This document shows positions 1 to 64,000 of a DNA stretch of 64,000 nt, one piece after another (position 1 is the first letter of the stretch; every line of letters begins with the position of its first letter). Position numbers and translations under genes: made by a program. The stretch is from the NCBI RefSeq assembly GCF_900106585.1, contig NZ_FNWH01000006.1:1270502-1334501 (forward strand). Direction: 5' to 3'. Origin of the DNA: Acidaminococcus timonensis. GTDB lineage: Bacteria > Bacillota > Negativicutes > Acidaminococcales > Acidaminococcaceae. The notes below the pieces were generated by a model. The model saw only the letters and a program-made list of their open reading frames with translations, had not been told where the DNA came from and ran no database searches.

Positions 1-342
1 ATACCAGATGTATAATCTCCCTCGCCATGCTCGCCGTTCCTTGGATCCATCCAATTTCTCTTCGCGAGCTTGTGAACCTTAGATATCATATATCTTTGGT
101 CCCGGTTCTCAATTACTAAAGACACATTGCTGTGTTCCTAGTTCTCGTTACTCGTTTCTAAATTCGCATTTAGATCAGAGGTGCTTATCCGATCATCACA
201 TCGGATAAGACTTTGTTTTGTCTCTTCTATGAAGTTTTCAAGGTTCATGCTTCAGGGACGAGCCCTGAGAACCAAATATTGTTTTGACAGATGTGCGTCG
301 ACGAGAATAGAAGCAAGCCCTCGGGCTCCTTCGGTTCTCCAT
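1..342 (-). other. 16S-23S internal transcribed spacer (partial)
   Basis: This stretch lies downstream of the 16S 3' end on the minus strand, so it is the start of the 16S-23S spacer; the 23S gene would lie before position 1. I looked for tRNA-Ile and tRNA-Ala and saw no cloverleaf. Near 230-290 the minus strand reads like the conserved Firmicutes rRNA spacer block (TTGAAAACTTCATAGAAG). A similar block occurs in the 16S leader (about 1985-2045), as expected for rRNA processing stems and antitermination boxes. No protein gene is supported. Confidence 0.7.
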
Positions 343-1901
<1,559 letters not shown>

Positions 1902-2070
1902 AGATTATTTTGAAGAGCCGCTTGGCTCTCAAATACTAGCTTTGATTTTTTAACCTGGTTTTCATCCAGGTGACTAGATCTCATCACTAAAAGTGACATG
2001 ACCCGCACATCTGTCAACAATATTCAGTTCTCAAAGTTCGTCTTGCTGTCTCATCAGCGACAGCTTCTAT

Positions 2071-2099
2071 ATAATACCAGTACCCGTGAAAAATGTCAA
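2071..2099 (-). promoter_or_regulatory. rRNA operon promoter (sigma70-type)
   Basis: On the minus strand TTGACA (2094-2099), a 17-nt spacer and TATTAT (2071-2076) form a near-consensus promoter, with an extended -10 TG one base before the hexamer. The expected start near 2064 leaves a leader of about 160 nt before 16S. No other gene lies between it and the rRNA. Confidence 0.85.
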
Positions 2100-2120
2100 C
2101 AGCTTTTTTAGAACTTTTTC

Positions 2121-2154
2121 CAAAAAACTGCTGGGGATTAAATACCCAGCAGTT
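2121..2154 (-). terminator. Intrinsic terminator overlapping the end of the upstream gene
   Basis: Perfect 10-bp stem (AACTGCTGGG with CCCAGCAGTT) followed on the minus strand by six T. The stop codon of the 506-aa gene (2138-2140) sits in the loop, so the last codons form the 5' arm. It isolates that gene from the rRNA promoter just downstream. Confidence 0.85.
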
Positions 2155-3658
2155 CTTTGGCTTCTTTTTTGATTTCCTTCCGCTTTTCCTTCAGCAGCAG
2201 CTGCTCTACGGCCACCTTCAGATCCGGGCTCAGGGTATAACCCAGCTTCTTCCATTGCTGCAGGTTCAACAGGGCGTTCCGGCGGTTGCTGAAGGCTGGA
2301 GAATCCAGGGCCAGCAGGAACAGTTTTTCCCCGGTGCCCGGGAACCCGATCAGCTGGTCCAGGATGGCATTCAGTTCCTCATAGATTCCTTCGAACAGTT
2401 CCTTGACCGTCAATTCATGGTCTCGGTTCTCATCGAAAATCTTCTTCATGCCCGGGATCAGTTCTTCGTACAGCTCCATCACATGGCCATCGTGATGGGA
2501 TTCGCCGGTGAGGGCATAGGCCAGCAGCCGCCGGTTCTTTACCGGATCCTGCAGGACCAGTTCCGTAGCTTCTTCCGCATAGGGCAGTTCCAGCGCCCGG
2601 GCCAGTTCAAAGCCCTTCCCTTCTTTCAGTGCTGCTTTTACCGTCTGGGCACAGTCGAAGGTATTCAGCAGCTTGCCGCAGGCCTGTTTGATTTCTTCCT
2701 GTTCCTTCCCCTCCAACCTGGTGGTGGCATAGCGCAGAATCTTCAGGATGACTTCATACGTATGGAAATCCTTCTTCTGTTCTTCTGCGTGGCGCAGCAG
2801 TTCCCGCAGCAGCTGGACCGGCTGGCGCAGTTCCGAGATCCCTGGCACAGGTTCATCTTCCAGCAGGGCTTCCACCAGGCCTATGGCTCCCCGGAATGCC
2901 CTGGGACGCAGGCTGGGCTGTTCCAGCACACCCACCAGATCGATGCCGTCAGCAATCAGCTTGGCCGTGTATTCGGGGTTGACGTCGTTTTCCCAGCCTT
3001 CTTCCAGCATCCACTGCCGTACCTGTGCCGTGCGGGGTTCCAGTTCCTCCAGGGCAAAGACCCGACCCCAGCCATACACCAGCCGGGCTGTCTGGAAGAT
3101 TTCCTCCTGGGCCGTCTCCCACACCAGGAAGTTCCGCAGGCAGTACAGGGTAAATTCGTTGCACTGGGCCAGCAGGCGGATAAGAGGTGCCAGTTCTTCA
3201 TCATCATGGAGATCCGCAAATTCCAGCAGGGTCAGGGCATATTTCACGATTTCCGGATTGTCGGCTTCCTGGAGCAGATGGCCGGCATACCAGATCAGGT
3301 CTTCCGGATGGATCTCCTCCCGATGGGCATCCACCCATTGCTGCAGGGTCAATGTATAATCGTTCATCAGATTTTCCATATCGGAAGTGAAGAAGTCCTC
3401 CAGCTGCTGCACCGCCTCCTTCGTGTGGCCCTGGAGCAGGGTTTCCGTGGCGGCGATGACCTCAGGAGCCGGTTCTTCCCCTTTTTCCGGTCCGGTCACA
3501 TTGCCTTCGAAGAAGCCATCGGCAAATTCGATACCGGCGATCTTGGGTGGATAGACCAGGTTCCGGATGGAAAAATCACGGGGCAGAAAGCCCTGTTCAT
3601 CCAGGGAATCGTAGATCCGTTGGGCAATGGATGGATTGGCAAACAGTTCGTCGTTCAT
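2138..3658 (-). CDS. Conserved hypothetical alpha-helical protein (506 aa)
   Basis: I do not recognise the family. The protein is acidic, soluble and almost entirely helical, with repeated Leu/Glu-rich helices suggesting a HEAT- or TPR-like solenoid. There is no signal peptide, membrane segment or obvious catalytic motif. The last 30 residues are strongly charged (many Lys/Glu). The ATG at 3656-3658 is preceded by AAGGAG at good spacing. The gene starts 11 bp after the stop of the DUF2971 gene in the same direction, so the two are probably co-transcribed, and a terminator embedded in its 3' end closes the unit before the rRNA operon. Whether the two products work together is unknown. Confidence 0.8.
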   Translation of the reverse strand: MNDELFANPSIAQRIYDSLDEQGFLPRDFSIRNLVYPPKIAGIEFADGFFEGNVTGPEKGEEPAPEVIAATETLLQGHTKEAVQQLEDFFTSDMENLMNDYTLTLQQWVDAHREEIHPEDLIWYAGHLLQEADNPEIVKYALTLLEFADLHDDEELAPLIRLLAQCNEFTLYCLRNFLVWETAQEEIFQTARLVYGWGRVFALEELEPRTAQVRQWMLEEGWENDVNPEYTAKLIADGIDLVGVLEQPSLRPRAFRGAIGLVEALLEDEPVPGISELRQPVQLLRELLRHAEEQKKDFHTYEVILKILRYATTRLEGKEQEEIKQACGKLLNTFDCAQTVKAALKEGKGFELARALELPYAEEATELVLQDPVKNRRLLAYALTGESHHDGHVMELYEELIPGMKKIFDENRDHELTVKELFEGIYEELNAILDQLIGFPGTGEKLFLLALDSPAFSNRRNALLNLQQWKKLGYTLSPDLKVAVEQLLLKEKRKEIKKEAKELLGI

Positions 3659-3669
3659 GGGATTCTCCT

Positions 3670-4545
3670 TTAGCGATAAGATGATTTGGAAATCTTGAGA
3701 GTGAGGGTCCGATCGTCATACCCATTGGCTGCCAGGAACAGTTTGAGGATATCCAGGTGATCCTTCATGTCGTTCTTGGGTCCCAGTACGATTTCCCGTA
3801 TGGCACTGCGGCTGAAGGGCATCTCCGTATACGGCACCAGCCGGCTGGCCTCGGGGCGGAACCGGATCTGCTTGTAGGCTTTCCGGTTGCCCGCGGCCAT
3901 ATGGCCCTCCTCGTCCTTCATCAGGACGGGAAGCCACAGGGCCCGCAGTTCTTTTTCCGTGGCGAAGCTGGCATCCTTGCAGTAATAGCGCAGAGACGAG
4001 AACGTGGCATCATCGGCAATGGCCCGGCGGATTTCCCGGTCGTTCAGGTGTTTTCCCCGGGTCAGCCGCATGCGGATCCAGTTCCGTGCCAGAGGCAGGA
4101 ACTGTTCTCCATAGCTTTCTGTCATATAGATGACTTTCTTCAAATAGTACTTGTTGGCAAAATCCGCGTTCAGGTGGACCGTGGAACAGTCGAACCCCAT
4201 CTCCCGGGGATTGAAGCCGATGGCAAATCCCCGGCCATCATCTGCGTAGCTGCGCCATTGGGGCAGGATGTCCCCCTCCTCTGAAAAACAGCCCAGGTAG
4301 ATGAAACAGGCCGAATGGTGATAATACAGATCCCTTGCCAGATCCATCTGGCTGCAGGCAATCTCCCCCTCTTCTACCAGCTGTTCCAGAGCCTCTTCAA
4401 AGATCGGGTCCAGCATCCGGTTCTCCCAGGCATCATTGGTAAAAGAGGCTTCTGTCAGCCAGAGACACTGGTTCTGCAGGATGTTCATGAATCCGCTGAC
4501 AGAACAATAATGGTAGATCACTCGGTTTTCCTGACAAATGGACAT
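3670..4545 (-). CDS. DUF2971 family protein (291 aa)
   Basis: The N-terminus carries the DUF2971 pattern: YHYCS at 11-15, LWLTEASFTND around 29-39, then a Glu two residues further. A second conserved block (YLGCFSEEGDILPQWRSYAD, near 78-97) reads as the family's central W-R-Y motif. The biochemical function of DUF2971 is not established; members are scattered in bacterial accessory regions. The start has a GAGGGG ribosome site six bases upstream. It is first of a two-gene unit with the unknown helical protein. A TATAAT-like -10 at 4584-4589 is the best promoter candidate, without a clear -35. Confidence 0.75.
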   Translation of the reverse strand: MSICQENRVIYHYCSVSGFMNILQNQCLWLTEASFTNDAWENRMLDPIFEEALEQLVEEGEIACSQMDLARDLYYHHSACFIYLGCFSEEGDILPQWRSYADDGRGFAIGFNPREMGFDCSTVHLNADFANKYYLKKVIYMTESYGEQFLPLARNWIRMRLTRGKHLNDREIRRAIADDATFSSLRYYCKDASFATEKELRALWLPVLMKDEEGHMAAGNRKAYKQIRFRPEASRLVPYTEMPFSRSAIREIVLGPKNDMKDHLDILKLFLAANGYDDRTLTLKISKSSYR

Positions 4546-4681
4546 GGTGCGCCCCTCTTCTCTCAGATTTCGGTTACCAGACCATTATACCGTATCCCCG
4601 AAAAAAAATCTCATGATTTTTTCAATTTATCCACTGGAAATGTACAAAATGAAATATTTTTCTGGATTTTACAAGTATTTA

Positions 4682-4690
4682 TGGTATACT
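4682..4690 (+). promoter_or_regulatory. Extended -10 element upstream of the LytTR gene
   Basis: TGGTATACT fits an extended -10 (TG, one base, TATACT at 4685-4690), 40 nt before the LytTR start. No good -35 lies 17 nt upstream. The surrounding 120 bases are AT-rich and carry no gene. Confidence 0.4.
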
Positions 4691-4729
4691 GAATATTGTG
4701 TATAAAATTTAACAGATGGAGGCCGAACC

Positions 4730-5446
4730 ATGTTCCACATTGCCCTTTGCGACAACGATCCCACCCAATGCGACCAATTCACCCGCTGCATCCAAAAACT
4801 GCCCCAGCCTGCCGAACCGCTCCAGCTCCAGCACTATTCCCACGGCCGTTCCCTTCTGGAAGATTACCGGCAGGGCGTCCGTTTCAATCTGGTGATCCTG
4901 GGCACGGTCCGGGAAGGGGAGCGGCTCCTTGCCCTGGCCCGGGCCGTCCGCCGCTTCGATGCCCAGGTTCCCATCATGGTCCTGGCAGCCACCGGCCGAT
5001 ATTCTCTGGAAGGCTATGAGATTCCCCTCTATCGCTACTACAAAGAACCTCTTCAGCCCTATGTGTTCACCCAGGATCTCCAGGACCTGCTGAAACAGGA
5101 CCTGTTCTCCCAGCGCCAGCCGTTTTTGTTCAGCAACTGGCAGGGGCTGCACCGGCTGACCCTGGAGGAGATTCTCTACTTCAAGTCCGAAGGATCCAGG
5201 ATCCTGGTGGCCACGGAACATGAAAGCTATGTCTACCGGGAGTCCATCCGCACCCTGGAACATCGTCTGGAACGATTCCTGTTCCAGCGGGTGCATCGCA
5301 GCTATCTGGTCAATCTGCGCTGGATCCGGAATGTGTGGGGCCGGGAACTGACCCTGCGCAATGACAAGATCCTTCCCCTGGCGGCCCATCGGTCACGGGA
5401 ACTGCGTCAGCGGATGCTGCAGCTGGCCAGCCGGTTCTGCAACTGA
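4730..5446 (+). CDS. LytTR-family response regulator with a degenerate receiver domain (238 aa)
   Basis: Residues 1-120 form a CheY-like receiver and 130-235 a LytTR DNA-binding domain (conserved HRSYLVNL, about 188-195), the arrangement of AgrA/LytR-type regulators. The acidic pocket at the N-terminus (CDND, 7-10) and the later Lys before Pro (KEPL, near 108) are kept. The expected phospho-acceptor Asp is Gly58, in NLVILGT where active receivers read D-L-I-F-L-D-I. Conventional phosphorylation is therefore unlikely. No histidine kinase is adjacent. GGAGG lies 7 nt before the ATG. The gene converges on the Wzi-like gene with only 11 bp between stops. LytTR assignment is firm; loss of phospho-control is inference. 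Confidence 0.85.
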   Translation: MFHIALCDNDPTQCDQFTRCIQKLPQPAEPLQLQHYSHGRSLLEDYRQGVRFNLVILGTVREGERLLALARAVRRFDAQVPIMVLAATGRYSLEGYEIPLYRYYKEPLQPYVFTQDLQDLLKQDLFSQRQPFLFSNWQGLHRLTLEEILYFKSEGSRILVATEHESYVYRESIRTLEHRLERFLFQRVHRSYLVNLRWIRNVWGRELTLRNDKILPLAAHRSRELRQRMLQLASRFCN

Positions 5447-5457
5447 GGCGCGGTCCC

Positions 5458-6972
5458 TTACAGCTGCCAGTCCACCTGGGCTCCGGCAAACCAGGTATGG
5501 TCCCCCCGGCCCTGCCGGACCCGTGCATAGCCCAGGGTGCCATCCAGGTAGAGATCCGTCCCCAGCTTCTTCCGGCCGGTCAGAGCCAGTTCATCCACCC
5601 GGGGTCCTTCCTGGCCCCGGTCTTTTTCTGTACGCTGGTAGTACAGTCCCAGGTGGGTCTCCCCGGGCAGATAATGGTTCACCCGGGCATAGTATGTACG
5701 GCTGTCGGTGCCCATGGCATCCCCCAGGATGTCCCCGCTGTACGTCCATCCCTGCTGGAAGGTCCCATGACGGTACCCGTCCCTGTTGGTATAGGCCGTT
5801 TCCAGTGTCAGATCCCAGGCCCCGTCTCCAGTAAGCTGGGGCAGATAGAGTCCGCCCCGCCATCCCCAGTCACTGGGCAGCCCCTGGGCCTGATCCTCGC
5901 CGTACATCTCCCCGTAGAACTGTATCCCGGGCAGACGCAAGCGGAAATCGAAGCCGCCCATATCGTCCCATTTGTCATGGCTGTCCACATTGTGTCCGTT
6001 GAACCAGTGCCCCCAGTCGGAACGGGAAAGGCCGTTGCCATCCCCGCCCAGGAGGGATACCCGGGAAAGTCCCAGGGTAAACCAGGGAGCCGGTGTCACG
6101 TCCAGCCGCAGGCCCAGGAGCCCCGGATGGTTGTAATCACGACGACCGGAGCGGGCGGCATCTTCGGCCCGTTCCCCATCCAGACGTCCGTAGAAGGCGT
6201 GGAAATCCACCTGGCCCAGGAACTTCAAAAAACCTCCGGCCTGGATGGGTTCGTTCAAATGGGTCTGCACCAGGGTAAGGGGCTTCATATTGTTGCCCAG
6301 AAGCAGATGGCCACCCGCTCCCTGGCCCCAGGTCAAGGCTTCCCGCCCCGCTTCCCAGGCCCAGGCCCCGGTACGAGTCTTCAGATACCCTTCTTCCAGG
6401 CTGGCCGTGCCTTCATTGTCCCTGTCCCAGGCTGCCCGTCCCCGCAGGGAAACCGCCGTTTCACTGCCCAGGTTGCCGCTGGCTTCCACCAGGACTGTTG
6501 CCATGCCGTTCCGCCCCAGCTTATGTCCGTTCCGGTTCTGGCTGAAAGGACCCCAACTGCTGCCTGTAGACCGGTCTCCGTAGGTAAAGGCATCTCCATG
6601 ACGATACCCGACCCCTGCGCTGACCTGGCGCAGGCGAATCGGATCCGAGGCGGTCTTTCCCCGAGCCAGATCCATTTCCGGTGCCACATACGTTTCCAGA
6701 GCCCGGAGTTCATCAGCCAGATAGCCGGGCAGGGGTTTCGTCTCTGCCCGCTGTTCCGCCTCCATGGCCCACCCGGCCAGCTGCTGCCGGCTATAGGGCC
6801 GGGCTCCATTGGGAAGGCTTTGCAGATATCCCATGGCTGAAAGCTTATCCACGGTATCGTAATAGGGACTGTCCACCGGCACATTGGCCGTCACCCGGGC
6901 CAGGGCCGGCAGGGGCGCAGAAAGGCTTCCCAGCAGCAGGGGAAGCAGGAAACGCAGGGTATTGATTCTCAT
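5458..6972 (-). CDS. Wzi-like capsule-assembly outer-membrane beta-barrel protein (504 aa)
   Basis: A signal peptide (hydrophobic 6-22, cleavage site ALA at 23-25) is followed by a short helical region (30-100) and a long run of alternating aromatic and polar strands typical of an outer-membrane barrel. The pattern matches the Caps_assemb_Wzi family, whose E. coli prototype anchors capsule at the cell surface. The C-terminus VDWQL resembles a barrel end, although the last residue is Leu, not Phe. I chose the ATG at 6972 because GGAGG lies about 10 nt upstream; the longer reading starts at a TTG overlapping that site. No capsule genes are near. Its presence argues for a two-membrane cell. Confidence 0.8.
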   Translation of the reverse strand: MRINTLRFLLPLLLGSLSAPLPALARVTANVPVDSPYYDTVDKLSAMGYLQSLPNGARPYSRQQLAGWAMEAEQRAETKPLPGYLADELRALETYVAPEMDLARGKTASDPIRLRQVSAGVGYRHGDAFTYGDRSTGSSWGPFSQNRNGHKLGRNGMATVLVEASGNLGSETAVSLRGRAAWDRDNEGTASLEEGYLKTRTGAWAWEAGREALTWGQGAGGHLLLGNNMKPLTLVQTHLNEPIQAGGFLKFLGQVDFHAFYGRLDGERAEDAARSGRRDYNHPGLLGLRLDVTPAPWFTLGLSRVSLLGGDGNGLSRSDWGHWFNGHNVDSHDKWDDMGGFDFRLRLPGIQFYGEMYGEDQAQGLPSDWGWRGGLYLPQLTGDGAWDLTLETAYTNRDGYRHGTFQQGWTYSGDILGDAMGTDSRTYYARVNHYLPGETHLGLYYQRTEKDRGQEGPRVDELALTGRKKLGTDLYLDGTLGYARVRQGRGDHTWFAGAQVDWQL

Positions 6973-7108
6973 GGGTAAGACCTCCAACTGTGATTTTCAT
7001 GAAATTCCAATGATTTTCTTATCATAGCATAAACGGACGGTTTGATTTCCCGAATTGACACATTTTCCTCTGCACTTTCTTCGAAACGGTTTTCTATTAA
7101 TCGTGCAA

Positions 7109-7138
7109 TTGATTAATCCATCCAAACAATGTTATAAT
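7109..7138 (+). promoter_or_regulatory. Promoter of the cyclopropane synthase gene
   Basis: TTGATT (7109-7114), an 18-nt spacer and an extended -10 TGTTATAAT with TATAAT at 7133-7138. The implied 5' UTR of about 70 nt contains a small hairpin (GAGATC paired with GATCTC, about 7166-7184). Confidence 0.7.
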
Positions 7139-7219
7139 AAGGTTATATTATTATTTCTTTCGAGAGAGATCTGTAATGGATCTCACCCGACCTGCGGACC
7201 GGAAGGAGTCATGATTGCT

Positions 7220-8398
7220 ATGTTTCATAAGCTTATGGATAATTTCTTCATCTATTACCTGAGCCATTTCGACAAGCACTGCTTCAATGTGCAGATCCAC
7301 GGCGAAGAGTACACCATCGGCGAAGGCAAGCCGGAATTTACGATTCTCATCCACAGGGACATCCCCAAAAAAGAACTGCTGGAATCCACCGAACTGGCGC
7401 TGGGCGAAGCCTACATGCGGGGTGACATCGAAATTAAGGGGGATCTGTTCCATATGCTGTGTACCCTGCTGGATCAGGCCGACCGTTTCAGCCTGGACCG
7501 GAAAGGACTGCGCAACATCCTGTACATGTCGGAAAAGAAAAAAGACCAGGCCCGGGAAGTTTCCTCCCATTATGACCTGGGGAACGATTTCTATCAGTTG
7601 TGGCTGGATCCGACCATGAGTTATTCCTGCGCCTACTTCAAGCATCCGGATGACACCCTGGAGCAGGCCCAGAGGAACAAGGTGGATTACATCCTGCAGA
7701 AACTGTATCTGAAAAAAGGCATGAACCTGCTGGACATCGGCTGCGGCTGGGGCTTTCTGCTGATCGAGGCGGCCAGGAAGTATGGCGTGAAGGGCTATGG
7801 CTGTACCCTGAGCCGGGAACAGTGGAAAAAAGGCCAGGAACGGATCAGGGCGGAAGGCCTGGAAGACCTGGTAACCATCGACCTGTGCGATTACCGGGAT
7901 CTGGAGGATAAAGGACTGGGCAATCATTTCGACCGCATTGCCAGTGTGGGCATGATGGAACATGTGGGCCGCTCCAACTATGCCACCTATATGGAATGCG
8001 CCAACCACCTGCTGAAGGAAGGTGGCCTGTTCCTGCTCCATTCCATCACAGGTCACGATGAGGTGGTGTCAGAACCCTGGATCCGGAAATACATCTTTCC
8101 AGGCGGTACCCTGCCCTCTCTGCGGGAGCTGATTTCCCACGCCTATGACGCCAGCTTCCGGGTATTGGATGTGGAAAGCCTGCGCCAGCATTACTGCAGG
8201 ACCCTGCTGTGCTGGTACCATAACTTCTGCAAGGTCCATGAAAAAGTGGCCCGCTGGAAGGATCCGGAATTCGTCCGCATGTGGGATCTGTACCTGTGCG
8301 GCTGTGCCGCCGCCTTCCACATCGGGTACATCGATGTGCACCAGACACTGATGACCAAGGGAAACAACAACAATCTGCCCATGACGCGGTGGTATTGA
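7220..8398 (+). CDS. cfa: Cyclopropane-fatty-acyl-phospholipid synthase (392 aa)
   Basis: Transfers a methylene group from S-adenosylmethionine to the double bond of unsaturated phospholipid acyl chains, which stabilises membranes under acid or stationary-phase stress. The SAM-binding motif LDIGCGWGF lies near residue 171, preceded by the family block HYDLGNDFY (near 118) and followed by MMEHVGRSNY (near 247). The length fits the family. AAGGAG at 7203-7208 sits 11 nt before the ATG at 7220; an ATG at 7211 is too close to it and would add three residues. The gene is monocistronic, with its own promoter and a bidirectional terminator shared with the convergent amidohydrolase gene. Confidence 0.92.
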   Translation: MFHKLMDNFFIYYLSHFDKHCFNVQIHGEEYTIGEGKPEFTILIHRDIPKKELLESTELALGEAYMRGDIEIKGDLFHMLCTLLDQADRFSLDRKGLRNILYMSEKKKDQAREVSSHYDLGNDFYQLWLDPTMSYSCAYFKHPDDTLEQAQRNKVDYILQKLYLKKGMNLLDIGCGWGFLLIEAARKYGVKGYGCTLSREQWKKGQERIRAEGLEDLVTIDLCDYRDLEDKGLGNHFDRIASVGMMEHVGRSNYATYMECANHLLKEGGLFLLHSITGHDEVVSEPWIRKYIFPGGTLPSLRELISHAYDASFRVLDVESLRQHYCRTLLCWYHNFCKVHEKVARWKDPEFVRMWDLYLCGCAAAFHIGYIDVHQTLMTKGNNNNLPMTRWY

Positions 8399-8446
8399 AA
8401 AACAGGGTGTGAAGAAATGGACCTTTATTTCTTCACACCCTGTTTT
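8399..8446. terminator. Bidirectional intrinsic terminator between cfa and abgB
   Basis: A long stem (AACAGGGTGTGAAGAAA with its complement) with A-tracts on one side and T-tracts on the other serves both convergent genes. Its core TGTGAA...TTCACA recurs in most terminators of this window. Confidence 0.88.
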
Positions 8447-8451
8447 GTTTT

Positions 8452-9885
8452 TTACAGCTTCGGCAGATGGTCTACGCCTTCCACCGGACAGTCGTACTGA
8501 CCGTCGTTCTTTTCCATGAACTCTTTTTGGGCCGCTTCCAAAAGGGCCGGGTTTTCCAGTACTTTCACCGCCGTCAGGGCAATGACCTTCCCGGCAGTCA
8601 GCATGCCTTTCCAGCCAATGGGAGAATTCACCTGTCCAGTCTTGTACCAGGAATGGCCTGGCGTCCCAAAGGCTTCCGTGGCCGCCGTGAAGTAATAGGT
8701 GGGCGCAATGAAACCCACGTCCCCCACATCCGTAGAACCGAAATCCAGTTCTTCCCGATCCGGTTCAAAATCCCTGATTTCCGTATCCAGGGGCTGGGAC
8801 AGCTTTTCAGCCAGACGGTTCCTGCCGTACCGGTTCACCAGCATCTGCTTTTCCTTTTCCTTCATGCTGTCGCTGAAAGCCTCCGTGAATTTTTTGGCCA
8901 GAGCGAAATCAGCCTCGTCCCATTTCGGTACCCCGATTTCATGAAAAGCTTCCGTGGCCGTCTGCGCCAGCACCTTGTTGTTGATGTACTCGGAGTAGCC
9001 GCTTTCCCGTTCCACACGCACCTTCGTACCGCAGATCAGGGCTGCGCCCCGGGCCACATCATCCAGCCGCTTCACGATTTCCTTGACCTGCCGGTAGTAG
9101 GGAGCCCGCACCACATAGCGCACCGCTGCATGGTCCTGCACCACGTTGGGTGCCCGGCCGCCCACGTCCAGATAGGCATACTGGATCCGTGCCTCCATGA
9201 TCACATGTTCCCGCAGGTAGTTGGCCCCCACGCCCATGATCTCACAGGAATCCAGGGCACTGCGGCCCAATTCCGGTGCTGCAGCCGCGTGGGAGGTGAT
9301 GCCCTGGAACTTGTAGGTACGGCACACGTTGGCATTCAAGTGGGGTGTGGCCGTCCGGTTTTCCGCCGCTGGATGCCAGGAAAGGAAGAAATCCACCCCG
9401 TCAAAGGCCCCATCCCGGGCCATGAAGGTCTTGCCACTGAGGTTCTCTTCTGCCGGGGTGCCGAAGTACACCACCGTACCCGGCTGGCCGGTGGCTTCCA
9501 GATAGTCCTTCAGGGCCAGTGCCCCCGCCAGCGCCCCCGTGCCCAGCAGGTTGTGACCGCAGCCATGGCCCGGGCAGCCTTCGTGTTCCGGTTTCTTCAC
9601 CGGGCAGCCGGCTTCCTGGCTCAGCCCCGGCAGCGCATCATATTCGCCCAGGATGCCTATGACCGGACTTCCCTTTCCCCAGACGCCCTTGAAGGCCGTG
9701 GGGATATCCACCAGATTCCGGGTCACGGTGAATCCGTGTTTTTCCAGGGCCTGGCACAGCGCCTCCGCCGATTTGAATTCCTCGTAGCCCACTTCCGCCA
9801 GCTCCCAGATTGTCTGGCTGAGACCGATCAGCTCGTCTTTATACCGGTTGTCCACCGCCTGTTCGATGATCTGTTGTGGATCCAT
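8452..9885 (-). CDS. abgB: M20 amidohydrolase, aminobenzoyl-glutamate hydrolase subunit B-like (477 aa)
   Basis: Zinc peptidase of family M20, closest in length and sequence pattern to AbgB, which with AbgA hydrolyses p-aminobenzoyl-glutamate, a folate breakdown product. Metal-site signatures are visible: GILGEYDALPG (near 76), GHGCGHNLLG (near 106-115), GTPAEEN (near 142) and the distal SWHPAAEN (near 169). No abgA or abgT lies nearby, so it may act alone or on other N-acyl amino acids. GGGAG lies about 11 nt upstream of the ATG. The gene converges with cfa. An extended -10 upstream (9919-9927) is the likely promoter. Confidence 0.85.
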   Translation of the reverse strand: MDPQQIIEQAVDNRYKDELIGLSQTIWELAEVGYEEFKSAEALCQALEKHGFTVTRNLVDIPTAFKGVWGKGSPVIGILGEYDALPGLSQEAGCPVKKPEHEGCPGHGCGHNLLGTGALAGALALKDYLEATGQPGTVVYFGTPAEENLSGKTFMARDGAFDGVDFFLSWHPAAENRTATPHLNANVCRTYKFQGITSHAAAAPELGRSALDSCEIMGVGANYLREHVIMEARIQYAYLDVGGRAPNVVQDHAAVRYVVRAPYYRQVKEIVKRLDDVARGAALICGTKVRVERESGYSEYINNKVLAQTATEAFHEIGVPKWDEADFALAKKFTEAFSDSMKEKEKQMLVNRYGRNRLAEKLSQPLDTEIRDFEPDREELDFGSTDVGDVGFIAPTYYFTAATEAFGTPGHSWYKTGQVNSPIGWKGMLTAGKVIALTAVKVLENPALLEAAQKEFMEKNDGQYDCPVEGVDHLPKL

Positions 9886-9918
9886 GGATGATCACGCTCC
9901 CTATCATAAGATAAATTC

Positions 9919-9927
9919 ATTATAGCA
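9919..9927 (-). promoter_or_regulatory. Extended -10 element of abgB
   Basis: The minus strand reads TGCTATAAT, an extended -10 with TATAAT at 9919-9924, about 35 nt before the start codon. The -35 would fall in the neighbouring terminator hairpin and is not recognisable. Confidence 0.5.
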
Positions 9928-9930
9928 CAA

Positions 9931-9959
9931 GGGGGTGTGAAAATTGCTTTTCACACCCC
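9931..9959. terminator. Terminator hairpin downstream of the GNAT gene
   Basis: GGGGTGTGAAAA paired with TTTTCACACCCC. It has the shared TGTGAA...TTCACA core and borders the GTCACTA repeat of a truncated copy of repeat type 1. Confidence 0.65.
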
Positions 9960-10007
9960 GTCACTAGTCACTAGTCCCTAGCCAATGGAAGCCAGCTTTG
10001 CTGGCCA
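9960..10007 (+). repeat. Repeat type 1, truncated copy: GTCACTA heptamers plus 26-bp motif
   Basis: Three GTCACTA-type heptamers are followed by a divergent copy of the GCCGATGGAAGCCAGCTG motif with its small palindrome (GCCAGC...GCTGGC). The second terminator found in complete copies is missing; the GNAT stop codon follows directly. Confidence 0.7.
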
Positions 10008-10017
10008 TGATGATTTT

Positions 10018-10392
10018 TTACAGCTCTTTCTGCAGAAAGATGGTCTTATGTTTTTTCCCCGGCAGCTGTTTTTCCCCAATGATGTGGAAACCCAGATGCA
10101 GATACATATCCTTCAGCCAGGGATGGGTATTGGCCGTCCCCAGGGTGACAAAAGGAGCCTTCAGCTGTTTCTTCAGCACTTCTTCCTCCACCCAAGAGAT
10201 GGCGCTGATCAGCCTGTCATTCTCGAACCACCCGTAGGTGGGCGTCTCCGCCAGCCACTTTTTCTCATCTTCCAGCGTGGCATCCATGGCCGAGAAAGAA
10301 ATGGGATACGGCCGGTCCATCTGGTAGCTGCGGTGGAGCACATGGTAGTACTCCGGCGCATCCTCCACGGTCAGTTGGCGCGCGTATGCCAT
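10018..10392 (-). CDS. Shortened GNAT-family acetyltransferase-like protein (124 aa)
   Basis: The N-terminal half looks like a GNAT opening (strand, helix, WFENDRLISAISWVEEEVLK near 55-74), and 83-103 resembles GNAT motif B (LGTANTHPWLKDMYLHLGF). The segment expected between them, with the acetyl-CoA pyrophosphate-binding R/Q-x-x-G-x-G/A loop, is absent, and the protein is some 30-40 residues shorter than usual. The reading frame is intact. Either an in-frame deletion has removed catalytic capacity or this is a divergent subfamily. The start at 10392 lies 77 bp from the divergent hydrolase start. Confidence 0.65.
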   Translation of the reverse strand: MAYARQLTVEDAPEYYHVLHRSYQMDRPYPISFSAMDATLEDEKKWLAETPTYGWFENDRLISAISWVEEEVLKKQLKAPFVTLGTANTHPWLKDMYLHLGFHIIGEKQLPGKKHKTIFLQKEL

Positions 10393-10469
10393 AAGCCCTC
10401 GCCCCCTTTCTTTTCCTTCCCATCTGTTCTATACTATATCCTGTGACTTTTGGAAAGGAACCTGAACCC

Positions 10470-11228
10470 ATGGAAAAATACATCGACATCAACAAAAACG
10501 GTCTCAGCGTCCGGTGCAAGCTGTTCTACCAGAAAGATTTCCGGAACATTCCCCACATGGTGATCTGTACCCACGGTTTCGGCGGCAACAAGGAAAACCA
10601 TTCTGCCGCCAAATTTGCCCAGCAGCTGATCAGCAAATACAAAGGGTATGGTGCCATTGTGTTCGACTGGCCCTGTCATGGCCAGGATGCCCGAAAGAAA
10701 CTGGTTCTGGAGGAATTCATGACCTATCTGACCCTGGTCATCGACTACTGCCGGGAAGAGCTCCATGCCCAGGACCTGTACAACTACTCGGTCAGTTTCG
10801 GTGCCTACCTGACCCTGAAATACATGGCAGAGATCGGCAATCCCTTCAAAAAGGTGGGACTCCGTTGCCCGGGCATCAACATGTACCAGCTCATGCTGAA
10901 CAACCTGTCGGAAGAAGATCTGGCCAAACTGAAAAAGGGCAAGGAAGTGTCCGTAGGCTACGAGCGGAAGATGAAATGCGACCAGCAGTTCCTGGACGAC
11001 CTGAAAAAAAGCGACATCCGCCAGTACGAATACTTCGACTGGGCGGATGATATGCTGATTCTCCATGGCACCAAGGACAAACTGGCTCCCATCGAGGATT
11101 CCCAAAAATTCGCCGAGGACAATGTGATCCAGTTCATTCCTGTAGAAAACGCCAATCACACGTTCTCAGACCCCAAAACCAGCGACTTTGCCGCTCACAC
11201 CATGGTGGAATTCTTCAAACCGGAATAG
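10470..11228 (+). CDS. Alpha/beta hydrolase (252 aa)
   Basis: Serine hydrolase of the alpha/beta fold. All triad positions are visible: Ser109 in the elbow SVSFGAY (an S-x-S-x-G variant of G-x-S-x-G), Asp in LILHGTKDKLAP (near 202) and His in ENANHTF (near 230). The oxyanion motif HGFGG is at 35-39. No signal peptide is present, so it is cytoplasmic. Substrate is unknown; the size and small cap domain resemble carboxylesterases or acyl hydrolases. I chose the ATG at 10470 because AAAGGA lies 10 nt upstream and the longer reading needs a GTG. It is followed by a repeat and a terminator split by an IS. Confidence 0.8.
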   Translation: MEKYIDINKNGLSVRCKLFYQKDFRNIPHMVICTHGFGGNKENHSAAKFAQQLISKYKGYGAIVFDWPCHGQDARKKLVLEEFMTYLTLVIDYCREELHAQDLYNYSVSFGAYLTLKYMAEIGNPFKKVGLRCPGINMYQLMLNNLSEEDLAKLKKGKEVSVGYERKMKCDQQFLDDLKKSDIRQYEYFDWADDMLILHGTKDKLAPIEDSQKFAEDNVIQFIPVENANHTFSDPKTSDFAAHTMVEFFKPE

Positions 11229-11293
11229 GAGCCGCAAAGCGGCTCAGTCACTAGTCATTAGTCACTAGCCGATGGAAACCAGCTGCGCTGGCA
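11229..11293 (+). repeat. Repeat type 1 copy between hydrolase and ftsY
   Basis: A hairpin (GAGCCGC with GCGGCTC) is followed by three GTCACTA-type heptamers and the GCCGATGGAAACCAGCTG motif with its palindrome. The usual second terminator follows but is interrupted by the IS. Confidence 0.7.
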
Positions 11294-11377
11294 AAAAAAA
11301 ATCAGGAGCTGTGAATGATGTGACCCCAAAAAGTTAGACCTTAGTAACGAGATGGTTTTTACCGTCTCGTTACTTTT

Positions 11378-12223
11378 TTATGCTGCCTGCAAGGAAAGCC
11401 TGTATTGAACAGGACTTTTCCAGCCCAGTTTTTCCTTGATTCTTTGCTCGTTATAGTATTTGATGTATCGTTCGATAGCGCCTTTTAATTCTTTGTAGCT
11501 GTAGTAGGTCACTCCGTAATATATTTCCTGCTTCAGTAAGCCGAAGAAGTTTTCCATTACAGCGTTATCATGACAGTTGCCTTTTCGAGACATGCTCTGA
11601 AAAATTCGTTCGTTTTTTAGTCTTTTGGTATAGAATTTCATTTGGTATGCCCAGCCCTGATCGGAGTGAAATGTTCTTCGATACGGACAATCAGCAGTAA
11701 TTTTGATTGCTTTGGCTTGAGCTTCCAGTATGCTGTTAGCCGAAGGATATTTGGCTATTCCATAGCTGATGATTTCATTATTGAACATGTCCAGGAAAGG
11801 ATCCAGATAAAGCTTGCGCAGAGTCAAATGTCCCTGTGAATCTGCTTCATAGTATTTGAATTCTGAAGTGTCGGTCGTAATCTTCTGGTGAGGGATATTC
11901 GTCTCAAAACGACGATGTATCCTATTTGGAGCAATGGTTCCTACCTTACCCTTATAGGAGCTGTATTTACGGCTCTTCCGGGTAAAAGATGTTACCTGAA
12001 GGCTCAGTTTCTGCATGATACGTTGAACTTTCTTCTTGTTCACGCAAATCCCTTGGTTCTTTAGCTCACCGGTCATGCGACGGTATCCATAATCTTTATG
12101 CTGGCTGCGGATTTCCTGTATTTTCTCCTCTACTTCCTGGTCTGGATTCTCGCGGTCAAACCGTTTCTGCCAGTACATATAGGTTGCTTTGGGCATTTGC
12201 GTATAGGAGAGAATGTCTTTCAA
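11378..12223 (-). CDS. IS3-family transposase OrfB, DDE integrase domain (281 aa)
   Basis: Catalytic subunit of the element. The DDE positions are visible: first Asp in TTDTSEFKYY (near 115), second in FHSDQGWAYQ (near 187), Glu in NAVMENFFGLLKQE (near 222). The N-terminus has the HTH_21 domain (KKVQRIMQKLSLQ, near 63-75). The annotated start is a TTG overlapping the OrfA stop (TTGA), in the -1 frame relative to OrfA. As in related IS3 members the functional product may be an OrfAB fusion made by -1 frameshifting, but I see no convincing slippery heptamer in the overlap. Confidence 0.9.
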   Translation of the reverse strand: MKDILSYTQMPKATYMYWQKRFDRENPDQEVEEKIQEIRSQHKDYGYRRMTGELKNQGICVNKKKVQRIMQKLSLQVTSFTRKSRKYSSYKGKVGTIAPNRIHRRFETNIPHQKITTDTSEFKYYEADSQGHLTLRKLYLDPFLDMFNNEIISYGIAKYPSANSILEAQAKAIKITADCPYRRTFHSDQGWAYQMKFYTKRLKNERIFQSMSRKGNCHDNAVMENFFGLLKQEIYYGVTYYSYKELKGAIERYIKYYNEQRIKEKLGWKSPVQYRLSLQAA

Positions 12224-12798
12224 CTTGAATGATCCTCGGAGACTGGAGATGATTTTCGCAACTCTCTCATTTTTGCTTCGTCCTCTAAACGCAGTCTCCT
12301 CAGTTCTTTTAAAAAAGCATTCTCTATTCGGAGTTTAAGGTTTTCATTCTCTAACTCCTGGACATGTTCCACACTGATGTTGACCATCGGTTGTTGAACC
12401 TGGGTATCTGTTTTTTTGGGTTTTGATTGGCTCAAAGTCTTTTTCCTACCTTTTTTATGTGACCGTAACGCATCCGGCCCCGCAATTTTAAATTCATTGA
12501 CCCATCTGGAAATCAATGACGGATTGTTGATTCCTACACGAATTGCCAATTCCTGATATGAGATTTCATTTGTTAAGTAAGACTCTACCACAGAAAGTTT
12601 TTCTTTGAAAGAGTATATTTTTTGAGAGCGAGATCTCTTCAGACCATTATCTCCAAATGCCTTGTAAGCAGCAGCCCACTTTAGCAGCTGGCTGCTACTT
12701 GCCATCCCATATTTACGTGAAATAGAAATACACCCTTTGTCACTGTTCAAGTATTCCAGTACTATTTTTTTCTTAAATTCATAGCTGTGTCTTGCCAT
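12220..12798 (-). CDS. IS3-family OrfA, helix-turn-helix protein (192 aa)
   Basis: DNA-binding subunit, long for an OrfA, with two successive HTH units (residues about 5-50 and 60-105) as in the IS150-like subgroup. A charged C-terminal leucine-zipper-like helix (near 145-180) probably serves multimerisation. I chose the ATG at 12798 (MARHSYEFKKK); the longer reading starts at a TTG inside the inverted repeat. There is no strong ribosome site, which is common for IS genes. Confidence 0.88.
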   Translation of the reverse strand: MARHSYEFKKKIVLEYLNSDKGCISISRKYGMASSSQLLKWAAAYKAFGDNGLKRSRSQKIYSFKEKLSVVESYLTNEISYQELAIRVGINNPSLISRWVNEFKIAGPDALRSHKKGRKKTLSQSKPKKTDTQVQQPMVNISVEHVQELENENLKLRIENAFLKELRRLRLEDEAKMRELRKSSPVSEDHSS

Positions 12799-12879
12799 AA
12801 AAAAACTAACCCCCAATTGTTAGATTTTTGGTCTAACAATTGGGGGTCAGCTCAGAATACTTTTTCACAGCTCCCTTTT

Positions 12880-13800
12880 TTATGCCTTTTTCGTTGCAAA
12901 CAAAGCTTCCACAAACTGCTGGGGGTCGAAGGGGCGAAAGTCCATCATCCCTTCACCGATGCCGATCCACTTCACATCCAGCCCCAGTTCCTCCTTGATG
13001 GCGATGACCACGCCTCCCTTGGCCGTGCCGTCCAGCTTGGTCAGCACCACCCCGGTGACATGGGCCGTCTCCAGAAAGATTTTCGCCTGGCTGATGGCAT
13101 TCTGGCCCGTGGTGGCATCCAGTACCAGCAGTGTCTCGTGGGGTCCGTCAGGGATTTCCTTCCGGATGACCCGATAGATTTTTTCCAGCTCGTTCATCAG
13201 ATTGGTCTTGTTGTGGAGCCGGCCCGCCGTATCCACAAACAACACATCCGCATTCCGGGCAATGGCGGCCTTCACGCCGTCGTACACAACCGCGGCCGGG
13301 TCCGCCCCATCCCCGTGGGCGATTACATCCACCTGGGCCCGTTTGCCCCAGATCTGAAGCTGCTCCGTGGCTCCGGCCCGGAAGGTATCGGCGGCGCACA
13401 TCATCACCTTGTAGCCCATGAGCCGGTAATAATTGCTCAGCTTGCCGATGGTGGTGGTCTTGCCCACCCCGTTCACCCCCACCACCAGGACGATGGAAGG
13501 ATGGCCCTTGAAGCGCATCCGGGGACCGGTGGTCTTCAACAGGTCTGCAATATAATTTTTGATGAAAGGCAGGGCTTCCGCCGGACTCTTGATCTGCCGG
13601 GTGGCAGCGGCCTTGCGCAGGGCGGCCATGATCTTTTCCGTGGTCTTGATGCCCACGTCCCCGGCCACCAGGATCATCTCCAGCTCATCCATGAAGTCGT
13701 CGTCCAGCTCCACGCTGGCGCCCACCAGGTCTTCCATCCGTTCCGTAAAGTTCTGCCGGGTCTTGCTCAGCCCGTCTTTCAGTTGTTCCAAGAAACTCAT
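12880..13800 (-). CDS. ftsY: Signal recognition particle receptor FtsY (306 aa)
   Basis: SRP-type GTPase that docks the SRP-ribosome complex at the membrane. Short N domain (1-95) and complete G domain: G1 GVNGVGKTT at 108-116, [10 protein letters not shown] (near 150), [12 protein letters not shown] (near 200), [10 protein letters not shown] (near 262) and the terminal [11 protein letters not shown]. It lacks the long acidic A domain of E. coli, as in most Firmicutes. Start and smc stop overlap by four bases (ATGA), so translation is probably coupled. It is the last gene of lspA-rluD-pyrR-smc-ftsY. Its terminator has been broken by the IS next door. Confidence 0.97.
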
Positions 13801-16800
13801 GATTGGGGTACCTCCGATAATTTCACTGACAGAATCCGGGAAACGCCGGATTCTTCCATGGTGACCCCGTGGAGCACATCTGCGGCTTCCATGGTGCCTT
13901 TCCGGTGCGTAATCACGATGAACTGGGTTTTCTTCCCATACGCTTTCAGGAATTGGGCGAACCGGTCGATGTTGGTCTCGTCCAGCGGGGCATCGATTTC
14001 ATCCAGGATCACAAAAGGTGCCGGCTGATAGGTCAGCAGGGCAAACAGCAGGGCAATGACGGTGAGAGCCCGTTCCCCACCGGAAAACAGGGACAGGTTC
14101 CGCATCTTCTTGCCCGGAGGCTGCACCTCGATCTCGATGCCGCTGTCCAGGATGGCATGGTCATCCTGAATCCGCAGCCGGGCCCGGCCGCCGCCGAACA
14201 GTTTGGCATAGCAGTCGCTGAAATACCCGTTGATTTGATCGAATGCCTCCCGAAACCGCCGGGTCATGTCGGTGTTGATGCCGCTGATCACGGTTTCCAG
14301 CCGGGCCTTGGCCTGGGTCATGTCTTCGTACTGCCGGTGCAGGAAGTCATACCGCTGTCTGGCAGCCTGGAATTCCTCCTCTGCTGCCTGGTTCACAGGC
14401 CCCAGGGCCTCCAGTTCCCGGGTGGCCGTACTTTCCAGCCGTTTCAGTTCCCCATCCGGGGTTTCCCGGGGCAGGGCTTCGCTTCGGGCCGCGTCTTCCG
14501 TGAGCCCGTAGCTCTCCTCCAGCTGTTGCCGGCTGTGTTCCAGTTCTGCCGTCTTCTTCACCTGTTCCAGGTCGGTGTTGTGGAGCCGCTGCTGCACGCT
14601 GCCTTCCTGCCCTTTCAGGATCAGTTTCTGCTGGGTCAGCTGCTGCCGTTTTTCCTGGAGGGCTTCCCGGTCTGCCAGGTATTTCTGCCGGGTCTCGTCC
14701 GAGCCGGCCAGAGCCTGTTCCAGGGTTTCCAGTCTGCTGGAAAGGTCCTCAAGCTCCTGCCGGCTCCGAGTGATGGCCGCTTCCTGTTTGGCAGTCTGGG
14801 CCTCGCCCTCGGTGATTTCCTGCTGGGTCTTCTGCCCCAGCTGGTCAATGGACTGGATGCGGGTATCCAGGGCTTCCAGCTGGCTTTTGCCGGCATTCAC
14901 CCCAATCAGGGCATCCTGGTATTTCCGGGTGGCGGTGTCCAGCTGCTGGCGCTGTTCCACCAGCCCCTCGCTCAGAGCCTGGGAAGCTTTCTGGCCTTCC
15001 AGGTCGTCCTGTTCCATCTGTTCGACTTTCGGCACCAGTTCCTTGATTTCCTGCTGCCGGGCCAGGAAGTCGTCCAGCACCTGTCTCTTTTCAGCCAGGA
15101 GCAGTTCCAGGTTCTCCTGCTGCTGCTTCTGCTGGGCTTCCTGCTGCTGGACCCGGGCAGCCGCCCCGGCCTTCTCCACTTCGATCTGCTGGAGGGCGGT
15201 CAGGCACTGCTGCCGCTTTTCCTTCTGCTCCCGTCCCTTTTGGGTCAGCTCCTCCAGCTGCTGCTGCAGGGTCTGGCACTCTCTGGCCAGGGTTTCGCTT
15301 TCTTCCGTCAGATGGCGGATTTCCTGCTTCCGGGAAAGGAAGCTCTTGCCCGGCTGTTTCTGGCCGCCGCTCAGGCTGCCGCCGGCGTAGATCACATCCC
15401 CGTCCAGGGTCACGATCCGCACCCGCATATCGGCCTTCCGGGCCGCTGCCATGGCATGGTCCAGATTGTCGGCCACCAGCACCTGCCCCAGCAGGAACTG
15501 GACCGCCGTATGGAGCTGCGGGTCCGCCTGCACCAGGTCGGCTGCAACGCCGATGATGCCGGGGCACCCCAGGGCTGCTTTTTCCCGTACCCCCAGCGGC
15601 CGGGGACGCAGGGTATCCAGGGGCAGGAAGGTGGCTCTTCCCCCCTGGTTCTTCTTCAAATATCCGATGGCCTCCTGGGCCGCCCGGGCATCCTTTGTGA
15701 TGATGTTCTGCAGGGCGCCGCCCAGAGCCGTCTCCAACGCCGTCACATAGGTGTCGTCCACGGTGAACAGTTCGGCCACCACGCCGCAGATCCGTTCCTT
15801 CCACTGGGTCCGGGCGTTCAGAACGCTGCGCACCCCCCGGCTGAAGCCTTCGTGTTCCCGCTCCATGACAGAAAGCACCTGGAGCCGGGCCTTTTTCTGG
15901 TTCTGAGTCCGCTGGTGCTGCTGCAGCTGTGCTTCCAGTTCCCGGTACGCATGGACGCTCTCTTCCAACAGGGCACTGGCCCTGGCGGCCTGTTCCTCCA
16001 GCCGCTGTCTCCGGTCCGCCAGTCCGCTCAGGGCGTCCTGTTCTCCGGTCAGGGCCTTCCGGGTGTCCGCCAGCGCCGTCTCTGCCTCATTGACCTTTTC
16101 CTTCAGGGATTCCTGCTGCCGGTGTAGCCGGTCCTGTTCCTGACGCAGGCTGCTCAGCCTGTTCCGGGTCATGACCAGGGTCTGCATGCTGGAAAAAGCC
16201 TGCTCCCGATATGTTTTCAATTTTTCTTCTGCGTCCCGGACGATTCCCGTCAGGGTCTCCTTGTCCGCAGCCGCTTTTTCCAGCACCTTTTGGGCATGGT
16301 ACTGGTTCGCTTCCAGTTTGTCATACTCCGCCGTCACCAGCTGGAGGTTCTCCTGGTTCTGCGCCAGTTCGGCCGTAAGCCGTTCCCTGGCCCTGGCCAG
16401 CTGGTCCATGCGGTTGCGGCTCTGACCGATCCGTTCCCGGAGTACAGCCTGTTTGCTGCGGTAGCCCGCCGCCTCTTTCTCCTGGGCCAGGATGCCTTCC
16501 TGGTACGTGCTGTACTCTGCTTCCTGCTGCTGCCGCCGGGTTTCCAGTTTCCCTGCCTGGGTTTCCAGCGCGGCATTCAGTTCCGCCAGCTTTTCCAGCT
16601 GCTGCTGCAGGGAATCCAGGTCCCTTGCCAGTCTGGCTTTATCCTGCTCCAGGGCGGCCAGCCGGCGCAGCAACCGGGTCACCTTCACCTGGCGCAACCG
16701 GGCCGCCAGTCCCTTATACTGCCGGGCCTTTTCCGCCGCAGCCTCCAGGGGTTCCAGCTGGTTTTCAATTTCACACTGGATGTCGTGGATCCGCAGCAGA

Positions 16801-17360
16801 TTGGCCTGGGTATCGTCCAGCTTCCGCAGGGCTTCCTTCTTCCGCAGCCGGTACCTGGCAATCCCTGCCGCTTCTTCGAAAATGGCCCGGCGGTCTTCCG
16901 GCCGGCTGTTCAGGATCTCGTCGATTTTGTTCTGCCCGATGATGGACAGAGACCCTCTCCCCAGCCCTGTATCGGCCAGAAGCGCCACCACATCCTTCAG
17001 GCGGCAGTTTTTCTGATTGATGGCATATTCACTGTCGCCGCTGCGGTACACCCGGCGCTGGAGACAGACTTCGTCGAAATCCACCGGCAGGGTATGGTCC
17101 GTATTGTCAAAGGTCAGGGACACTTCCGCCATGCCCATGGGACGCCGCCCGCTGCTGCCGGCGAAGATCACATCCTCCATTTTGGTGCCCCGCAGGTATT
17201 TGACGCTCTGTTCCCCCATGACCCAGCGAATGGCGTCGGAGATGTTGCTCTTGCCACTGCCGTTGGGGCCTACGATGGCTGTGATGCCCGGTTCGAACTG
17301 AATTTCCACCTGATCGGCGAAAGATTTAAAGCCATGGGCTTGAAAGCTTTTTAAACGCAC
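13797..17360 (-). CDS. smc: Chromosome partition protein Smc (1187 aa)
   Basis: Full-length SMC ATPase that loads onto and organises the chromosome with ScpAB. Order of parts: Walker A GPNGSGKS at 31-38, N-terminal coiled coil (about 165-500), hinge (about 500-660, Gly-rich GGALQNIITKDARAAQ near 547), returning coiled coil, then C-terminal signature LFSGGERAL and Walker B VILDEIDAPLDETN (last 110 residues). The length matches bacterial Smc. Heavy Gln/Glu codon use in the coils produces long antisense open frames that are not genes. smc next to ftsY is common in Firmicutes. scpA and scpB are not in the window. Confidence 0.97.
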   Translation of the reverse strand: MRLKSFQAHGFKSFADQVEIQFEPGITAIVGPNGSGKSNISDAIRWVMGEQSVKYLRGTKMEDVIFAGSSGRRPMGMAEVSLTFDNTDHTLPVDFDEVCLQRRVYRSGDSEYAINQKNCRLKDVVALLADTGLGRGSLSIIGQNKIDEILNSRPEDRRAIFEEAAGIARYRLRKKEALRKLDDTQANLLRIHDIQCEIENQLEPLEAAAEKARQYKGLAARLRQVKVTRLLRRLAALEQDKARLARDLDSLQQQLEKLAELNAALETQAGKLETRRQQQEAEYSTYQEGILAQEKEAAGYRSKQAVLRERIGQSRNRMDQLARARERLTAELAQNQENLQLVTAEYDKLEANQYHAQKVLEKAAADKETLTGIVRDAEEKLKTYREQAFSSMQTLVMTRNRLSSLRQEQDRLHRQQESLKEKVNEAETALADTRKALTGEQDALSGLADRRQRLEEQAARASALLEESVHAYRELEAQLQQHQRTQNQKKARLQVLSVMEREHEGFSRGVRSVLNARTQWKERICGVVAELFTVDDTYVTALETALGGALQNIITKDARAAQEAIGYLKKNQGGRATFLPLDTLRPRPLGVREKAALGCPGIIGVAADLVQADPQLHTAVQFLLGQVLVADNLDHAMAAARKADMRVRIVTLDGDVIYAGGSLSGGQKQPGKSFLSRKQEIRHLTEESETLARECQTLQQQLEELTQKGREQKEKRQQCLTALQQIEVEKAGAAARVQQQEAQQKQQQENLELLLAEKRQVLDDFLARQQEIKELVPKVEQMEQDDLEGQKASQALSEGLVEQRQQLDTATRKYQDALIGVNAGKSQLEALDTRIQSIDQLGQKTQQEITEGEAQTAKQEAAITRSRQELEDLSSRLETLEQALAGSDETRQKYLADREALQEKRQQLTQQKLILKGQEGSVQQRLHNTDLEQVKKTAELEHSRQQLEESYGLTEDAARSEALPRETPDGELKRLESTATRELEALGPVNQAAEEEFQAARQRYDFLHRQYEDMTQAKARLETVISGINTDMTRRFREAFDQINGYFSDCYAKLFGGGRARLRIQDDHAILDSGIEIEVQPPGKKMRNLSLFSGGERALTVIALLFALLTYQPAPFVILDEIDAPLDETNIDRFAQFLKAYGKKTQFIVITHRKGTMEAADVLHGVTMEESGVSRILSVKLSEVPQS

Positions 17361-17372
17361 AGTCGTTCCTTC

Positions 17373-17936
<564 letters not shown>

Positions 17937-17939
17937 TTA

Positions 17940-18920
17940 TCAGTGGAACTGCCCGTTGCGGAGACGGGTCAGGATGGTTTGCATATCGTCCGGAATGGGA
18001 GCCGTAAAAGTCAGCTGCTCCCCCGTCCGGGGATGACGGAAAGTCAGGGTCCAGGAATGGAGGGCCTGTCCGTTGATGGAAAAACAGGTTTTCTGCGGGG
18101 CGTATTTGGGATCCCCCACCAGGGGATGGCCAAGGTAGGTCATGTGCACCCGGATCTGGTGGGTCCGGCCGGTGAGCAGCCTGCAGCGCACCACCGTAAA
18201 TTTGCCATAGCGCTCCAGCACCTCATAATCCGTGGCCGCCCAGCGTCCTCCGCTGGGGACCACCGCCATCTTCTTCCGGTCTCTGGGATCCCGGTCCAGC
18301 TGGGTCTCGATATGGCCATGGTCCTCTTTCAGGTTGCCCCGTACTATGGCCAGATAGGTCCGTTTGGCCTCTTTCTTCTGGATCTGCTCCGCCAGGGAAA
18401 GATGGGCCTGGTCATTTTTGGCACAGATCATCACGCCGCTGGTATCCTTGTCCAGCCGATGGACGATTCCCGGGCGGATCACCCCGTTGATGCCGGACAG
18501 GTCATGGCAGTGGTACAGCAGAGCATTCACCAGGGTCCCGTCCGGATTCCCTGCCGCCGGGTGCACCACCATGCCCCGGGGCTTGTTCACCACGATTACA
18601 TCCTCATCTTCATAGAGGATGTCCAGAGGGATATCCTGGGGCCTGGCCTCCAGGGTCACCGGAGGCAGGACCTTCACCCGGAAGGAATCTCCGGCTTTCA
18701 CCTTGTAATTGGCCTTCACCGGTTTCCCCTTACGGGTGATGAGGCCCTGCTCCAGGTCGTGCTGCACATTGGAGCGGGTGCAGGAAAGGCGGCCGGCCAG
18801 GAATACATCCGCCCGGGTCCCCGCTTCCTCAGCGGTGGCCGGTTCCGTGGTGATCAGGCGTTCTCCGGCTTCTTCTCCGAGGCCTGCCTCTTCCCGGATT
18901 CGTTCGTCATCATGCTCCAT
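17940..18920 (-). CDS. rluD: RluD-type 23S rRNA pseudouridine synthase (326 aa)
   Basis: RluA/RluD family. S4 RNA-binding domain at about 35-85, then the catalytic domain with the signature HRLDKDTSG at 154-162; Asp157 is the nucleophile. LLTGRTHQIRVH (near 230) and GDPKY complete the motif set. Which uridines it modifies cannot be told from sequence; lspA-linked homologues are usually labelled RluD. I chose the ATG at 18920 (GGAGGAG about 13 nt upstream) over an upstream TTG. The first 67 bp overlap the 3' end of lspA in another frame, indicating tight coupling. Confidence 0.92.
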   Translation of the reverse strand: MEHDDERIREEAGLGEEAGERLITTEPATAEEAGTRADVFLAGRLSCTRSNVQHDLEQGLITRKGKPVKANYKVKAGDSFRVKVLPPVTLEARPQDIPLDILYEDEDVIVVNKPRGMVVHPAAGNPDGTLVNALLYHCHDLSGINGVIRPGIVHRLDKDTSGVMICAKNDQAHLSLAEQIQKKEAKRTYLAIVRGNLKEDHGHIETQLDRDPRDRKKMAVVPSGGRWAATDYEVLERYGKFTVVRCRLLTGRTHQIRVHMTYLGHPLVGDPKYAPQKTCFSINGQALHSWTLTFRHPRTGEQLTFTAPIPDDMQTILTRLRNGQFH

Positions 18921-19321
18921 AGGATCAGTCCCACTCCTCCACAAATACAGATATCCGCCACGTTGAATACGGGCCAGAAATGAAAATCTATGAAATCAAT
19001 TACAAGCCCGGTGGCAATCCGGTCGATCAGGTTGCCCAGGGCCCCGCCCAGGAACAGGGCCGTGCCCAGACGGGCTTTGGGGCCTTCCCGGCGGATATGA
19101 TCCCGCAACAGGAAAATAGCCACCAGGGCCACCAGGGTTATGACCACGAAAAACAGCCGTTTGTGTTCCAGCAGCCCAAAGGCAGCGCCGGGATTCAGCA
19201 CATAGGTACAACTTACCAGACCCGGGATCACCGGGAAACTCATGCCCGGTTCCATGGTCTGGGTAATCAACAATTTGGTGATCCGGTCCAGCAGGACCAC
19301 ACCCGCAATCAAGGGCAGCAT
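18854..19321 (-). CDS. lspA: Lipoprotein signal peptidase II (155 aa)
   Basis: Membrane aspartyl protease that removes signal peptides from prolipoproteins such as MetQ and PhnD in this window. Four membrane segments are visible (near 3-20, 55-72, 84-98, 120-136). Catalytic aspartates are Asp100 in GNLIDRI and Asp123 in FNVADICI. The Lys-rich tail (138-155) is cytosolic. The ATG at 19321 has AAGGAG 13 nt upstream; TTG codons further up are possible starts. It begins only about 40 nt after the end of the probable 6S RNA, so some transcription may read through. Confidence 0.93.
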   Translation of the reverse strand: MLPLIAGVVLLDRITKLLITQTMEPGMSFPVIPGLVSCTYVLNPGAAFGLLEHKRLFFVVITLVALVAIFLLRDHIRREGPKARLGTALFLGGALGNLIDRIATGLVIDFIDFHFWPVFNVADICICGGVGLILWSMMTNESGKRQASEKKPENA

Positions 19322-19359
19322 AAAAATCAATCGGCTCCTTTTCGGCAATTTGGCTAAAA

Positions 19360-19555
19360 AAAAGAAAGAGCCCTACAATGCCGTACCAATTCCGAGTTTT
19401 GAACCTGCCTAAGCAGGTGGGTGCCCTCCCTGTCGTATCTAATGTCCCCTCGAAAGGGCATATTATCAACGGCCGGAGTTCACGGGCTCCCTTATAGAGA
19501 GTGTTGGCTCAAAACATATGGAATTCGACTCGCACATCGGAGGGTTGCTCTTTAT
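19360..19555 (-). ncRNA. ssrS: Probable 6S RNA
   Basis: Transcript of about 195 nt defined by a strong promoter directly upstream and a T-rich end. 5' and 3' ends pair: AAAGAGC..CCCT at the start with AGGGCTCTTT at the end, then CGATGTGC with a GGCATTG-type strand and AATTCC with GGAATT. This long closing stem encloses an open central region (around TTTTGAGCCAACACTC and CCGTTGATAATATG) and an inner stem (CCCTTTCGAGGG; ACCTGCTTAGGCAGGT). That is the 6S layout, an RNA that binds sigma70 RNA polymerase by mimicking an open promoter. The identification rests on structure and size, not a database hit. Confidence 0.6.
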
Positions 19556-19561
19556 GGTTTT

Positions 19562-19590
19562 ATTATACAGCCTGGGTGCCAGATTGTCCA
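19562..19590 (-). promoter_or_regulatory. Promoter of the probable 6S RNA
   Basis: TGGACA (19585-19590), exactly 17 nt, TATAAT (19562-19567). The start expected near 19555 coincides with the 5' base of the RNA closing stem. It may also supply lspA by read-through. Confidence 0.85.
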
Positions 19591-19662
19591 GTTTTTCAGA
19601 AAATTTTTTAAAAAGATGGATTGGATCCTGCCCTGCCCACCACTCCCTGCCTGCCGGCCACG

Positions 19663-19777
19663 AAAAAAGGCGCTGTGAAAAAATCATCCACAGCGTCTTT
19701 ATTTCGCTAGCGTCAGCTGGCTTCCATCGGCTAGTGACTAGTGACGGAGTGTGAAAAAGCATTTTTTCACACCCCCT
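19663..19777 (-). repeat. Repeat type 1, full copy with two terminators
   Basis: Read on the minus strand: terminator (GTGTGAAAAA core, 19746-19776), two GTCACTA heptamers, the GCCGATGGAAGCCAGCTG motif with its palindrome, and a second terminator (GCTGTGGATGA/TCACAGC, 19668-19697). It lies between metQ and the 6S promoter. The 90 bases on its left (19571-19662) hold no recognisable feature. Confidence 0.8.
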
Positions 19778-19780
19778 TGC

Positions 19781-20608
19781 TTACTTCGCCGGAACGATGG
19801 TTCCCTTGAATTTTTCCTCGATGAATTTCTTGACGGCTTCGGAATGGAAGATTTCGGCGATCTTCTTGTATTCCGGTTTGTCCTTGTCCTTTTCCCGGGC
19901 AGCCAGCACCATGACAGCCAACGGTTCGTCATCCTTTTCCCAGAACAGGCCCTGTTTCTTCACATCCATGCCGGAGCTCATCACGTAATTCATGGTGATG
20001 ACGGCCAGATCCACGTCATCCAGGCTGCGAGGCAGCTGGGCGGCTTCCAGTTCCTTGAACTTCAGGTTGTGGGGATTTTCTACAACGTCATTGACCGTGG
20101 CTTTAAAGCCCACCCCTTCCTTCAGTTTCAGCAGGCCGGCCTTTTCCAGCAGTACCAGGCCCCGGCCGCCGTTGGTGGGATCGTTGGGGATGGCCACAAC
20201 AGCCCCGTCGGGGATGTTCTTCAGGTCATGGATCTTATTGCTGTAAATACCCATGCGCATCAAGATGGTATTGCTGATGGGTACCAGTTTGGTTCCGTTC
20301 TGTTTGTTGAAATTGGCCAGGAACGGTGCGTGCTGATAACTGTTCAGATCCAGGTCCCCTTCGGCCAGTGCCTTATCCGGAGTGATGTAATCGGAGAACT
20401 CCACCACTTCCACATTCAGGCCCTGCTTCTTGGCCTCGTCCGCCACTGCATGGACCACATCCGCATGAGGGCCTGCCGTAGCCCCGATTTTAATGGGTTT
20501 GCTGCTGGTACCGGCACTCTTCTTGTCCGTACTGGAACCGCAGCCGGCCACCAGCAGCGCCGCTGCCAGAATGCTTGTCAACGCCAATGCCCATTTTTTT
20601 CCGTTCAT
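19781..20608 (-). CDS. metQ: MetQ/NlpA-family substrate-binding lipoprotein (275 aa)
   Basis: Solute-binding lipoprotein of the methionine ABC importer family. The signal peptide ends in the lipobox LVAGC with Cys23 as lipidation site. Family motifs: GATAGPHADVV (near 43), VVEFSDYITPDKALAEGDLD (near 73-92), NSYQHAPFL (near 94) and PNDPTNGGRGL (near 140). The ATP-binding (MetN) and permease (MetI) partners are not adjacent, so this is an orphan copy serving a distant transporter or another ligand. No SAM riboswitch or T-box lies upstream; the 5' UTR is short. AGGGAG lies nine bases before the ATG. Confidence 0.92.
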   Translation of the reverse strand: MNGKKWALALTSILAAALLVAGCGSSTDKKSAGTSSKPIKIGATAGPHADVVHAVADEAKKQGLNVEVVEFSDYITPDKALAEGDLDLNSYQHAPFLANFNKQNGTKLVPISNTILMRMGIYSNKIHDLKNIPDGAVVAIPNDPTNGGRGLVLLEKAGLLKLKEGVGFKATVNDVVENPHNLKFKELEAAQLPRSLDDVDLAVITMNYVMSSGMDVKKQGLFWEKDDEPLAVMVLAAREKDKDKPEYKKIAEIFHSEAVKKFIEEKFKGTIVPAK

Positions 20609-20665
20609 CTGTCATCGCTCCCTTTTTAATTCATAGTAAGAAACTAAAGATTTGCAATTTACTAT

Positions 20666-20694
20666 ATGATACTAGGGATTGAGTAAGATGTCAA
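20666..20694 (-). promoter_or_regulatory. metQ promoter
   Basis: TTGACA (20689-20694), 17 nt, TATCAT (20666-20671). The start expected near 20659 leaves a UTR of about 50 nt, too short for a riboswitch. The TAGTGGG array begins immediately upstream of the -35. Confidence 0.8.
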
Positions 20695-20701
20695 TAAAAA
20701 A

Positions 20702-20849
20702 GGGATAGTGGGTAATGGATAGTGGATAGTGGGTAGTGGGTAGTGGGTAGTGGGCAGTGGGTAGTGGGTAGTGGGCAGTGGGTAGTGGGTAGTGGGTAGT
20801 GGATAGTGGATAGTGGGTAGTGGGTAGTGGGTAGTGGGTAGTGGGTAGT
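20702..20849 (+). repeat. TAGTGGG heptamer array (about 21 units)
   Basis: Tandem 7-bp units, mostly TAGTGGG with variants TAGTGGA and CAGTGGG. Because 7 is not a multiple of 3, every frame is a repeated heptapeptide, which explains the spurious 68-aa open frame here. The left end of the IS element abuts it. Confidence 0.95.
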
Positions 20850-21022
20850 AAACCGTACCCCTTGTCAAGGACAGTTTATAAAAGTAGGACCCCTTGTTTT
20901 AGACAGTTCAACAATCTTGGTACCTTTAAAATGGACGTCTGGTAATTGTCTATCAGAAGGCCCCTAACCATCCAAATCTCATGTACTGGCTCCTTACTCA
21001 TAAAATGGCTGCTTTTGCCATT

Positions 21023-22021
21023 TTATGAGGTGAGCTGGTTCCCCAGCTCACAGGCTCTCCGCTTCAATGTAGGAACCTCGGGCATCTTGGGAATATCGAG
21101 CGGATAAACCCCTGTTGTTACAAATTGGTAGAACTCGTTTGGCGACAGTTTCGCCAGTTCCCACTGGTAGCGATCGTTGTTGTAATAATCCATGTAATCA
21201 TCTACGATGGCCTTCACCTCCCCAAAGCTCACTGCTGCTGCAATTTTCTTTTTCACATGGTCTTTCATACGGCCGAAGAAGCTTTCCTGCGGCGCATTGT
21301 CCCAGCAATTCCCCCGCCGTGACATGGATTGTCTGAGATCCTTGTCATGGAGGATATCAATGAAGCTGTGACTCGTATAATGGCAACCCTGGTCAGAATG
21401 CACGATGGTTTCAGCATGCAGTGAGACGCCGTGATCTCGAATCAGGTTGTTCACCGTTTCTACCACGAAATCCATCTCCAAAGAATTGCTGAGGACATAC
21501 GCCAGAATCTGCTTGGTATAGGCATCCAATATGGTAGAAAGATAAGCAAAGATCCCATTGTAAGGAAGGTACGTAATATCTGTCAGCAGTACCATGCGAG
21601 GGCCATAGTCCTCAAACTGGCGCTGCAGCAAGTTATCGGCCACCGTATTGGTCTTCAGGGCTTTCACCAGCTGCCGATAGGGATTCGCCTTCCTGATGGG
21701 GCAAAGCAGGTGGAACTTTTTCATCAGACGACGGATTTTCTTCACATTCATAATGACGGGCGGATCCATGTGGAGCAGCTCCATATAGATGCTGCGGGCG
21801 CCCTTCTTGTACCCTCGTCTTTTGTAAGCGGCAAGGATCAGTTCAAAGTCCTTGCGGTCCTGTTCTTCCTGGGCCTGCCGAAATGCTTCCGCCTTCACCC
21901 AGGCATAATAACCGCTTCGGGACACGCCTGCCATCTTGCATAAACTGCTGATGGAAAGTCTGTTCTCGCTGGTACTTACCGTCTTTTCTATGATTTCGAA
22001 CACACAAGAGGAATCGTTCAT
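21023..22021 (-). CDS. IS3-family transposase OrfB, DDE domain (332 aa), copy 1
   Basis: rve-type integrase core with the DDE triad: Asp in LLTDITYLPYNG (near 144), Asp in IVHSDQGCHYTS (near 206), Glu in APQESFFGRMKD (near 242). N-terminal HTH_21 region with the block ISSLCKMAGVSRSGYYAWVK (24-43). The 12 bases between the OrfA stop region and this ATG are open in this frame back to the slippery run, so an OrfAB fusion can form. Translation is identical to copy 2. Confidence 0.93.
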   Translation of the reverse strand: MNDSSCVFEIIEKTVSTSENRLSISSLCKMAGVSRSGYYAWVKAEAFRQAQEEQDRKDFELILAAYKRRGYKKGARSIYMELLHMDPPVIMNVKKIRRLMKKFHLLCPIRKANPYRQLVKALKTNTVADNLLQRQFEDYGPRMVLLTDITYLPYNGIFAYLSTILDAYTKQILAYVLSNSLEMDFVVETVNNLIRDHGVSLHAETIVHSDQGCHYTSHSFIDILHDKDLRQSMSRRGNCWDNAPQESFFGRMKDHVKKKIAAAVSFGEVKAIVDDYMDYYNNDRYQWELAKLSPNEFYQFVTTGVYPLDIPKMPEVPTLKRRACELGNQLTS

Positions 22022-22032
22022 GAGCAGAGAAT

Positions 22033-22042
22033 CTACCTTTTT
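22033..22042 (-). other. Candidate -1 ribosomal frameshift site, IS copy 1
   Basis: On the minus strand A-AAA-AGG directly precedes the OrfA stop TAG (22033-22035). Slipping back one base turns AAA-AGG into AAA-AAG-GTA and continues without a stop into the OrfB ATG at 22021. This matches the way many IS3 elements make the OrfAB transposase. No downstream pseudoknot was worked out. Confidence 0.6.
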
Positions 22043-22437
22043 GTGTTCTTGATCGCGGAAATTTTTTTTAAATATTCCACTTCCTGCCGCAAGTATTCAA
22101 CTTCATGTCTGAGGGCCTTAATGTCATCTTCATGCTTGACCTTGGCGGCGGTGTCAGACCTGTCGGCGGGTCTCCTGCCTTCATAGAAACAGCCATATTT
22201 GGCATATTCCTCTTTGATATGCTGGAGAGCACCGCCAATGCGTCTTTCGCCCAGCACAGCAGGGTCAAAGCCGTATTTTTTGAAGATGTCTTTGGGATAG
22301 ACTCCTTCCATATATTCGGTGTAAAAGATTTCTTTAAAGGACTTCCTCAGGACCAGGGTAGAGCGGCTTACGCTATACACATAAGGGTTCTGGCGCAACG
22401 CTGCAATCTGCTCCTCAGTAAAAAGTTTTCTGCTCAT
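22033..22437 (-). CDS. IS3-family OrfA (134 aa), copy 1
   Basis: Small DNA-binding subunit: HTH-like region (residues about 5-60) and a C-terminal heptad zipper (ALRHEVEYLRQEVEYLKK, near 105-125). The ATG at 22437 has AAGGAG seven bases upstream; the longer open frame has no support. The gene ends in CAAAAAGG followed by the stop, which sets up a -1 shift into OrfB. Confidence 0.9.
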   Translation of the reverse strand: MSRKLFTEEQIAALRQNPYVYSVSRSTLVLRKSFKEIFYTEYMEGVYPKDIFKKYGFDPAVLGERRIGGALQHIKEEYAKYGCFYEGRRPADRSDTAAKVKHEDDIKALRHEVEYLRQEVEYLKKISAIKNTKR

Positions 22438-22609
22438 GTGGATTCTCCTTGGCTTTATTGGATTTGAGGATACCACATACATATGATTGTGTTCAATAGG
22501 TTGGGTCCAAAATGAGCACGTCAATTTTAAAGGATTCAAATTGTAGCCTGTCCAATTTTGTGGGCAGGTGCTACTCTTAAAAAGTGTCCACACTTATGGG
22601 TACAGTATA

Positions 22610-22674
22610 TAGTGGGTAGTGGGTAGTGGGTAGTGGATAGTGGATAGTGGGTAGTGGGTAGTGGGTAGTGGGTA
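22610..22674 (+). repeat. TAGTGGG heptamer array (about 9 units)
   Basis: Continuation of the heptamer array on the other side of the IS, passing directly into repeat type 3. Confidence 0.9.
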
Positions 22675-22740
22675 GGGCCCGCCGGGCGGCCTGGGAACGG
22701 TTGCCCCTTATGGGCAGGCCCTCCGAAATCGTACAGAATA
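22675..22740 (+). repeat. Repeat type 3, partial palindromic copy
   Basis: Starts with GGGCCCGCCGGGCGGCCTGG and contains the internal hairpin arms around CCCTTATGGGC typical of the family. The second half is missing; the DUF1848 stop lies 17 bp further on. Confidence 0.7.
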
Positions 22741-22756
22741 TGGCCACAAAATACGT

Positions 22757-23686
22757 TCACGGAAACAGACTCATTTCCGGCTCCACCCAGCTCTTCTGGG
22801 GCACATCGTGGATTTGGTCCCCTTCCTCGTAGTTTCCGATCAGGAACGGAGAATCTGGATCGTGCTGCCTGCTGCGTACCAGCACCTCCTGCCGGGCTCC
22901 ATTGGCATAACAGTAGCGGCAGAAATGGCGGCAGGTGCTGTAGGCTCCAATATCACATGACAGGTAACAGGCACATTCTGCCCGGGCCCCTTTGACCTTC
23001 GGTGCATGCAGCTTTTTGCCGATGGCCCGTTCGTAGTCGGAAAGCTTCATACAGCCACTGCAATCCGCTCCATAAGGGGCTAGCTGGTCCCCTTCGACGC
23101 AGGTTCTCAGCTGCATACCATACTGGGCCGCAATCCCTATGAGCTCCTTCCCCAGCTGCAGCCGCACCGCTTCAGGTACCGTCTGCAACTCCGGAAAGTT
23201 CTGCAGCACCTTGGGATAGCAGTCCACGAAACTGATGACCACCGTATCCGTAAAGCCGGCCAAGGTCTCCGCCATCGTCCGGAAGGCCCGCAAATGGTAC
23301 TCCGTCGTATAGCGTTCCGTAAGCAGGATGGGATCATATCGCCAGCCGATGGCCTGTTTGCCCACCTCTCGGGAAAGTTGGCGGAAGGCCTGCAGCAGCT
23401 GGTGCTTATCCGGCACGTTAGGTTCCAGATCCCGTCCGTACGGCGTAATGGAAACATACCAGTACTGGCCATAGCCCTGCAGCTGATCCAGATAGGGCAG
23501 CAGGGGCAGCGGATTCTTGGTGCAGAAGCCGATGCAATCCACCACCTTCGGTGACAGCCGGTACCGGCTGACCTGGCTGGGGTTGTACGGATTCCGTACA
23601 CACACGGATCCGGCCCGTATCCGGTTCAGGAACCAGCGGGCATAAAAGGCAGGGATGTCCGTCCGCTGCCCGGTATTGATGATCAT
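22757..23686 (-). CDS. DUF1848 family protein with C-terminal cysteine cluster (309 aa)
   Basis: Matches the DUF1848 pattern: N-terminal MIINTGQRTDIPAFYARWF (1-19), central KNPLPLLPYL (near 56) and GWRYDPILLTERY (near 112). The C-terminus has a cysteine-rich block ECACYLSCDIG with CRHFCRYCYAN (near 245-270), where C-x3-C-x2-C is the spacing of a radical-SAM-like [4Fe-4S] site. The reaction is unknown. AAGGAGG lies five bases before the ATG. It stands alone between two repeat type 3 copies. Confidence 0.85.
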   Translation of the reverse strand: MIINTGQRTDIPAFYARWFLNRIRAGSVCVRNPYNPSQVSRYRLSPKVVDCIGFCTKNPLPLLPYLDQLQGYGQYWYVSITPYGRDLEPNVPDKHQLLQAFRQLSREVGKQAIGWRYDPILLTERYTTEYHLRAFRTMAETLAGFTDTVVISFVDCYPKVLQNFPELQTVPEAVRLQLGKELIGIAAQYGMQLRTCVEGDQLAPYGADCSGCMKLSDYERAIGKKLHAPKVKGARAECACYLSCDIGAYSTCRHFCRYCYANGARQEVLVRSRQHDPDSPFLIGNYEEGDQIHDVPQKSWVEPEMSLFP

Positions 23687-23715
23687 GGGTGCCTCCTTAT
23701 TTTTCCCTTTTCACT

Positions 23716-23812
23716 CCTGGGAACGGTTGCCCCTTATGGGCAGACCCTCCGAAATCGTACAGTACGCGGTATGCGCAGGGACGCCCCATCAGGGGCCGTT
23801 CCCGAGTCCGGA
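23716..23812 (+). repeat. Repeat type 3 copy between DUF1848 gene and phnE
   Basis: Begins CCTGGGAACGGTTGCCCCTT and ends CCGTTCCCGAGTCCGG, giving inverted outer arms with the internal CCCTTATGGGC and CCCCATCAGGGG hairpins. It lies 47 bp from the phnE stop. No intrinsic terminator with a T-run is seen for the phn operon. Confidence 0.7.
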
Positions 23813-23859
23813 AAACCGTTTCAGTGCCGGCTTCTGCTCCCTTTCCCGGTTTTGCCGGT

Positions 23860-25371
23860 TTATGGTTTCCGCAGCCACTCACTGAGGGCTTCCATGGCGA
23901 TGACCAGCAGGGCCAGTCCCCAGAGCAGGGCTCCGGCTTCCTGCCATTTGTAATGCTGCAGGGCCAGGATCAGGGGCGTACCGATGCCTCCGGCCCCTAC
24001 CAGGCCCAGAATGGCCGCTTCCCGCAGGTTCACATCCAGACGATACAGGATGGCCGCACCCCAGCCCGGTTCCAGCTGGGGCAGCAGCCCCCGCCAGAAG
24101 GCCCTGGCCCTGCCGCAGCCCGTGGCTTCATACGCCAGGTAGGGTCCCGGTGCGATTTCTTCCAGGGTATTGAGGAAACGCCTGGCCAGCAGGCCGATGC
24201 TGCAAAGCATCAGGGTCAGTACCCCGGCAAAGGGTCCCGGCCCCGTCACCCGGATCCATAACAGTCCATAAACGAAGACCGGTACCGTCCGAATGGCCAG
24301 CAGCAGCAGCCGGGGTACCAGTGCCACTCCCACCGGCAGCAGCCGGAAACTGGACAGACTGCTGAGCGCTCCTGCCAGTACAGCGCCGCCCAGGGTCCCC
24401 AGCAGGGCCATGCAGAAGGTTTCCCACAGCAGATACAGGACCCCTTCCCGGGAAAGGTCCCGCACCATGGACAGGTCCGGATGCAGCAGGCCGGAAACCA
24501 TTCCCCCGGCAGCTTTCAGTCCAGTCCCTCCCATGGGTTCCACACTCCCAAGGGCCCAGAAAAGGACCAGAAGCCCCCCCGCCCAAAGGGCCCTGCGGAT
24601 TTTCTGCCCCGGCCGCCACTTCCCGGCCAGTCCCTGCCGCAGCAGTTCACTGCACATTTCAGAAGCCAGTACCACCCCATACAGCAGAAGCAGAATGGTA
24701 CCCACCTGGCTGTAGGCCCGCCAGGCCAGCCGCTCGTTCAGAAGCAGGCCGATCCCGCCGGCGCCCACATAGCCCAGGATGGCCGCCTGCCGCACGTTGG
24801 CCTCCCACAGATAGAGTGCATTGCTCAGATAGCCGGGCAATACTTTGGGAAGGATGGCCCGAAAGAACGCCTTTCCCCTTCCCGACCCTGCCGCAGCCAG
24901 GGCCTGTGCCCCCTTCCAGTCCGCCGTCTCCATGTCTTCATACCCCAGCCGAGTCATCACGCCGAACGCATAAACGGTCAGTGCCAGGGTCCCAGCCAGG
25001 GTCCCCAGTCCCACCAGAAACGTACAGAAAAGTGCCAGGATCAGCGCCGGCACTGTACGCAGCAGCTGGATCAGCAGTTTGAAGGGAACCCGCAGAAACG
25101 GGCAGGGATCGGTCCAGCGGTTGGCCAGCAGGGCCCCCAAAAATCCAAGGAGGGTCCCCAGGACCGAGCCCAGCACCGACATCCGGATGGTGGCCGCCAG
25201 CGGGTACAGGACTTGTCCAACATACCGGGGGTCCGGAGGGACCATGGCTTCCAGAATGTCCAGGAACCGGCTGCCCCGTTCTGCCAGCACCAGCAGCGAG
25301 GCCCCGGTCTCCTGCCAGGCCGCCGCCAGGAGTAGCAGCAGGAGCCACCGTTTTCGCCAGCGAATCTTCAT
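23860..25371 (-). CDS. phnE: PhnE-type ABC permease, two permease domains fused (503 aa)
   Basis: Membrane component of a phosphonate-type importer. The usual PhnE is about 260-290 aa with one BPD_transp_1 domain; this protein has two in tandem. Each half ends with the PhnE signature: NVRQAAILGYVGAGGIG (near 200) and NLREAAILGLVGAGGIG (near 455). Each has a cytoplasmic coupling loop before it (GSGRGKAFFRAILP and GCGRARAFWRGLLP). About 12 hydrophobic segments are visible. The ATG at 25371 overlaps the phnC stop (ATGA). The fusion supplies both permease subunits of the transporter from one polypeptide. Confidence 0.9.
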   Translation of the reverse strand: MKIRWRKRWLLLLLLAAAWQETGASLLVLAERGSRFLDILEAMVPPDPRYVGQVLYPLAATIRMSVLGSVLGTLLGFLGALLANRWTDPCPFLRVPFKLLIQLLRTVPALILALFCTFLVGLGTLAGTLALTVYAFGVMTRLGYEDMETADWKGAQALAAAGSGRGKAFFRAILPKVLPGYLSNALYLWEANVRQAAILGYVGAGGIGLLLNERLAWRAYSQVGTILLLLYGVVLASEMCSELLRQGLAGKWRPGQKIRRALWAGGLLVLFWALGSVEPMGGTGLKAAGGMVSGLLHPDLSMVRDLSREGVLYLLWETFCMALLGTLGGAVLAGALSSLSSFRLLPVGVALVPRLLLLAIRTVPVFVYGLLWIRVTGPGPFAGVLTLMLCSIGLLARRFLNTLEEIAPGPYLAYEATGCGRARAFWRGLLPQLEPGWGAAILYRLDVNLREAAILGLVGAGGIGTPLILALQHYKWQEAGALLWGLALLVIAMEALSEWLRKP

Positions 25372-26120
25372 GCCTGCCTCCTGTACAGTTCCCGGAACCG
25401 GGTTTCCGTCCATTCGTCCGGGTTGCCATCGAAGCCGATCCGTCCCTGGCGCAGACCCAGGATCCGGTCCGAATACTGCCGGGCCTGCTCCACGTTATGG
25501 CTGTTCATGACCACCGTCAGCTGCTGTGTTTCCTGCAGCCGGCGCAGCAATTCCAGGATGGCCCGGCTGGAACCGGGATCCAGGGAAGCCACAGGTTCAT
25601 CTGCCAGGATGATGGATGCCTGCTGGACCAGGACCCGGGCAATGGCCACCCGCTGTTTCTGGCCCCCGCTCAGTTCACCGGTCTTCTTGTCAGCGGAATC
25701 GGCCAGGCCCACCAGTTCCAGGGCCTCCCGCGCCCGTTCCACTTCCTCCTGGGGAAAATGATCCAGCAATACACGCCAGAAGGGAACACGGGACAGGCTG
25801 CCGTTGAGTACATTGGCCAGACAGGTACTTTCTTCCACCAGACAGAAATCCTGGAAGATCATCCCCACCTGCTGCTGGACCTGCCGGCGTTTTTTCCCTT
25901 TCAGGCAGTCAAAGCGCTGTCCTTCCACCCAGACTTCCCCGGCTGCCGGCTTCACCATGCCGTTGAACAGCCGCAGAAGGGTGGTCTTGCCGGCCCCGCT
26001 GGGCCCGATGACCGAAAGGAACTGCCCTTCCGGCACGGAAAGAGACACCCCATCCAGGATGAGGTGTCCCTTCTGATACGATTGTGTCACATGCCGCAAT
26101 CCCAGTGCTTCTTTCGTCAT
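25368..26120 (-). CDS. phnC: PhnC-type ABC transporter ATP-binding protein (250 aa)
   Basis: ATPase of the importer. Walker A GPSGAGKTT at 39-47, Q-loop near 88, ABC signature LSGGQKQRVAIARVL (near 148-162) and Walker B IILADEPVASLDP (near 168-180). In PhnC-type transporters it couples ATP hydrolysis to uptake of phosphonates, phosphite or related phosphoesters. It overlaps phnD by four bases upstream and phnE by four bases downstream. Confidence 0.94.
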   Translation of the reverse strand: MTKEALGLRHVTQSYQKGHLILDGVSLSVPEGQFLSVIGPSGAGKTTLLRLFNGMVKPAAGEVWVEGQRFDCLKGKKRRQVQQQVGMIFQDFCLVEESTCLANVLNGSLSRVPFWRVLLDHFPQEEVERAREALELVGLADSADKKTGELSGGQKQRVAIARVLVQQASIILADEPVASLDPGSSRAILELLRRLQETQQLTVVMNSHNVEQARQYSDRILGLRQGRIGFDGNPDEWTETRFRELYRRQA

Positions 26121-27142
26121 TTCAATTCCTTCTGGATCTTCCGTTCGCTGTCGTAGTCGCTGGACCTGGCCCAGTCGTATCCTTTGTGCCCGATGGTCTT
26201 CAGGATCTTCAGCCCTTCGTCCGTCTTGCCGATTTCGATCAGGGCCTCGCCCAGTGCTTTCCGGAATCCTTCATCCTGCATCAGTTTGCTGCTTTTGCTG
26301 ACACTGATGGTATCGTTGAAGATCTTGTCCGATACGCCGATCACACCGGTCTGTTCCCAGATGGGAGCGGTACCGCCCAGTTTGGCCTGCCAGTCTTTTT
26401 CCATCTTGGCACGGATATGGGAATAGGCCACCATCACGTCCACCTGGCCACTGGCCAGCCGTGCCGCAGAGGTGGTATAGGAATCAGCCTGGACCACATG
26501 GGGCAGGTCTTTCAGGGTCTTTCCATAATTCTCCTTCAGCCACAGGGAAGGATACAGGTAACCGGAAGCGGAAGCCGGGCTCATCACCGACCAGTTCAGA
26601 TCTGCCAGTTCCTCCCAGGTGGGCTTTTCCCCCCGTTTCACCCTGGCAAGCAGGGCCTGTCCCTTGGGGCTGGGTCCCACCACAATGGCCGACCGGTAAT
26701 ATTTCACCAGATTTTTGGTGAATGTATCCCGGCTGCCGTCATTCCATACCTTCAGATCCGTGGTGTCCTTATTGATGCCTTCCCGCAGTGCCGTCAGCAG
26801 CACGTCCACATCCTTGTCATAGAGCACATACGTGGCTCCGGAAATAAAGCCCACATCGGCACTGCCTGCACTGAGAGCCTCTCCCACCGCATTGTAGGAG
26901 GTTCCTACGGTGATGGAAACTTTTTTCACATCATAGCCTTTTTCCTTCAATTTGGCCTGGAGCAGTTTGCCCAGGGGCTCCGTCCGGGTCCTGATGGTAT
27001 CCGCATCCTGATAGGGCGAAATGGCGATTTTCAGTTCCGGTATGGATCGGCTTCCTTCTTTTTTCTCCGTTGTACTGCCGCAGCCGGAAGCCAGCAGCGC
27101 TCCTGCCAGCAGCATCCCTGTCATCATTTTCCATAATTTCAT
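26117..27142 (-). CDS. phnD: PhnD-type phosphonate/phosphate-analogue-binding lipoprotein (341 aa)
   Basis: Periplasmic-binding-protein-like lipoprotein; lipobox LLASGC with Cys21. PhnD-family landmarks: LKIAISPYQDADTI (near 38-51), DVGFISGATYVLY (near 96-108), AIVVGPSPKGQ (near 152) and the binding-loop block SVMSPASASGYLYPS (near 183-197). No C-P lyase or phosphonatase genes accompany it, so the substrate is open. First gene of phnD-phnC-phnE. AAGGGG lies eight bases before the ATG, and a structured leader with a terminator-like hairpin precedes it, suggesting riboswitch control. Confidence 0.92.
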   Translation of the reverse strand: MKLWKMMTGMLLAGALLASGCGSTTEKKEGSRSIPELKIAISPYQDADTIRTRTEPLGKLLQAKLKEKGYDVKKVSITVGTSYNAVGEALSAGSADVGFISGATYVLYDKDVDVLLTALREGINKDTTDLKVWNDGSRDTFTKNLVKYYRSAIVVGPSPKGQALLARVKRGEKPTWEELADLNWSVMSPASASGYLYPSLWLKENYGKTLKDLPHVVQADSYTTSAARLASGQVDVMVAYSHIRAKMEKDWQAKLGGTAPIWEQTGVIGVSDKIFNDTISVSKSSKLMQDEGFRKALGEALIEIGKTDEGLKILKTIGHKGYDWARSSDYDSERKIQKELK

Positions 27143-27172
27143 CCTGCATTCCCCTTTCCCTCACCATAAGAC

Positions 27173-27209
27173 AAAATCGGCTGCCGCACCAGGCGACAGC
27201 CGATTTTTT
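27173..27209. terminator. Terminator-like hairpin in the phnD leader
   Basis: An 11-bp stem AAAATCGGCTG with CAGCCGATTTT. On the minus strand it precedes phnD by about 30 nt, followed by TTTTGTCTT, where an expression-platform terminator would sit. The plus-strand T-run is longer (six T), but no plus-strand gene uses it. Confidence 0.65.
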
Positions 27210-27215
27210 CAGGAA

Positions 27216-27304
27216 CAGACCGCGCCTTCAAGACAGGATTTCTCTCAGGTCGGTCGATACTCCGGTATCCTCTCAGCCCGGCTCACGGGCTCCCTCGCAG
27301 TCTG
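27216..27304 (-). promoter_or_regulatory. Structured leader RNA of phnDCE, TPP-riboswitch-like 5' half (candidate riboswitch)
   Basis: Minus-strand leader enclosed by a closing stem CAGACTGCG / CGCGGTCTG (27296-27304 with 27216-27224). Inside, in order: hairpin AGCCCG-loop-CGGGCT (27275-27291), then GAGAGG, hairpin GATAC-loop-GTATC (27256-27269), then ACCTGA. The string GGGCTGAGA..ATACC..GTATC..ACCTGA parallels the pyrimidine-sensing half of TPP riboswitches. The pyrophosphate-sensing half (GGATAAT..CC..GCGTAGGGA) is not recognisable. A further hairpin (27309-27334) lies 5' of it. The remaining bases to the aspS stop hold no gene. Confidence 0.5.
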
Positions 27305-27370
27305 ATCCCTGTTATGGTACTCCATAAAGCAGGACCGGGGCGCTCCCCCCAGTCCCACAGGCGGACCAGA

Positions 27371-29173
27371 TCATTTCTTTATTTCTTTGTCTTTGTCTTT
27401 CTTCACAACGGTGCTGCGGATGTGCAGTTCACGCAGCTGCTTTTCGTCAACCAGGTTGGGTGCCTGGCACATCAGGTCGATGGCACTCTGGGATTTCGGG
27501 AAAGCAATCACGTCACGGATGGACGGCCGTTTGGCCATGAGCATCACCAGACGATCCAGGCCGAAGGCCAGGCCGCCATGGGGAGGTGCCCCGAATTCGA
27601 AGGCTTTCAGCAGGAATCCGAATTTTTCCTGGGCCTGTTCATCGGTCAGGCCGATGGCTTCAAAGACCTTCTTCTGTACATCTTCCCGATGGATACGAAC
27701 GGAACCGCCGCCGATTTCAACACCGTTCAGCACCATATCATATGCTTTGGCATACACATGGCCGGGATCGGTGAGCAGCTTATCCACGTCCTCATCGCAG
27801 GGGCAGGTGAACGGATGGTGCATGGCCACATACCGATGTTCCTCTTCGCTGTATTCGAACATGGGGAACTTCACCACCCAGGTGAAGCACAGTTTGTCCG
27901 GATCGATCAGGCCCAGGCGTTTGCCCATTTCCAGACGCAGAGCGCCCAGAGCGGCAGCCACCACAGAAGCCTTCCGGTCGGCTACGAACAGCAGCACATC
28001 GCCCTTTTCTGCCTTGCCGGCAGCCAGGATCCGCTGCATTTCCTCGTCGGAGAAGAATTTGGCAATAGGGGATTTGATGGTGCCGTCATCGTTCACGATG
28101 ATCCAGGCCAGACCCTTGGCACCGTAAATGCCTACGAATTCCACCAGACCATCCAGTTCTCTCCGGGGGATCTTGTTGTACCCTTTGACGTTGATGGCCT
28201 TCACCAGGCCCCCTTTGTCGATGATGTCCTTGAACACCTTGAACTGGGTCCCCTTCAGGGCTTCGTTCATGTTGATCAGCTGCATGCCGAACCGCAGGTC
28301 CGGTTTGTCGCTGCCGTACTTGTCCATGGCTTCGTCCCAGGTCATGCGGGCCATGGGAACGGGCACGTCCACGTTCAGGGTTTGTTTGAACACATAGGAA
28401 ATCAGTTTTTCCGTCAGGCTCATGATATCATCTTCATCCACGAAGGACATTTCCATATCCAGCTGGGTGAATTCGGGCTGACGGTCTGCACGCAGGTCTT
28501 CATCACGGAAGCAGCGGGCAATCTGGAAGTACCGTTCCATGCCGGCAATCATCAGCAGCTGTTTGAACAGTTGGGGAGACTGGGGCAGTGCATAGAACTT
28601 GCCGGGGTTCACACGGCTGGGTACCAGATAGTCACGGGCACCTTCCGGGGTGCTGCGGATCAGATCCGGCGTTTCAATTTCCAGGAAGTCCTGGTGGTCC
28701 AGGAAGTCCCGGACAGCCTTGGTCACCTTGTGACGCAGGATCAGGTTCTTTTGCATTTCCGGACGGCGCAGGTCCAGATACCGATAGCGCAGACGCACAT
28801 TTTCATCCACATCGATGCCATCCTGGATGTAGAAGGGCGGGGTCTTGGACGGATTCAGCACGTTCAGATCCTTGACGACCACTTCCACTTCACCGGTGGG
28901 CAGATGGGGGTTCACGGTTTCTTCGCTCCGTTCCCGCACCAGGCCGGTCACCTGCAGCACATATTCGCTGCGGACACCTTCGGCCTTATGGAAGTCTTTG
29001 CTGTCGTGGGCGGGGTCGATGACCACCTGCACCAGACCATGCCGATCACGGAGATCGATGAAGATGATGCCGCCGTGGTCACGTCGTTTGCTTACCCAGC
29101 CGCACAAGGTCACTGTCTTGCCGGCATCTGCTTTTCTCAAGTCACCGCAATGATGACTGCGTTTCATACTCAT
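27371..29173 (-). CDS. aspS: Aspartyl-tRNA synthetase (600 aa)
   Basis: Class II synthetase charging tRNA-Asp. N-terminal OB anticodon-binding domain (1-110, including [20 protein letters not shown] near 9), catalytic core with motif 2 ([19 protein letters not shown], near 215) and motif 3 ([13 protein letters not shown], near 547), and the bacterial GAD insertion (about 290-420). Length is standard for the bacterial type. Whether it is Asp-specific or Asp/Asn non-discriminating cannot be decided here. It follows hisS by 27 bp, forming the hisS-aspS pair common in Firmicutes. Confidence 0.97.
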
Positions 29174-29200
29174 TCTGATTTACACCTCTGGTTTATTTGT

Positions 29201-30454
29201 TTACTTTTGGAAATAGGACTCCAGAGCCCCAAAGCATACTTCTTCCTGGTTGCTGTCGGCCATATTCCGCACGGTCACCGCACCCCGGCTCCGTTCTTCT
29301 TCGCCGAAGATCAGTGCGAATCTGGCCTGTTCCCGGTTGGCCTGTTTCATCTGGGCCTTCATGCTGCGGGATACCAGGTTCATGTCACAGACCAGGCCCT
29401 GGGCACGCAGTGCCGTTACCACACGGAAGGCATCGGCCACACCGCCTTCATCGGGAATGACGGCGAACACGTCCACCGCTTCCTTGCTTTTCGGCAGCAG
29501 GTTCTGTTTTTCCAGGGCCAGCAGGATCCGTTCCAGACCCATGGCAAAGCCCACGCCCGGCGTGCTGGGACCGCCCAGTTCCTCCACCAGGCCGTCATAC
29601 CGGCCGCCACCGCCTACAGCGCTCTGGGCGCCCAGCGGGGAGTACTGGATTTCGAAGGCCGTCTTGGTATAGTAGTCCAGCCCCCGTACCAGGTTGCTGT
29701 CCACTTCGTATTCCACGCCGGCTTCCGTCAGCAGCTTCTTGACCGTTTCAAAATGTTCCCTGCATTCGTCGCACAGGCTGTCCGTGATTTTGGGCGCACC
29801 GGCCATGAACGGTTTGTCAGCATCCACTTTGCAGTCCAGGATCCGCAGCGGGCTCCGGTCGAAACGGCTCTGACAGTCTTCACACAGTTCGCTCAGATGG
29901 GGACGGAAATAGTCCTGCAGCAGTTTGCGGTGCTGGGGACGGCAGTTGGGGCACCCTACGGAGTTGATCTTCAGCTTCAGGTCTTTCAGGCCCAGCTTCT
30001 TCAGCACCGTCAGCGCCAGCATGATGACTTCCGCATCCACCACCGGAGATTCAGACCCCAGGGCTTCCACGCCGAACTGATGGAATTGTCTCATCCGGCC
30101 GGCCTGAGGACGGTCATACCGGAACATGGGTCCGATATAGAACACCTTCAGCGGCATGGGTTCCGCATACAGTTTGTTTTCCACGAAGGAACGCACCACG
30201 GAAGCCGTGTTCTCCGGACGCAGCGTCAGGCTCCGGCCACTGCGGTCGGTGAAGGTGTACATTTCCTTGTCCACCACATCGGTGCCGTCCCCGATGCCTC
30301 TCTGGAACAATTCCGTGTGCTCAAAGATGGGAGTGCGGATCTCCTGATAATTGAATTCACGGCAAGCTTCCCGAATGATTTGTTCCACATACCGCCAGCC
30401 ATTGACCATACCCGGCAGAATGTCTTTGGTACCACGAGGTGCCCCTGTTAACAT
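29201..30454 (-). CDS. hisS: Histidyl-tRNA synthetase (417 aa)
   Basis: Class II synthetase. Motif 1 region GAPRGTKDILPG at 4-15, motif 2 FRYDRPQAGRMRQFHQFG (near 109-126), HisA motif LVRGLDYYTKTAFEI (near 255) and motif 3 GFAMGLERILLAL (near 306); the C-terminal anticodon-binding domain runs from about 325. I chose the ATG at 30454 because GGAGGG lies six bases upstream; the longer frame has no such support. No T-box leader is present in the short upstream gap. Confidence 0.97.
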   Translation of the reverse strand: MLTGAPRGTKDILPGMVNGWRYVEQIIREACREFNYQEIRTPIFEHTELFQRGIGDGTDVVDKEMYTFTDRSGRSLTLRPENTASVVRSFVENKLYAEPMPLKVFYIGPMFRYDRPQAGRMRQFHQFGVEALGSESPVVDAEVIMLALTVLKKLGLKDLKLKINSVGCPNCRPQHRKLLQDYFRPHLSELCEDCQSRFDRSPLRILDCKVDADKPFMAGAPKITDSLCDECREHFETVKKLLTEAGVEYEVDSNLVRGLDYYTKTAFEIQYSPLGAQSAVGGGGRYDGLVEELGGPSTPGVGFAMGLERILLALEKQNLLPKSKEAVDVFAVIPDEGGVADAFRVVTALRAQGLVCDMNLVSRSMKAQMKQANREQARFALIFGEEERSRGAVTVRNMADSNQEEVCFGALESYFQK

Positions 30455-30496
30455 AAAAATCCCTCCGTCCATACGACTACAAGTTTGAACTTATTA

Positions 30497-30526
30497 ATTT
30501 TAACACAGTTTGCAAGGATTTATCAA
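30497..30526 (-). promoter_or_regulatory. hisS-aspS promoter
   Basis: TTGATA (30521-30526), 18 nt, TAAAAT (30497-30502) in the gap between the AI-2E family gene and hisS. It leaves a UTR of about 35 nt. Confidence 0.65.
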
Positions 30527-30541
30527 CCGTACGGATCTGTG

Positions 30542-31588
30542 TCATTTCTTTTCTTCCCCGGCATGCCAGAAGTACCCGTAGAGTACTTTCAGGATGGTCA
30601 GTACCGGCACGGCAAAGATCAGTCCGGCCACGCCGCCGATCTGCCCCCCGATCATCACCGCCAGGATGATCAGCACCGGATGCAGGGTGATGCCATGGCC
30701 CATCAGGTTGGGCATGATCACCTGGGCATCCACCTGGTAGTACACCAGATACAGCACCAGCACCTTCACCGCCAGGGACGGCTTCTGCAGCAGGGCGATG
30801 AACACCGCTGCCAGCGTGCCGGCCACGCTCCCCACCATGGGGATCATTTCCGAGATCATGGCCAGGAACCCCAGCACCAGGGTGTACTGCACACCCAGGA
30901 TGGTGTTGCCGATGGTCAGGATGATGGCGGAAACGAAGCACAGCTTGAACATGTTGTCCACATAGGCACAGAGCATATGCCCGATATCGGTGAGCACCTG
31001 ATCAGCCAGGGTCTGCCTGTTGTAGGAGAACAGCCCCACCACCATTTTCTTCAGGGTGCGCCAGTCCTTCAGGAAATAGAAGCACAGAAACGGCACCAGG
31101 GCCAGGTTCACCAGGCTGCGGGCCGCCTGCAGGGTGGATGTGACCATGGTCTTCAGGAACCCCATCACATAGCTGCTCATGCTGCTGGTCCCCTGCTGCA
31201 GCAGATCCCGCACATTGGGTGGCAGTTTCTGGGCCTCCCCGCCCAAAAACAGGCTGATGCTGTCATTGGCATGGGCCGCCAGCCCCGGCAGGGCTTTCAG
31301 CAGGTTGTTCACCTGGGTCACCAGAGGGACGATCAATACATTGACCGCCGCCGCCACAAACAGGCCGAAGATCAGGAACGAGATCAGCACGGCCAGGGTA
31401 TTGGGAAACGGCCGTCCCTTGATCCTGATTTTTTCCAGCCGGTCCACAATGGGATACAGCAGGAAGCTCATGCCAATGGCCAGCAGCACGGGCAGAAAGG
31501 CCGTGGCCGCCAGATAAAACACACCGAAACCGGCCAGGGCCAGCAGGCTCTTCACCACCAGCCCTTTGGGCTTCTGTCGGATTTCCAT
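30542..31588 (-). CDS. AI-2E family transporter, membrane permease (348 aa)
   Basis: PF01594-type protein with about eight membrane segments: two or three N-terminal (near 14-70), a hydrophilic central part (95-170) and a C-terminal cluster (180-340). The conserved Pro/Gly segment MISEMIPMVGSVAG (near 253-266) marks the family. Members include exporters such as TqsA and Na+/H+ antiporters, so the substrate is not predictable. I chose the ATG at 31588 (AAGGGAAG about 9 nt upstream); the longer frame overlaps the upstream gene. Last gene of the lapA-recJ-rel-dtd-MBL unit. Confidence 0.85.
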   Translation of the reverse strand: MEIRQKPKGLVVKSLLALAGFGVFYLAATAFLPVLLAIGMSFLLYPIVDRLEKIRIKGRPFPNTLAVLISFLIFGLFVAAAVNVLIVPLVTQVNNLLKALPGLAAHANDSISLFLGGEAQKLPPNVRDLLQQGTSSMSSYVMGFLKTMVTSTLQAARSLVNLALVPFLCFYFLKDWRTLKKMVVGLFSYNRQTLADQVLTDIGHMLCAYVDNMFKLCFVSAIILTIGNTILGVQYTLVLGFLAMISEMIPMVGSVAGTLAAVFIALLQKPSLAVKVLVLYLVYYQVDAQVIMPNLMGHGITLHPVLIILAVMIGGQIGGVAGLIFAVPVLTILKVLYGYFWHAGEEKK

Positions 31589-31604
31589 CAATTTGCCACT
31601 TCCC

Positions 31605-32228
31605 TTACTGCAGGAACGGATTCCGCCGTCTTTCCCAGCCCACCGTGGTGGCAGGGCCATGGCCAGGAAGGAGTTTGTAGTCATCGGGCAGGGGCAGGAT
31701 CTTCGTCTTGATGGAGTTCAGGATGGCATCGTAGGAGCCGCCCGGCAGATCCGTCCGGCCGATGCTTTCCAGGAATACCGTATCTCCGCAGAACACCACG
31801 CCGTCGCCGATGATGCACACCCCGCCCCGGGTATGGCCCGGCGTGGCAGCGATGGTGAAGTCCAGCCCGGCCACGGTCAGTTTCTCCCCGTCGGTGAAGT
31901 ATTCATCAGGGGGATCGAATTTCTTGTCCCGGTTGGTGGAATAGGAGAGGCTGCTGTTCCAGACCCGCAGCATGGGGGCATCCTCTTTGCTCATGTACAC
32001 CTTGGCACCGGTGGCTTTCTTCACCTCGTCCAGGGCGGAGATATGATCCCCGTGGCCGTGGGTGATGAAAATGGCCACCACCTGCTGGATGCCCGCTCTG
32101 TGCACGGCGTCCAGGATCAGATTGGCTTCATCCCCCGGGTCCACGATGATGCCCAGGTTGTTCTTTTCATTTTTGATGATATAGCAGTTTTCCTGAATGG
32201 GTCCCACTACGACCCGATAGATCTTCAT
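31605..32228 (-). CDS. MBL-fold metallohydrolase, glyoxalase II-like (207 aa)
   Basis: Metallo-beta-lactamase fold with the zinc motif THGHGDH at 56-62, further ligands in ATPGHTRGG (near 129-137) and FCGDTVF (near 146), and the terminal LLPGHGPATT (near 186). It is the short YcbL/GloB-like form without the C-terminal glutathione-binding domain. Thioester hydrolysis is the usual family activity; the true substrate is unknown. Fifteen bp downstream of dtd. Confidence 0.9.
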   Translation of the reverse strand: MKIYRVVVGPIQENCYIIKNEKNNLGIIVDPGDEANLILDAVHRAGIQQVVAIFITHGHGDHISALDEVKKATGAKVYMSKEDAPMLRVWNSSLSYSTNRDKKFDPPDEYFTDGEKLTVAGLDFTIAATPGHTRGGVCIIGDGVVFCGDTVFLESIGRTDLPGGSYDAILNSIKTKILPLPDDYKLLPGHGPATTVGWERRRNPFLQ

Positions 32229-32242
32229 TGAAAAATTTCCTC

Positions 32243-32692
32243 CTAAAATAACTTCCGGCTGTCCAGCAGGATGGTCACCGGACCATCGTTCACCAGGCTC
32301 ACTTCCATATGGGCCTGGAACTGTCCCGTTTCCACCGGGATGCCCTTCTGCCGCAGCCTGTCCGCCAGGTCCTCATACAGAGCGTCCGCCTCCTGGGGCG
32401 GCGCCGCCTGGGTGAAGGAAGGCCGTTTGCCGTGGCGTACATCCCCCAGCAGGGTGAACTGGGACACCAGCAAAATACTGCCCCCCACCTGCTGCACCGA
32501 AAGGTTCATTTTCTCATGGTCGTCTTCAAAGATCCGCAGCCCGGCCAGCTTTTCTGCCAGATAGGCCCCGTCCTTTTCCGTATCTTCCTGTTCCACGCCC
32601 AGAAGCACCATAAGCCCCGAGCCGATGGAACCTACCGTCTTTCCTTCCACGGTGACGGAGGCTTCCGTCACCCGCTGCACCACAGCCCGCAT
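32243..32692 (-). CDS. dtd: D-aminoacyl-tRNA deacylase (149 aa)
   Basis: Hydrolyses D-amino acids and glycine wrongly attached to tRNA. Both family signatures are intact: SQFTLLGD (near 77-84) and NDGPVTI (near 135-141), which form the cross-subunit active site of the homodimer. Length is exactly typical. It begins one base after the rel stop region (TGA-T-ATG), so translation is probably coupled. rel-dtd linkage is widespread in Firmicutes. Confidence 0.96.
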
Positions 32693-32693
32693 A

Positions 32694-34916
32694 TCACACC
32701 CCCGAGACTTTCCGGTCCACCTTGTAGACCCCTTTGATGCGACGCAGCCGGCCGATGATGTAGTTCAGCTGGTCCAGGCTGGTGATGTCCAGTCCCATGT
32801 CGATGAACGCCGTCTTGTTGGGATTGGTGTGGGCGTTCAGCGCATTGATGTTCACCTTGGTCTCGCTGGTCACGGTCATGATGTTGGCCATGACGCCGGG
32901 CTGGTCTGAGGTGGTCAGCCGCAGCACCACCTTATAGGCCGTATCCGTGTCCACGTTCCAGGACACTTCGATCATCCGGTTGGGATCTTCCGTATTGGCC
33001 AGCACATTGGGGCAGTCGGCCCGATGGACACTGACCCCGTGGCCCCGGGTGATATAGCCCACAATGGGGTCGCCGGGGATGGGGTTGCAGCACTTGGCCA
33101 GCTTCACCATGATGTCGTCTTCCCCTTTGACCAGGATGCCGTGGCTGCCTTTGTGGGTCTTCACGGTCTTGGGCTTCAGCTCACTGAGCAGCTGGGACAG
33201 GTTCTTGTTGGTGTTCTTCTTCTGGGCCTTCTTGTACAGGTCCACCAGCTTCACCATCACCGAGTTCACCATCAGGCCGCCGTACCCCAGAGCCGCCAGC
33301 AGGTTCTCCACGCTGCCGTCCATATGGGTCCGGGACGCCACTTCCTTCAGGTTCTCGGTCGTGAGCATGGTATTCACGTCGTAGCCCAGGCGCCGGCATT
33401 CCCGCTCCAGCATTTCCCGGCCGTTGACGATGTTCTCTTCCCGCCGTTCCTTCTTGAAGAACTGTTTGATCTTGTTCTTGGTCTGGCTGGACCCTACAAT
33501 GTTGATCCAGTCCCGGCTGGGTCCCGGCGACGTCTTGGAGGTGATGATCTCCACGATGTCCCCGTTTTTCAGATGGTAATCCAGGGGCACGATTTTACCG
33601 TTGACCTTGGCCCCCACGCAGCTGTTGCCCACCCCGGTATGCACCCGGTAGGCAAAATCGATGGGGACGGATCCCTCCGGCAGGTCCAGCACATCCCCCT
33701 GGGGCGTGAATACGAACACTTCGTCAGAGAACACGTCCATCTTGACCGTGTCCACGAATTCATGGGGATCCCGCATGTCCTTGTGCCATTCCAGCAGCTG
33801 GCGCAGCCAGGCCATCTTGGCATCCACGCTCTTGTCCGCCGCGCTGGGCATCTTGGAGCCGCCGCTTTCCTTATACCGCCAGTGGGCTGCCACACCGTAT
33901 TCAGAGACCTTGTGCATCTCGAAGGTCCGGATCTGGATTTCCAGAGGCTGGCCACTGGAGGAGACCACCGTGGTATGCAGGCTCTGGTAGCCGTTGGATT
34001 TGGGGACGGCGATGTAGTCCTTGAACCGGCCCGGAATGGGTTTCCACTTGCCGTGGACGATTCCCAGTACCCCGTAGCAGTCCTTCACCGTATCCACCAG
34101 GACCCGTACGGCCAGAAGGTCGTAGATTTCGTTGATGGTCTTGTGATCCCGCTGCATCTTCTTGTAGATGCTGTAGAAGCTCTTGGGACGGCCCTGGATC
34201 TGGCAGTTGATGCCCGATTCCTCGCACAGCTTCCGCAGTTCGTCCATGGCTTCCTGGACCATGGCTTCCCGCTCGTGCCGTTTGATCTTCACCTGTTCCA
34301 CCAGCTCGTAGTAATGCTGGGGTTCCATGTACCGGAAGGCCAGATCCTCCAGTTCCCATTTGATGGCGTAGATACCCAGCCGGTGAGCCAGGGGCGCATA
34401 GATCTCCAGGGTTTCGCTGGAGATCCGTTTCTGCTTGTTCACCGGCATATATTTCATGGTACGCATGTTGTGCAGCCTGTCGGCCAGTTTGATCAGCACC
34501 ACCCGGATGTCCTTGGCCATGGCCAGGAACATTTTCCGGTAGTTCTCCACCTGCTGCTCTTCCCGGGAGATGTATTCGATCTTGCCCAGTTTGGTCACGC
34601 CGTCCACCAGCATGGCCACTTCCCGGCCGAAAATGTCTTCCAGCTGGTCCAGGGACACTTCGGTGTCCTCCACCACGTCATGCAGGAAGGCCGCCGCCAG
34701 GGTCACGTCGTCCATCTGGAGCTGGGCCAGGATGGAGGCCACCCCCAGGGGATGGATGATATAGGGTTCACCGGACGCCCGTTTCTGCTTGGCATGGGCT
34801 TCCGCCGCGAAGTTATAGGCTTCCCGGACGAACTCCACCTGCCGGGGAGTCAGATATTTGCTGATGCGGGCATAGAATTCCTCCGCACTGATTGGCTTGT
34901 CATCAAGCTGTTCCAT
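32694..34916 (-). CDS. relA: RelA/SpoT bifunctional (p)ppGpp synthetase/hydrolase (740 aa)
   Basis: Long RSH enzyme. HD hydrolase domain with [10 protein letters not shown] (77-86), synthetase domain (about 240-370, with YQSLHTTV), TGS domain (about 400-460), zinc-finger region with a Cys-Cys pair (near 615) and C-terminal ACT domain (about 665-740). Intact hydrolase and synthetase motifs indicate both making and degrading the stringent alarmone. It sits between recJ and dtd with only a few bases on each side. Confidence 0.96.
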
Positions 34917-34923
34917 GATTGAA

Positions 34924-37269
34924 TCACCTTCCTGTCCTCCAAAGGGCAGCGATTTCCGCCGGCGTGATGAGCCAGCTTCGGTTCAGCTGCTGGAACTTTT
35001 GGTCATAAGTGGCCTGCAGTTCCTGGAACCCTTTGGATTCCTGCATATTCTTGTGTCCTGTGTCCCCCAGGGTAACCAGTTCCCGGTCCCGGGTAAACAG
35101 GTGTAACTCATAAAAGATATCAAGGACCTGCCGGCTGATCGTATACCCTTCCCGGGTGGTCCTGCCCAGCAGCTGGGCTTCCCGGCAGGCTCCCTGCTGC
35201 TGCAGCAGGTGCCGGATGGCCGCGTAACAGAAACGCATGCCCCCCAGATCCGGATAGGAACGCCGCAGGGCATCCCGCAGCGCCACCAGGTCATCCCGGT
35301 TGTAGAACAGGTACAGACGCCCGGTCTGCCGGGGATCCAGGGGAAAAGCCCCGGCCGTGAGTACCCGGTCCGCTCCGGCCCCGTAAAATATCGTGGTCCG
35401 GGTTCCCTCTGGGGCCTCCGTTCCATAGGGAAGTACAGTCGCTTCCGGGAATTTGGTCTTCAGGGGAACAGTATCCTCTACATATACTACCGTTTTTCTG
35501 TCTTTTTGTAAAATACTATTTAGTTCTGTCTCTTTATTCCGGTTTTCATGCCGCCAGTCGATGATGGTATAGGGTGCCTCCACAGCCGCCACCTCCAGGT
35601 CCACGCTGGTAATCCCCCGAAAGGTGTTCAGCCGGGGTGAAAAAGCGATGGCTCCCTGCTCGCCGGCGTAGAAAGAATGGAACTGGGGCCCTTCCTGCCA
35701 CAGAAGGCCCTTGTACCGGAAACCGCCCTGGTGCAGGTCGAACCGCAGATGGTTCTGGTCCTTGCCCAGCAGCGCCACCTGTTCGATGGTGGCATGGCTG
35801 AACCCCAGCACCGGAGCCGGGTTCCCCACCCCGAAGGGTTCCAGTCTGGCCAGCTGCTGCACCGCTTCCACCGTTACCTCCCGGCCTTCCGGCACGAAAT
35901 AATCCGGATGGGCAGCCGGTTCGTAGGGAACCTGGCCCAGCATATCCGCCACCACATCCTGAAAGGCCCTGCGGAAGGCATCGATGTTGGCGGTCTTGAT
36001 GGTGAGCCCCGCTGCCTGGGCGTGGCCCCCGAACTGCTCCAGGTACTCCCGGCACCGGTCCAGGGCCTTGTACAGGTCCAGGGGCGGGATGCTGCGGCAG
36101 GATCCCTTGGCCATATCCCCGTTCACAGAAAGCAGGATGGAGGGCAGATGGTATTTTTCCGTCATCCGGGAAGCCACGATGCCGATCACCCCCGGGTGCC
36201 AGCCTTCCCGGCCCAGCACCAGGCCCCACTCCGGAGCGCCCTGGCGGGCCAGTTCCTGTTCCGCTTCCTCAAAGATCTTCTGGCTCAGAGCCTGTCGTTC
36301 CTGGTTGGCACTGTTCAGCTGGCTGGCCAGGTCGTGGGCCCGGGCCGGATCCTCTGTGGTCAGCAGCTGTACGGCCACCATGGCATCGTCCAGCCGGCCG
36401 GCCGCATTGATCCGGGGACCCAGGCCAAAGCCGATGGTCCCGCTGTTGATGGCAGCTCCGGGGGCTACCGTGACCCCGATCAGGGCCTGGAGGCCGCACA
36501 GGGACGTATGGGGCATTTTGGCCAGTCCCTTGCGCACGATTTCCCGGTTCTCATCCCGGAGAGGCACCATGTCGGCCACCGTACCCAGGGCGACCAGTTC
36601 GATCAGATCGTCCCAGAAGGCATCCGTATGATGCAGTTTCTGGTACAGGGCCTGGCACAGTTTAAAGGCCACTCCCACCCCGGCGATCCCCTTGAAAGGA
36701 TACGTGTCTCCGGGCTGGTTGGGATTCACCACCGCCAGTGCTGCAGGCAGCTGCCGGGGCGCCAGATGGTGGTCAGTGATGATGATGTCCAGGTCCTTCG
36801 GAGCCTGGTCCACCACCGGGGCGCCGCTGATGCCCGTATCCACGGTGATCAGGAGCCGGGTTCCCTTTCGGGCCAGTTTCTCCAGGGCCGGACCGTTCAG
36901 GCCGTAGCCCTCCGTATCCCGCCGGGGTACATACACATCCACGGAAGCACCCTGGGCTTTCAGAAACAAATACAGCAGGGAGCTGGCCGATGTACCATCC
37001 ACGTCGTAATCCCCGTAAATGGTCATGGGTTCCCCCTGCTGCAGGGCCTGGCAGATCCGTGCCACCGCCTTGTCCATATCCTTCAGCAGGAACGGATCAT
37101 AGTACGGCTGTGGCTTCCCTTCCAGGAATTCTTCGATTTGCTGTTTTTCGGTAAGATGCCGCCGGACCAGGATGCCGGTCACCAGAGGGGGCAGGCCCAG
37201 CTCGGTGCTGAGCCGCTCGATGGTGGCCTGGTCCTCGTCCGTCAGCGGTGTGATTTTATGGTAGATCAT
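34924..37269 (-). CDS. recJ: Single-stranded-DNA-specific exonuclease RecJ (781 aa)
   Basis: 5'-3' ssDNA exonuclease for recombination and repair. DHH phosphoesterase motifs: GDYDVDGTSA at 86-95, VDTGISG (near 143), TDHHLAPRQLP with His167-His168, and GIAGVGVAFK (near 195-205). The DHHA1/OB part follows to about 560. The extra 220-residue C-terminal domain is characteristic of long Firmicutes RecJ and absent from the E. coli enzyme. It directly follows lapA and precedes rel. Confidence 0.95.
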   Translation of the reverse strand: MIYHKITPLTDEDQATIERLSTELGLPPLVTGILVRRHLTEKQQIEEFLEGKPQPYYDPFLLKDMDKAVARICQALQQGEPMTIYGDYDVDGTSASSLLYLFLKAQGASVDVYVPRRDTEGYGLNGPALEKLARKGTRLLITVDTGISGAPVVDQAPKDLDIIITDHHLAPRQLPAALAVVNPNQPGDTYPFKGIAGVGVAFKLCQALYQKLHHTDAFWDDLIELVALGTVADMVPLRDENREIVRKGLAKMPHTSLCGLQALIGVTVAPGAAINSGTIGFGLGPRINAAGRLDDAMVAVQLLTTEDPARAHDLASQLNSANQERQALSQKIFEEAEQELARQGAPEWGLVLGREGWHPGVIGIVASRMTEKYHLPSILLSVNGDMAKGSCRSIPPLDLYKALDRCREYLEQFGGHAQAAGLTIKTANIDAFRRAFQDVVADMLGQVPYEPAAHPDYFVPEGREVTVEAVQQLARLEPFGVGNPAPVLGFSHATIEQVALLGKDQNHLRFDLHQGGFRYKGLLWQEGPQFHSFYAGEQGAIAFSPRLNTFRGITSVDLEVAAVEAPYTIIDWRHENRNKETELNSILQKDRKTVVYVEDTVPLKTKFPEATVLPYGTEAPEGTRTTIFYGAGADRVLTAGAFPLDPRQTGRLYLFYNRDDLVALRDALRRSYPDLGGMRFCYAAIRHLLQQQGACREAQLLGRTTREGYTISRQVLDIFYELHLFTRDRELVTLGDTGHKNMQESKGFQELQATYDQKFQQLNRSWLITPAEIAALWRTGR

Positions 37270-37278
37270 GGGTTTCCT

Positions 37279-37665
37279 TTATTCTTTGGGACGGAACGGC
37301 CGGATGATGGGATCTTTGTCCTCTTTCAGGGGCTTCCCGCTTTTAGAAGCATAACCGCCGGTGCGGGGTGCCCGGGGAATGGGAGGGGTGCGCCGGGTTT
37401 CTTCCTTTTCCCATTGGGCTTTTTCCGCTTCCAGGTCCCGCAGCTGGTTCTTCAGTTTTCGGTCCTTCATATAGTGGCCGGCCTTGATTTTCAGGGTCCA
37501 GAGGCTGGCCATGATAAAGCCCAGCAGCAGACAGCCCAGGATGATCAGGACCAGGCTCAGGGAAAAATGCCAGACCAGGAAGCTGACTTCCACCGGAATG
37601 GCATTCTGGATGGCAAAGATGGCGATGAACAGGGCGATGAGGCCCATCAGGATTGCATACAACAT
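37279..37665 (-). CDS. LapA-domain (DUF1049) membrane protein (128 aa)
   Basis: Two membrane segments (about 3-21 and 38-60) joined by a short loop with IPVEVSFLVW, the LapA pattern, then a Lys/Arg/Glu-rich cytosolic tail (65-128) with a short coiled coil. E. coli LapA with LapB regulates LPS synthesis through LpxC turnover; lapB is not adjacent, so only the domain name is safe. The ATG at 37665 has AGGAAG upstream. First gene of the recJ operon; nine bp separate it from recJ. Confidence 0.82.
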   Translation of the reverse strand: MLYAILMGLIALFIAIFAIQNAIPVEVSFLVWHFSLSLVLIILGCLLLGFIMASLWTLKIKAGHYMKDRKLKNQLRDLEAEKAQWEKEETRRTPPIPRAPRTGGYASKSGKPLKEDKDPIIRPFRPKE

Positions 37666-37749
37666 GGGGTTCCACTTCCTTTCCGTCCGATTGCGTGATT
37701 CATCATTATATCGCATTTTGTGGGAACAGTCACTAGCAACAGCCCGTTG

Positions 37750-37860
37750 TGTCCCTCTGAAAGGGGAAAGGCCCGCCTGGCAGGCAGGGTGTCTCGCATC
37801 CGGTGTGAAACCGATCCACCGTCCATAGGGACGGTCCCCCTTCCCTTTCAGGGAAGGACA
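37750..37860 (-). repeat. Repeat type 4 (111 bp) upstream of lapA
   Basis: On the minus strand it opens TGTCCTTCCCTGAAAGGGAA and closes with CCCTTTCAGAGGGACA, giving inverted ends. The second hairpin has stem ACCGTCC / GGACGGT. The copy lies between the dehydrogenase stop and lapA, so it is in or just before the 5' UTR of the lapA operon. Two other copies are at 57371 and 59262. Confidence 0.85.
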
Positions 37861-38808
37861 TTACCGGCTCTTCCTGTACCCCGTCTTCCGGTCCACCGGG
37901 TTGTCCAGCGGTTCCCCTGCCAGGTAATGCTTCAGGTTGGTGGCAGCGATGTTCACCACGTTGTCCCAGGTCCTGGCCAGATGATGATCGCCACTGATGT
38001 GGGGGGTGATCACCAGGTTGGGCGTATCCCACAGCGGGTCTTCCGCCGGCAGGGGTTCCGGATCCGTCACGTCCAGAGCCGCTCCGGAAAGGTGGCCGTT
38101 CCGCAGCGCCTGACGCAGGTCGTCCTGCACCACGGCATTGCCCCGGCCGCAGTTGATGAACCAGGCACCGGGCTTCATGGCCGCAAACACCCGGGCATCG
38201 TACAGGTGGGTAGTCTCCGGCGTACCGGGCAGCACACTGGCCACCACATCCGCCCGGGGAAGGAGCCCGGGCAGGTCCTCCAGGGTCCCCATTTCGTCCG
38301 CTTCTGCAGGCACAGCTCCCCGATGGCGCCGGATGCCGATCACATGGGCCCCCAGCAGTTTGCACAGCCGTCCGAAGGCCCGGCCGATGTTGCCGAAACC
38401 CACCACCACCACGGTGGCATCCTCCAAGCTGGTAACCGTCCCCTCGTCCTTCCACTGGTGAGCCTTCTGGTTATCATGGTACAGATACAATTTTTTCATC
38501 ATGGCCAGCAGCAGGGCCAGCATATGTTCAGAAAGAGCCTGGCCATAGGCACCGGTGCTGTTGGTCAGCTGCACCCGTTCCGGCAGGATGCCCGGCTTGC
38601 AGTAGGCATCGGCCCCGGCGGAATTCAGCTGCAGCCATTTCAGGTTCCGGCAGCGGCCCAGAAGTTCCGGCTGCACATTGCCCAGGATCACCTCGGCTTC
38701 CGCCAGCTTTTCCGGGTCCCTTCCATAATAGAAATCCGCCTGGGGCGCAGCCGCCTCCAGGATCTTTTGATCCGATTCCCGCACAAACATGGGGACAGCG
38801 ATTTTCAT
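37861..38808 (-). CDS. D-isomer-specific 2-hydroxyacid dehydrogenase (315 aa)
   Basis: NAD(P)-dependent oxidoreductase reducing 2-oxoacids to D-2-hydroxyacids or the reverse. NAD-binding Rossmann motif VVVGFGNIGRAFGRL (near 134-148). Catalytic residues: Arg in NCGRGNAVV (near 225), Glu in DVTDPEPLPAEDPLW (near 249-263) and His in ITPHISG (near 271). Substrate is unresolved; the GFGNIGRAFG type resembles GhrA-like or phosphoglycerate-dehydrogenase-like enzymes. AAAGGTGG precedes the ATG. Confidence 0.9.
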   Translation of the reverse strand: MKIAVPMFVRESDQKILEAAAPQADFYYGRDPEKLAEAEVILGNVQPELLGRCRNLKWLQLNSAGADAYCKPGILPERVQLTNSTGAYGQALSEHMLALLLAMMKKLYLYHDNQKAHQWKDEGTVTSLEDATVVVVGFGNIGRAFGRLCKLLGAHVIGIRRHRGAVPAEADEMGTLEDLPGLLPRADVVASVLPGTPETTHLYDARVFAAMKPGAWFINCGRGNAVVQDDLRQALRNGHLSGAALDVTDPEPLPAEDPLWDTPNLVITPHISGDHHLARTWDNVVNIAATNLKHYLAGEPLDNPVDRKTGYRKSR

Positions 38809-38904
38809 AGTAGTACCACCTTTCGGGAAAATGTTCTAAAAATCCATTTTTATTGTACAGGAAAGAGAGGACGGACGCAAGGGGAAGGAGGGAGGAGGGA
38901 GGGG

Positions 38905-38982
38905 GTAAGTGGATAGTGGTTAGTGGATAGTGGGTAGTGGGTAGTGGGTAAGTGAGTAAGTGGCCAAGTGGCTAGGTGGATG
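38905..38982 (+). repeat. Degenerate TAGTGGG heptamer array
   Basis: About ten 7-bp units, regular in the middle (TAGTGGA, TAGTGGT, TAGTGGG) and decaying to AAGTGAG and AAGTGGC at the right. A purine-rich GGAGGGA run precedes it. Confidence 0.8.
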
Positions 38983-38985
38983 GTT

Positions 38986-39045
38986 GGGGAGATTCGTAGG
39001 GACGACCCGTCAGGGGCGTCCGTTCCCAGGTCTGCAAGCGGCGGA
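38986..39045 (+). repeat. Repeat type 3, half copy
   Basis: Contains CGTAGGGACGACCCGTCAGG followed by the terminal CGTTCCCAGGTCTGCAAGCG found in other copies. It again adjoins a heptamer array. Between it and the secF terminator (39046-39111) there is only a short CACTACCCACCAGCCACT block, the complement of the heptamer type. Confidence 0.65.
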
Positions 39046-39111
39046 TGGCTGCCTTGGTCTGCGTGCAAAAAAGTCCTTTCCCAGCCACTCCCCACTACCC
39101 ACCAGCCACTG

Positions 39112-39151
39112 AAAAAGGGAGGCTGTGATTTTTTCACAGCCTCCCTTTTTC
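39112..39151. terminator. secF terminator
   Basis: A strong stem (AAAAAGGGAGGCTGTGA with its complement) directly after the secF stop, with T-runs on both strands and the shared TGTGA...TCACA core. It ends the long ruv-que-sec operon. Confidence 0.88.
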
Positions 39152-39154
39152 AAT

Positions 39155-40039
39155 TTACTTTCTCCCCAGTTTCTTCCGGAAGAACAGCCACATGCTGCCT
39201 GCCAGGAAGGTGGACGTATAGAACCCGCTGCAGAAGCCTACCAGCATGGCAAAGGAGAAGTTGTGGATGGTCTCCCCGCCGAACAGGAAAATGGCCACTA
39301 CGGCGAACAGGGTGGTCAGCGTGGTGTACACGCTCCGGGTCATGGTCTGCCAGATGCTGGCATCCACCAGATCCCCCATGCTCTCGCTGCGCCGATGGGT
39401 ATGCAGGTTTTCCCGGATCCGGTCGAACACCACGATAGTGCCGTTGACAGAATACCCTACCACGGTCAGCAGCGCCGCCACAAAGGAAGAATCGATCTCC
39501 AGATGGAGCACCGAGAACCAGGTCAGGGTCACCAGCACGTCGATGATCAGTGCAACGATGGCCGCCAGGGCGAACCGCAGCTCGAACCGGATGGTGATGT
39601 AGATGATCATGAGCACCCAGCTCAGGACCACAGCGCCTACAGCGCTCTTCACCAGATCCTTGCCCACGGTGGCGCCTACGTTTTCCACCCGCAGCACCTC
39701 GTTCTGGCCCAGCTTGTCAGTCATGTCCTTCATGACTTCCACCCGCTGGCTGTCAGAGATCAGCCCGGTCCGGATCAGCACCGATTCGCTGCTTTCCACC
39801 TGCTGGTCACTGCTTCCCAGCTGGATGATGCTGTTGCCCAGATCATGGCTGGTCAAAACGCTCCGCACCTGGGATACCGTCACCGGCTGGGCGAACTTCA
39901 CATCCAGGATGCTGCCGCCGGTAAAGTCGATGCCCAGGTTGAACCCCCGGGTAAACATGGATACGATCCCCACGATCAGGACAATGGCCGTAATGGAAAA
40001 GAAGATCTTGGCATGTTGTACAATGGAGAACTTTTTCAT
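39155..40039 (-). CDS. secF: Protein translocase subunit SecF (294 aa)
   Basis: RND-type partner of SecD that uses the proton-motive force to help complete protein export. Six membrane segments with the large external loop (about 40-130). Signatures: GIDFTGGSILDVKF (near 36-49) and DRIRENL (near 206-212) in the C-terminal half. Overlaps the end of secD by four bases. Last gene of the operon. Confidence 0.95.
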   Translation of the reverse strand: MKKFSIVQHAKIFFSITAIVLIVGIVSMFTRGFNLGIDFTGGSILDVKFAQPVTVSQVRSVLTSHDLGNSIIQLGSSDQQVESSESVLIRTGLISDSQRVEVMKDMTDKLGQNEVLRVENVGATVGKDLVKSAVGAVVLSWVLMIIYITIRFELRFALAAIVALIIDVLVTLTWFSVLHLEIDSSFVAALLTVVGYSVNGTIVVFDRIRENLHTHRRSESMGDLVDASIWQTMTRSVYTTLTTLFAVVAIFLFGGETIHNFSFAMLVGFCSGFYTSTFLAGSMWLFFRKKLGRK

Positions 40040-41283
40040 CGTGCCGCCTCCTCTTTTTCCTTTTTGTGATCCAGGCCCCGCACCCCATACCAGGCAGGGT
40101 TCGTAACGAGCCGGCTGCCAATCAGGGCGCTGAGGATGAATTTCGTTACCGTGACAGCGGTGAACATACTGATCAGTACGCCCAGGGCCAATGTCACGGC
40201 GAACCCTTTGATGGGTCCGGTTCCCAGATAGAACAGCACCGCAGCCGCTATCAGGGTAGTCACGTTGGAGTCCAGGATGGTGGTGAAAGCCCGGGAGAAG
40301 CCGGAACTGACCGCCGCCCGCAGGGTCTTGCCCGCTTTGACTTCTTCCTTGAACCGTTCAAAGATCAGCACGTTGGCATCCACGGCCATCCCGATGGACA
40401 GGATGATCCCGGCGATGCCCGGCAGGGTCAGGGTGGCATTCAGCCCCTTCATCACCGCCAGCAGCAGCAGGGTGTACAGCAGCAGCACGATATCGGCCAC
40501 CAGCCCGCTCAGGCGGTAGTACAGCAGCATGAACAGGAATACCCCGGCCAGCCCGATGGCGAAAGCCTTCACGCTGGCGTCCTTGGCATCCTGGCCCAGG
40601 GTGGGTCCCACCGTCCGGTTCTCCACCACTTCCAGCTTCACAGGCAGAGAGCCGCTGCGCAGCAGAATGGCCAGATGTTCAGCTTCCTTGGCATCCTTGG
40701 AACCGGTGATCTGGGCGTTGCCGCCGGTGATGGCTTCATTCACCCGGGGAGCAGTCAGTACCTGGCCGTCCAGCAGGATGGCGATCTGTCTGCCCACGTT
40801 CCGGGCGGTCATGTCGGCGAATTTTTTCGCCCCTTCTTCGTTGAATTTCAGGGTGACCACAGGGTTGCCGCTCTGGTCGGCACTGGCCTTGGAATCCTGC
40901 AGGTCCTTACCGGTCAGCCCGGTGTTGCCATCCATGTCCTTGAATTCCAGCATGGCGGTCTTGCCCAGCATGGCAATGGCCTTTTCCGGATCCTTGACAC
41001 CCGGCAGTTCCACAATGATCTTATCCTTGCCCTGGCGCTGGATCACCGGTTCCGTCAGGCCCAGTTCGTTGACCCGGCGTTCGATGATCTGGATGGAGCG
41101 GTTGATGGCATCGTCATCCACTTTGGCTTCTTCCGTGGGCTGTGCCTGCAGCACCACATGGGTACCTCCCTGCAGGTCCAGGCCCTGTTTGACCGTACTG
41201 GCCAGCGGCTTGATGAATACGGCAAACGCAATGATGATGGCCAGCACTGAAACCAGCAGCTTGACCCGATTTTTAGCCTCCAA
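40036..41283 (-). CDS. secD: Protein translocase subunit SecD (415 aa)
   Basis: Signatures: GLDLQGGTHVVLQ (near 35-47) after the first membrane segment, the P1 periplasmic domain (about 50-230) with a GTTAMLEF-type stretch (near 108), and five C-terminal membrane segments with SIGMAVDANVLIFERFKEE (near 296-314). The length is the short form common in Firmicutes. It lies with yajC upstream and secF downstream, the usual yajC-secD-secF order, with the folate gene inserted between. Confidence 0.95.
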   Translation of the reverse strand: MEAKNRVKLLVSVLAIIIAFAVFIKPLASTVKQGLDLQGGTHVVLQAQPTEEAKVDDDAINRSIQIIERRVNELGLTEPVIQRQGKDKIIVELPGVKDPEKAIAMLGKTAMLEFKDMDGNTGLTGKDLQDSKASADQSGNPVVTLKFNEEGAKKFADMTARNVGRQIAILLDGQVLTAPRVNEAITGGNAQITGSKDAKEAEHLAILLRSGSLPVKLEVVENRTVGPTLGQDAKDASVKAFAIGLAGVFLFMLLYYRLSGLVADIVLLLYTLLLLAVMKGLNATLTLPGIAGIILSIGMAVDANVLIFERFKEEVKAGKTLRAAVSSGFSRAFTTILDSNVTTLIAAAVLFYLGTGPIKGFAVTLALGVLISMFTAVTVTKFILSALIGSRLVTNPAWYGVRGLDHKKEKEEAAR

Positions 41284-41295
41284 AATGATTCCTCC

Positions 41296-41871
41296 TCATT
41301 TTCCGTTGGTCTTGCATACCCGCAAGCCTTTTTCAGTACACAAGTAACGGACTTTTGCATCATGGGCATTGGTGGGCAGTTCTTTCTGCACCTGTACCTC
41401 ATACCCGATTGCCATGGGAACCGCTTTGGTGCACCGTGGCAGGAAGCGATCGTAGTAGCCGGCGCCCCGGCCCAGCCGTTCACCGGCCGGTGTGAAGCCC
41501 AGCCCCGGGGTCAGCACCAGGTCGATCTCCTCCGGTGCCACCGCTTCCACAGGTTCCTGGGGCGTCCGGATGCCGTACCGGTCCCGTCCCAGCTTCTTCA
41601 ATGTAACCAGCCGGGCCGCCTGCATCTCTCCCGGTCCCTCCAGGATCTGGGGCACGCAGACGGTCTTGCCCATGTTGAGAGCCGTCTGGAGGGACTGGTC
41701 GATATTCACTTCCCCGGGTTCTCCCAGGTAGCCCATAATGACCTTTCCTTCCAGGAACAGCCGGCTGTTCACGATGTGGCTGTTGATTTCCCGGTTGAAT
41801 TTATGGATTTCCCGCTGGTTCAGGCGCTTGATCCGCTCCCTGATTTCCAGCCGGACCGCTTTCTTGTCCAT
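41296..41871 (-). CDS. 5-formyltetrahydrofolate cyclo-ligase (191 aa)
   Basis: ATP-dependent conversion of 5-formyl-THF to 5,10-methenyl-THF, returning a storage folate to one-carbon metabolism. Family motifs: GYLGEPGEVNID (near 46-57) and the C-terminal PGLGFTPAGERLGRGAGYYD (near 128-147), the ATP/substrate loop. The start overlaps the yajC stop (TAATG), so it is translationally coupled within the sec cluster, where it is not usually found. Confidence 0.92.
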   Translation of the reverse strand: MDKKAVRLEIRERIKRLNQREIHKFNREINSHIVNSRLFLEGKVIMGYLGEPGEVNIDQSLQTALNMGKTVCVPQILEGPGEMQAARLVTLKKLGRDRYGIRTPQEPVEAVAPEEIDLVLTPGLGFTPAGERLGRGAGYYDRFLPRCTKAVPMAIGYEVQVQKELPTNAHDAKVRYLCTEKGLRVCKTNGK

Positions 41872-42290
41872 TATTTCCCTTCCCCGGTCCCTTCTTCGGG
41901 TCTGGCTTCTTCAGCCGCTGCTTCTGCAGGGGCTGCAGCCGGCTGTTCCGGTTCTGCCTTGACGGTTTCCTTCACCGGTTCCTTCTTTTCTTCTTTCTTT
42001 TCGTCCGGTTTGCTGCCATGGTCGAACGCCGTGGTTACAACACCGCCCACCGCGCTTTTCCGGATGTGGATTTCCACTCCTTTGGCCACTTTGATGCGGA
42101 TCCGGTCGTCCTGCACCTTGGTGATGGTGCCGAAAATGCCACCGATGGTGACGATATTCGTCCCGATCTTCAGGGAATCCAGCATTTCGCTTCGTTTCTT
42201 CTGATCCCGTTTCTGGGGACGGTAGATCATCACATAGAAGATCACACCCATCAGGATAAAGGGCCAGGCCATTTGAAGCAAGTTTTCCAT
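41871..42290 (-). CDS. yajC: Preprotein translocase subunit YajC (139 aa)
   Basis: One membrane helix (about 8-22, WPFILMGVIFYVMIY) followed by the conserved RPQKRDQKKR and NIVTIGGIFGTI blocks. The last 45 residues are a low-complexity Glu/Lys/Pro/Ala extension not present in short YajC proteins. YajC associates with SecDF-YidC. The ATG at 42290 has GGAGG nine bases upstream; the longer frame starts at TTG. It follows tgt by six bp. Confidence 0.93.
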   Translation of the reverse strand: MENLLQMAWPFILMGVIFYVMIYRPQKRDQKKRSEMLDSLKIGTNIVTIGGIFGTITKVQDDRIRIKVAKGVEIHIRKSAVGGVVTTAFDHGSKPDEKKEEKKEPVKETVKAEPEQPAAAPAEAAAEEARPEEGTGEGK

Positions 42291-42296
42291 CTGCAA

Positions 42297-43430
<1,134 letters not shown>

Positions 43431-43438
43431 TTATGGAA

Positions 43439-44455
43439 TCAATGGATGAACATGGCGTCGCCGAAGCTGAAGAACCGGTACTTGTTCTCCACGGCCACCT
43501 GATAGGCATGGAGGATCTTCTCCCGGCTGGACAGGGCGGACACCAGCATCACCAGCGTACTCTGGGGCAGGTGGAAGTTGGTCACCAGGGCATCCACGAA
43601 CTTGAACTGGTAGCCCGGATAGATAAAGATTTCCGTCCAGTTGCCACCGGCTTTCATGACGCCGCTGGCCCCGGCGCTCTCCAGGGTCCGCACACTGGTG
43701 GTGCCCACGGCAATGATCCGCCGTCCTTCCCGCTTGGCCTTGTTGATGGCGTCCGCGGCTTCCTGGGATACGGTGTAGAATTCCCGGTGCATCTTGTGAT
43801 CTTCCACCTTGCTCTCATTGACCGGACGGAACGTGCCCAGCCCCACATGCAGGGTGACGAACACTTCCTCCACGCCCATGTCCTTGATCTTTTTCAGCAG
43901 CTCTTTCGTGAAGTGCAGGCCGGCGGTCGGTGCCGCAGCGCTGCCCCGTTCCCGGTTGTACACCGTCTGGTACCGTTCCTTGTCCTTCAGTTTTTCGTGG
44001 ATATAGGGCGGCAGAGGGGTTTCGCCCAGCCGGTCCAGGATTTCCTCGAAAATGCCGTCGTAATGGAACCGGGCGATCCGGCCCCCGAAATCGGTGGTAT
44101 CCAGGATCTCGCAGCTCAGTTCATCGCTGAACTTGATCTGGGCACCCTTCTGCAGTTTCTTCCCCGGCTTCACCAGCACTTCCCAGTCCGTGGCGTTCTT
44201 CCGGGTCAGCAGGAACACTTCCACATGGGCCCCGGTGGTCTTGAACCCGTGGAGACGGGCCGGGATCACCCGGGTATCGTTGAACACCAGCAGGTCGCCG
44301 GGTTTCAGGTATTCCGGCAGATTGTAGAAATGCCGGTGCTCCAGTTCTCCGGTATTCTTGTCCATGACCAGCAGCCGGGAAGAATCCCGGGGTTCCACCG
44401 GCGTCTGGGCGATCAGCTCCTTGGGCAGATCATAATCAAAATCTGTTACATCCAT
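43439..44455 (-). CDS. queA: S-adenosylmethionine:tRNA ribosyltransferase-isomerase QueA (338 aa)
   Basis: Adds the cyclopentene-epoxide precursor to preQ1-modified tRNA, the step after Tgt. Family landmarks: [20 protein letters not shown] (5-24), [11 protein letters not shown] (near 59-69), [11 protein letters not shown] (near 172-182) and TTSVRTLES (near 241-249). Positioned between spoIID and tgt in a head-to-tail run. Confidence 0.96.
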
Positions 44456-44469
44456 GGTTCTTAACTCCT

Positions 44470-45786
44470 CTAATATACCTTTTTGATTTTTACACCCTGG
44501 TAGTAATGGGCCAGGATGGTCTTATAATAGTCGCGTTTGCCTTTAGCTGCCCTGCTGAGGGCCATGCCTCGGGCGCCCCACTGGCTGAGCCCCACGCCGT
44601 GGCCCCAGCCGTTTCCGGTGAACGTCACCTTTTCCCCGTCCACTCCTGTGAACAGGTGCAGATCCCCAACGGACGCAGAATCGGTGCCACCCTTTTCGTT
44701 GATGGGGATGGTCTTTTTGCCCACCGGGTAGCCGTAGCCATTGGTGATGGTCACATCCAGTTCTTTGGGCCGTTCCAGTCCGATGCTCACATCGAACAGG
44801 GTGCTGTCCAGGGCCAGCAGGCTCCGCACCTGGCTGCCCGTCAGGGTCAGGCTCTTTTTGGAGCCCACGAAGGTCAGCCGCTTCACCCGCCCGGAAACAC
44901 CCCGGTCAGGGGTATAGGCCATGGGGGCTGCCGTACGGGCGGAAAGCCGGATGCCCTGCAGGTCGCCCAGCTGGTAGCCTCCCTGGCTCAAAAGCCGGGT
45001 GAGCTGCACCCGGGTCAGGCTCTTCGTCCAGGCATAGCGGGGAGAATCCTGGTCGTAATCCTTCACGGCCTGCAAATAGGGAATGTCTTTGCCCCACACG
45101 GCACTGGCCGCTTCCGTATAGCCGCCCCCGCTGCTGTGGAACACCGCCTGGATGGGCGCCCCATCGTACAGAGCGGCCATGCCGCAGGTGGCATCCACCA
45201 GCTTCGTGGTGTTGGCGTTCTCTCCTTCGATGCCACCGTACACCTGACCCATTTCATTGGCCCGGATGTCGAAGTTGGCATACTTGGGGTTGTCCATCGA
45301 ATATAAGGCGAAGGAACGGGCCGCCACAGCCTGGGCCTTGATGGCTTCGTCAGGCCACAGAGGCAGCACTTCCCGGGCCACCACCCCGTACAGGTACTGC
45401 TCCAGGGGAAGGGAATTCACCACGTTCAGGTTCTTCTTTCCGCTGTTCAGCAGCACCGTCAGGGCGCCCCGGTACTTTTTCCGGTTCACCAGAACCGGAT
45501 TCTTCGGGTCCCCTGCCAGAAGGGAAGCCGTACTGCCTGCCAGTTTCTTCTGGTCCGCATACAGACTGCCCTGCTTCACGCTCACATAATGGGTGCCCGG
45601 GGCCAACACCGTAGTCCGGCCGCTGCCGTCCACCACTTTGATTTTGCCGGTGGAACTCACCTGGGCCGAAAACTGGTCCACAGCCAGGCCCACCCGCAGT
45701 CTGGGCCCCGCAGAGCCCGCCCCCAGTGCCACCCCCTGCACCAGGAGCACCAGCACACACAGGAAAAACGCCAGACCCTTCCTCAT
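44470..45786 (-). CDS. SpoIID/LytB-domain secreted protein (438 aa)
   Basis: Signal peptide (hydrophobic 5-20, cleavage near GVALGA). The SpoIID/LytB domain spans about 110-400, with [18 protein letters not shown] (near 122-139), [10 protein letters not shown] (near 150) and the terminal signature [19 protein letters not shown] (near 387-405). SpoIID is a lytic transglycosylase of sporulation and LytB enhances amidase. A sporulation role cannot be inferred here; a vegetative wall function is more likely. The start overlaps... no gene upstream beyond the four-base overlap of its ATG region with the ruvB stop. Confidence 0.88.
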
Positions 45787-46796
45787 TTTCCCTGCTCCTC
45801 CGGATAGGGTACCCCCAGATACCGATAGGCTGCCAGGGTGGCCTGCCGTCCTTTCGGGGTCCGCTGGAGCATGCCCAGCTGCATCAGATAGGGTTCATAG
45901 ACATCTTCCAGGGTCTCCGCTTCTTCGTTCAGGGAGGCGGCCAGCGTATCCACACCCACAGGCCGGCCCCCGAAATCCTTCACCAGCTTCTTCAGCAGGC
46001 GACGGTCGTTCTGGTCCAGACCCAGGTCGTCGATTTCCAGTCGTTCCATGGCCCGCCGGCATACATCCCGGGTGATGGTATCACACCCTGCCACTTCGGC
46101 AAAGTCCCGTACCCGTTTCAGCAGCCGGTTGGCCACCCGGGGCGTACCCCGGCTGCGGCGGCCGATTTCATAGGCTCCCTCCGGCTCGATGGTCACCTTC
46201 AGGATTTCTGCCGCCCGCTGCACGATGATCTGCAGTTCCTCCGGATTGTAGAATTCCAGATGGCAGATGACGCCGAACCGATCCCGCAAAGGTGCCGCAA
46301 TGGAACCCATGCGGGTGGTGGCTCCGATCAGGGTGAACCGGGGCAGATCCAGCCGTACACTGCGGGCCGCCGGCCCCTTGCCGATGATGATGTCCAGGGC
46401 GTAATCTTCCATGGCCGAATAGAGGATTTCCTCCACGGTCTTGGGCAGCCGGTGGATTTCATCGATGAACAGCACATCGCTGTCGCTCAGGTTGGTCAGG
46501 ATGGCCGCCAGGTCCCCCTGCCGTTCCAGGGCCGGACCGCTGGTGATCCGGATGTTCACATTCAGTTCATTGGCGATGATGTTGGCCAGGGTGGTCTTCC
46601 CCAGACCAGGCGGTCCGTACAGGAGGACGTGATCCAGGGCTTCTTTCCGTTTCAGGGCCGCCTGGATGAACACCTCCATATTCTTCTTCACTTTGCTCTG
46701 GCCGATGTATTCCGCCAGCCGCCGGGGGCGCAGGCTGTACTGCCAGCCGTCCTGGGCCTGCTCCGGCCCGGCGATCACACGATTGGTATCTTCCAT
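45783..46796 (-). CDS. ruvB: Holliday junction branch-migration ATPase RuvB (337 aa)
   Basis: AAA+ motor of the RuvAB complex. Walker [10 protein letters not shown] at 61-69, Walker [11 protein letters not shown] (near 109-118), sensor/arginine-finger region [18 protein letters not shown] (near 159-176) and the C-terminal winged-helix domain. Length standard. Its start immediately follows the ruvA stop. Confidence 0.97.
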
Positions 46797-47414
46797 TTAA
46801 CCCCTCCGATACAGCATCTTCAAAGCTTCGTCCAGCAGCTGTTCCACCGTGCTTTCCGGTTTCACAGGGAGCCGTTTCAGGACGGCATCGATTTCGTCCC
46901 GTCTGAAGCCCAGGGACGCCAGCCCTTCCGCCACAGCCCCCAGGGTGGTGGTGTCATCGTCCAGGTCATTTTCATTGAAGGAAACCTCATTCCCATCCTC
47001 GTCCTGGAGCCCTTCCGGCGCCACCATATCCTTCAGTTCCAGAAGAAGCCGTTCCGCTGTTTTTTTGCCGATACCCGGCAGCTTGGTAAGGAATTTCACA
47101 TCCCGGTTCTTCACTGCCAGATAGAAGCTGTCCACTTTGGACGCCGACAGGATGCCCTGGGCCATCTTGGGCCCGATGCCGCTCACCGTGATCAGCTGGG
47201 TAAACAGGCTGTAGGCATCATAGGAAAGGAAGCCGAACAGCTGCAGGGCATCTTCCCGTACTGACAGATACGTATAGACCTTCACCTTCTGGTCCACCTG
47301 CAGCCGGGCCAGGTCACCGGTGTTCATGAAAATCCGGTACCCTACCCCGCCAGTGTCCACCAGGATGAAATTCGTTCCCATATGGTCGATCCGGCCGGTA
47401 ATGAATCCGATCAT
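46797..47414 (-). CDS. ruvA: Holliday junction branch-migration protein RuvA (205 aa)
   Basis: Junction-binding tetramer subunit. OB fold (1-65, beginning MIGFITGRIDH), two HhH motifs (VSGIGPKMAQGILS near 77-90; LPGIGKKTAERLLLELKD near 112-129) and a C-terminal RuvB-contacting domain joined by an acidic linker (about 140-158, NENDLDDDT). Overlaps ruvC by four bases. Confidence 0.97.
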   Translation of the reverse strand: MIGFITGRIDHMGTNFILVDTGGVGYRIFMNTGDLARLQVDQKVKVYTYLSVREDALQLFGFLSYDAYSLFTQLITVSGIGPKMAQGILSASKVDSFYLAVKNRDVKFLTKLPGIGKKTAERLLLELKDMVAPEGLQDEDGNEVSFNENDLDDDTTTLGAVAEGLASLGFRRDEIDAVLKRLPVKPESTVEQLLDEALKMLYRRG

Positions 47415-47908
47415 CGCATTCTCTCCCGCAGTTCCTGTTCCCGGATGAAGTTCAGCCCTGTAATCCCGATGGCCAGGGCATCGGCCACGTCATCCGGTTT
47501 GGGTTTTTCCTGGATATGGAGCAGCTTCTGCACCATATAGGTCACCTGGTTCTTGTCCGCACGCCCGGTGCCGGTGATGGCCTGTTTCACCTGGATGGGC
47601 GTATAGCCGTAGACCGGCAGGCCCGCATTGGCCGCCGTCAGCAGGATGATGCCCCGGGCCTCTCCCACGGCAATGGCCGTGGTCACGTTCCGGTTGAAGA
47701 ACAGCTTTTCCACGCTCATGAAATCCGGTTTGTATTCCGCAATGAGTGCCGTCAGTTCCTCATAGATCTTCTTCAGCCGCAGCTCCGGCAGCATATCCTT
47801 GTCCGTAAAGACCGCCCCGTAATGGACGGGAATCAGCCGGCTCCGTTCCAGGCGCACCAGTCCGTAGCCGCAGATTGCCGTACCCGGGTCGATTCCCAAT
47901 GCCAGCAT
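47411..47908 (-). CDS. ruvC: Crossover junction endodeoxyribonuclease RuvC (165 aa)
   Basis: Resolves Holliday junctions. Acidic catalytic residues: Asp in LGIDPGTAICGYG (near 4-16), Glu in VEKLFFNRN (near 66-74) and Asp in KPDDVADALAIGI (near 137-149). The ATG at 47908 has GAGGGG eight bases upstream; the longer frame begins at TTG. A terminator-like hairpin lies only about 25 nt upstream, between yebC and this gene. Confidence 0.95.
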   Translation of the reverse strand: MLALGIDPGTAICGYGLVRLERSRLIPVHYGAVFTDKDMLPELRLKKIYEELTALIAEYKPDFMSVEKLFFNRNVTTAIAVGEARGIILLTAANAGLPVYGYTPIQVKQAITGTGRADKNQVTYMVQKLLHIQEKPKPDDVADALAIGITGLNFIREQELRERMR

Positions 47909-47931
47909 GTGCAATTCCCCTCTCTCATGGT

Positions 47932-47977
47932 TAAAAAAGCCGGCCCCCGGGGAAAGAAGTTCCCCAGCCGGCCGGCC
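47932..47977 (-). terminator. Terminator hairpin between yebC and ruvC
   Basis: A G+C-rich stem (GGCCGGCTGGGGAA with TTCCCCGGGGGCCGGC, imperfect) followed on the minus strand by six T. It ends about 25 nt before ruvC, leaving no room for a separate promoter after it. Confidence 0.75.
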
Positions 47978-48014
47978 TTATGGTCTCCCGGGATGCCTGT
48001 TCGGCATGCACCCC

Positions 48015-48746
48015 TTATTCTTCATCCGGCAGGTCAGCGTTCGTATAAACGTCCTGCACGTCGTCCAGATCGTTGAAAGCATCGATCATGTTCTGGACTT
48101 TTTCTGCATCTTCTCCGGTCACGGCGATAGTGTTGTCCGGGATCAGGGACAATTCGCTCATGGCCACATCGATGTTGTGATCGGCCAGGGCCTTTTCCAC
48201 AGCATCATAGTCTTCCGGAGCGGTGGTGATCTCATAGGCATCATCCAGGGTCTGCATATCTTCGGCCCCGGCTTCCAGTGCCACTTCCATCACTTCGTCC
48301 TCAGAAGGAGCCCCTTCCTTTTCTACCGTAAATACCCCTTTGTTCTTGAACATCCAGCTTACGCAACCGGATTCGCCCATGTTCCCGCCTTTGGAGAACA
48401 CGTGCCGCACATCGGCAGCCGTACGGTTCCGGTTGTCCGTCAGTGCGCTGACCATGATGGCCACGCCGGCGGGGCCGTAGCCTTCATAGGTGATCTGTTC
48501 GTAGTTGGACCCTTCCGTAGCGCCCTGCCCCTTGGCAATGGCTCTCTTGATGTTGTCCTTGGGGATGTTGTTGGCTTTGGCCTTGGACAAAGCCAGTTTC
48601 AGTCTCATATTACCAGTAGGATCAGGGCCTCCCATACGTACAGCGATGGTGATTTCTCTGCCGATCTTCGTGGTGATCTTCCCACGCAGCGCATCTGCTT
48701 TGCCTTTTTTAAATTTGATGTTCGCCCACTTGGAATGTCCTGACAT
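48015..48746 (-). CDS. yebC: YebC/PmpR-family DNA-binding / translation-associated protein (243 aa)
   Basis: Begins with the invariant MSGHSKWANIKFKKGKADA and shows the three-domain YebC layout, with AVRMGGPDPTGNMRLKLALS (near 36-55) and YEGYGPAGVAIMV (near 92-104). Family members were described as transcriptional regulators and, more recently, as factors that ease translation of difficult peptide stretches. yebC next to ruvCAB is a very common gene order. Its gap to ruvC contains a terminator-like hairpin. Confidence 0.95.
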   Translation of the reverse strand: MSGHSKWANIKFKKGKADALRGKITTKIGREITIAVRMGGPDPTGNMRLKLALSKAKANNIPKDNIKRAIAKGQGATEGSNYEQITYEGYGPAGVAIMVSALTDNRNRTAADVRHVFSKGGNMGESGCVSWMFKNKGVFTVEKEGAPSEDEVMEVALEAGAEDMQTLDDAYEITTAPEDYDAVEKALADHNIDVAMSELSLIPDNTIAVTGEDAEKVQNMIDAFNDLDDVQDVYTNADLPDEE

Positions 48747-48776
48747 TCTAGATTCCTCCTACATAAATTCGAAAAC

Positions 48777-48817
48777 GCCGGGTATGGAGCCCTGTTTTCA
48801 ACGTACTCATACCCGGC
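48777..48817 (-). terminator. Hairpin downstream of the hydrogenase gene
   Basis: A perfect 10-bp stem GCCGGGTATG / CATACCCGGC with a loop of about 21 nt and a short T-run (GTTTTC) on the minus strand. It separates the hydrogenase gene from yebC. The long loop makes it a weaker terminator. Confidence 0.55.
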
Positions 48818-48835
48818 TATTTTATCACACTCTAG

Positions 48836-50350
48836 TTATTTGCGCAAATATACCCGTTCCATATCCACGTTCTTCACGCCGTCCATGGCCATCTTGATGT
48901 CGGCAGAAGAGGTGGCCTGGGTGGTCCCGGCGAACCGTTTCAGCAGCACCCGGGTCAGGCCCGGTTCGGTCAGAGCCCCCGGTCCGTTCAGGCAGCCCTT
49001 CTGGCAGGCCATGCCTTCCATATACTGGACATCCAGCTTGCCGCCTTCGATGTCCTTCAGCGTGGCCAGGCATTCTTCCAGCCCGTTGCAGTACACGGTT
49101 TTCAGGCTGTCCACATCCACCTCCGGATGGATTTCCTTCACATAGTCCTTCACAGCCTGGGTCACACCGGCCGCCTGGGGGAAGCCGCAGCCATCTGCAG
49201 AAGAGGCAGCGTGGAACGCATCCACTTCGCACTTGGCCGGATCGATGCCCTGGCTGTCCATCATGCACTTCAGTTCTTCAAAGGTCAGCACGAAATCGAT
49301 GTCTTCCGGATGTTCCCGGGCTTCCACCTTCTTGGCGATGCAGGGCCCGATGAAGCAGGTCAGGGCGCCGGGGTGGTTGTGTTTCTCCAGTTTGCTGCGG
49401 GCCACCATGGGAGACACCGCATCAGAGATGCAGTCCGCCAGTTCCGGAGCATGCCGTTTCACCGTGGCCACGAAAGCCGGACAGCAGGAGCTGGTCATGA
49501 CCTTCTGTTTGCCCGTGGGGACCTTTTCCAGGAATTCCTCGGCTTCGGCAATGGCGGTCATATCCGCCCCCACAGCCACTTCTTTCACCGTGGTAAATCC
49601 CAGTTCCTTGCAGGCCTTCACGATCTGGCCCGGCTGTACCTTCAGACCGAATTGGCCCACGAAGGAAGGAGCCAGCAGTGCCACCACTTCCTTACCGCTT
49701 TTGATGGCCTGGATCAGCTGGACGATATGGCTCCGTTCCTCGATGGCGCCGAAGGGGCAAGCCCCGCGGCAGGCACCGCATTCCACACAGATGTTCTTGT
49801 CGATTTCAGCCTTCTTGTTGGCACCGGTATGCAGGGCATGCACCTTGCAGGCATTTTCGCAGGGCCGGGCGATTTCCACCACAGCGCCGTACGGGCAGGC
49901 CCGTTTGCAGTTGCCGCATTCCACGCACATATCGTAGTCGATGTGGGCACGGCCCTGGTACACGGAAATGGCCTTTTTGGGGCATCCGTTCATGCACCGG
50001 TGGGTCAGGCAGCGGCGGCACACGTCGGTGATCATGTACTTGTTCACCGGGCAGGCGCTGCAGCCTTCCGGCAGCACAGCGATCACGTGCTGGCTCCGGT
50101 CCACCGGTTCACTGGTGGCCTTGTTGGCGGCATCGATGATGTTCATATCCGTATCCACACCCAGGGCCACACAGATCCGTTCCTTCAGGACCGCTCTTTC
50201 TTTATGTACGCAGCATCGTGTCCGCGGAGTATTTTCGTTGACGATCTGCAGGATGTCATAGACGTGATCCGGCAGGTTCCCGTCATAAGCCATTTTTGAC
50301 AGCATGGTCAACACTTTCCGTCTGATGTTGGTAATTACAGTGACTTCCAT
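48836..50350 (-). CDS. Monomeric [FeFe] hydrogenase, group-B-like (504 aa)
   Basis: The N-terminal half carries many Cys ligands: CSACPVNKYMITDVCRRC, two 4Fe-4S ferredoxin motifs (CVECGNCKRACPYGA near 141-155; CVECGACRGACPFGA near 187-201) and CENACKVH between them. The C-terminal H-cluster motifs are TSSCCPAF (near 284), GPCIAKKVEA (near 334) and EGMACQKGCLNG (near 443). The GPCIAKK form of the second motif is that of group B enzymes. It would reduce protons or oxidise H2 with ferredoxin. Maturases HydEFG are not in the window. GGGGAG precedes the ATG. The 180-base AT-rich region upstream shows no clear promoter. Confidence 0.9.
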   Translation of the reverse strand: MEVTVITNIRRKVLTMLSKMAYDGNLPDHVYDILQIVNENTPRTRCCVHKERAVLKERICVALGVDTDMNIIDAANKATSEPVDRSQHVIAVLPEGCSACPVNKYMITDVCRRCLTHRCMNGCPKKAISVYQGRAHIDYDMCVECGNCKRACPYGAVVEIARPCENACKVHALHTGANKKAEIDKNICVECGACRGACPFGAIEERSHIVQLIQAIKSGKEVVALLAPSFVGQFGLKVQPGQIVKACKELGFTTVKEVAVGADMTAIAEAEEFLEKVPTGKQKVMTSSCCPAFVATVKRHAPELADCISDAVSPMVARSKLEKHNHPGALTCFIGPCIAKKVEAREHPEDIDFVLTFEELKCMMDSQGIDPAKCEVDAFHAASSADGCGFPQAAGVTQAVKDYVKEIHPEVDVDSLKTVYCNGLEECLATLKDIEGGKLDVQYMEGMACQKGCLNGPGALTEPGLTRVLLKRFAGTTQATSSADIKMAMDGVKNVDMERVYLRK

Positions 50351-50530
50351 CTTTTGCTCCCCTTTGAATCAAAAAGATATAACGTTCATTCTACATACAT
50401 TCTATCATATCATATTTTCTTAGAAAAAATAAGAAGGCAACTGTATATTTTTGTATAAAACTGCAACAAACGTTACACTTTAGCATACGTTTTTCCTTAT
50501 ATGAGGTACGCTAATTTCCTTATGCGGGGT

Positions 50531-50583
50531 TAGTGGGTAGTGGCTAGTGGGTAGTGGCTAGTGGGTAGTGGCTAGTGGGTAGT
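50531..50583 (+). repeat. TAGTGGG/TAGTGGC heptamer array
   Basis: Seven and a half units in which TAGTGGG and TAGTGGC alternate regularly, effectively a 14-bp repeat. The second IS copy begins directly at its right end. Confidence 0.92.
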
Positions 50584-50756
50584 AAACCGTACCCCTTGTC
50601 AAGGACAGTTTATAAAAGTAGGACCCCTTGTTTTAGACAGTTCAACAATCTTGGTACCTTTAAAATGGACGTCTGGTAATTGTCTATCAGAAGGCCCCTA
50701 ACCATCCAAATCTCATGTACTGGCTCCTTACTCATAAAATGGCTGCTTTTGCCATT

Positions 50757-51755
50757 TTATGAGGTGAGCTGGTTCCCCAGCTCACAGGCTCTCCGCTTCA
50801 ATGTAGGAACCTCGGGCATCTTGGGAATATCGAGCGGATAAACCCCTGTTGTTACAAATTGGTAGAACTCGTTTGGCGACAGTTTCGCCAGTTCCCACTG
50901 GTAGCGATCGTTGTTGTAATAATCCATGTAATCATCTACGATGGCCTTCACCTCCCCAAAGCTCACTGCTGCTGCAATTTTCTTTTTCACATGGTCTTTC
51001 ATACGGCCGAAGAAGCTTTCCTGCGGCGCATTGTCCCAGCAATTCCCCCGCCGTGACATGGATTGTCTGAGATCCTTGTCATGGAGGATATCAATGAAGC
51101 TGTGACTCGTATAATGGCAACCCTGGTCAGAATGCACGATGGTTTCAGCATGCAGTGAGACGCCGTGATCTCGAATCAGGTTGTTCACCGTTTCTACCAC
51201 GAAATCCATCTCCAAAGAATTGCTGAGGACATACGCCAGAATCTGCTTGGTATAGGCATCCAATATGGTAGAAAGATAAGCAAAGATCCCATTGTAAGGA
51301 AGGTACGTAATATCTGTCAGCAGTACCATGCGAGGGCCATAGTCCTCAAACTGGCGCTGCAGCAAGTTATCGGCCACCGTATTGGTCTTCAGGGCTTTCA
51401 CCAGCTGCCGATAGGGATTCGCCTTCCTGATGGGGCAAAGCAGGTGGAACTTTTTCATCAGACGACGGATTTTCTTCACATTCATAATGACGGGCGGATC
51501 CATGTGGAGCAGCTCCATATAGATGCTGCGGGCGCCCTTCTTGTACCCTCGTCTTTTGTAAGCGGCAAGGATCAGTTCAAAGTCCTTGCGGTCCTGTTCT
51601 TCCTGGGCCTGCCGAAATGCTTCCGCCTTCACCCAGGCATAATAACCGCTTCGGGACACGCCTGCCATCTTGCATAAACTGCTGATGGAAAGTCTGTTCT
51701 CGCTGGTACTTACCGTCTTTTCTATGATTTCGAACACACAAGAGGAATCGTTCAT
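50757..51755 (-). CDS. IS3-family transposase OrfB, DDE domain (332 aa), copy 2
   Basis: Translation identical to the protein at 21023-22021, with the same DDE residues and HTH_21 region. Both copies therefore appear intact. Confidence 0.93.
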   Translation of the reverse strand: MNDSSCVFEIIEKTVSTSENRLSISSLCKMAGVSRSGYYAWVKAEAFRQAQEEQDRKDFELILAAYKRRGYKKGARSIYMELLHMDPPVIMNVKKIRRLMKKFHLLCPIRKANPYRQLVKALKTNTVADNLLQRQFEDYGPRMVLLTDITYLPYNGIFAYLSTILDAYTKQILAYVLSNSLEMDFVVETVNNLIRDHGVSLHAETIVHSDQGCHYTSHSFIDILHDKDLRQSMSRRGNCWDNAPQESFFGRMKDHVKKKIAAAVSFGEVKAIVDDYMDYYNNDRYQWELAKLSPNEFYQFVTTGVYPLDIPKMPEVPTLKRRACELGNQLTS

Positions 51756-51766
51756 GAGCAGAGAAT

Positions 51767-52171
51767 CTACCTTTTTGTGTTCTTGATCGCGGAAATTTTT
51801 TTTAAATATTCCACTTCCTGCCGCAAGTATTCAACTTCATGTCTGAGGGCCTTAATGTCATCTTCATGCTTGACCTTGGCGGCGGTGTCAGACCTGTCGG
51901 CGGGTCTCCTGCCTTCATAGAAACAGCCATATTTGGCATATTCCTCTTTGATATGCTGGAGAGCACCGCCAATGCGTCTTTCGCCCAGCACAGCAGGGTC
52001 AAAGCCGTATTTTTTGAAGATGTCTTTGGGATAGACTCCTTCCATATATTCGGTGTAAAAGATTTCTTTAAAGGACTTCCTCAGGACCAGGGTAGAGCGG
52101 CTTACGCTATACACATAAGGGTTCTGGCGCAACGCTGCAATCTGCTCCTCAGTAAAAAGTTTTCTGCTCAT
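51767..52171 (-). CDS. IS3-family OrfA (134 aa), copy 2
   Basis: Identical to the product at 22033-22437. The A-AAA-AGG slippery run before the stop (51770-51776) is also kept, so the OrfAB fusion can form from this copy too. Confidence 0.9.
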   Translation of the reverse strand: MSRKLFTEEQIAALRQNPYVYSVSRSTLVLRKSFKEIFYTEYMEGVYPKDIFKKYGFDPAVLGERRIGGALQHIKEEYAKYGCFYEGRRPADRSDTAAKVKHEDDIKALRHEVEYLRQEVEYLKKISAIKNTKR

Positions 52172-52343
52172 GTGGATTCTCCTTGGCTTTATTGGATTTG
52201 AGGATACCACATACATATGATTGTGTTCAATAGGTTGGGTCCAAAATGAGCACGTCAATTTTAAAGGATTCAAATTGTAGCCTGTCCAATTTTGTGGGCA
52301 GGTGCTACTCTTAAAAAGTGTCCACACTTATGGGTACAGTATA

Positions 52344-52474
52344 TAGTGGCTAGTGGCCCGCTGGGCGACCTGGGTTCGGACTCCCCTTATGGGGAGTCCC
52401 TACGAAACAGGTCGTACCGTCCGTTTCCATGCGTAGGGGCGGCCCATGAGGGACGTCCGTTCCCAGGTCCGGTG
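52344..52474 (+). repeat. Two heptamers followed by repeat type 3
   Basis: TAGTGGC TAGTGG passes directly into GCCCGCTGGGCGACCTGGG; inner hairpins (GACTCCCCTTATGGGGAGTC; GGGCGGCCCATGAGGG) follow, and it ends CGTTCCCAGGTCCGG. This is the most symmetrical copy, flanked by the IS and the thrC terminator. Between it and the thrC stop (52513-52546) nothing else is seen. Confidence 0.75.
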
Positions 52475-52481
52475 CCCCATG

Positions 52482-52512
52482 AAAAACGCCGATGGTTTTT
52501 CACCATCGGCGT
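52482..52512 (-). terminator. thrC terminator
   Basis: A perfect 10-bp stem ACGCCGATGG / CCATCGGCGT followed by five T on the minus strand, 35 bp after the thrC stop. Confidence 0.88.
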
Positions 52513-52546
52513 ATATCGTATGAAGTTTTGCGCAGGATGCGGGGGG

Positions 52547-54049
52547 TTATTCCAGCCCCAGCACTTTTTTCACTTCGGCTTCCAGCTGAGTCTTGTCCAC
52601 CACATCGCTCTGGCGTTTTTCCAGCTGGGGCAGCTCTTTCATGCCTCTGGGAATGGGCATTTTGGCTTCCCGGCTCAGTTCTTCCATGGCGGCGAAGGGA
52701 TCCAGGTTTTTGCCTTCGAATTTGTCCGGGTTGATGGATTGCAGCACCACATCATTGAACTTGAAGGGACTGGCCGTGCTCAGCACAATGCTGTACGTAT
52801 CATCGCTGGTCAGCAGCCGGTATTTTTCCATGGCCTTATAGGCCACAGCCGTATGGGGATCCATCACATAGCCATAATTGTTGAACACATCCCCGATGGT
52901 CTCCCGGGTTTCCACTTCGTCCACCCAGGTGCCGAAGAAATCCTTCAGGATCTTGTTCTGGAGTTCCACCCCAACCTTGTATTCGCCCTTTTCATTCAGT
53001 TCCTTCATCCATTCGGCCACCTGGGCTGCATCGTGGTCCGTTTCCTCGAACAGCAGCCGTTCCAGGTTGCTGGAAACCAGGATATCCATGGAAGGAGAAA
53101 TGGTCTTGTGGAAGGGGCGCTTCCGGTTGTATACCCCTGTATTGATGAAATCCGTCAGTACATTGTTGCTGTTGGAGGCGCAGATGAATTTGTGCACCGG
53201 CAGGCCCATGAGTTTGGCGTAGAACCCGGCCAGGATATCCCCGAAGTTGCCGGTGGGCACGGCGAAGTTCACCGGATCCCCGTTCTCGATGCGGCCGCTG
53301 TTCACCGCATCTGCATAGGCACTGAAGTAGTACACGATCTGGGGAACCAGACGGCCCCAGTTGATGGAGTTGGCAGAAGAGAAAGCGCAGCCATGTTCCT
53401 GCAGTTCTTCCGCCAGGGGTTTGCTGCCGAACAGCACCTTCACGCCGGTCTGGGCATCGTCGAAGTTGCCTTCCACCGCCACGGCGTGTACGTTGCCGCC
53501 CCGCTGGGTGATCATCTGCAGCTTCTGGATGTCGCTGACCCCTTCCTGGGGATAGAACACAATCACTTCCGTGTCAGGCACATCCGCAAACCCGGCCATG
53601 GCGGCCTTGCCCGTATCTCCGGAAGTCGCCACCAGGATCACCAGTTTCTTCTGTTCTCCGGTCTTCTGGACGGCCCGGGTCAAAAACAGAGGCAGGATCT
53701 GCAGGGCCATGTCCTTGAACGCACAGGTGGGACCATGCCACAGCTCCAGTACATCCAGGTTGTCCTTCAACGGATGCAGCGGTGCCGGAAAATCTCCGAA
53801 CCGTTCTTTGCTGTAGGCCGTTTCCACACAATTCCGCAGTTCTTCTTCGCTGTAGTCCGTCAGGAAACGGGCCAGCACCGTCAGGGCACGGGCGCTGTAC
53901 GGCTGTTCCCGCATCGCATCGATTTCTGCCACACTGATGGGCGGAAATTCCTTGGGTACAAACAGTCCCCCGTCTGCAGCCAATCCGTTCGAAATCGCGT
54001 GAGCCGAGCTCACCATATCCGTTTTCCCTCTTGTACTAATGTATAACAT
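52547..54049 (-). CDS. thrC: Threonine synthase (500 aa)
   Basis: PLP enzyme converting O-phosphohomoserine to threonine. Long form (class II, E. coli/yeast-like). The PLP lysine lies in LWHGPTCAFKDMALQ (near 103-117), the phosphate loop in VATSGDTGKAA (near 148-158), with SANSINWGRLVPQ (near 237-249). The ATG at 54049 is preceded by a G-run (AGGGGGG) three bases upstream; the longer frame begins upstream of this site and is not supported. Other threonine genes (hom, thrB) are not linked. Own promoter and terminator. Confidence 0.95.
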   Translation of the reverse strand: MLYISTRGKTDMVSSAHAISNGLAADGGLFVPKEFPPISVAEIDAMREQPYSARALTVLARFLTDYSEEELRNCVETAYSKERFGDFPAPLHPLKDNLDVLELWHGPTCAFKDMALQILPLFLTRAVQKTGEQKKLVILVATSGDTGKAAMAGFADVPDTEVIVFYPQEGVSDIQKLQMITQRGGNVHAVAVEGNFDDAQTGVKVLFGSKPLAEELQEHGCAFSSANSINWGRLVPQIVYYFSAYADAVNSGRIENGDPVNFAVPTGNFGDILAGFYAKLMGLPVHKFICASNSNNVLTDFINTGVYNRKRPFHKTISPSMDILVSSNLERLLFEETDHDAAQVAEWMKELNEKGEYKVGVELQNKILKDFFGTWVDEVETRETIGDVFNNYGYVMDPHTAVAYKAMEKYRLLTSDDTYSIVLSTASPFKFNDVVLQSINPDKFEGKNLDPFAAMEELSREAKMPIPRGMKELPQLEKRQSDVVDKTQLEAEVKKVLGLE

Positions 54050-54081
54050 AGTCCCCCCTACTTTCTGCATATCGCAATGGT

Positions 54082-54110
54082 ATCATAGCATAACCCTTGT
54101 ATATACGCAA
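54082..54110 (-). promoter_or_regulatory. thrC promoter
   Basis: TTGCGT (54105-54110), 17 nt, TATGAT (54082-54087). The UTR is about 25-30 nt, so no T-box or leader-peptide attenuator fits. Confidence 0.65.
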
Positions 54111-54185
54111 CATTTGACCTTGTTTTTTGTATGGTCCAAAAGACACAGGGTTCCCCGGGCCGTACTTTCCTAACCTTCCCCCATT

Positions 54186-54194
54186 TGTTATAAT
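54186..54194 (+). promoter_or_regulatory. Extended -10 of the nadE-queT operon
   Basis: TTGTTATAAT, an extended -10 with TATAAT at 54189-54194. The -35 position (about 54166-54171, TTTCCT) is poor. A second TATTAT about 27 nt downstream could also serve. Confidence 0.45.
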
Positions 54195-54247
54195 GGAACC
54201 AAGTCATTTTATCCTGTTATTATATCAAGTAATGGAGCGAGAAACAA

Positions 54248-56155
54248 ATGGATATCAAAATTGCGTGTGCACAGATCCAGGTAAAGCCAGGGCAGCCGGC
54301 CGCCAATACCCGAAAGGCCCTGGAGGCCATCCAGGAAGCCAGGAATGCCGGAGTGGACCTGCTCCTTCTGCCGGAACTCATGGTCCCCGGCTACCTGCTG
54401 GGCGATTTATGGGAACAGCGGGCCTTCATCGCCGACTGTGAAGAATACGGCAAAGAAATCATCGCTGCCACCCGGGGCATCTGTGTGGTCTTCGGCAACA
54501 TCGCCACAGATCCTGCCAAAGTCAACGAGGACGGCCGGGTGCGAAAATACAATGCGGCCTTTGTGGCCCAGGACGGACAGCTGAAAAAGGGCGGCCTGCC
54601 CTATCCCTTCATCAGCAAGACCTCCCTGCCCGAATATCGGGAATTCGACGACGCCCGGTACTTTTTCAGCGCCGCCAAACTGCTGCCGGAACTGCCCGCC
54701 GGCACCACCATGGAGGACCTGATCCAGCCGGTGACCGTCACCCTGAAGGGCCGCACCGTAAAGCTGGGGGTCCTGCTGTGCGAAGATGGCTGGACGGATA
54801 ACTACCATTATAATGTACCGCAGCTGCTGCGGCAGAACGGAGCCCAGATCCTGTGCAACCTGTCCTGCTCCCCCTATACCTATCAGAAGAACCGGAAGCG
54901 CCATCAGCTGTTCGTGCGCCAGGCCAGCCAGAACGGCATCCCCCTGGTGTACTGCAACAATGTGGGCGTCCAGAACAACGGCAAGGACGTGTTCACCTAC
55001 GACGGGTGCAGCTGTATGTACGATGCCACCGGGAAAAGCATCACCGATTCTCCGGCCTTTGCAGAGGATCTGCTGGTGGCAGACTGGGATCCGGACACCG
55101 GAGCCATCCGGGGTAAGCGGGGCCTGCAGCCCGTCCCCAGTGACACCGCTGCCCTGTACACCGCGCTGTGCTATGGAGCGGCCACCTTTCTGCAGCAGCT
55201 GGGCATCCAAAAGATGACCATCGGCGTATCCGGAGGTATCGACTCCGCTGTCACCGCCGCCTTCTATGTGGACATCCTGGGCCCTGAGAATGTGCTGCTG
55301 GTGAATATGCCCAGCCAGTACAACTCCGCCCTGACCAAAGGGCTGGCCCAGCAGATGGCCCAGGCCCTGGGCACCCACTACACCATCATCCCCATCCAGG
55401 AAGCGGTGGATCATACCATCCGTCAGTTCGGCGAGACCCCCGTCCACAACTATGGAACCGGAGGGGACCAATGCCTGACCGTTTCCCCCTTCGCCACGGA
55501 GAACATCCAGGCCCGGGACCGGGGTGCCCGGGTGCTGGCCGGCCTGGCCTCCCTCTTTGGCGGCGGCTTCAGCTGCAACTCCAACAAGGCGGAGATGACC
55601 GTGGGCTACGCCACCTTCTACGGAGACATTGCCGGGGTCCTGGCACTCATCGGAGACCTGTGGAAGCACCAGGTATACCAGCTGGGACGGTATCTCAATG
55701 AGGAAGTCTTCCATAAAGAAGTGATCCCCGATCCCATCTTCAAGATCAAACCCAGTGCAGAACTGTCCGCTGCCCAGACTGTGGGCAAGGGGGGCGATCC
55801 CCTGGTCTATCCCTACCATGATTATCTGCTGCAGGCCTTTGTGGAAAGCTGGAACAAGACCAGCCCCGAAGAATTGCTCCAGTGGTATCTGGACGGGACC
55901 CTGGAAGAACACCTGGGCTGCGAACATGGCCTGGTGGCCCGGCTGTTCCCCACCGCCGGAGATTTCATCGCCGACCTGGAACGGTGGTGGAAACTGTTCT
56001 GCGGCCTGTCCGTGGCCAAAAGGATCCAGGCTCCTCCCATCCTGGCCGTGTCCCGCCGGGCCTATGGGTATGACCAGCGGGAAAGCCAGCTGCCGGCGTA
56101 CTTTTCCCGGAAGTACCTGGCCCTGAAGGCAGCCGTCCTGGGGGCAGAGGCATGA
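54248..56155 (+). CDS. nadE: Glutamine-dependent NAD+ synthetase (635 aa)
   Basis: Final step of NAD synthesis: amidation of nicotinate adenine dinucleotide with ammonia from glutamine. N-terminal nitrilase-type glutaminase domain (1-270) with the likely triad Glu43 (LPELMVPGY), Lys115 (LKKGGLPYP) and Cys179 (LLCEDGW). C-terminal synthetase domain with P-loop GVSGGIDSA (near 326-334). The two-domain length matches the eukaryote/Mycobacterium-like form. GGAGCGAG lies nine bases upstream. It overlaps queT by four bases. Confidence 0.95.
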   Translation: MDIKIACAQIQVKPGQPAANTRKALEAIQEARNAGVDLLLLPELMVPGYLLGDLWEQRAFIADCEEYGKEIIAATRGICVVFGNIATDPAKVNEDGRVRKYNAAFVAQDGQLKKGGLPYPFISKTSLPEYREFDDARYFFSAAKLLPELPAGTTMEDLIQPVTVTLKGRTVKLGVLLCEDGWTDNYHYNVPQLLRQNGAQILCNLSCSPYTYQKNRKRHQLFVRQASQNGIPLVYCNNVGVQNNGKDVFTYDGCSCMYDATGKSITDSPAFAEDLLVADWDPDTGAIRGKRGLQPVPSDTAALYTALCYGAATFLQQLGIQKMTIGVSGGIDSAVTAAFYVDILGPENVLLVNMPSQYNSALTKGLAQQMAQALGTHYTIIPIQEAVDHTIRQFGETPVHNYGTGGDQCLTVSPFATENIQARDRGARVLAGLASLFGGGFSCNSNKAEMTVGYATFYGDIAGVLALIGDLWKHQVYQLGRYLNEEVFHKEVIPDPIFKIKPSAELSAAQTVGKGGDPLVYPYHDYLLQAFVESWNKTSPEELLQWYLDGTLEEHLGCEHGLVARLFPTAGDFIADLERWWKLFCGLSVAKRIQAPPILAVSRRAYGYDQRESQLPAYFSRKYLALKAAVLGAEA

Positions 56156-56631
56156 AGGGACTGCACCCCGGAGAAGCAGGGCTGTTCCAGAATGCCCTCC
56201 TGGCCGCCATCTACGCCGTCCTGACTCTGTGCCTGGAGCCGCTCAGCTACGGCCCCATCCAGGTGCGGCTCTCGGAAAGTCTCACCCTCCTGGCGTTCTA
56301 CGACAAAAGGTGGGTACCCGGCCTCACCGTGGGCTGCTTTCTGGCCAATCTCGGCAGCCCCTTCGGGATCACCGACATGGTGATCGGGACCCTGGCCACA
56401 TTTCTGGGCGTGTTCCCCATGCACATGTGTCCCAATGTATGGGTGGCCGCTCTGCTTCCGGTAGTCAGCAACGGGCTGCTCATCGGCGGCGAACTGTACT
56501 ACCTGGCCGCCCTGCCCCCCGATCTGTCCGCGGGAGCCGCCATGGCCTACATCGGCCTGGGCGAACTCATCAGTGTGGCCGTGCTGGGACCAGGGGTGAT
56601 GAAGGTATTGCGGAAGCGGGGGATCATATAG
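56152..56631 (+). CDS. queT: QueT-family queuosine-precursor transporter (159 aa)
   Basis: Small membrane protein of the QueT family, the S component of an ECF-type importer proposed to bring in preQ0/preQ1 or related queuosine precursors. Five or six hydrophobic segments; the QueT signature PIQVRLSESLTLLAFYDKRW lies near 38-57, with CFLANLGSPFGITDMVIGT near 63-81. Start overlaps the nadE stop (ATGA). No preQ1 riboswitch is seen. Its likely beneficiaries, tgt and queA, lie 12 kb away. ECF ATPases and T component are elsewhere. Confidence 0.88.
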   Translation: MKGLHPGEAGLFQNALLAAIYAVLTLCLEPLSYGPIQVRLSESLTLLAFYDKRWVPGLTVGCFLANLGSPFGITDMVIGTLATFLGVFPMHMCPNVWVAALLPVVSNGLLIGGELYYLAALPPDLSAGAAMAYIGLGELISVAVLGPGVMKVLRKRGII

Positions 56632-56862
56632 CGGCAGGGGCCCGCTGGGCGACCTGGGTTCGGATGTCCCTTATGGGCCATCCCTACGGATTGAAGCACA
56701 ATTTGCAATATGTTGCGTAGGGTCTACCCATAAGGGGAGACCGTTCCCAGATCTGTAAGCGGCAGGGGCCCGCTGGGCGACCTGGGTCCGGATGTCCCTT
56801 ATGGGCCATCCCTACGGATTGAAACACAATTTGCAACTTGTTGCGCAGGGTCTACCCATAGA
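56631..56862 (+). repeat. Repeat type 3, direct tandem duplication (128-bp unit)
   Basis: Two head-to-tail units (56631-56758 and 56759-56862) that both begin GCGGCAGGGGCCCGCTGGGC and differ at few positions. The second unit is cut short after GGGTCTACCCATA. Each contains the inverted arms GGATGTCCC..GGGCCATCC and GGTCTACCCATAAGGGGAGA. The next 40 bases hold only CTCACTACCCACCAGCCACT, the complement of the heptamer type. Confidence 0.8.
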
Positions 56863-56903
56863 GAATTTCCTTTTCAGCCACTGCTCACTACCCACCAGCC
56901 ACT

Positions 56904-57060
56904 AAAAAAAGGGGTGTGAAAAAAATGCTTTTTCACACCCCGTCACTAGTCACTAGTCACTAGTCACTAGTCACTAGTCACTAGTCACTAGCCGATGGAA
57001 GCCAGCTGACGCTGGCGGAAAAAAGGCGCTGTGGATGATTTTTTCACAGCGCCTTTTTTA
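56904..57060 (+). repeat. Repeat type 1, most complete copy (terminator - seven heptamers - motif - terminator)
   Basis: First terminator 56904-56940 (GGGGTGTGAAAA core), exactly seven GTCACTA units 56942-56990, motif GCCGATGGAAGCCAGCTG with palindrome 56991-57016, second terminator 57019-57060 (GGCGCTGTGGATGA with TTTTTTCACAGCGCC). It lies between the converging queT and glutaredoxin-like genes and ends transcription from both sides. Confidence 0.88.
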
Positions 57061-57071
57061 TGCATGACTGT

Positions 57072-57347
57072 TTATGCATGTTTTGCGAAGAACGCACCCA
57101 GGATCTTTTCCATCTTGGGTTTATCATCCCCGGGCTGGGCTTCGTAGATTTTTTCGTCCCCGTAGAAAAACGTGGGCACGTAATAATACTGGCGGCCCTT
57201 CAGTTTTTCCGGTTCCGTGGTTTCATTCACCTTTTCCACCGGGATCCTGCTGTATTCCGGATGTTCATGGGTCAGACCGGCCAGCACATCCGCCGCCATG
57301 TGGCAGTACGGGCACCCGTCCATATAAATGAAAAGCAGTTTTTCCAT
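57072..57347 (-). CDS. Glutaredoxin/thioredoxin-like protein, CPYC active site (91 aa)
   Basis: Small thiol-disulfide protein. The first strand leads into FIYMDGCPYCHMA (6-18), where C-P-Y-C is the classical glutaredoxin active site. VPTFFYGDEKIYE (near 56-68) supplies the cis-Pro loop. The ATG at 57347 has AAAGGAGG seven bases upstream; the longer open frame runs into repeat type 4 and is rejected. Redox partner unknown. Type 4 repeat lies directly upstream. Confidence 0.85.
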   Translation of the reverse strand: MEKLLFIYMDGCPYCHMAADVLAGLTHEHPEYSRIPVEKVNETTEPEKLKGRQYYYVPTFFYGDEKIYEAQPGDDKPKMEKILGAFFAKHA

Positions 57348-57370
57348 ACGTATTGCCTCCTTTGCAGTTG

Positions 57371-57482
57371 TGTCCCCCCGAATGGAAGAAAGGGCCCGCT
57401 TGCAGGCAGGGAGTCTCACATCCGATGTATGACCCATCCACCAGCCATTGGGCTGGTCCCCCTTCCCTTTCAGGGAAGGACA
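57371..57482 (-). repeat. Repeat type 4 (112 bp) upstream of the glutaredoxin-like gene
   Basis: The minus strand opens TGTCCTTCCCTGAAAGGGAA; second hairpin stem ACCAGCC / GGCTGGT; closing arm less well preserved (CATTCGGGGGGACA). It lies 23 bp before the start codon. Confidence 0.85.
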
Positions 57483-57515
57483 ATGGAATTTGCGTTAACC
57501 TTGCGAAAAATGGTG

Positions 57516-57545
57516 TTGACCATCATTTTTCGTTTTTTTTATAAT
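57516..57545 (+). promoter_or_regulatory. bioB promoter
   Basis: TTGACC (57516-57521), 18 nt, TATAAT (57540-57545). A lone GTTAACC just upstream resembles a BirA half-site, but the second half at the right distance is not present. Confidence 0.7.
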
Positions 57546-57578
57546 ACTAACTATATTATACCAGAAGGGATGAGCATA

Positions 57579-58550
57579 TTGAAGAGTGAAGAATTGCACG
57601 CGTTGACCGACCGGATCATCGAGGGGTACCGTCTGAAACAGACCGACCCGGAAGTCCAGGATCTTTTGACCCAGCCCCTGGCCGAACTCCAGAAAGAAGC
57701 CGGCCGGCTGCAGACCCATTTCTGCGGCAACCACGTGGATTTCTGTACCATCATCAACGCCCGCAGCGGACGCTGCGGCGAAAACTGCAAATACTGCGCC
57801 CAGGCCGCCTGCCATCACACCGGCTGTGAAGAATACGGGTTCCTGGACGAAGAGGAAATCATGAAAACCGCCAAGGCGGACCAGGACGCCGGTGCCAACC
57901 GGTTCGCCATGGTGACCAGCGGCCGTGCCCTGACAGGCAAAGATTTCGAAAAGGCCCTGACCATCTACGGGCATATGCGGGACAAGCTGACCATCGACTT
58001 ATGTGCCTCCCACGGCATCATCAGCCGGGAGCAGCTGCACCGGCTCCGCCAGGCCGGCGTCACCAGCTACCACCACAACATTGAAACCAGCCGCCGCTTC
58101 TTCCCCCACATCTGCACCAGCCACACCTTTGACGACCGGATCCGCACCATCAAGGCCGCCCAGGCCGAAGGCATGTGCGTGTGCTCCGGCGGCATCATCG
58201 GCATGGGCGAAACCTGGCAGGACCGTCTGGACATGGCTTTCACCCTGCAGAGCCTGGGCATCGAATCCATTCCCATCAATGCCCTGATGGCCATTCCCGG
58301 AACCGGTATGGAAGGCCGCAAGCCCCTGCCGGCCGATGACATCCTGCGGACCATCGCCATCTTCCGTTTCATCAACCCCACCGCCAACATCCGCCTGGCC
58401 GCCGGCCGCAAGCTGCTGCCCCAGAACGGGGCCACGGCCCTGAAGAGCGGTGCCTCCGCCTCCATTACCGGCAATATGCTCACCACCAGCGGGACCACCA
58501 TCAAGGAAGATATGGAAATGATCCGGGAACTGGGATTGACCAACCACTGA
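57579..58550 (+). CDS. bioB: Biotin synthase (about 323 aa)
   Basis: Radical-SAM enzyme inserting sulfur into dethiobiotin. The [4Fe-4S] motif CGENCKYCAQ lies near 66-75 and the [2Fe-2S]/substrate blocks include SHGII and YHHNIETS (near 160-167). The C-terminal NIRLAAGRKLLP provides the conserved Arg. Start choice: the only ribosome site, AGAAGGG (57563-57569), touches an ATG at 57570 but lies nine bases before an in-frame TTG at 57579, so TTG initiation is more plausible; the ATG would add three residues. Other biotin genes are not linked. A type 1 repeat terminates it. Confidence 0.93.
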   Translation: MKSEELHALTDRIIEGYRLKQTDPEVQDLLTQPLAELQKEAGRLQTHFCGNHVDFCTIINARSGRCGENCKYCAQAACHHTGCEEYGFLDEEEIMKTAKADQDAGANRFAMVTSGRALTGKDFEKALTIYGHMRDKLTIDLCASHGIISREQLHRLRQAGVTSYHHNIETSRRFFPHICTSHTFDDRIRTIKAAQAEGMCVCSGGIIGMGETWQDRLDMAFTLQSLGIESIPINALMAIPGTGMEGRKPLPADDILRTIAIFRFINPTANIRLAAGRKLLPQNGATALKSGASASITGNMLTTSGTTIKEDMEMIRELGLTNH

Positions 58551-58551
58551 T

Positions 58552-58690
58552 AAAAAAAAAGGCGCTGTGAAAAAATCATCCACAGCGTCTTTTTTTCGCC
58601 AGCGTCATCTGGCTTCCATCGGCTAGTGACTAGTGGCTAGTGACTAGTAAGGGGGTGTGAAAAAGCATTTTTTCACACCCCCTTTTTTAT
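58552..58690 (-). repeat. Repeat type 1, inverted copy between bioB and rubrerythrin
   Basis: Reverse-complement arrangement of the copy at 56904: terminator (58652-58687, GTGTGAAAAA core), about four heptamers, the motif with palindrome (58598-58624), terminator (58553-58592, GCTGTGGATGA core). It again lies between two converging genes. Confidence 0.88.
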
Positions 58691-58694
58691 GCCA

Positions 58695-59237
58695 TTAGAA
58701 GCATTCGCAGTTGACCATGAAGAAGGATTTGGGATGAGCGCAGACCGGGCATACTTCCGGAGCTTTTTCAGCTTCTACAATATGGCCGCAGTTGGAGCAG
58801 ATCCAAACGGTCTTTTCGCTGCGCTGGAACATGGTACCATCTTCCACTTTCTTCAGCAGGGCTCTGTACCGTTCTTCGTGATGTTTTTCAATGGCCCCTA
58901 CAGCCTTGAATTTATAGGCCAGGTCCTTGAACCCTTCTTTTTCAGCGGTTTCAGCGAATTCCTTGTACATTTCAGTCCATTCATAGTTTTCGCCGGCAGC
59001 AGCGTCTTTCAGGTTGGCTACCGTATCAGGGATGGAGCCGCCATGCAGGGCTTTGAACCAGATCTTTGCATGTTCCCGTTCATTTCCGGAAGTTTCCAGG
59101 AAATTCTGGGCTACCCGTTCATAGCCTTCCTTCTTGGCAACACTCGCATAATAACCATATTTGTTGTAAGCCTGGGATTCACCAGCAAAAGCCGTCCACA
59201 GATTTTTTTCAGTTTGAGAACCTTTTAATTCAGCCAT
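58695..59237 (-). CDS. rbr: Rubrerythrin (180 aa)
   Basis: Non-haem di-iron peroxidase of anaerobes that reduces hydrogen peroxide with electrons from NADH via rubredoxin. N-terminal ferritin-like domain with the paired E-x-x-H motifs (NEREHAKIW near 52-60; EKHHEERY near 116-123) and C-terminal rubredoxin domain with CSNCG (near 147) and CPVC (near 163). GAGGAGG lies seven bases before the ATG. The promoter is about 190 bp upstream, with a type 4 repeat inside the 5' UTR. Confidence 0.96.
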
Positions 59238-59261
59238 TGTCTAATTCCTCCTCATTACTAG

Positions 59262-59392
59262 TGTCCTTCTGAAAAGGGGACGGGACCCGTCTGGCGGGTA
59301 TGGGGTTGCGCACCCGGTGTAGGTCTCACAACCGGTGTGTGACCTATCCACCATCCTTTCGGATGGTCCCCCTTCCCTTTCAGGGAAGGACA
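59262..59392 (-). repeat. Repeat type 4 (131 bp) inside the rubrerythrin 5' UTR
   Basis: Opens TGTCCTTCCCTGAAAGGGAA and closes CCCCTTTTCAGAAGGACA on the minus strand, so the ends can pair. Inner hairpins: CCTTCCC..GGGAAGG; ACCATCC-GAAA-GGATGGT (59350-59367); a third around GGTCACACACCGGTTGTGAG. It lies wholly between the mapped promoter and the start codon, so it should be transcribed. Confidence 0.88.
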
Positions 59393-59428
59393 ACGGGGAT
59401 TTTTTTCTGCTCCCCTCGTTACATGCAT

Positions 59429-59457
59429 AGTGTACCCCAAACTCAGTAAATAGTCAA
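59429..59457 (-). promoter_or_regulatory. Rubrerythrin promoter
   Basis: TTGACT (59452-59457), 17 nt, TACACT (59429-59434). The start near 59422 gives a 5' UTR of about 185 nt that includes the type 4 repeat. No Fur- or PerR-like box was recognised. Confidence 0.8.
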
Positions 59458-59480
59458 GCCTTTTTAATAATTATTTTCAT

Positions 59481-60785
59481 TTAATTAGCTTCATTGATTG
59501 TCATGGTCCGATCAATGCGATCCAGCAGGCTTTCCCTGGAGGTGTTTTGCGGATTGGCCGGTTTCCCCGCCTTCCTGGCCGTGGATCCTGAATCCGTCGC
59601 CTTCTTTCCGGACGCTGCCTGTTTCAACTTCCGGCGGGCTCGCCAGCGGCTCAGGCTGTCCGCATTGCCGGTTCCGGCAGCAGTCTGCTCCTTCCGGTCT
59701 TCCCGGATACCTTCCCAGAAAATCCGTACGGGCAGGTTAGAGGAACCGGGCGGCGAAAAGAAGAAGGTACCGCTCTTGCCAGCCGGCACCACACCCAGTT
59801 TCATGGTCTCTCCGTCCCCGTTCCAGCCAAAGGACTGGCGGTCATCAGGGATCCGGATGTATTGGGCCGTTGCCCCTTCCAGGCTCAGGACCCCTTCCCC
59901 TGCATAGGCGCCCCCGTAGGGGTTGAACCGCATCTGGGTAGCACGGCTTCCCCGGGTCTGGAAATTGACGGCGTACATGACCCCGTAATTGCCGTAGTTG
60001 ACCACCGGCTCATTCCGGGTCACGTCGATGCCCCGTACATAGGGGTCTTCCACATCATCCGCCAGCTTCACACCCCAGATTTCCCCGCTGTCCGCCGGGA
60101 AGGCGCCGGGCAGGTCCACCCTTACATCGGCCCCTTCAAAGGTGCCCCGGAGCACATGGCCCCCTTCGTCCGGCGGCAGGATGGAATATACTTCCGCCGA
60201 GATCCGGGGATCCGCATCCACGGGCATCATGATGAAAGAAACTTCCACCGGCTTGTCGAAGTTCAAGTCCACGATCCCCGTCACCAGTTCCTGGGGATGG
60301 AGGATGTACCCCCTGCCGTTGTTCAGGATGTCCCGGGGACCGTCCAACACCAGCTTCCGGCCGTTGGGAGCCGACCGGTAATATTTGCTCTGGGCTTCCT
60401 TGCCTGCGGCCAGCCAGTCCTCATTGGGCCGGGAGATTCCGTTCCGGCCCATGGACACCGCCGTAGGGCGGATGGTGGTCCGCCGAAGCAGTACCGCCAG
60501 CCGCTTGTCCGTCCGGGTGTCATTTACATGGTGGAAGAACAGGCGCACCGGCCCGCTGACCGTATCCCGGTACATGATACCGATCTTCCCCACCATCTCC
60601 GGGCTGTCCGAAAAGATCAGTTTCGGTCCCCCGTGGGTGATGGTTCCCTGGATCTGCCGGTAATAGGGAACATCCTCCTTCCAGGCCAGATCCTGTATGT
60701 CCGATGCTGAAGCCCTGTTCCCCCAGGGAAGGAACAGAGCCAGCCCGGCACAAAATAAGCCCATCAATCGCTTCTGCACGTTCAA
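59481..60785 (-). CDS. Secreted protein of unknown function (434 aa)
   Basis: Signal peptide (hydrophobic 6-22, cleavage near ASA at 26-28). The body (30-370) is beta-rich with many Gly, Pro and aromatic residues, and repeated phrases such as VRLFFHHVND (near 80) and VRIFWEGIR (near 352) suggest an immunoglobulin- or jelly-roll-like fold. The last 60 residues are Lys/Ser/Thr/Ala-rich and probably disordered or wall-associated. I do not recognise the family. The start is a TTG with GGAGGT seven bases upstream; a GTG two codons later is an alternative. No partner gene is adjacent. Confidence 0.75.
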   Translation of the reverse strand: MNVQKRLMGLFCAGLALFLPWGNRASASDIQDLAWKEDVPYYRQIQGTITHGGPKLIFSDSPEMVGKIGIMYRDTVSGPVRLFFHHVNDTRTDKRLAVLLRRTTIRPTAVSMGRNGISRPNEDWLAAGKEAQSKYYRSAPNGRKLVLDGPRDILNNGRGYILHPQELVTGIVDLNFDKPVEVSFIMMPVDADPRISAEVYSILPPDEGGHVLRGTFEGADVRVDLPGAFPADSGEIWGVKLADDVEDPYVRGIDVTRNEPVVNYGNYGVMYAVNFQTRGSRATQMRFNPYGGAYAGEGVLSLEGATAQYIRIPDDRQSFGWNGDGETMKLGVVPAGKSGTFFFSPPGSSNLPVRIFWEGIREDRKEQTAAGTGNADSLSRWRARRKLKQAASGKKATDSGSTARKAGKPANPQNTSRESLLDRIDRTMTINEAN

Positions 60786-60929
60786 AAAAAATACCTCCGC
60801 TTTCGTTCATAGTATCCCCGTATCCCCCTGAAAAGGCAGGACAATGGGACAGACACTTCCTTATTTTACCACATCCCAACTGTGATAAAATCATTTTCAG
60901 AAATTGCATAAAAATCAGTTATAGAACCC

Positions 60930-60958
60930 TTGTAGAATTCCTCGTAACTCGCTATAAT
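60930..60958 (+). promoter_or_regulatory. Promoter of the DapF-fold racemase gene
   Basis: TTGTAG (60930-60935), 17 nt, TATAAT (60953-60958). The UTR is about 65 nt, AT-rich, with a weak AATTTTGAATT symmetry. Confidence 0.8.
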
Positions 60959-61029
60959 TAGAGTGTAATTTTGAATTATAGAAATAGTTAGAGTATTCGG
61001 TATACAAAATCCCAGAAAGGAAGTTGCTT

Positions 61030-61836
61030 ATGAAAATCCGCACCGTACAAGCCGATCCCAGCGGTAACATCACCCTGTTCGTCCTTGACCCGGTACCGCT
61101 GGAACAACGCAGGGACATCAACGAAAAACTCCTGTCCGGCGACACCGCCCTTGAACAGGTGGGCTGCCTTTCCCTGGTTGACGGCCAGCCCAAAGTGGAA
61201 ATGATGGGCGGCGAATTCTGCGGCAACGCCACCCGCAGCGCCGGTGCCTACGCCCTCCATACCCTGGGGAAAAAAGAAGGAGATTTCCAGGTGACCTGCA
61301 GCGGCTGTTCCACTCCCCTGCCCGTCCACGCCAAAAAAGTGCGGGAAAACTGCTACCAGGCCAGCGTGGAATTGCCCCCGCCCCTTTCCATTTCCAAACA
61401 GCGCCTTTCCTATGAGCGGGAAAGCGTGGAATGTCAGGCAGTGGTCCTGCCGGGCATCACCCATTATGTATATTTCACCCTGAACGTGGATGAAATCAAT
61501 CAGGATGAGTTCTTCTATTCCCTCCAGCGGGAAATTTCCCAGGGCCCTGAACCGGAAGCCTACGGCCTTATGCTGGTGGAAATCAGCACCCTGAAGGTGA
61601 TCCCCATTGTCTATGTGACTGCCACCGGCACCCTGTACCACGAAAACAGCTGTGGCAGCGGATCCGCCGCCGTGGCTGCCGCCCTGGCCCAGCGCCAGAA
61701 ACGGTCCGTGGGAGCGTCCTTATTGGAACCGGGAGGCCGCATCGACGTCGAAGCCTACTGGAAAGACGACAAGATCACCGGCATGGCCATCGGAGGACTG
61801 GTGAAACTGGGAGAGGTCAGGACCCTGGAGGTATGA
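61030..61836 (+). CDS. DapF-fold PLP-independent amino acid epimerase/racemase (268 aa)
   Basis: Two-cysteine epimerase of the diaminopimelate epimerase superfamily. Catalytic cysteines: Cys64 in GGEFCGNATRS and Cys208 in ENSCGSGSAA, each opening a helix as in DapF. The substrate-contacting residues differ from DapF (CGNATRS instead of CGNGxR; NSCGSGSA instead of ACGTGA), so diaminopimelate is unlikely to be the substrate. Related non-DapF members include histidine racemases. AAAGGAAG lies six bases before the ATG at 61030. It has its own promoter and no metabolic neighbours. Confidence 0.82.
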   Translation: MKIRTVQADPSGNITLFVLDPVPLEQRRDINEKLLSGDTALEQVGCLSLVDGQPKVEMMGGEFCGNATRSAGAYALHTLGKKEGDFQVTCSGCSTPLPVHAKKVRENCYQASVELPPPLSISKQRLSYERESVECQAVVLPGITHYVYFTLNVDEINQDEFFYSLQREISQGPEPEAYGLMLVEISTLKVIPIVYVTATGTLYHENSCGSGSAAVAAALAQRQKRSVGASLLEPGGRIDVEAYWKDDKITGMAIGGLVKLGEVRTLEV

Positions 61837-61842
61837 TTCTCC

Positions 61843-61871
61843 TTGACAGGATATAAGGGCAATGGTAAAAT
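61843..61871 (+). promoter_or_regulatory. tRNA-Leu promoter
   Basis: TTGACA (61843-61848), 17 nt, TAAAAT (61866-61871) with an extended TG. The start expected near 61878 is about 20 nt before the mature tRNA. Confidence 0.88.
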
Positions 61872-61898
61872 AACCGTATTGTGATATATATCACAAGT

Positions 61899-61985
61899 GC
61901 CGAAGTGGCGGAATTGGCAGACGCACTTGACTCAAAATCAAGCGTCCCAAAAGACGTGCCGGTTCGAGTCCGGCCTTCGGCACCA
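61899..61985 (+). tRNA. tRNA-Leu (anticodon CAA)
   Basis: Acceptor arms GCCGAAG / CTTCGGC, encoded CCA end, D-loop GGCAGACGC, anticodon stem CTTGA / TCAAG with loop CTCAAAA (anticodon CAA, reads UUG), long class II variable arm (GCGTCCCAAAAGACGT) and T-arm GGTTCGAGTCC. All features fit tRNA-Leu. Confidence 0.98.
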
Positions 61986-61997
61986 ACCAAAAGAAGC

Positions 61998-62043
61998 AGA
62001 GGCTGTGAAAAAATGGATTTCCATTTCTTCACAGCCTCTTTTG
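61998..62043 (+). terminator. tRNA-Leu terminator
   Basis: AGAGGCTGTGAA...TTCACAGCCTCTTTT with an additional AAATGG/CCATTT pairing in the arm. It has the shared TGTGAA...TTCACA core. Confidence 0.88.
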
Positions 62044-62082
62044 TCATACATGCCCCCTGCTCACTACCCACCAGCCACTGAA

Positions 62083-62114
62083 AAAGGAACCGTGATTTTT
62101 TTCACGGCTCCTTT
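62083..62114 (-). terminator. Terminator overlapping the 3' end of the 94-aa gene
   Basis: AAAGGAACCGTGA with TCACGGCTCCTTT (one mismatch). The stop codon at 62102-62104 is part of the stem. On the left lies another CTCACTACCCACCAGCCACT block. Confidence 0.75.
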
Positions 62115-62386
62115 GGTTCCCGATTGATCCATTCATTCACCTTGCGGTTATAATATTCGTTCTTTTTCTTCTGGACCCATTTGTCCCGTTCGTCGCAGAT
62201 GGCCAGCATTTCATCCACCATTTCTTCTGCCGTAGGGGGCTGCACCCGCAGCACATACTGGAGCATCCGCTCCACCGTGCTTACCGTTCCCAGGTTCCGG
62301 GCCATAAGAGCGCCCATCTCGGCAGGGTACCCAAGGTCGGTGACAGCGGAGATCAGTGCGTTGGTCAAAGATTCAAATCGGGGCAT
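62102..62386 (-). CDS. Conserved hypothetical protein (94 aa)
   Basis: Small, soluble, helical protein without recognised domain. The N-terminal half is amphipathic (SLTNALISAVTDLGYPAEMG), the C-terminus very charged (DERDKWVQKKKNEYYNRKV). I prefer the ATG at 62386 (AAAGGAGG six bases upstream) over a start 13 codons earlier. The 189 bases between it and the vanZ stop contain only heptamer-type fragments (CACTATCCACCAGCCACTAT). Confidence 0.65.
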   Translation of the reverse strand: MPRFESLTNALISAVTDLGYPAEMGALMARNLGTVSTVERMLQYVLRVQPPTAEEMVDEMLAICDERDKWVQKKKNEYYNRKVNEWINREPKEP

Positions 62387-62575
62387 AGAATTCCTCCTTT
62401 GGTTATAAGTCACGATTTTTGCCATTCCGTCAACTCCTTTGCCATTGATTTCCTGGTAGATTCCTACGTTCTATGATACCAATTCCAATCGAACAAGCAA
62501 CAATCGCATCCGATTTCACTTCACCAACCACCAATCACTATCCACCAGCCACTATGTGGATACCAGCAGCACCCT

Positions 62576-63016
62576 TCACCTCCCTCGCCATACTCTCCCG
62601 AGGAGTGCCGCCACGGCGATTCCCAGGCTCACCCCTATGGCATCTACGCACACATCCTGCCAGGTGGCAGTGCGGCCGCCGGCAAAATACTGGATGGTTT
62701 CATCCAGGGAGGCGATGACCACACCCAGGGCCAGGACGGCTTTTTTATACCCCCTGCCCCACCGGTGCCAGGCGCCCAGGCTGGCTGTCAGCCCAAAGGC
62801 CCCGTATTCCGTCAAATGGGCCAGCCGCCGGACCCGGTTGTCCGTCAGCCAGTCCGTCACACCATTGTGCCCCAGCACTTCCCGGATCAGCCCCAGTACC
62901 CGCCGGCTTTCCCCATGGGAAACGGTCCCGGGCTGCAGGGATTGCCCCCAGATAAAGGCAAGGAGCAGAAGCAGCAGGAGGCCGAAAAGCCAGGTAAAAG
63001 AAGATTGTTTGCGCAT
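62576..63016 (-). CDS. VanZ-family membrane protein (146 aa)
   Basis: VanZ-like domain: short N-terminal membrane helix (8-24), RRLAHLTEYGAFGL (near 63-76), then SLDETIQYFAGGRTATWQDVCVDAIGVSLG (near 103-132), holding the family's D-E-x-x-Q and D-x3-D patterns. VanZ in vancomycin clusters gives low-level teicoplanin resistance, but chromosomal homologues are common and mostly of unknown role; no other van genes are here. GGAGG precedes the ATG. Confidence 0.85.
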   Translation of the reverse strand: MRKQSSFTWLFGLLLLLLLAFIWGQSLQPGTVSHGESRRVLGLIREVLGHNGVTDWLTDNRVRRLAHLTEYGAFGLTASLGAWHRWGRGYKKAVLALGVVIASLDETIQYFAGGRTATWQDVCVDAIGVSLGIAVAALLGRVWRGR

Positions 63017-63042
63017 GGATGGAAGGCCTCCGAAACAGGATT

Positions 63043-63062
63043 GTCGTTCGTCGTTCGTCGTT
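63043..63062 (+). repeat. Short GTCGTTC heptamer repeat
   Basis: GTCGTTC repeated almost three times just upstream of vanZ, a third heptamer type distinct from GTCACTA and TAGTGGG. Confidence 0.7.
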
Positions 63063-63126
63063 ATGTTTAATATTTTACCACAAATGGGTGGGGTACTGTA
63101 TCATTGTATGATTTTTTACATTTTTC

Positions 63127-63154
63127 TTGCTTTTTCGGATATTTTTGATATAAT
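63127..63154 (+). promoter_or_regulatory. Promoter in the terminal region
   Basis: TTGCTT (63127-63132), 16 nt, TATAAT (63149-63154) with an extended TG. It is the only strong plus-strand promoter signal in the last kilobase and points into the two small ORFs described next. Confidence 0.65.
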
Positions 63155-63217
63155 CATATTATCTGATATTTTCTACCAACCAGTCCTCTTCTATTCACCA
63201 GCATTGGAGTGATCCCA

Positions 63218-63346
63218 TTGGCTCTCGCAAACTCCCAGAATCACCACTTCCGGCAGCACCTATTCCGTATCGCTAATTCCATTGTCCATACCACGTTTTG
63301 CCGTTTCAAATACAATCATTTCCAGGATTCCTATCGACCATTTTGA
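63218..63346 (+). CDS. Possible small peptide (42 aa), TTG start
   Basis: GGAGTG lies about seven bases before a TTG that opens a 43-codon frame rich in His, Phe and Arg. The promoter upstream is good. No homology is recognised and the coding evidence is limited to signal placement. It could be a leader peptide, a toxin-like peptide, or chance. Confidence 0.25.
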   Translation: MALANSQNHHFRQHLFRIANSIVHTTFCRFKYNHFQDSYRPF

Positions 63347-63589
63347 ACCTGTGTAAGGAAGCTGATGCCTTCCCGGTACATGGGCTGTTTTGTGTCCCCC
63401 TTCGCAAAGCCGTTTCTGTACTGTTGCACAGGTATTTTTTATGCCCTTTGGGTTTACAAATCGATAGGAATTCTGTTTTTTATGATCGGTTATTGTTTCA
63501 GCCAAAAACAAAAACCCCGACCCCTGTTTTTTTGCACCCATTTTCGGATGCACCCAAACCATCTTCACTCTTGAAAGGAGTCTTTGTCC
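63347..63589. other. AT-richer intergenic stretch without supported gene
   Basis: Noticeably lower in G+C than the rest. A 69-codon frame (63365-63574) lacks a ribosome site and family resemblance. No tRNA, terminator or clear repeat is seen. Confidence 0.4.
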
Positions 63590-64000
63590 ATGGCTTACCG
63601 TCGTACGTTGTTGCAAGAGCTGAAAACTCTTTTGCATGTGGAGTCCATCCTGGCCTTTTCTTCCCTTGTGATCCTGATCATAAACGGGTGCCGGCACAAC
63701 CGGATCCGCAAAGATCGGTATCGTGCCCGTATCCTTACAGGGAGACATCGTATTACAAAGTTCAGTAACAAGTTCTATAAAGTTCTTTGGAATGTAAATA
63801 TCATTGCAACCAACCCGCAACCACCTGTCAGACAGATGGTTGCCACCCTGACAACCGGTCCGACGCCAGCCTGGATGACAACCGTCTGCCAAATGGTTGA
63901 CGACTGGTTGTCAATCGGTTGCCCTGTCCTATTTCCCGATTCCGGAAAAAATGCCGCAGACCCGCATCCAGCCTGTCCTGCAACCGGATGGCAACCATCT
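63590..64000 (+). CDS. Partial ORF running off the window end (137 codons, no stop)
   Basis: ATG at 63590 with AAAGGAG nine bases upstream; the frame stays open to base 64000. The N-terminus has a hydrophobic stretch (ESILAFSSLVILIIN, 18-32) followed by a very basic segment (CRHNRIRKDRYRARILTGRH, 34-53), which could be a membrane anchor with cytosolic tail. From about residue 70 the sequence becomes Pro/Thr/Trp-rich and coincides with a dense CAACC/GGTTG motif field, where coding character is doubtful. Function unknown. Confidence 0.4.
   Translation, partial: MAYRRTLLQELKTLLHVESILAFSSLVILIINGCRHNRIRKDRYRARILTGRHRITKFSNKFYKVLWNVNIIATNPQPPVRQMVATLTTGPTPAWMTTVCQMVDDWLSIGCPVLFPDSGKNAADPHPACPATGWQPS
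63804..63999 (+). repeat. Cluster of CAACC/GGTTG motifs
   Basis: About ten copies of CAACC or GGTTG in both orientations within roughly 200 bases, including TGACAACC twice and the small palindrome GATGGCAACCATC (63987-63999). It is not a simple tandem repeat. It may continue beyond the window. Confidence 0.6.

Follow-up and report, generated by a model that had tools for sequence, protein, structure and literature searches.

A TPP-riboswitch-like leader with one arm exchanged, upstream of phnDCE, belongs to an apparently undescribed class of riboswitch candidates

The window, i.e., the whole 64,000-nucleotide stretch of Acidaminococcus timonensis DNA analyzed here, carries on its minus strand phnD-, phnC-, and phnE-like genes preceded by a structured leader. 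The genes and the parts of the leader are as follows.

26117..27142, minus strand: phnD-like substrate-binding lipoprotein (PF12974, 9.4e-40; TIGR01098, 113.2, above the cut-off of 112.05)
25368..26120, minus strand: phnC-like ATPase (TIGR02315, 281.9; cut-off, 266.1)
23860..25413, minus strand: phnE-like permease (TIGR01097, 393.1 in two stretches; cut-off, 216.7)
27329..27358, minus strand: P0, a 5' hairpin with the hexaloop GGAGCG at 27346-27341 (fold z -4.15)
27305..27328, minus strand: variable linker from P0 to P1 (spacing of P0 loop and core, 26 to 124 nt across 59 loci)
27297..27304, minus strand: P1 5' strand (CAGACTGC)
27251..27306, minus strand: conserved core, including the P1 5' strand (68.1 bits with the covariance model R1, described below)
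within the core, minus strand: P2, GG/CC plus G.A positions
27289-27286/27280-27277, minus strand: P3, within the core
27275-27269, minus strand: UGAGAGG, within the core
27269-27265/27260-27256, minus strand: P3a, within the core
27256-27251, minus strand: CGACCG, within the core
27224..27250, minus strand: variable arm, located where TPP riboswitches have P4/P5 and including a nonconserved ACCTGA
27216..27223, minus strand: P1 3' strand (GCGGTCTG)
27173..27207, minus strand: intrinsic terminator hairpin between the aptamer and phnD (fold z -6.87)

The window also contains a 6S RNA gene (19366-19548, minus strand) and a 16S rRNA gene (345-1901, minus strand). At 21023-22593 (minus strand), two neighboring reading frames resemble an insertion-sequence transposase by eye.

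An earlier note, made from the sequence alone, had described the leader as a TPP-like aptamer that keeps the pyrimidine arm and lacks the pyrophosphate arm. The closing stem that it proposed is present on the minus strand (27297-27304/27216-27223), and so are its ordered blocks GGGCTGAGA (27279-27271), ATACC..GTATC (27268-27256), and ACCTGA (27250-27245), as well as the terminator hairpin at 27207-27173, about 30 nt ahead of the phnD ATG at 27142. While these structures are real, the extent given for the element was too short: its true start lies further upstream, at the GGAGCG-loop hairpin (27358-27329) that had been overlooked. The assignment of ACCTGA to the conserved core did not hold either, as an alignment of relatives places the conserved block at CGACCG; the stretch downstream of it already differs in A. 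fermentans and A. massiliensis and varies elsewhere, so that ACCTGA is a chance occurrence. The segment 27150-27350 folds better than its shuffles (z -3.48), the P1-closed domain gave a z of -2.44 against shuffles, and folding predicts the aptamer and the terminator as separate hairpins lying side by side. The Rfam TPP model (RF00059) aligns to the leader from end to end at only 21.9 bits, against a curated gathering cut-off of 54.3, with agreement on the P3 side and none on the P4/P5 side, which bears out the arm composition proposed earlier. Apart from this subthreshold TPP alignment, no Rfam family came near its cut-off in the window leader, two further listed matches being far below. Elsewhere in this genome, thiC is preceded by a canonical TPP riboswitch (69.3 bits) and thiW-thiM by a second copy of the element (L002, C6:871349-871449, minus strand), which scores 31.1 bits with RF00059.

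A pattern of the conserved core was searched in 380 Negativicutes genomes and gave 60 matches in 55 of them, compared to 9 matches in 8 genomes for a reversed control pattern. After removal of four matches (one canonical TPP riboswitch and three judged to be chance), 56 loci remained; they occur in 51 of the 380 genomes and are distributed over 14 genera. R1, a covariance model built from 45 distinct cores and no TPP sequence, revealed three more loci outside Negativicutes among 398 genomes of the phylum and 13 further loci among 162 genomes of the order to which one of those three belongs. The total thus stands at 72 loci, the window's included, in 66 genomes (56 loci in Negativicutes and 16 outside), and the element occurs in at least two classes of the phylum. 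One of the 13 later loci, L227, is degenerate and was recognized by eye. The gap in R1 scores first seen between motif and TPP riboswitches (61.8 versus 46.4 bits) was lost in the later search, where L227 reached 47.9 bits and the canonical TPP riboswitch L224 reached 51.1 bits; What distinguishes the two groups is P0 together with the missing P4/P5, and not the R1 score on its own. Four of the weaker R1 matches (46.4 bits and below) were examined, and further members may hide in this range. When 36 Negativicutes loci and the 16 outside loci were scanned with RF00059, no motif site exceeded the cut-off of 54.3 bits; in addition to the two copies described above, L124, for example, scored 22.9 bits.

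The loci share the core layout GAGGGA..P3..UGAGAGG-P3a-CGACC, completed by P1 and by a variable arm that is roughly 7 to 140 nt long. Across the 45 distinct cores, GC, AGGGA, UGAGAGG, and CGACC are invariant with one base excepted, and the base 5' of AGGGA varies. The pyrimidine-arm signature of RF00059 (UGAGA plus P3) is retained, with UGAGAGG and GGGA invariant in 45/45 distinct cores; the C preceding UGAGA varies, and the later locus L227 deviates from the invariance. Core positions are paired in 98.6% of 495 cells, and 6 of the 11 pairs changed on both sides, a number reached by 11 of 500 shuffles. Both-side changes affected 78 cells (no shuffle of 500 had as many), and the covariation score was 0.419 compared to 0.179 after shuffling (0/500) and at most 0.116 when slid. 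Both P3 and P3a covary within the core. The count of further pair types (12) showed no excess over shuffles, 495 of 500 being as high, and the two P2 pairs are invariant throughout the cores and hence give no covariation signal.

The GGAGC(G/T)-loop hairpin, P0, was found in all 59 loci of the first set, including the window's, at a loop-to-core distance of 26 to 124 nt upstream, and the loop is likewise present in all 13 later outside loci. A strict P0 test was passed by 55/59 motif loci versus 0/28 canonical TPP loci (30 were tried, two of which had no recognizable core). When strands were swapped between 55 distinct loci, the P0 outer stem proved to covary (own strands, -7.06 kcal/mol; permuted, -3.22 kcal/mol), with none of 300 permutations as good. 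P1 covaries as well in 48 distinct short-arm loci (-10.05 versus -6.74; 0/300), and for the 10 long-arm loci, all in one genus, between 0 and 7 of the 49 foreign strands did better than the locus's own. Conversely, even a loose TPP-type P4/P5 pattern matched none of 59 arms within their first 70 nt. The stems are therefore conserved and covarying in relatives, and no finding of the kind that would speak against the earlier note (unconserved stems, lack of covariation, or a full-scoring match to a known riboswitch) was encountered. As is generally expected of riboswitches, a conserved and covarying leader structure lies ahead of related genes in many genomes. The element is a real and widespread riboswitch candidate, built like a TPP riboswitch in which one arm has been swapped, and it falls outside RF00059 both by its score and by its lack of the P4/P5 arm.

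The element and the TPP riboswitch (RF00059, THI element) have in common P1, P2, P3, the UGAGA joining segment, and the optional P3a. An A and a G occupy two positions flanking P3 and P3a, as in TPP riboswitches, where A-G is the predominant correlated pair of P3a-type members (PMC2258182). Unlike the TPP riboswitch, the element has no P4/P5 arm, possesses the extra P0 with its GGAGC(G/T) loop, and, in the genomes surveyed, occurred only alongside thiazole-branch genes and phnDCE. Since the matches that the TPP-free model R1 ranks next include canonical TPP riboswitches (4/4 checked), the pyrimidine arm is, at the level of sequence, truly similar to that of TPP riboswitches, and the chance resemblance that the earlier note had kept as its alternative is unlikely. 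Descent of the element from TPP aptamers would fit, because L120, a canonical Negativicutes TPP riboswitch, carries a very similar arm. The thiS motif (PMC6478431) is likewise associated with thiazole-branch genes, including thiW and thiE, and is often located downstream of a TPP riboswitch; however, it is a small aptamer inside a terminator hairpin, whereas the element is a separate multihelix domain with TPP-arm sequence, and in the window the aptamer does not form part of the terminator stem. No thiS-type Rfam family was matched at the loci scanned, although Rfam 15 may hold no thiS model. No prior description of the class was found in Rfam 15 or in the open-access PMC papers searched. This is apparently a hitherto undescribed class of riboswitch candidates in Negativicutes and other groups of the phylum.

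With nearest genes assigned by tblastn using a few reference proteins, and examples by family matches, the nearest recognized gene at the 72 loci was thiW (51), phnD (18), a thiL-thiN fusion (2), or thiM (1), and never thiC. Some motif operons continue with thiM, thiE, and thiD. The loci with phnD comprise four in Acidaminococcus, 10 in a second genus of its family, two in a genus of another family, and two outside Negativicutes, for which PhnD identity was 58.99% and 57.47%. The contexts other than phnDCE (thiW, thiM, thiE, thiD, and thiN) run counter to the phosphonate-like ligand that the earlier note had considered, and since they are all thiamine genes, a phosphonate ligand was set aside. 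Regarding the pathway, and with the caveat that several of the motif genomes counted are incomplete, ThiG was detected in 155/380 genomes of the class, i.e., 13/51 motif genomes versus 142/329 others. In genus g66, it is absent from all 12 motif genomes and present in the four others. ThiC was found in 48/51 motif genomes, ThiG is lacking in 38/51, and Thi4 is absent from 60/60 genomes tested. Given the presence of ThiC in 48/51, of ThiG in 13/51, and of Thi4 in 0/60, the motif is often a sign of a bacterium that synthesizes the pyrimidine yet is obliged to import thiazole. At one locus (L136:805-2400, plus strand), ThiL-like (AIRS) domains are fused to ThiN behind the motif, and the fusion is followed by an MFS transporter and then by an M20 peptidase-family protein.

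Many motif loci are also neighbors of canonical TPP riboswitches. Outside Negativicutes, 12 of the 16 loci lie just downstream of one that exceeds the Rfam cut-off, and in three of these tandems (L171 to L173) a terminator-like hairpin separates the two aptamers by eye; inside Negativicutes, this arrangement was seen in 2 of the 36 loci scanned among the 56 (L103 and L104). A strong canonical TPP match exists in 23 of 28 motif genomes examined, and the remaining five (G020, G036, G041, G045, and G050), all of genus g13, show none. Tandem control by two TPP riboswitches is known on thiM and thiD (PMC12452182). PMC6478431 and PMC6429828 describe the thiS motif, an HMP-PP riboswitch, as often following a TPP riboswitch and as confined to HET-P genes, which in the former serves as an argument for a non-TPP ligand. 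Because thiamine or thiazole contexts account for 54/72 loci and the element stands in tandem with canonical TPP riboswitches, the suggestion of the earlier note that the ligand may be something other than TPP gains weight.

Although the three genes behind the window leader resemble a PhnDCE phosphonate importer in combining a binding protein of the PhnD type with homologues of PhnC and PhnE, PhnD falls by score outside both the phosphonate-binding equivalog TIGR03431 (54.2; cut-off, 261.1) and p37-Cypl NF045838 (28.5; cut-off, 225). The genes further differ from both systems in that they are preceded by a thiamine-type RNA and, in one genus, are found in place of ThiW. PhnE is a single protein with two PhnE-type permease domains, i.e., a fused double permease, and PhnD is 83% and 82% identical to its counterparts in A. 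fermentans and A. massiliensis, respectively. Modeling of PhnD with AlphaFold, based on 14 orthologues, gave a poor result (mean pLDDT, 56.2). Of the motif-bearing genomes of genus g13, 10 carry the motif with phnDCE and three carry it with thiW, none having both. The 10 phnDCE genomes have no ThiW, ThiG, or Thi4, and six of them are also without ThiM; all six have ThiC and a ThiE match, with two of the six being only 73% and 88% complete. On the simplest reading of these gene contents, PhnDCE would import thiazole, already phosphorylated where ThiM is absent. PhnDCE may thus import HET-phosphate, given the 10 g13 genomes without ThiW, ThiG, and Thi4 and the six among them that also lack ThiM. 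A strict thiazole-importer reading is opposed by G132 and G365 of family f7, which have motif-phnDCE together with both ThiG and a ThiW, and by four Acidaminococcus genomes that carry phnDCE and thiW together. In L206 to L209 (genomes G052, G048, G054, and G055), the ThiE match is split in two within one open frame; in the ThiM-less genomes, the split match is perhaps a ThiE with an insertion.

Two kinds of expression platform were recognized. One was tested on 12 representatives of 18 computed phnDCE and thiL-thiN leaders, with hand-chosen terminator stretches: the terminator's 5' strand has a possible partner in the 3' portion of the variable arm, and the two strands covary (-13.43 versus -10.18; 2/1000 permutations). 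In the 13 outside-class thiW/thiM leaders, the sequence ahead of P0 pairs with the stretch preceding the start codon better than permuted partners do (-25.15 versus -18.14; 0/500). By eye, this outer stem around P0 and P1 touches the Shine-Dalgarno (SD) sequence in seven of the 13 (L171, L172, L173, L218, L220, L221, and L222); the SD duplex was equaled by 1/300 shuffles in L171 and 2/300 in L173, and that of L172 was not better than shuffles (46/300). In the Negativicutes leaders that were folded, inspection by eye showed no such outer stem. Both platforms are consistent with OFF regulation: once folded, the aptamer would free the terminator or hide the ribosome site. An ON switch, acting through a pseudoknot in the bound state, is possible because the antiterminator strand lies near P1. 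In many of the thiW leaders L105 to L116, L131, L134, and L135, terminator-like hairpins hold the SD within their 3' strand, and in the same set the U-run touches the ATG. Several terminator loops of thiW leaders share by eye a C(C/T)GG(G)-AA-like stretch, which might be a further sensor. A thiS-like element within these SD-containing terminators of Negativicutes thiW leaders is no more than a lead, as Rfam returned nothing there at the six loci scanned.

The reading that we favor, with nearly an even chance of being right as a whole, is that the leader represents an undescribed riboswitch-candidate class that binds an HMP-pyrimidine metabolite and switches thiazole acquisition, probably OFF, with PhnDCE as a thiazole-branch importer. 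P0 would stand in for the missing second arm, so that the two-armed TPP fold would be permuted; that P0 replaces P4/P5 is a statement of geometry only, since the P0 internal loop is not conserved. The RNA would bind TMP or thiamine in the first place and HMP-P or HMP-PP in the second, TPP and HET-P being possible as well. Once ligand bound, it would most likely turn thiazole acquisition OFF, by freeing the terminator in phnDCE leaders and, in several outside-class leaders, by closing the outer stem so that the Shine-Dalgarno sequence is hidden; PhnDCE would then serve the thiazole branch as an importer, perhaps of HET-phosphate. Since the contexts are confined to the thiazole branch, however, HMP-PP or HET-P would be more plausible ligands than TMP or thiamine, which speaks against this order. 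A switch turned ON by HMP-PP (or HMP-P), by which a pyrimidine surplus would induce thiazole uptake and phosphorylation as for the unrelated thiS motif, would account for a gene set that resembles that of the thiS motif (HET-P genes, often after a TPP riboswitch; PMC6478431 and PMC6429828), for the retained pyrimidine arm, and for genomes typically having ThiC and no ThiG; a ligand-stabilized pseudoknot could also block the terminator, given the antiterminator strand near P1. We nevertheless hold it to be unlikely, as several outside-class leaders have an outer stem that covers the SD region and reads as OFF, and the aptamer and terminator of the window fold side by side.

Alternatively, the element could be a second architecture of the TPP riboswitch itself, in which a permuted aptamer binds TPP and turns expression OFF in the ordinary way. 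TPP is a possible ligand because TPP-TPP tandems are known on thiM and thiD (PMC12452182) and five of the 28 motif genomes are without a strong canonical TPP match; moreover, UGAGA and P3 are retained, and P0 offers a stem, an inner stem, and a six-base loop like P4/P5. Such a switch would, however, be redundant in the 23 genomes with a canonical TPP riboswitch and where one directly precedes the motif, and with thiC as the nearest gene in 0/72 loci and the P4/P5 pattern in 0/59 arms (first 70 nt), this explanation is slightly less likely still. Product feedback by HET-P (or HET) through an OFF switch on thiazole uptake and kinase genes would suit the neighboring genes, most of which serve HET uptake or encode a HET kinase, and the platforms that read as OFF. 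HET-P, however, is without a pyrimidine, yet UGAGAGG of the TPP pyrimidine arm is invariant in 45/45 distinct cores, and we consider such feedback quite unlikely. A degenerate or chance TPP-like leader with no function, which the low RF00059 score of 21.9 bits might suggest, is extremely improbable in view of 72 loci in at least two classes, compensatory changes, and consistent gene contexts. Returning to the favored HMP-pyrimidine reading, its more specific version, which we hold tentatively and with somewhat more doubt than belief, would have the class arise from a TPP aptamer by loss of the pyrophosphate arm and gain of P0 on the 5' side, bind a ligand other than TPP, and control in PhnDCE an unrecognized HET-phosphate importer. 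If this is true, the RNA would balance the thiazole branch by sensing a compound of the thiamine pathway other than TPP, and PhnDCE would let bacteria without ThiG, Thi4, ThiW, and ThiM complete thiamine. The class, often in tandem with its likely parent, the TPP riboswitch, would point to a new uptake route for a vitamin B1 precursor and suggest what role a PhnDCE branch with homologues annotated as phosphonate transport may have.

Two phnD-related loci deserve mention. In another Acidaminococcus genome (L050, G007:C1:1670989-1671141), a short phnD-like piece with 69% identity over 51 residues lies where the window has phnD and adjoins aspS-like sequence by eye, possibly reflecting gene loss. 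In L213, a ZMP/ZTP riboswitch (310-399, minus strand) is located close to a phnD-associated copy of the motif.
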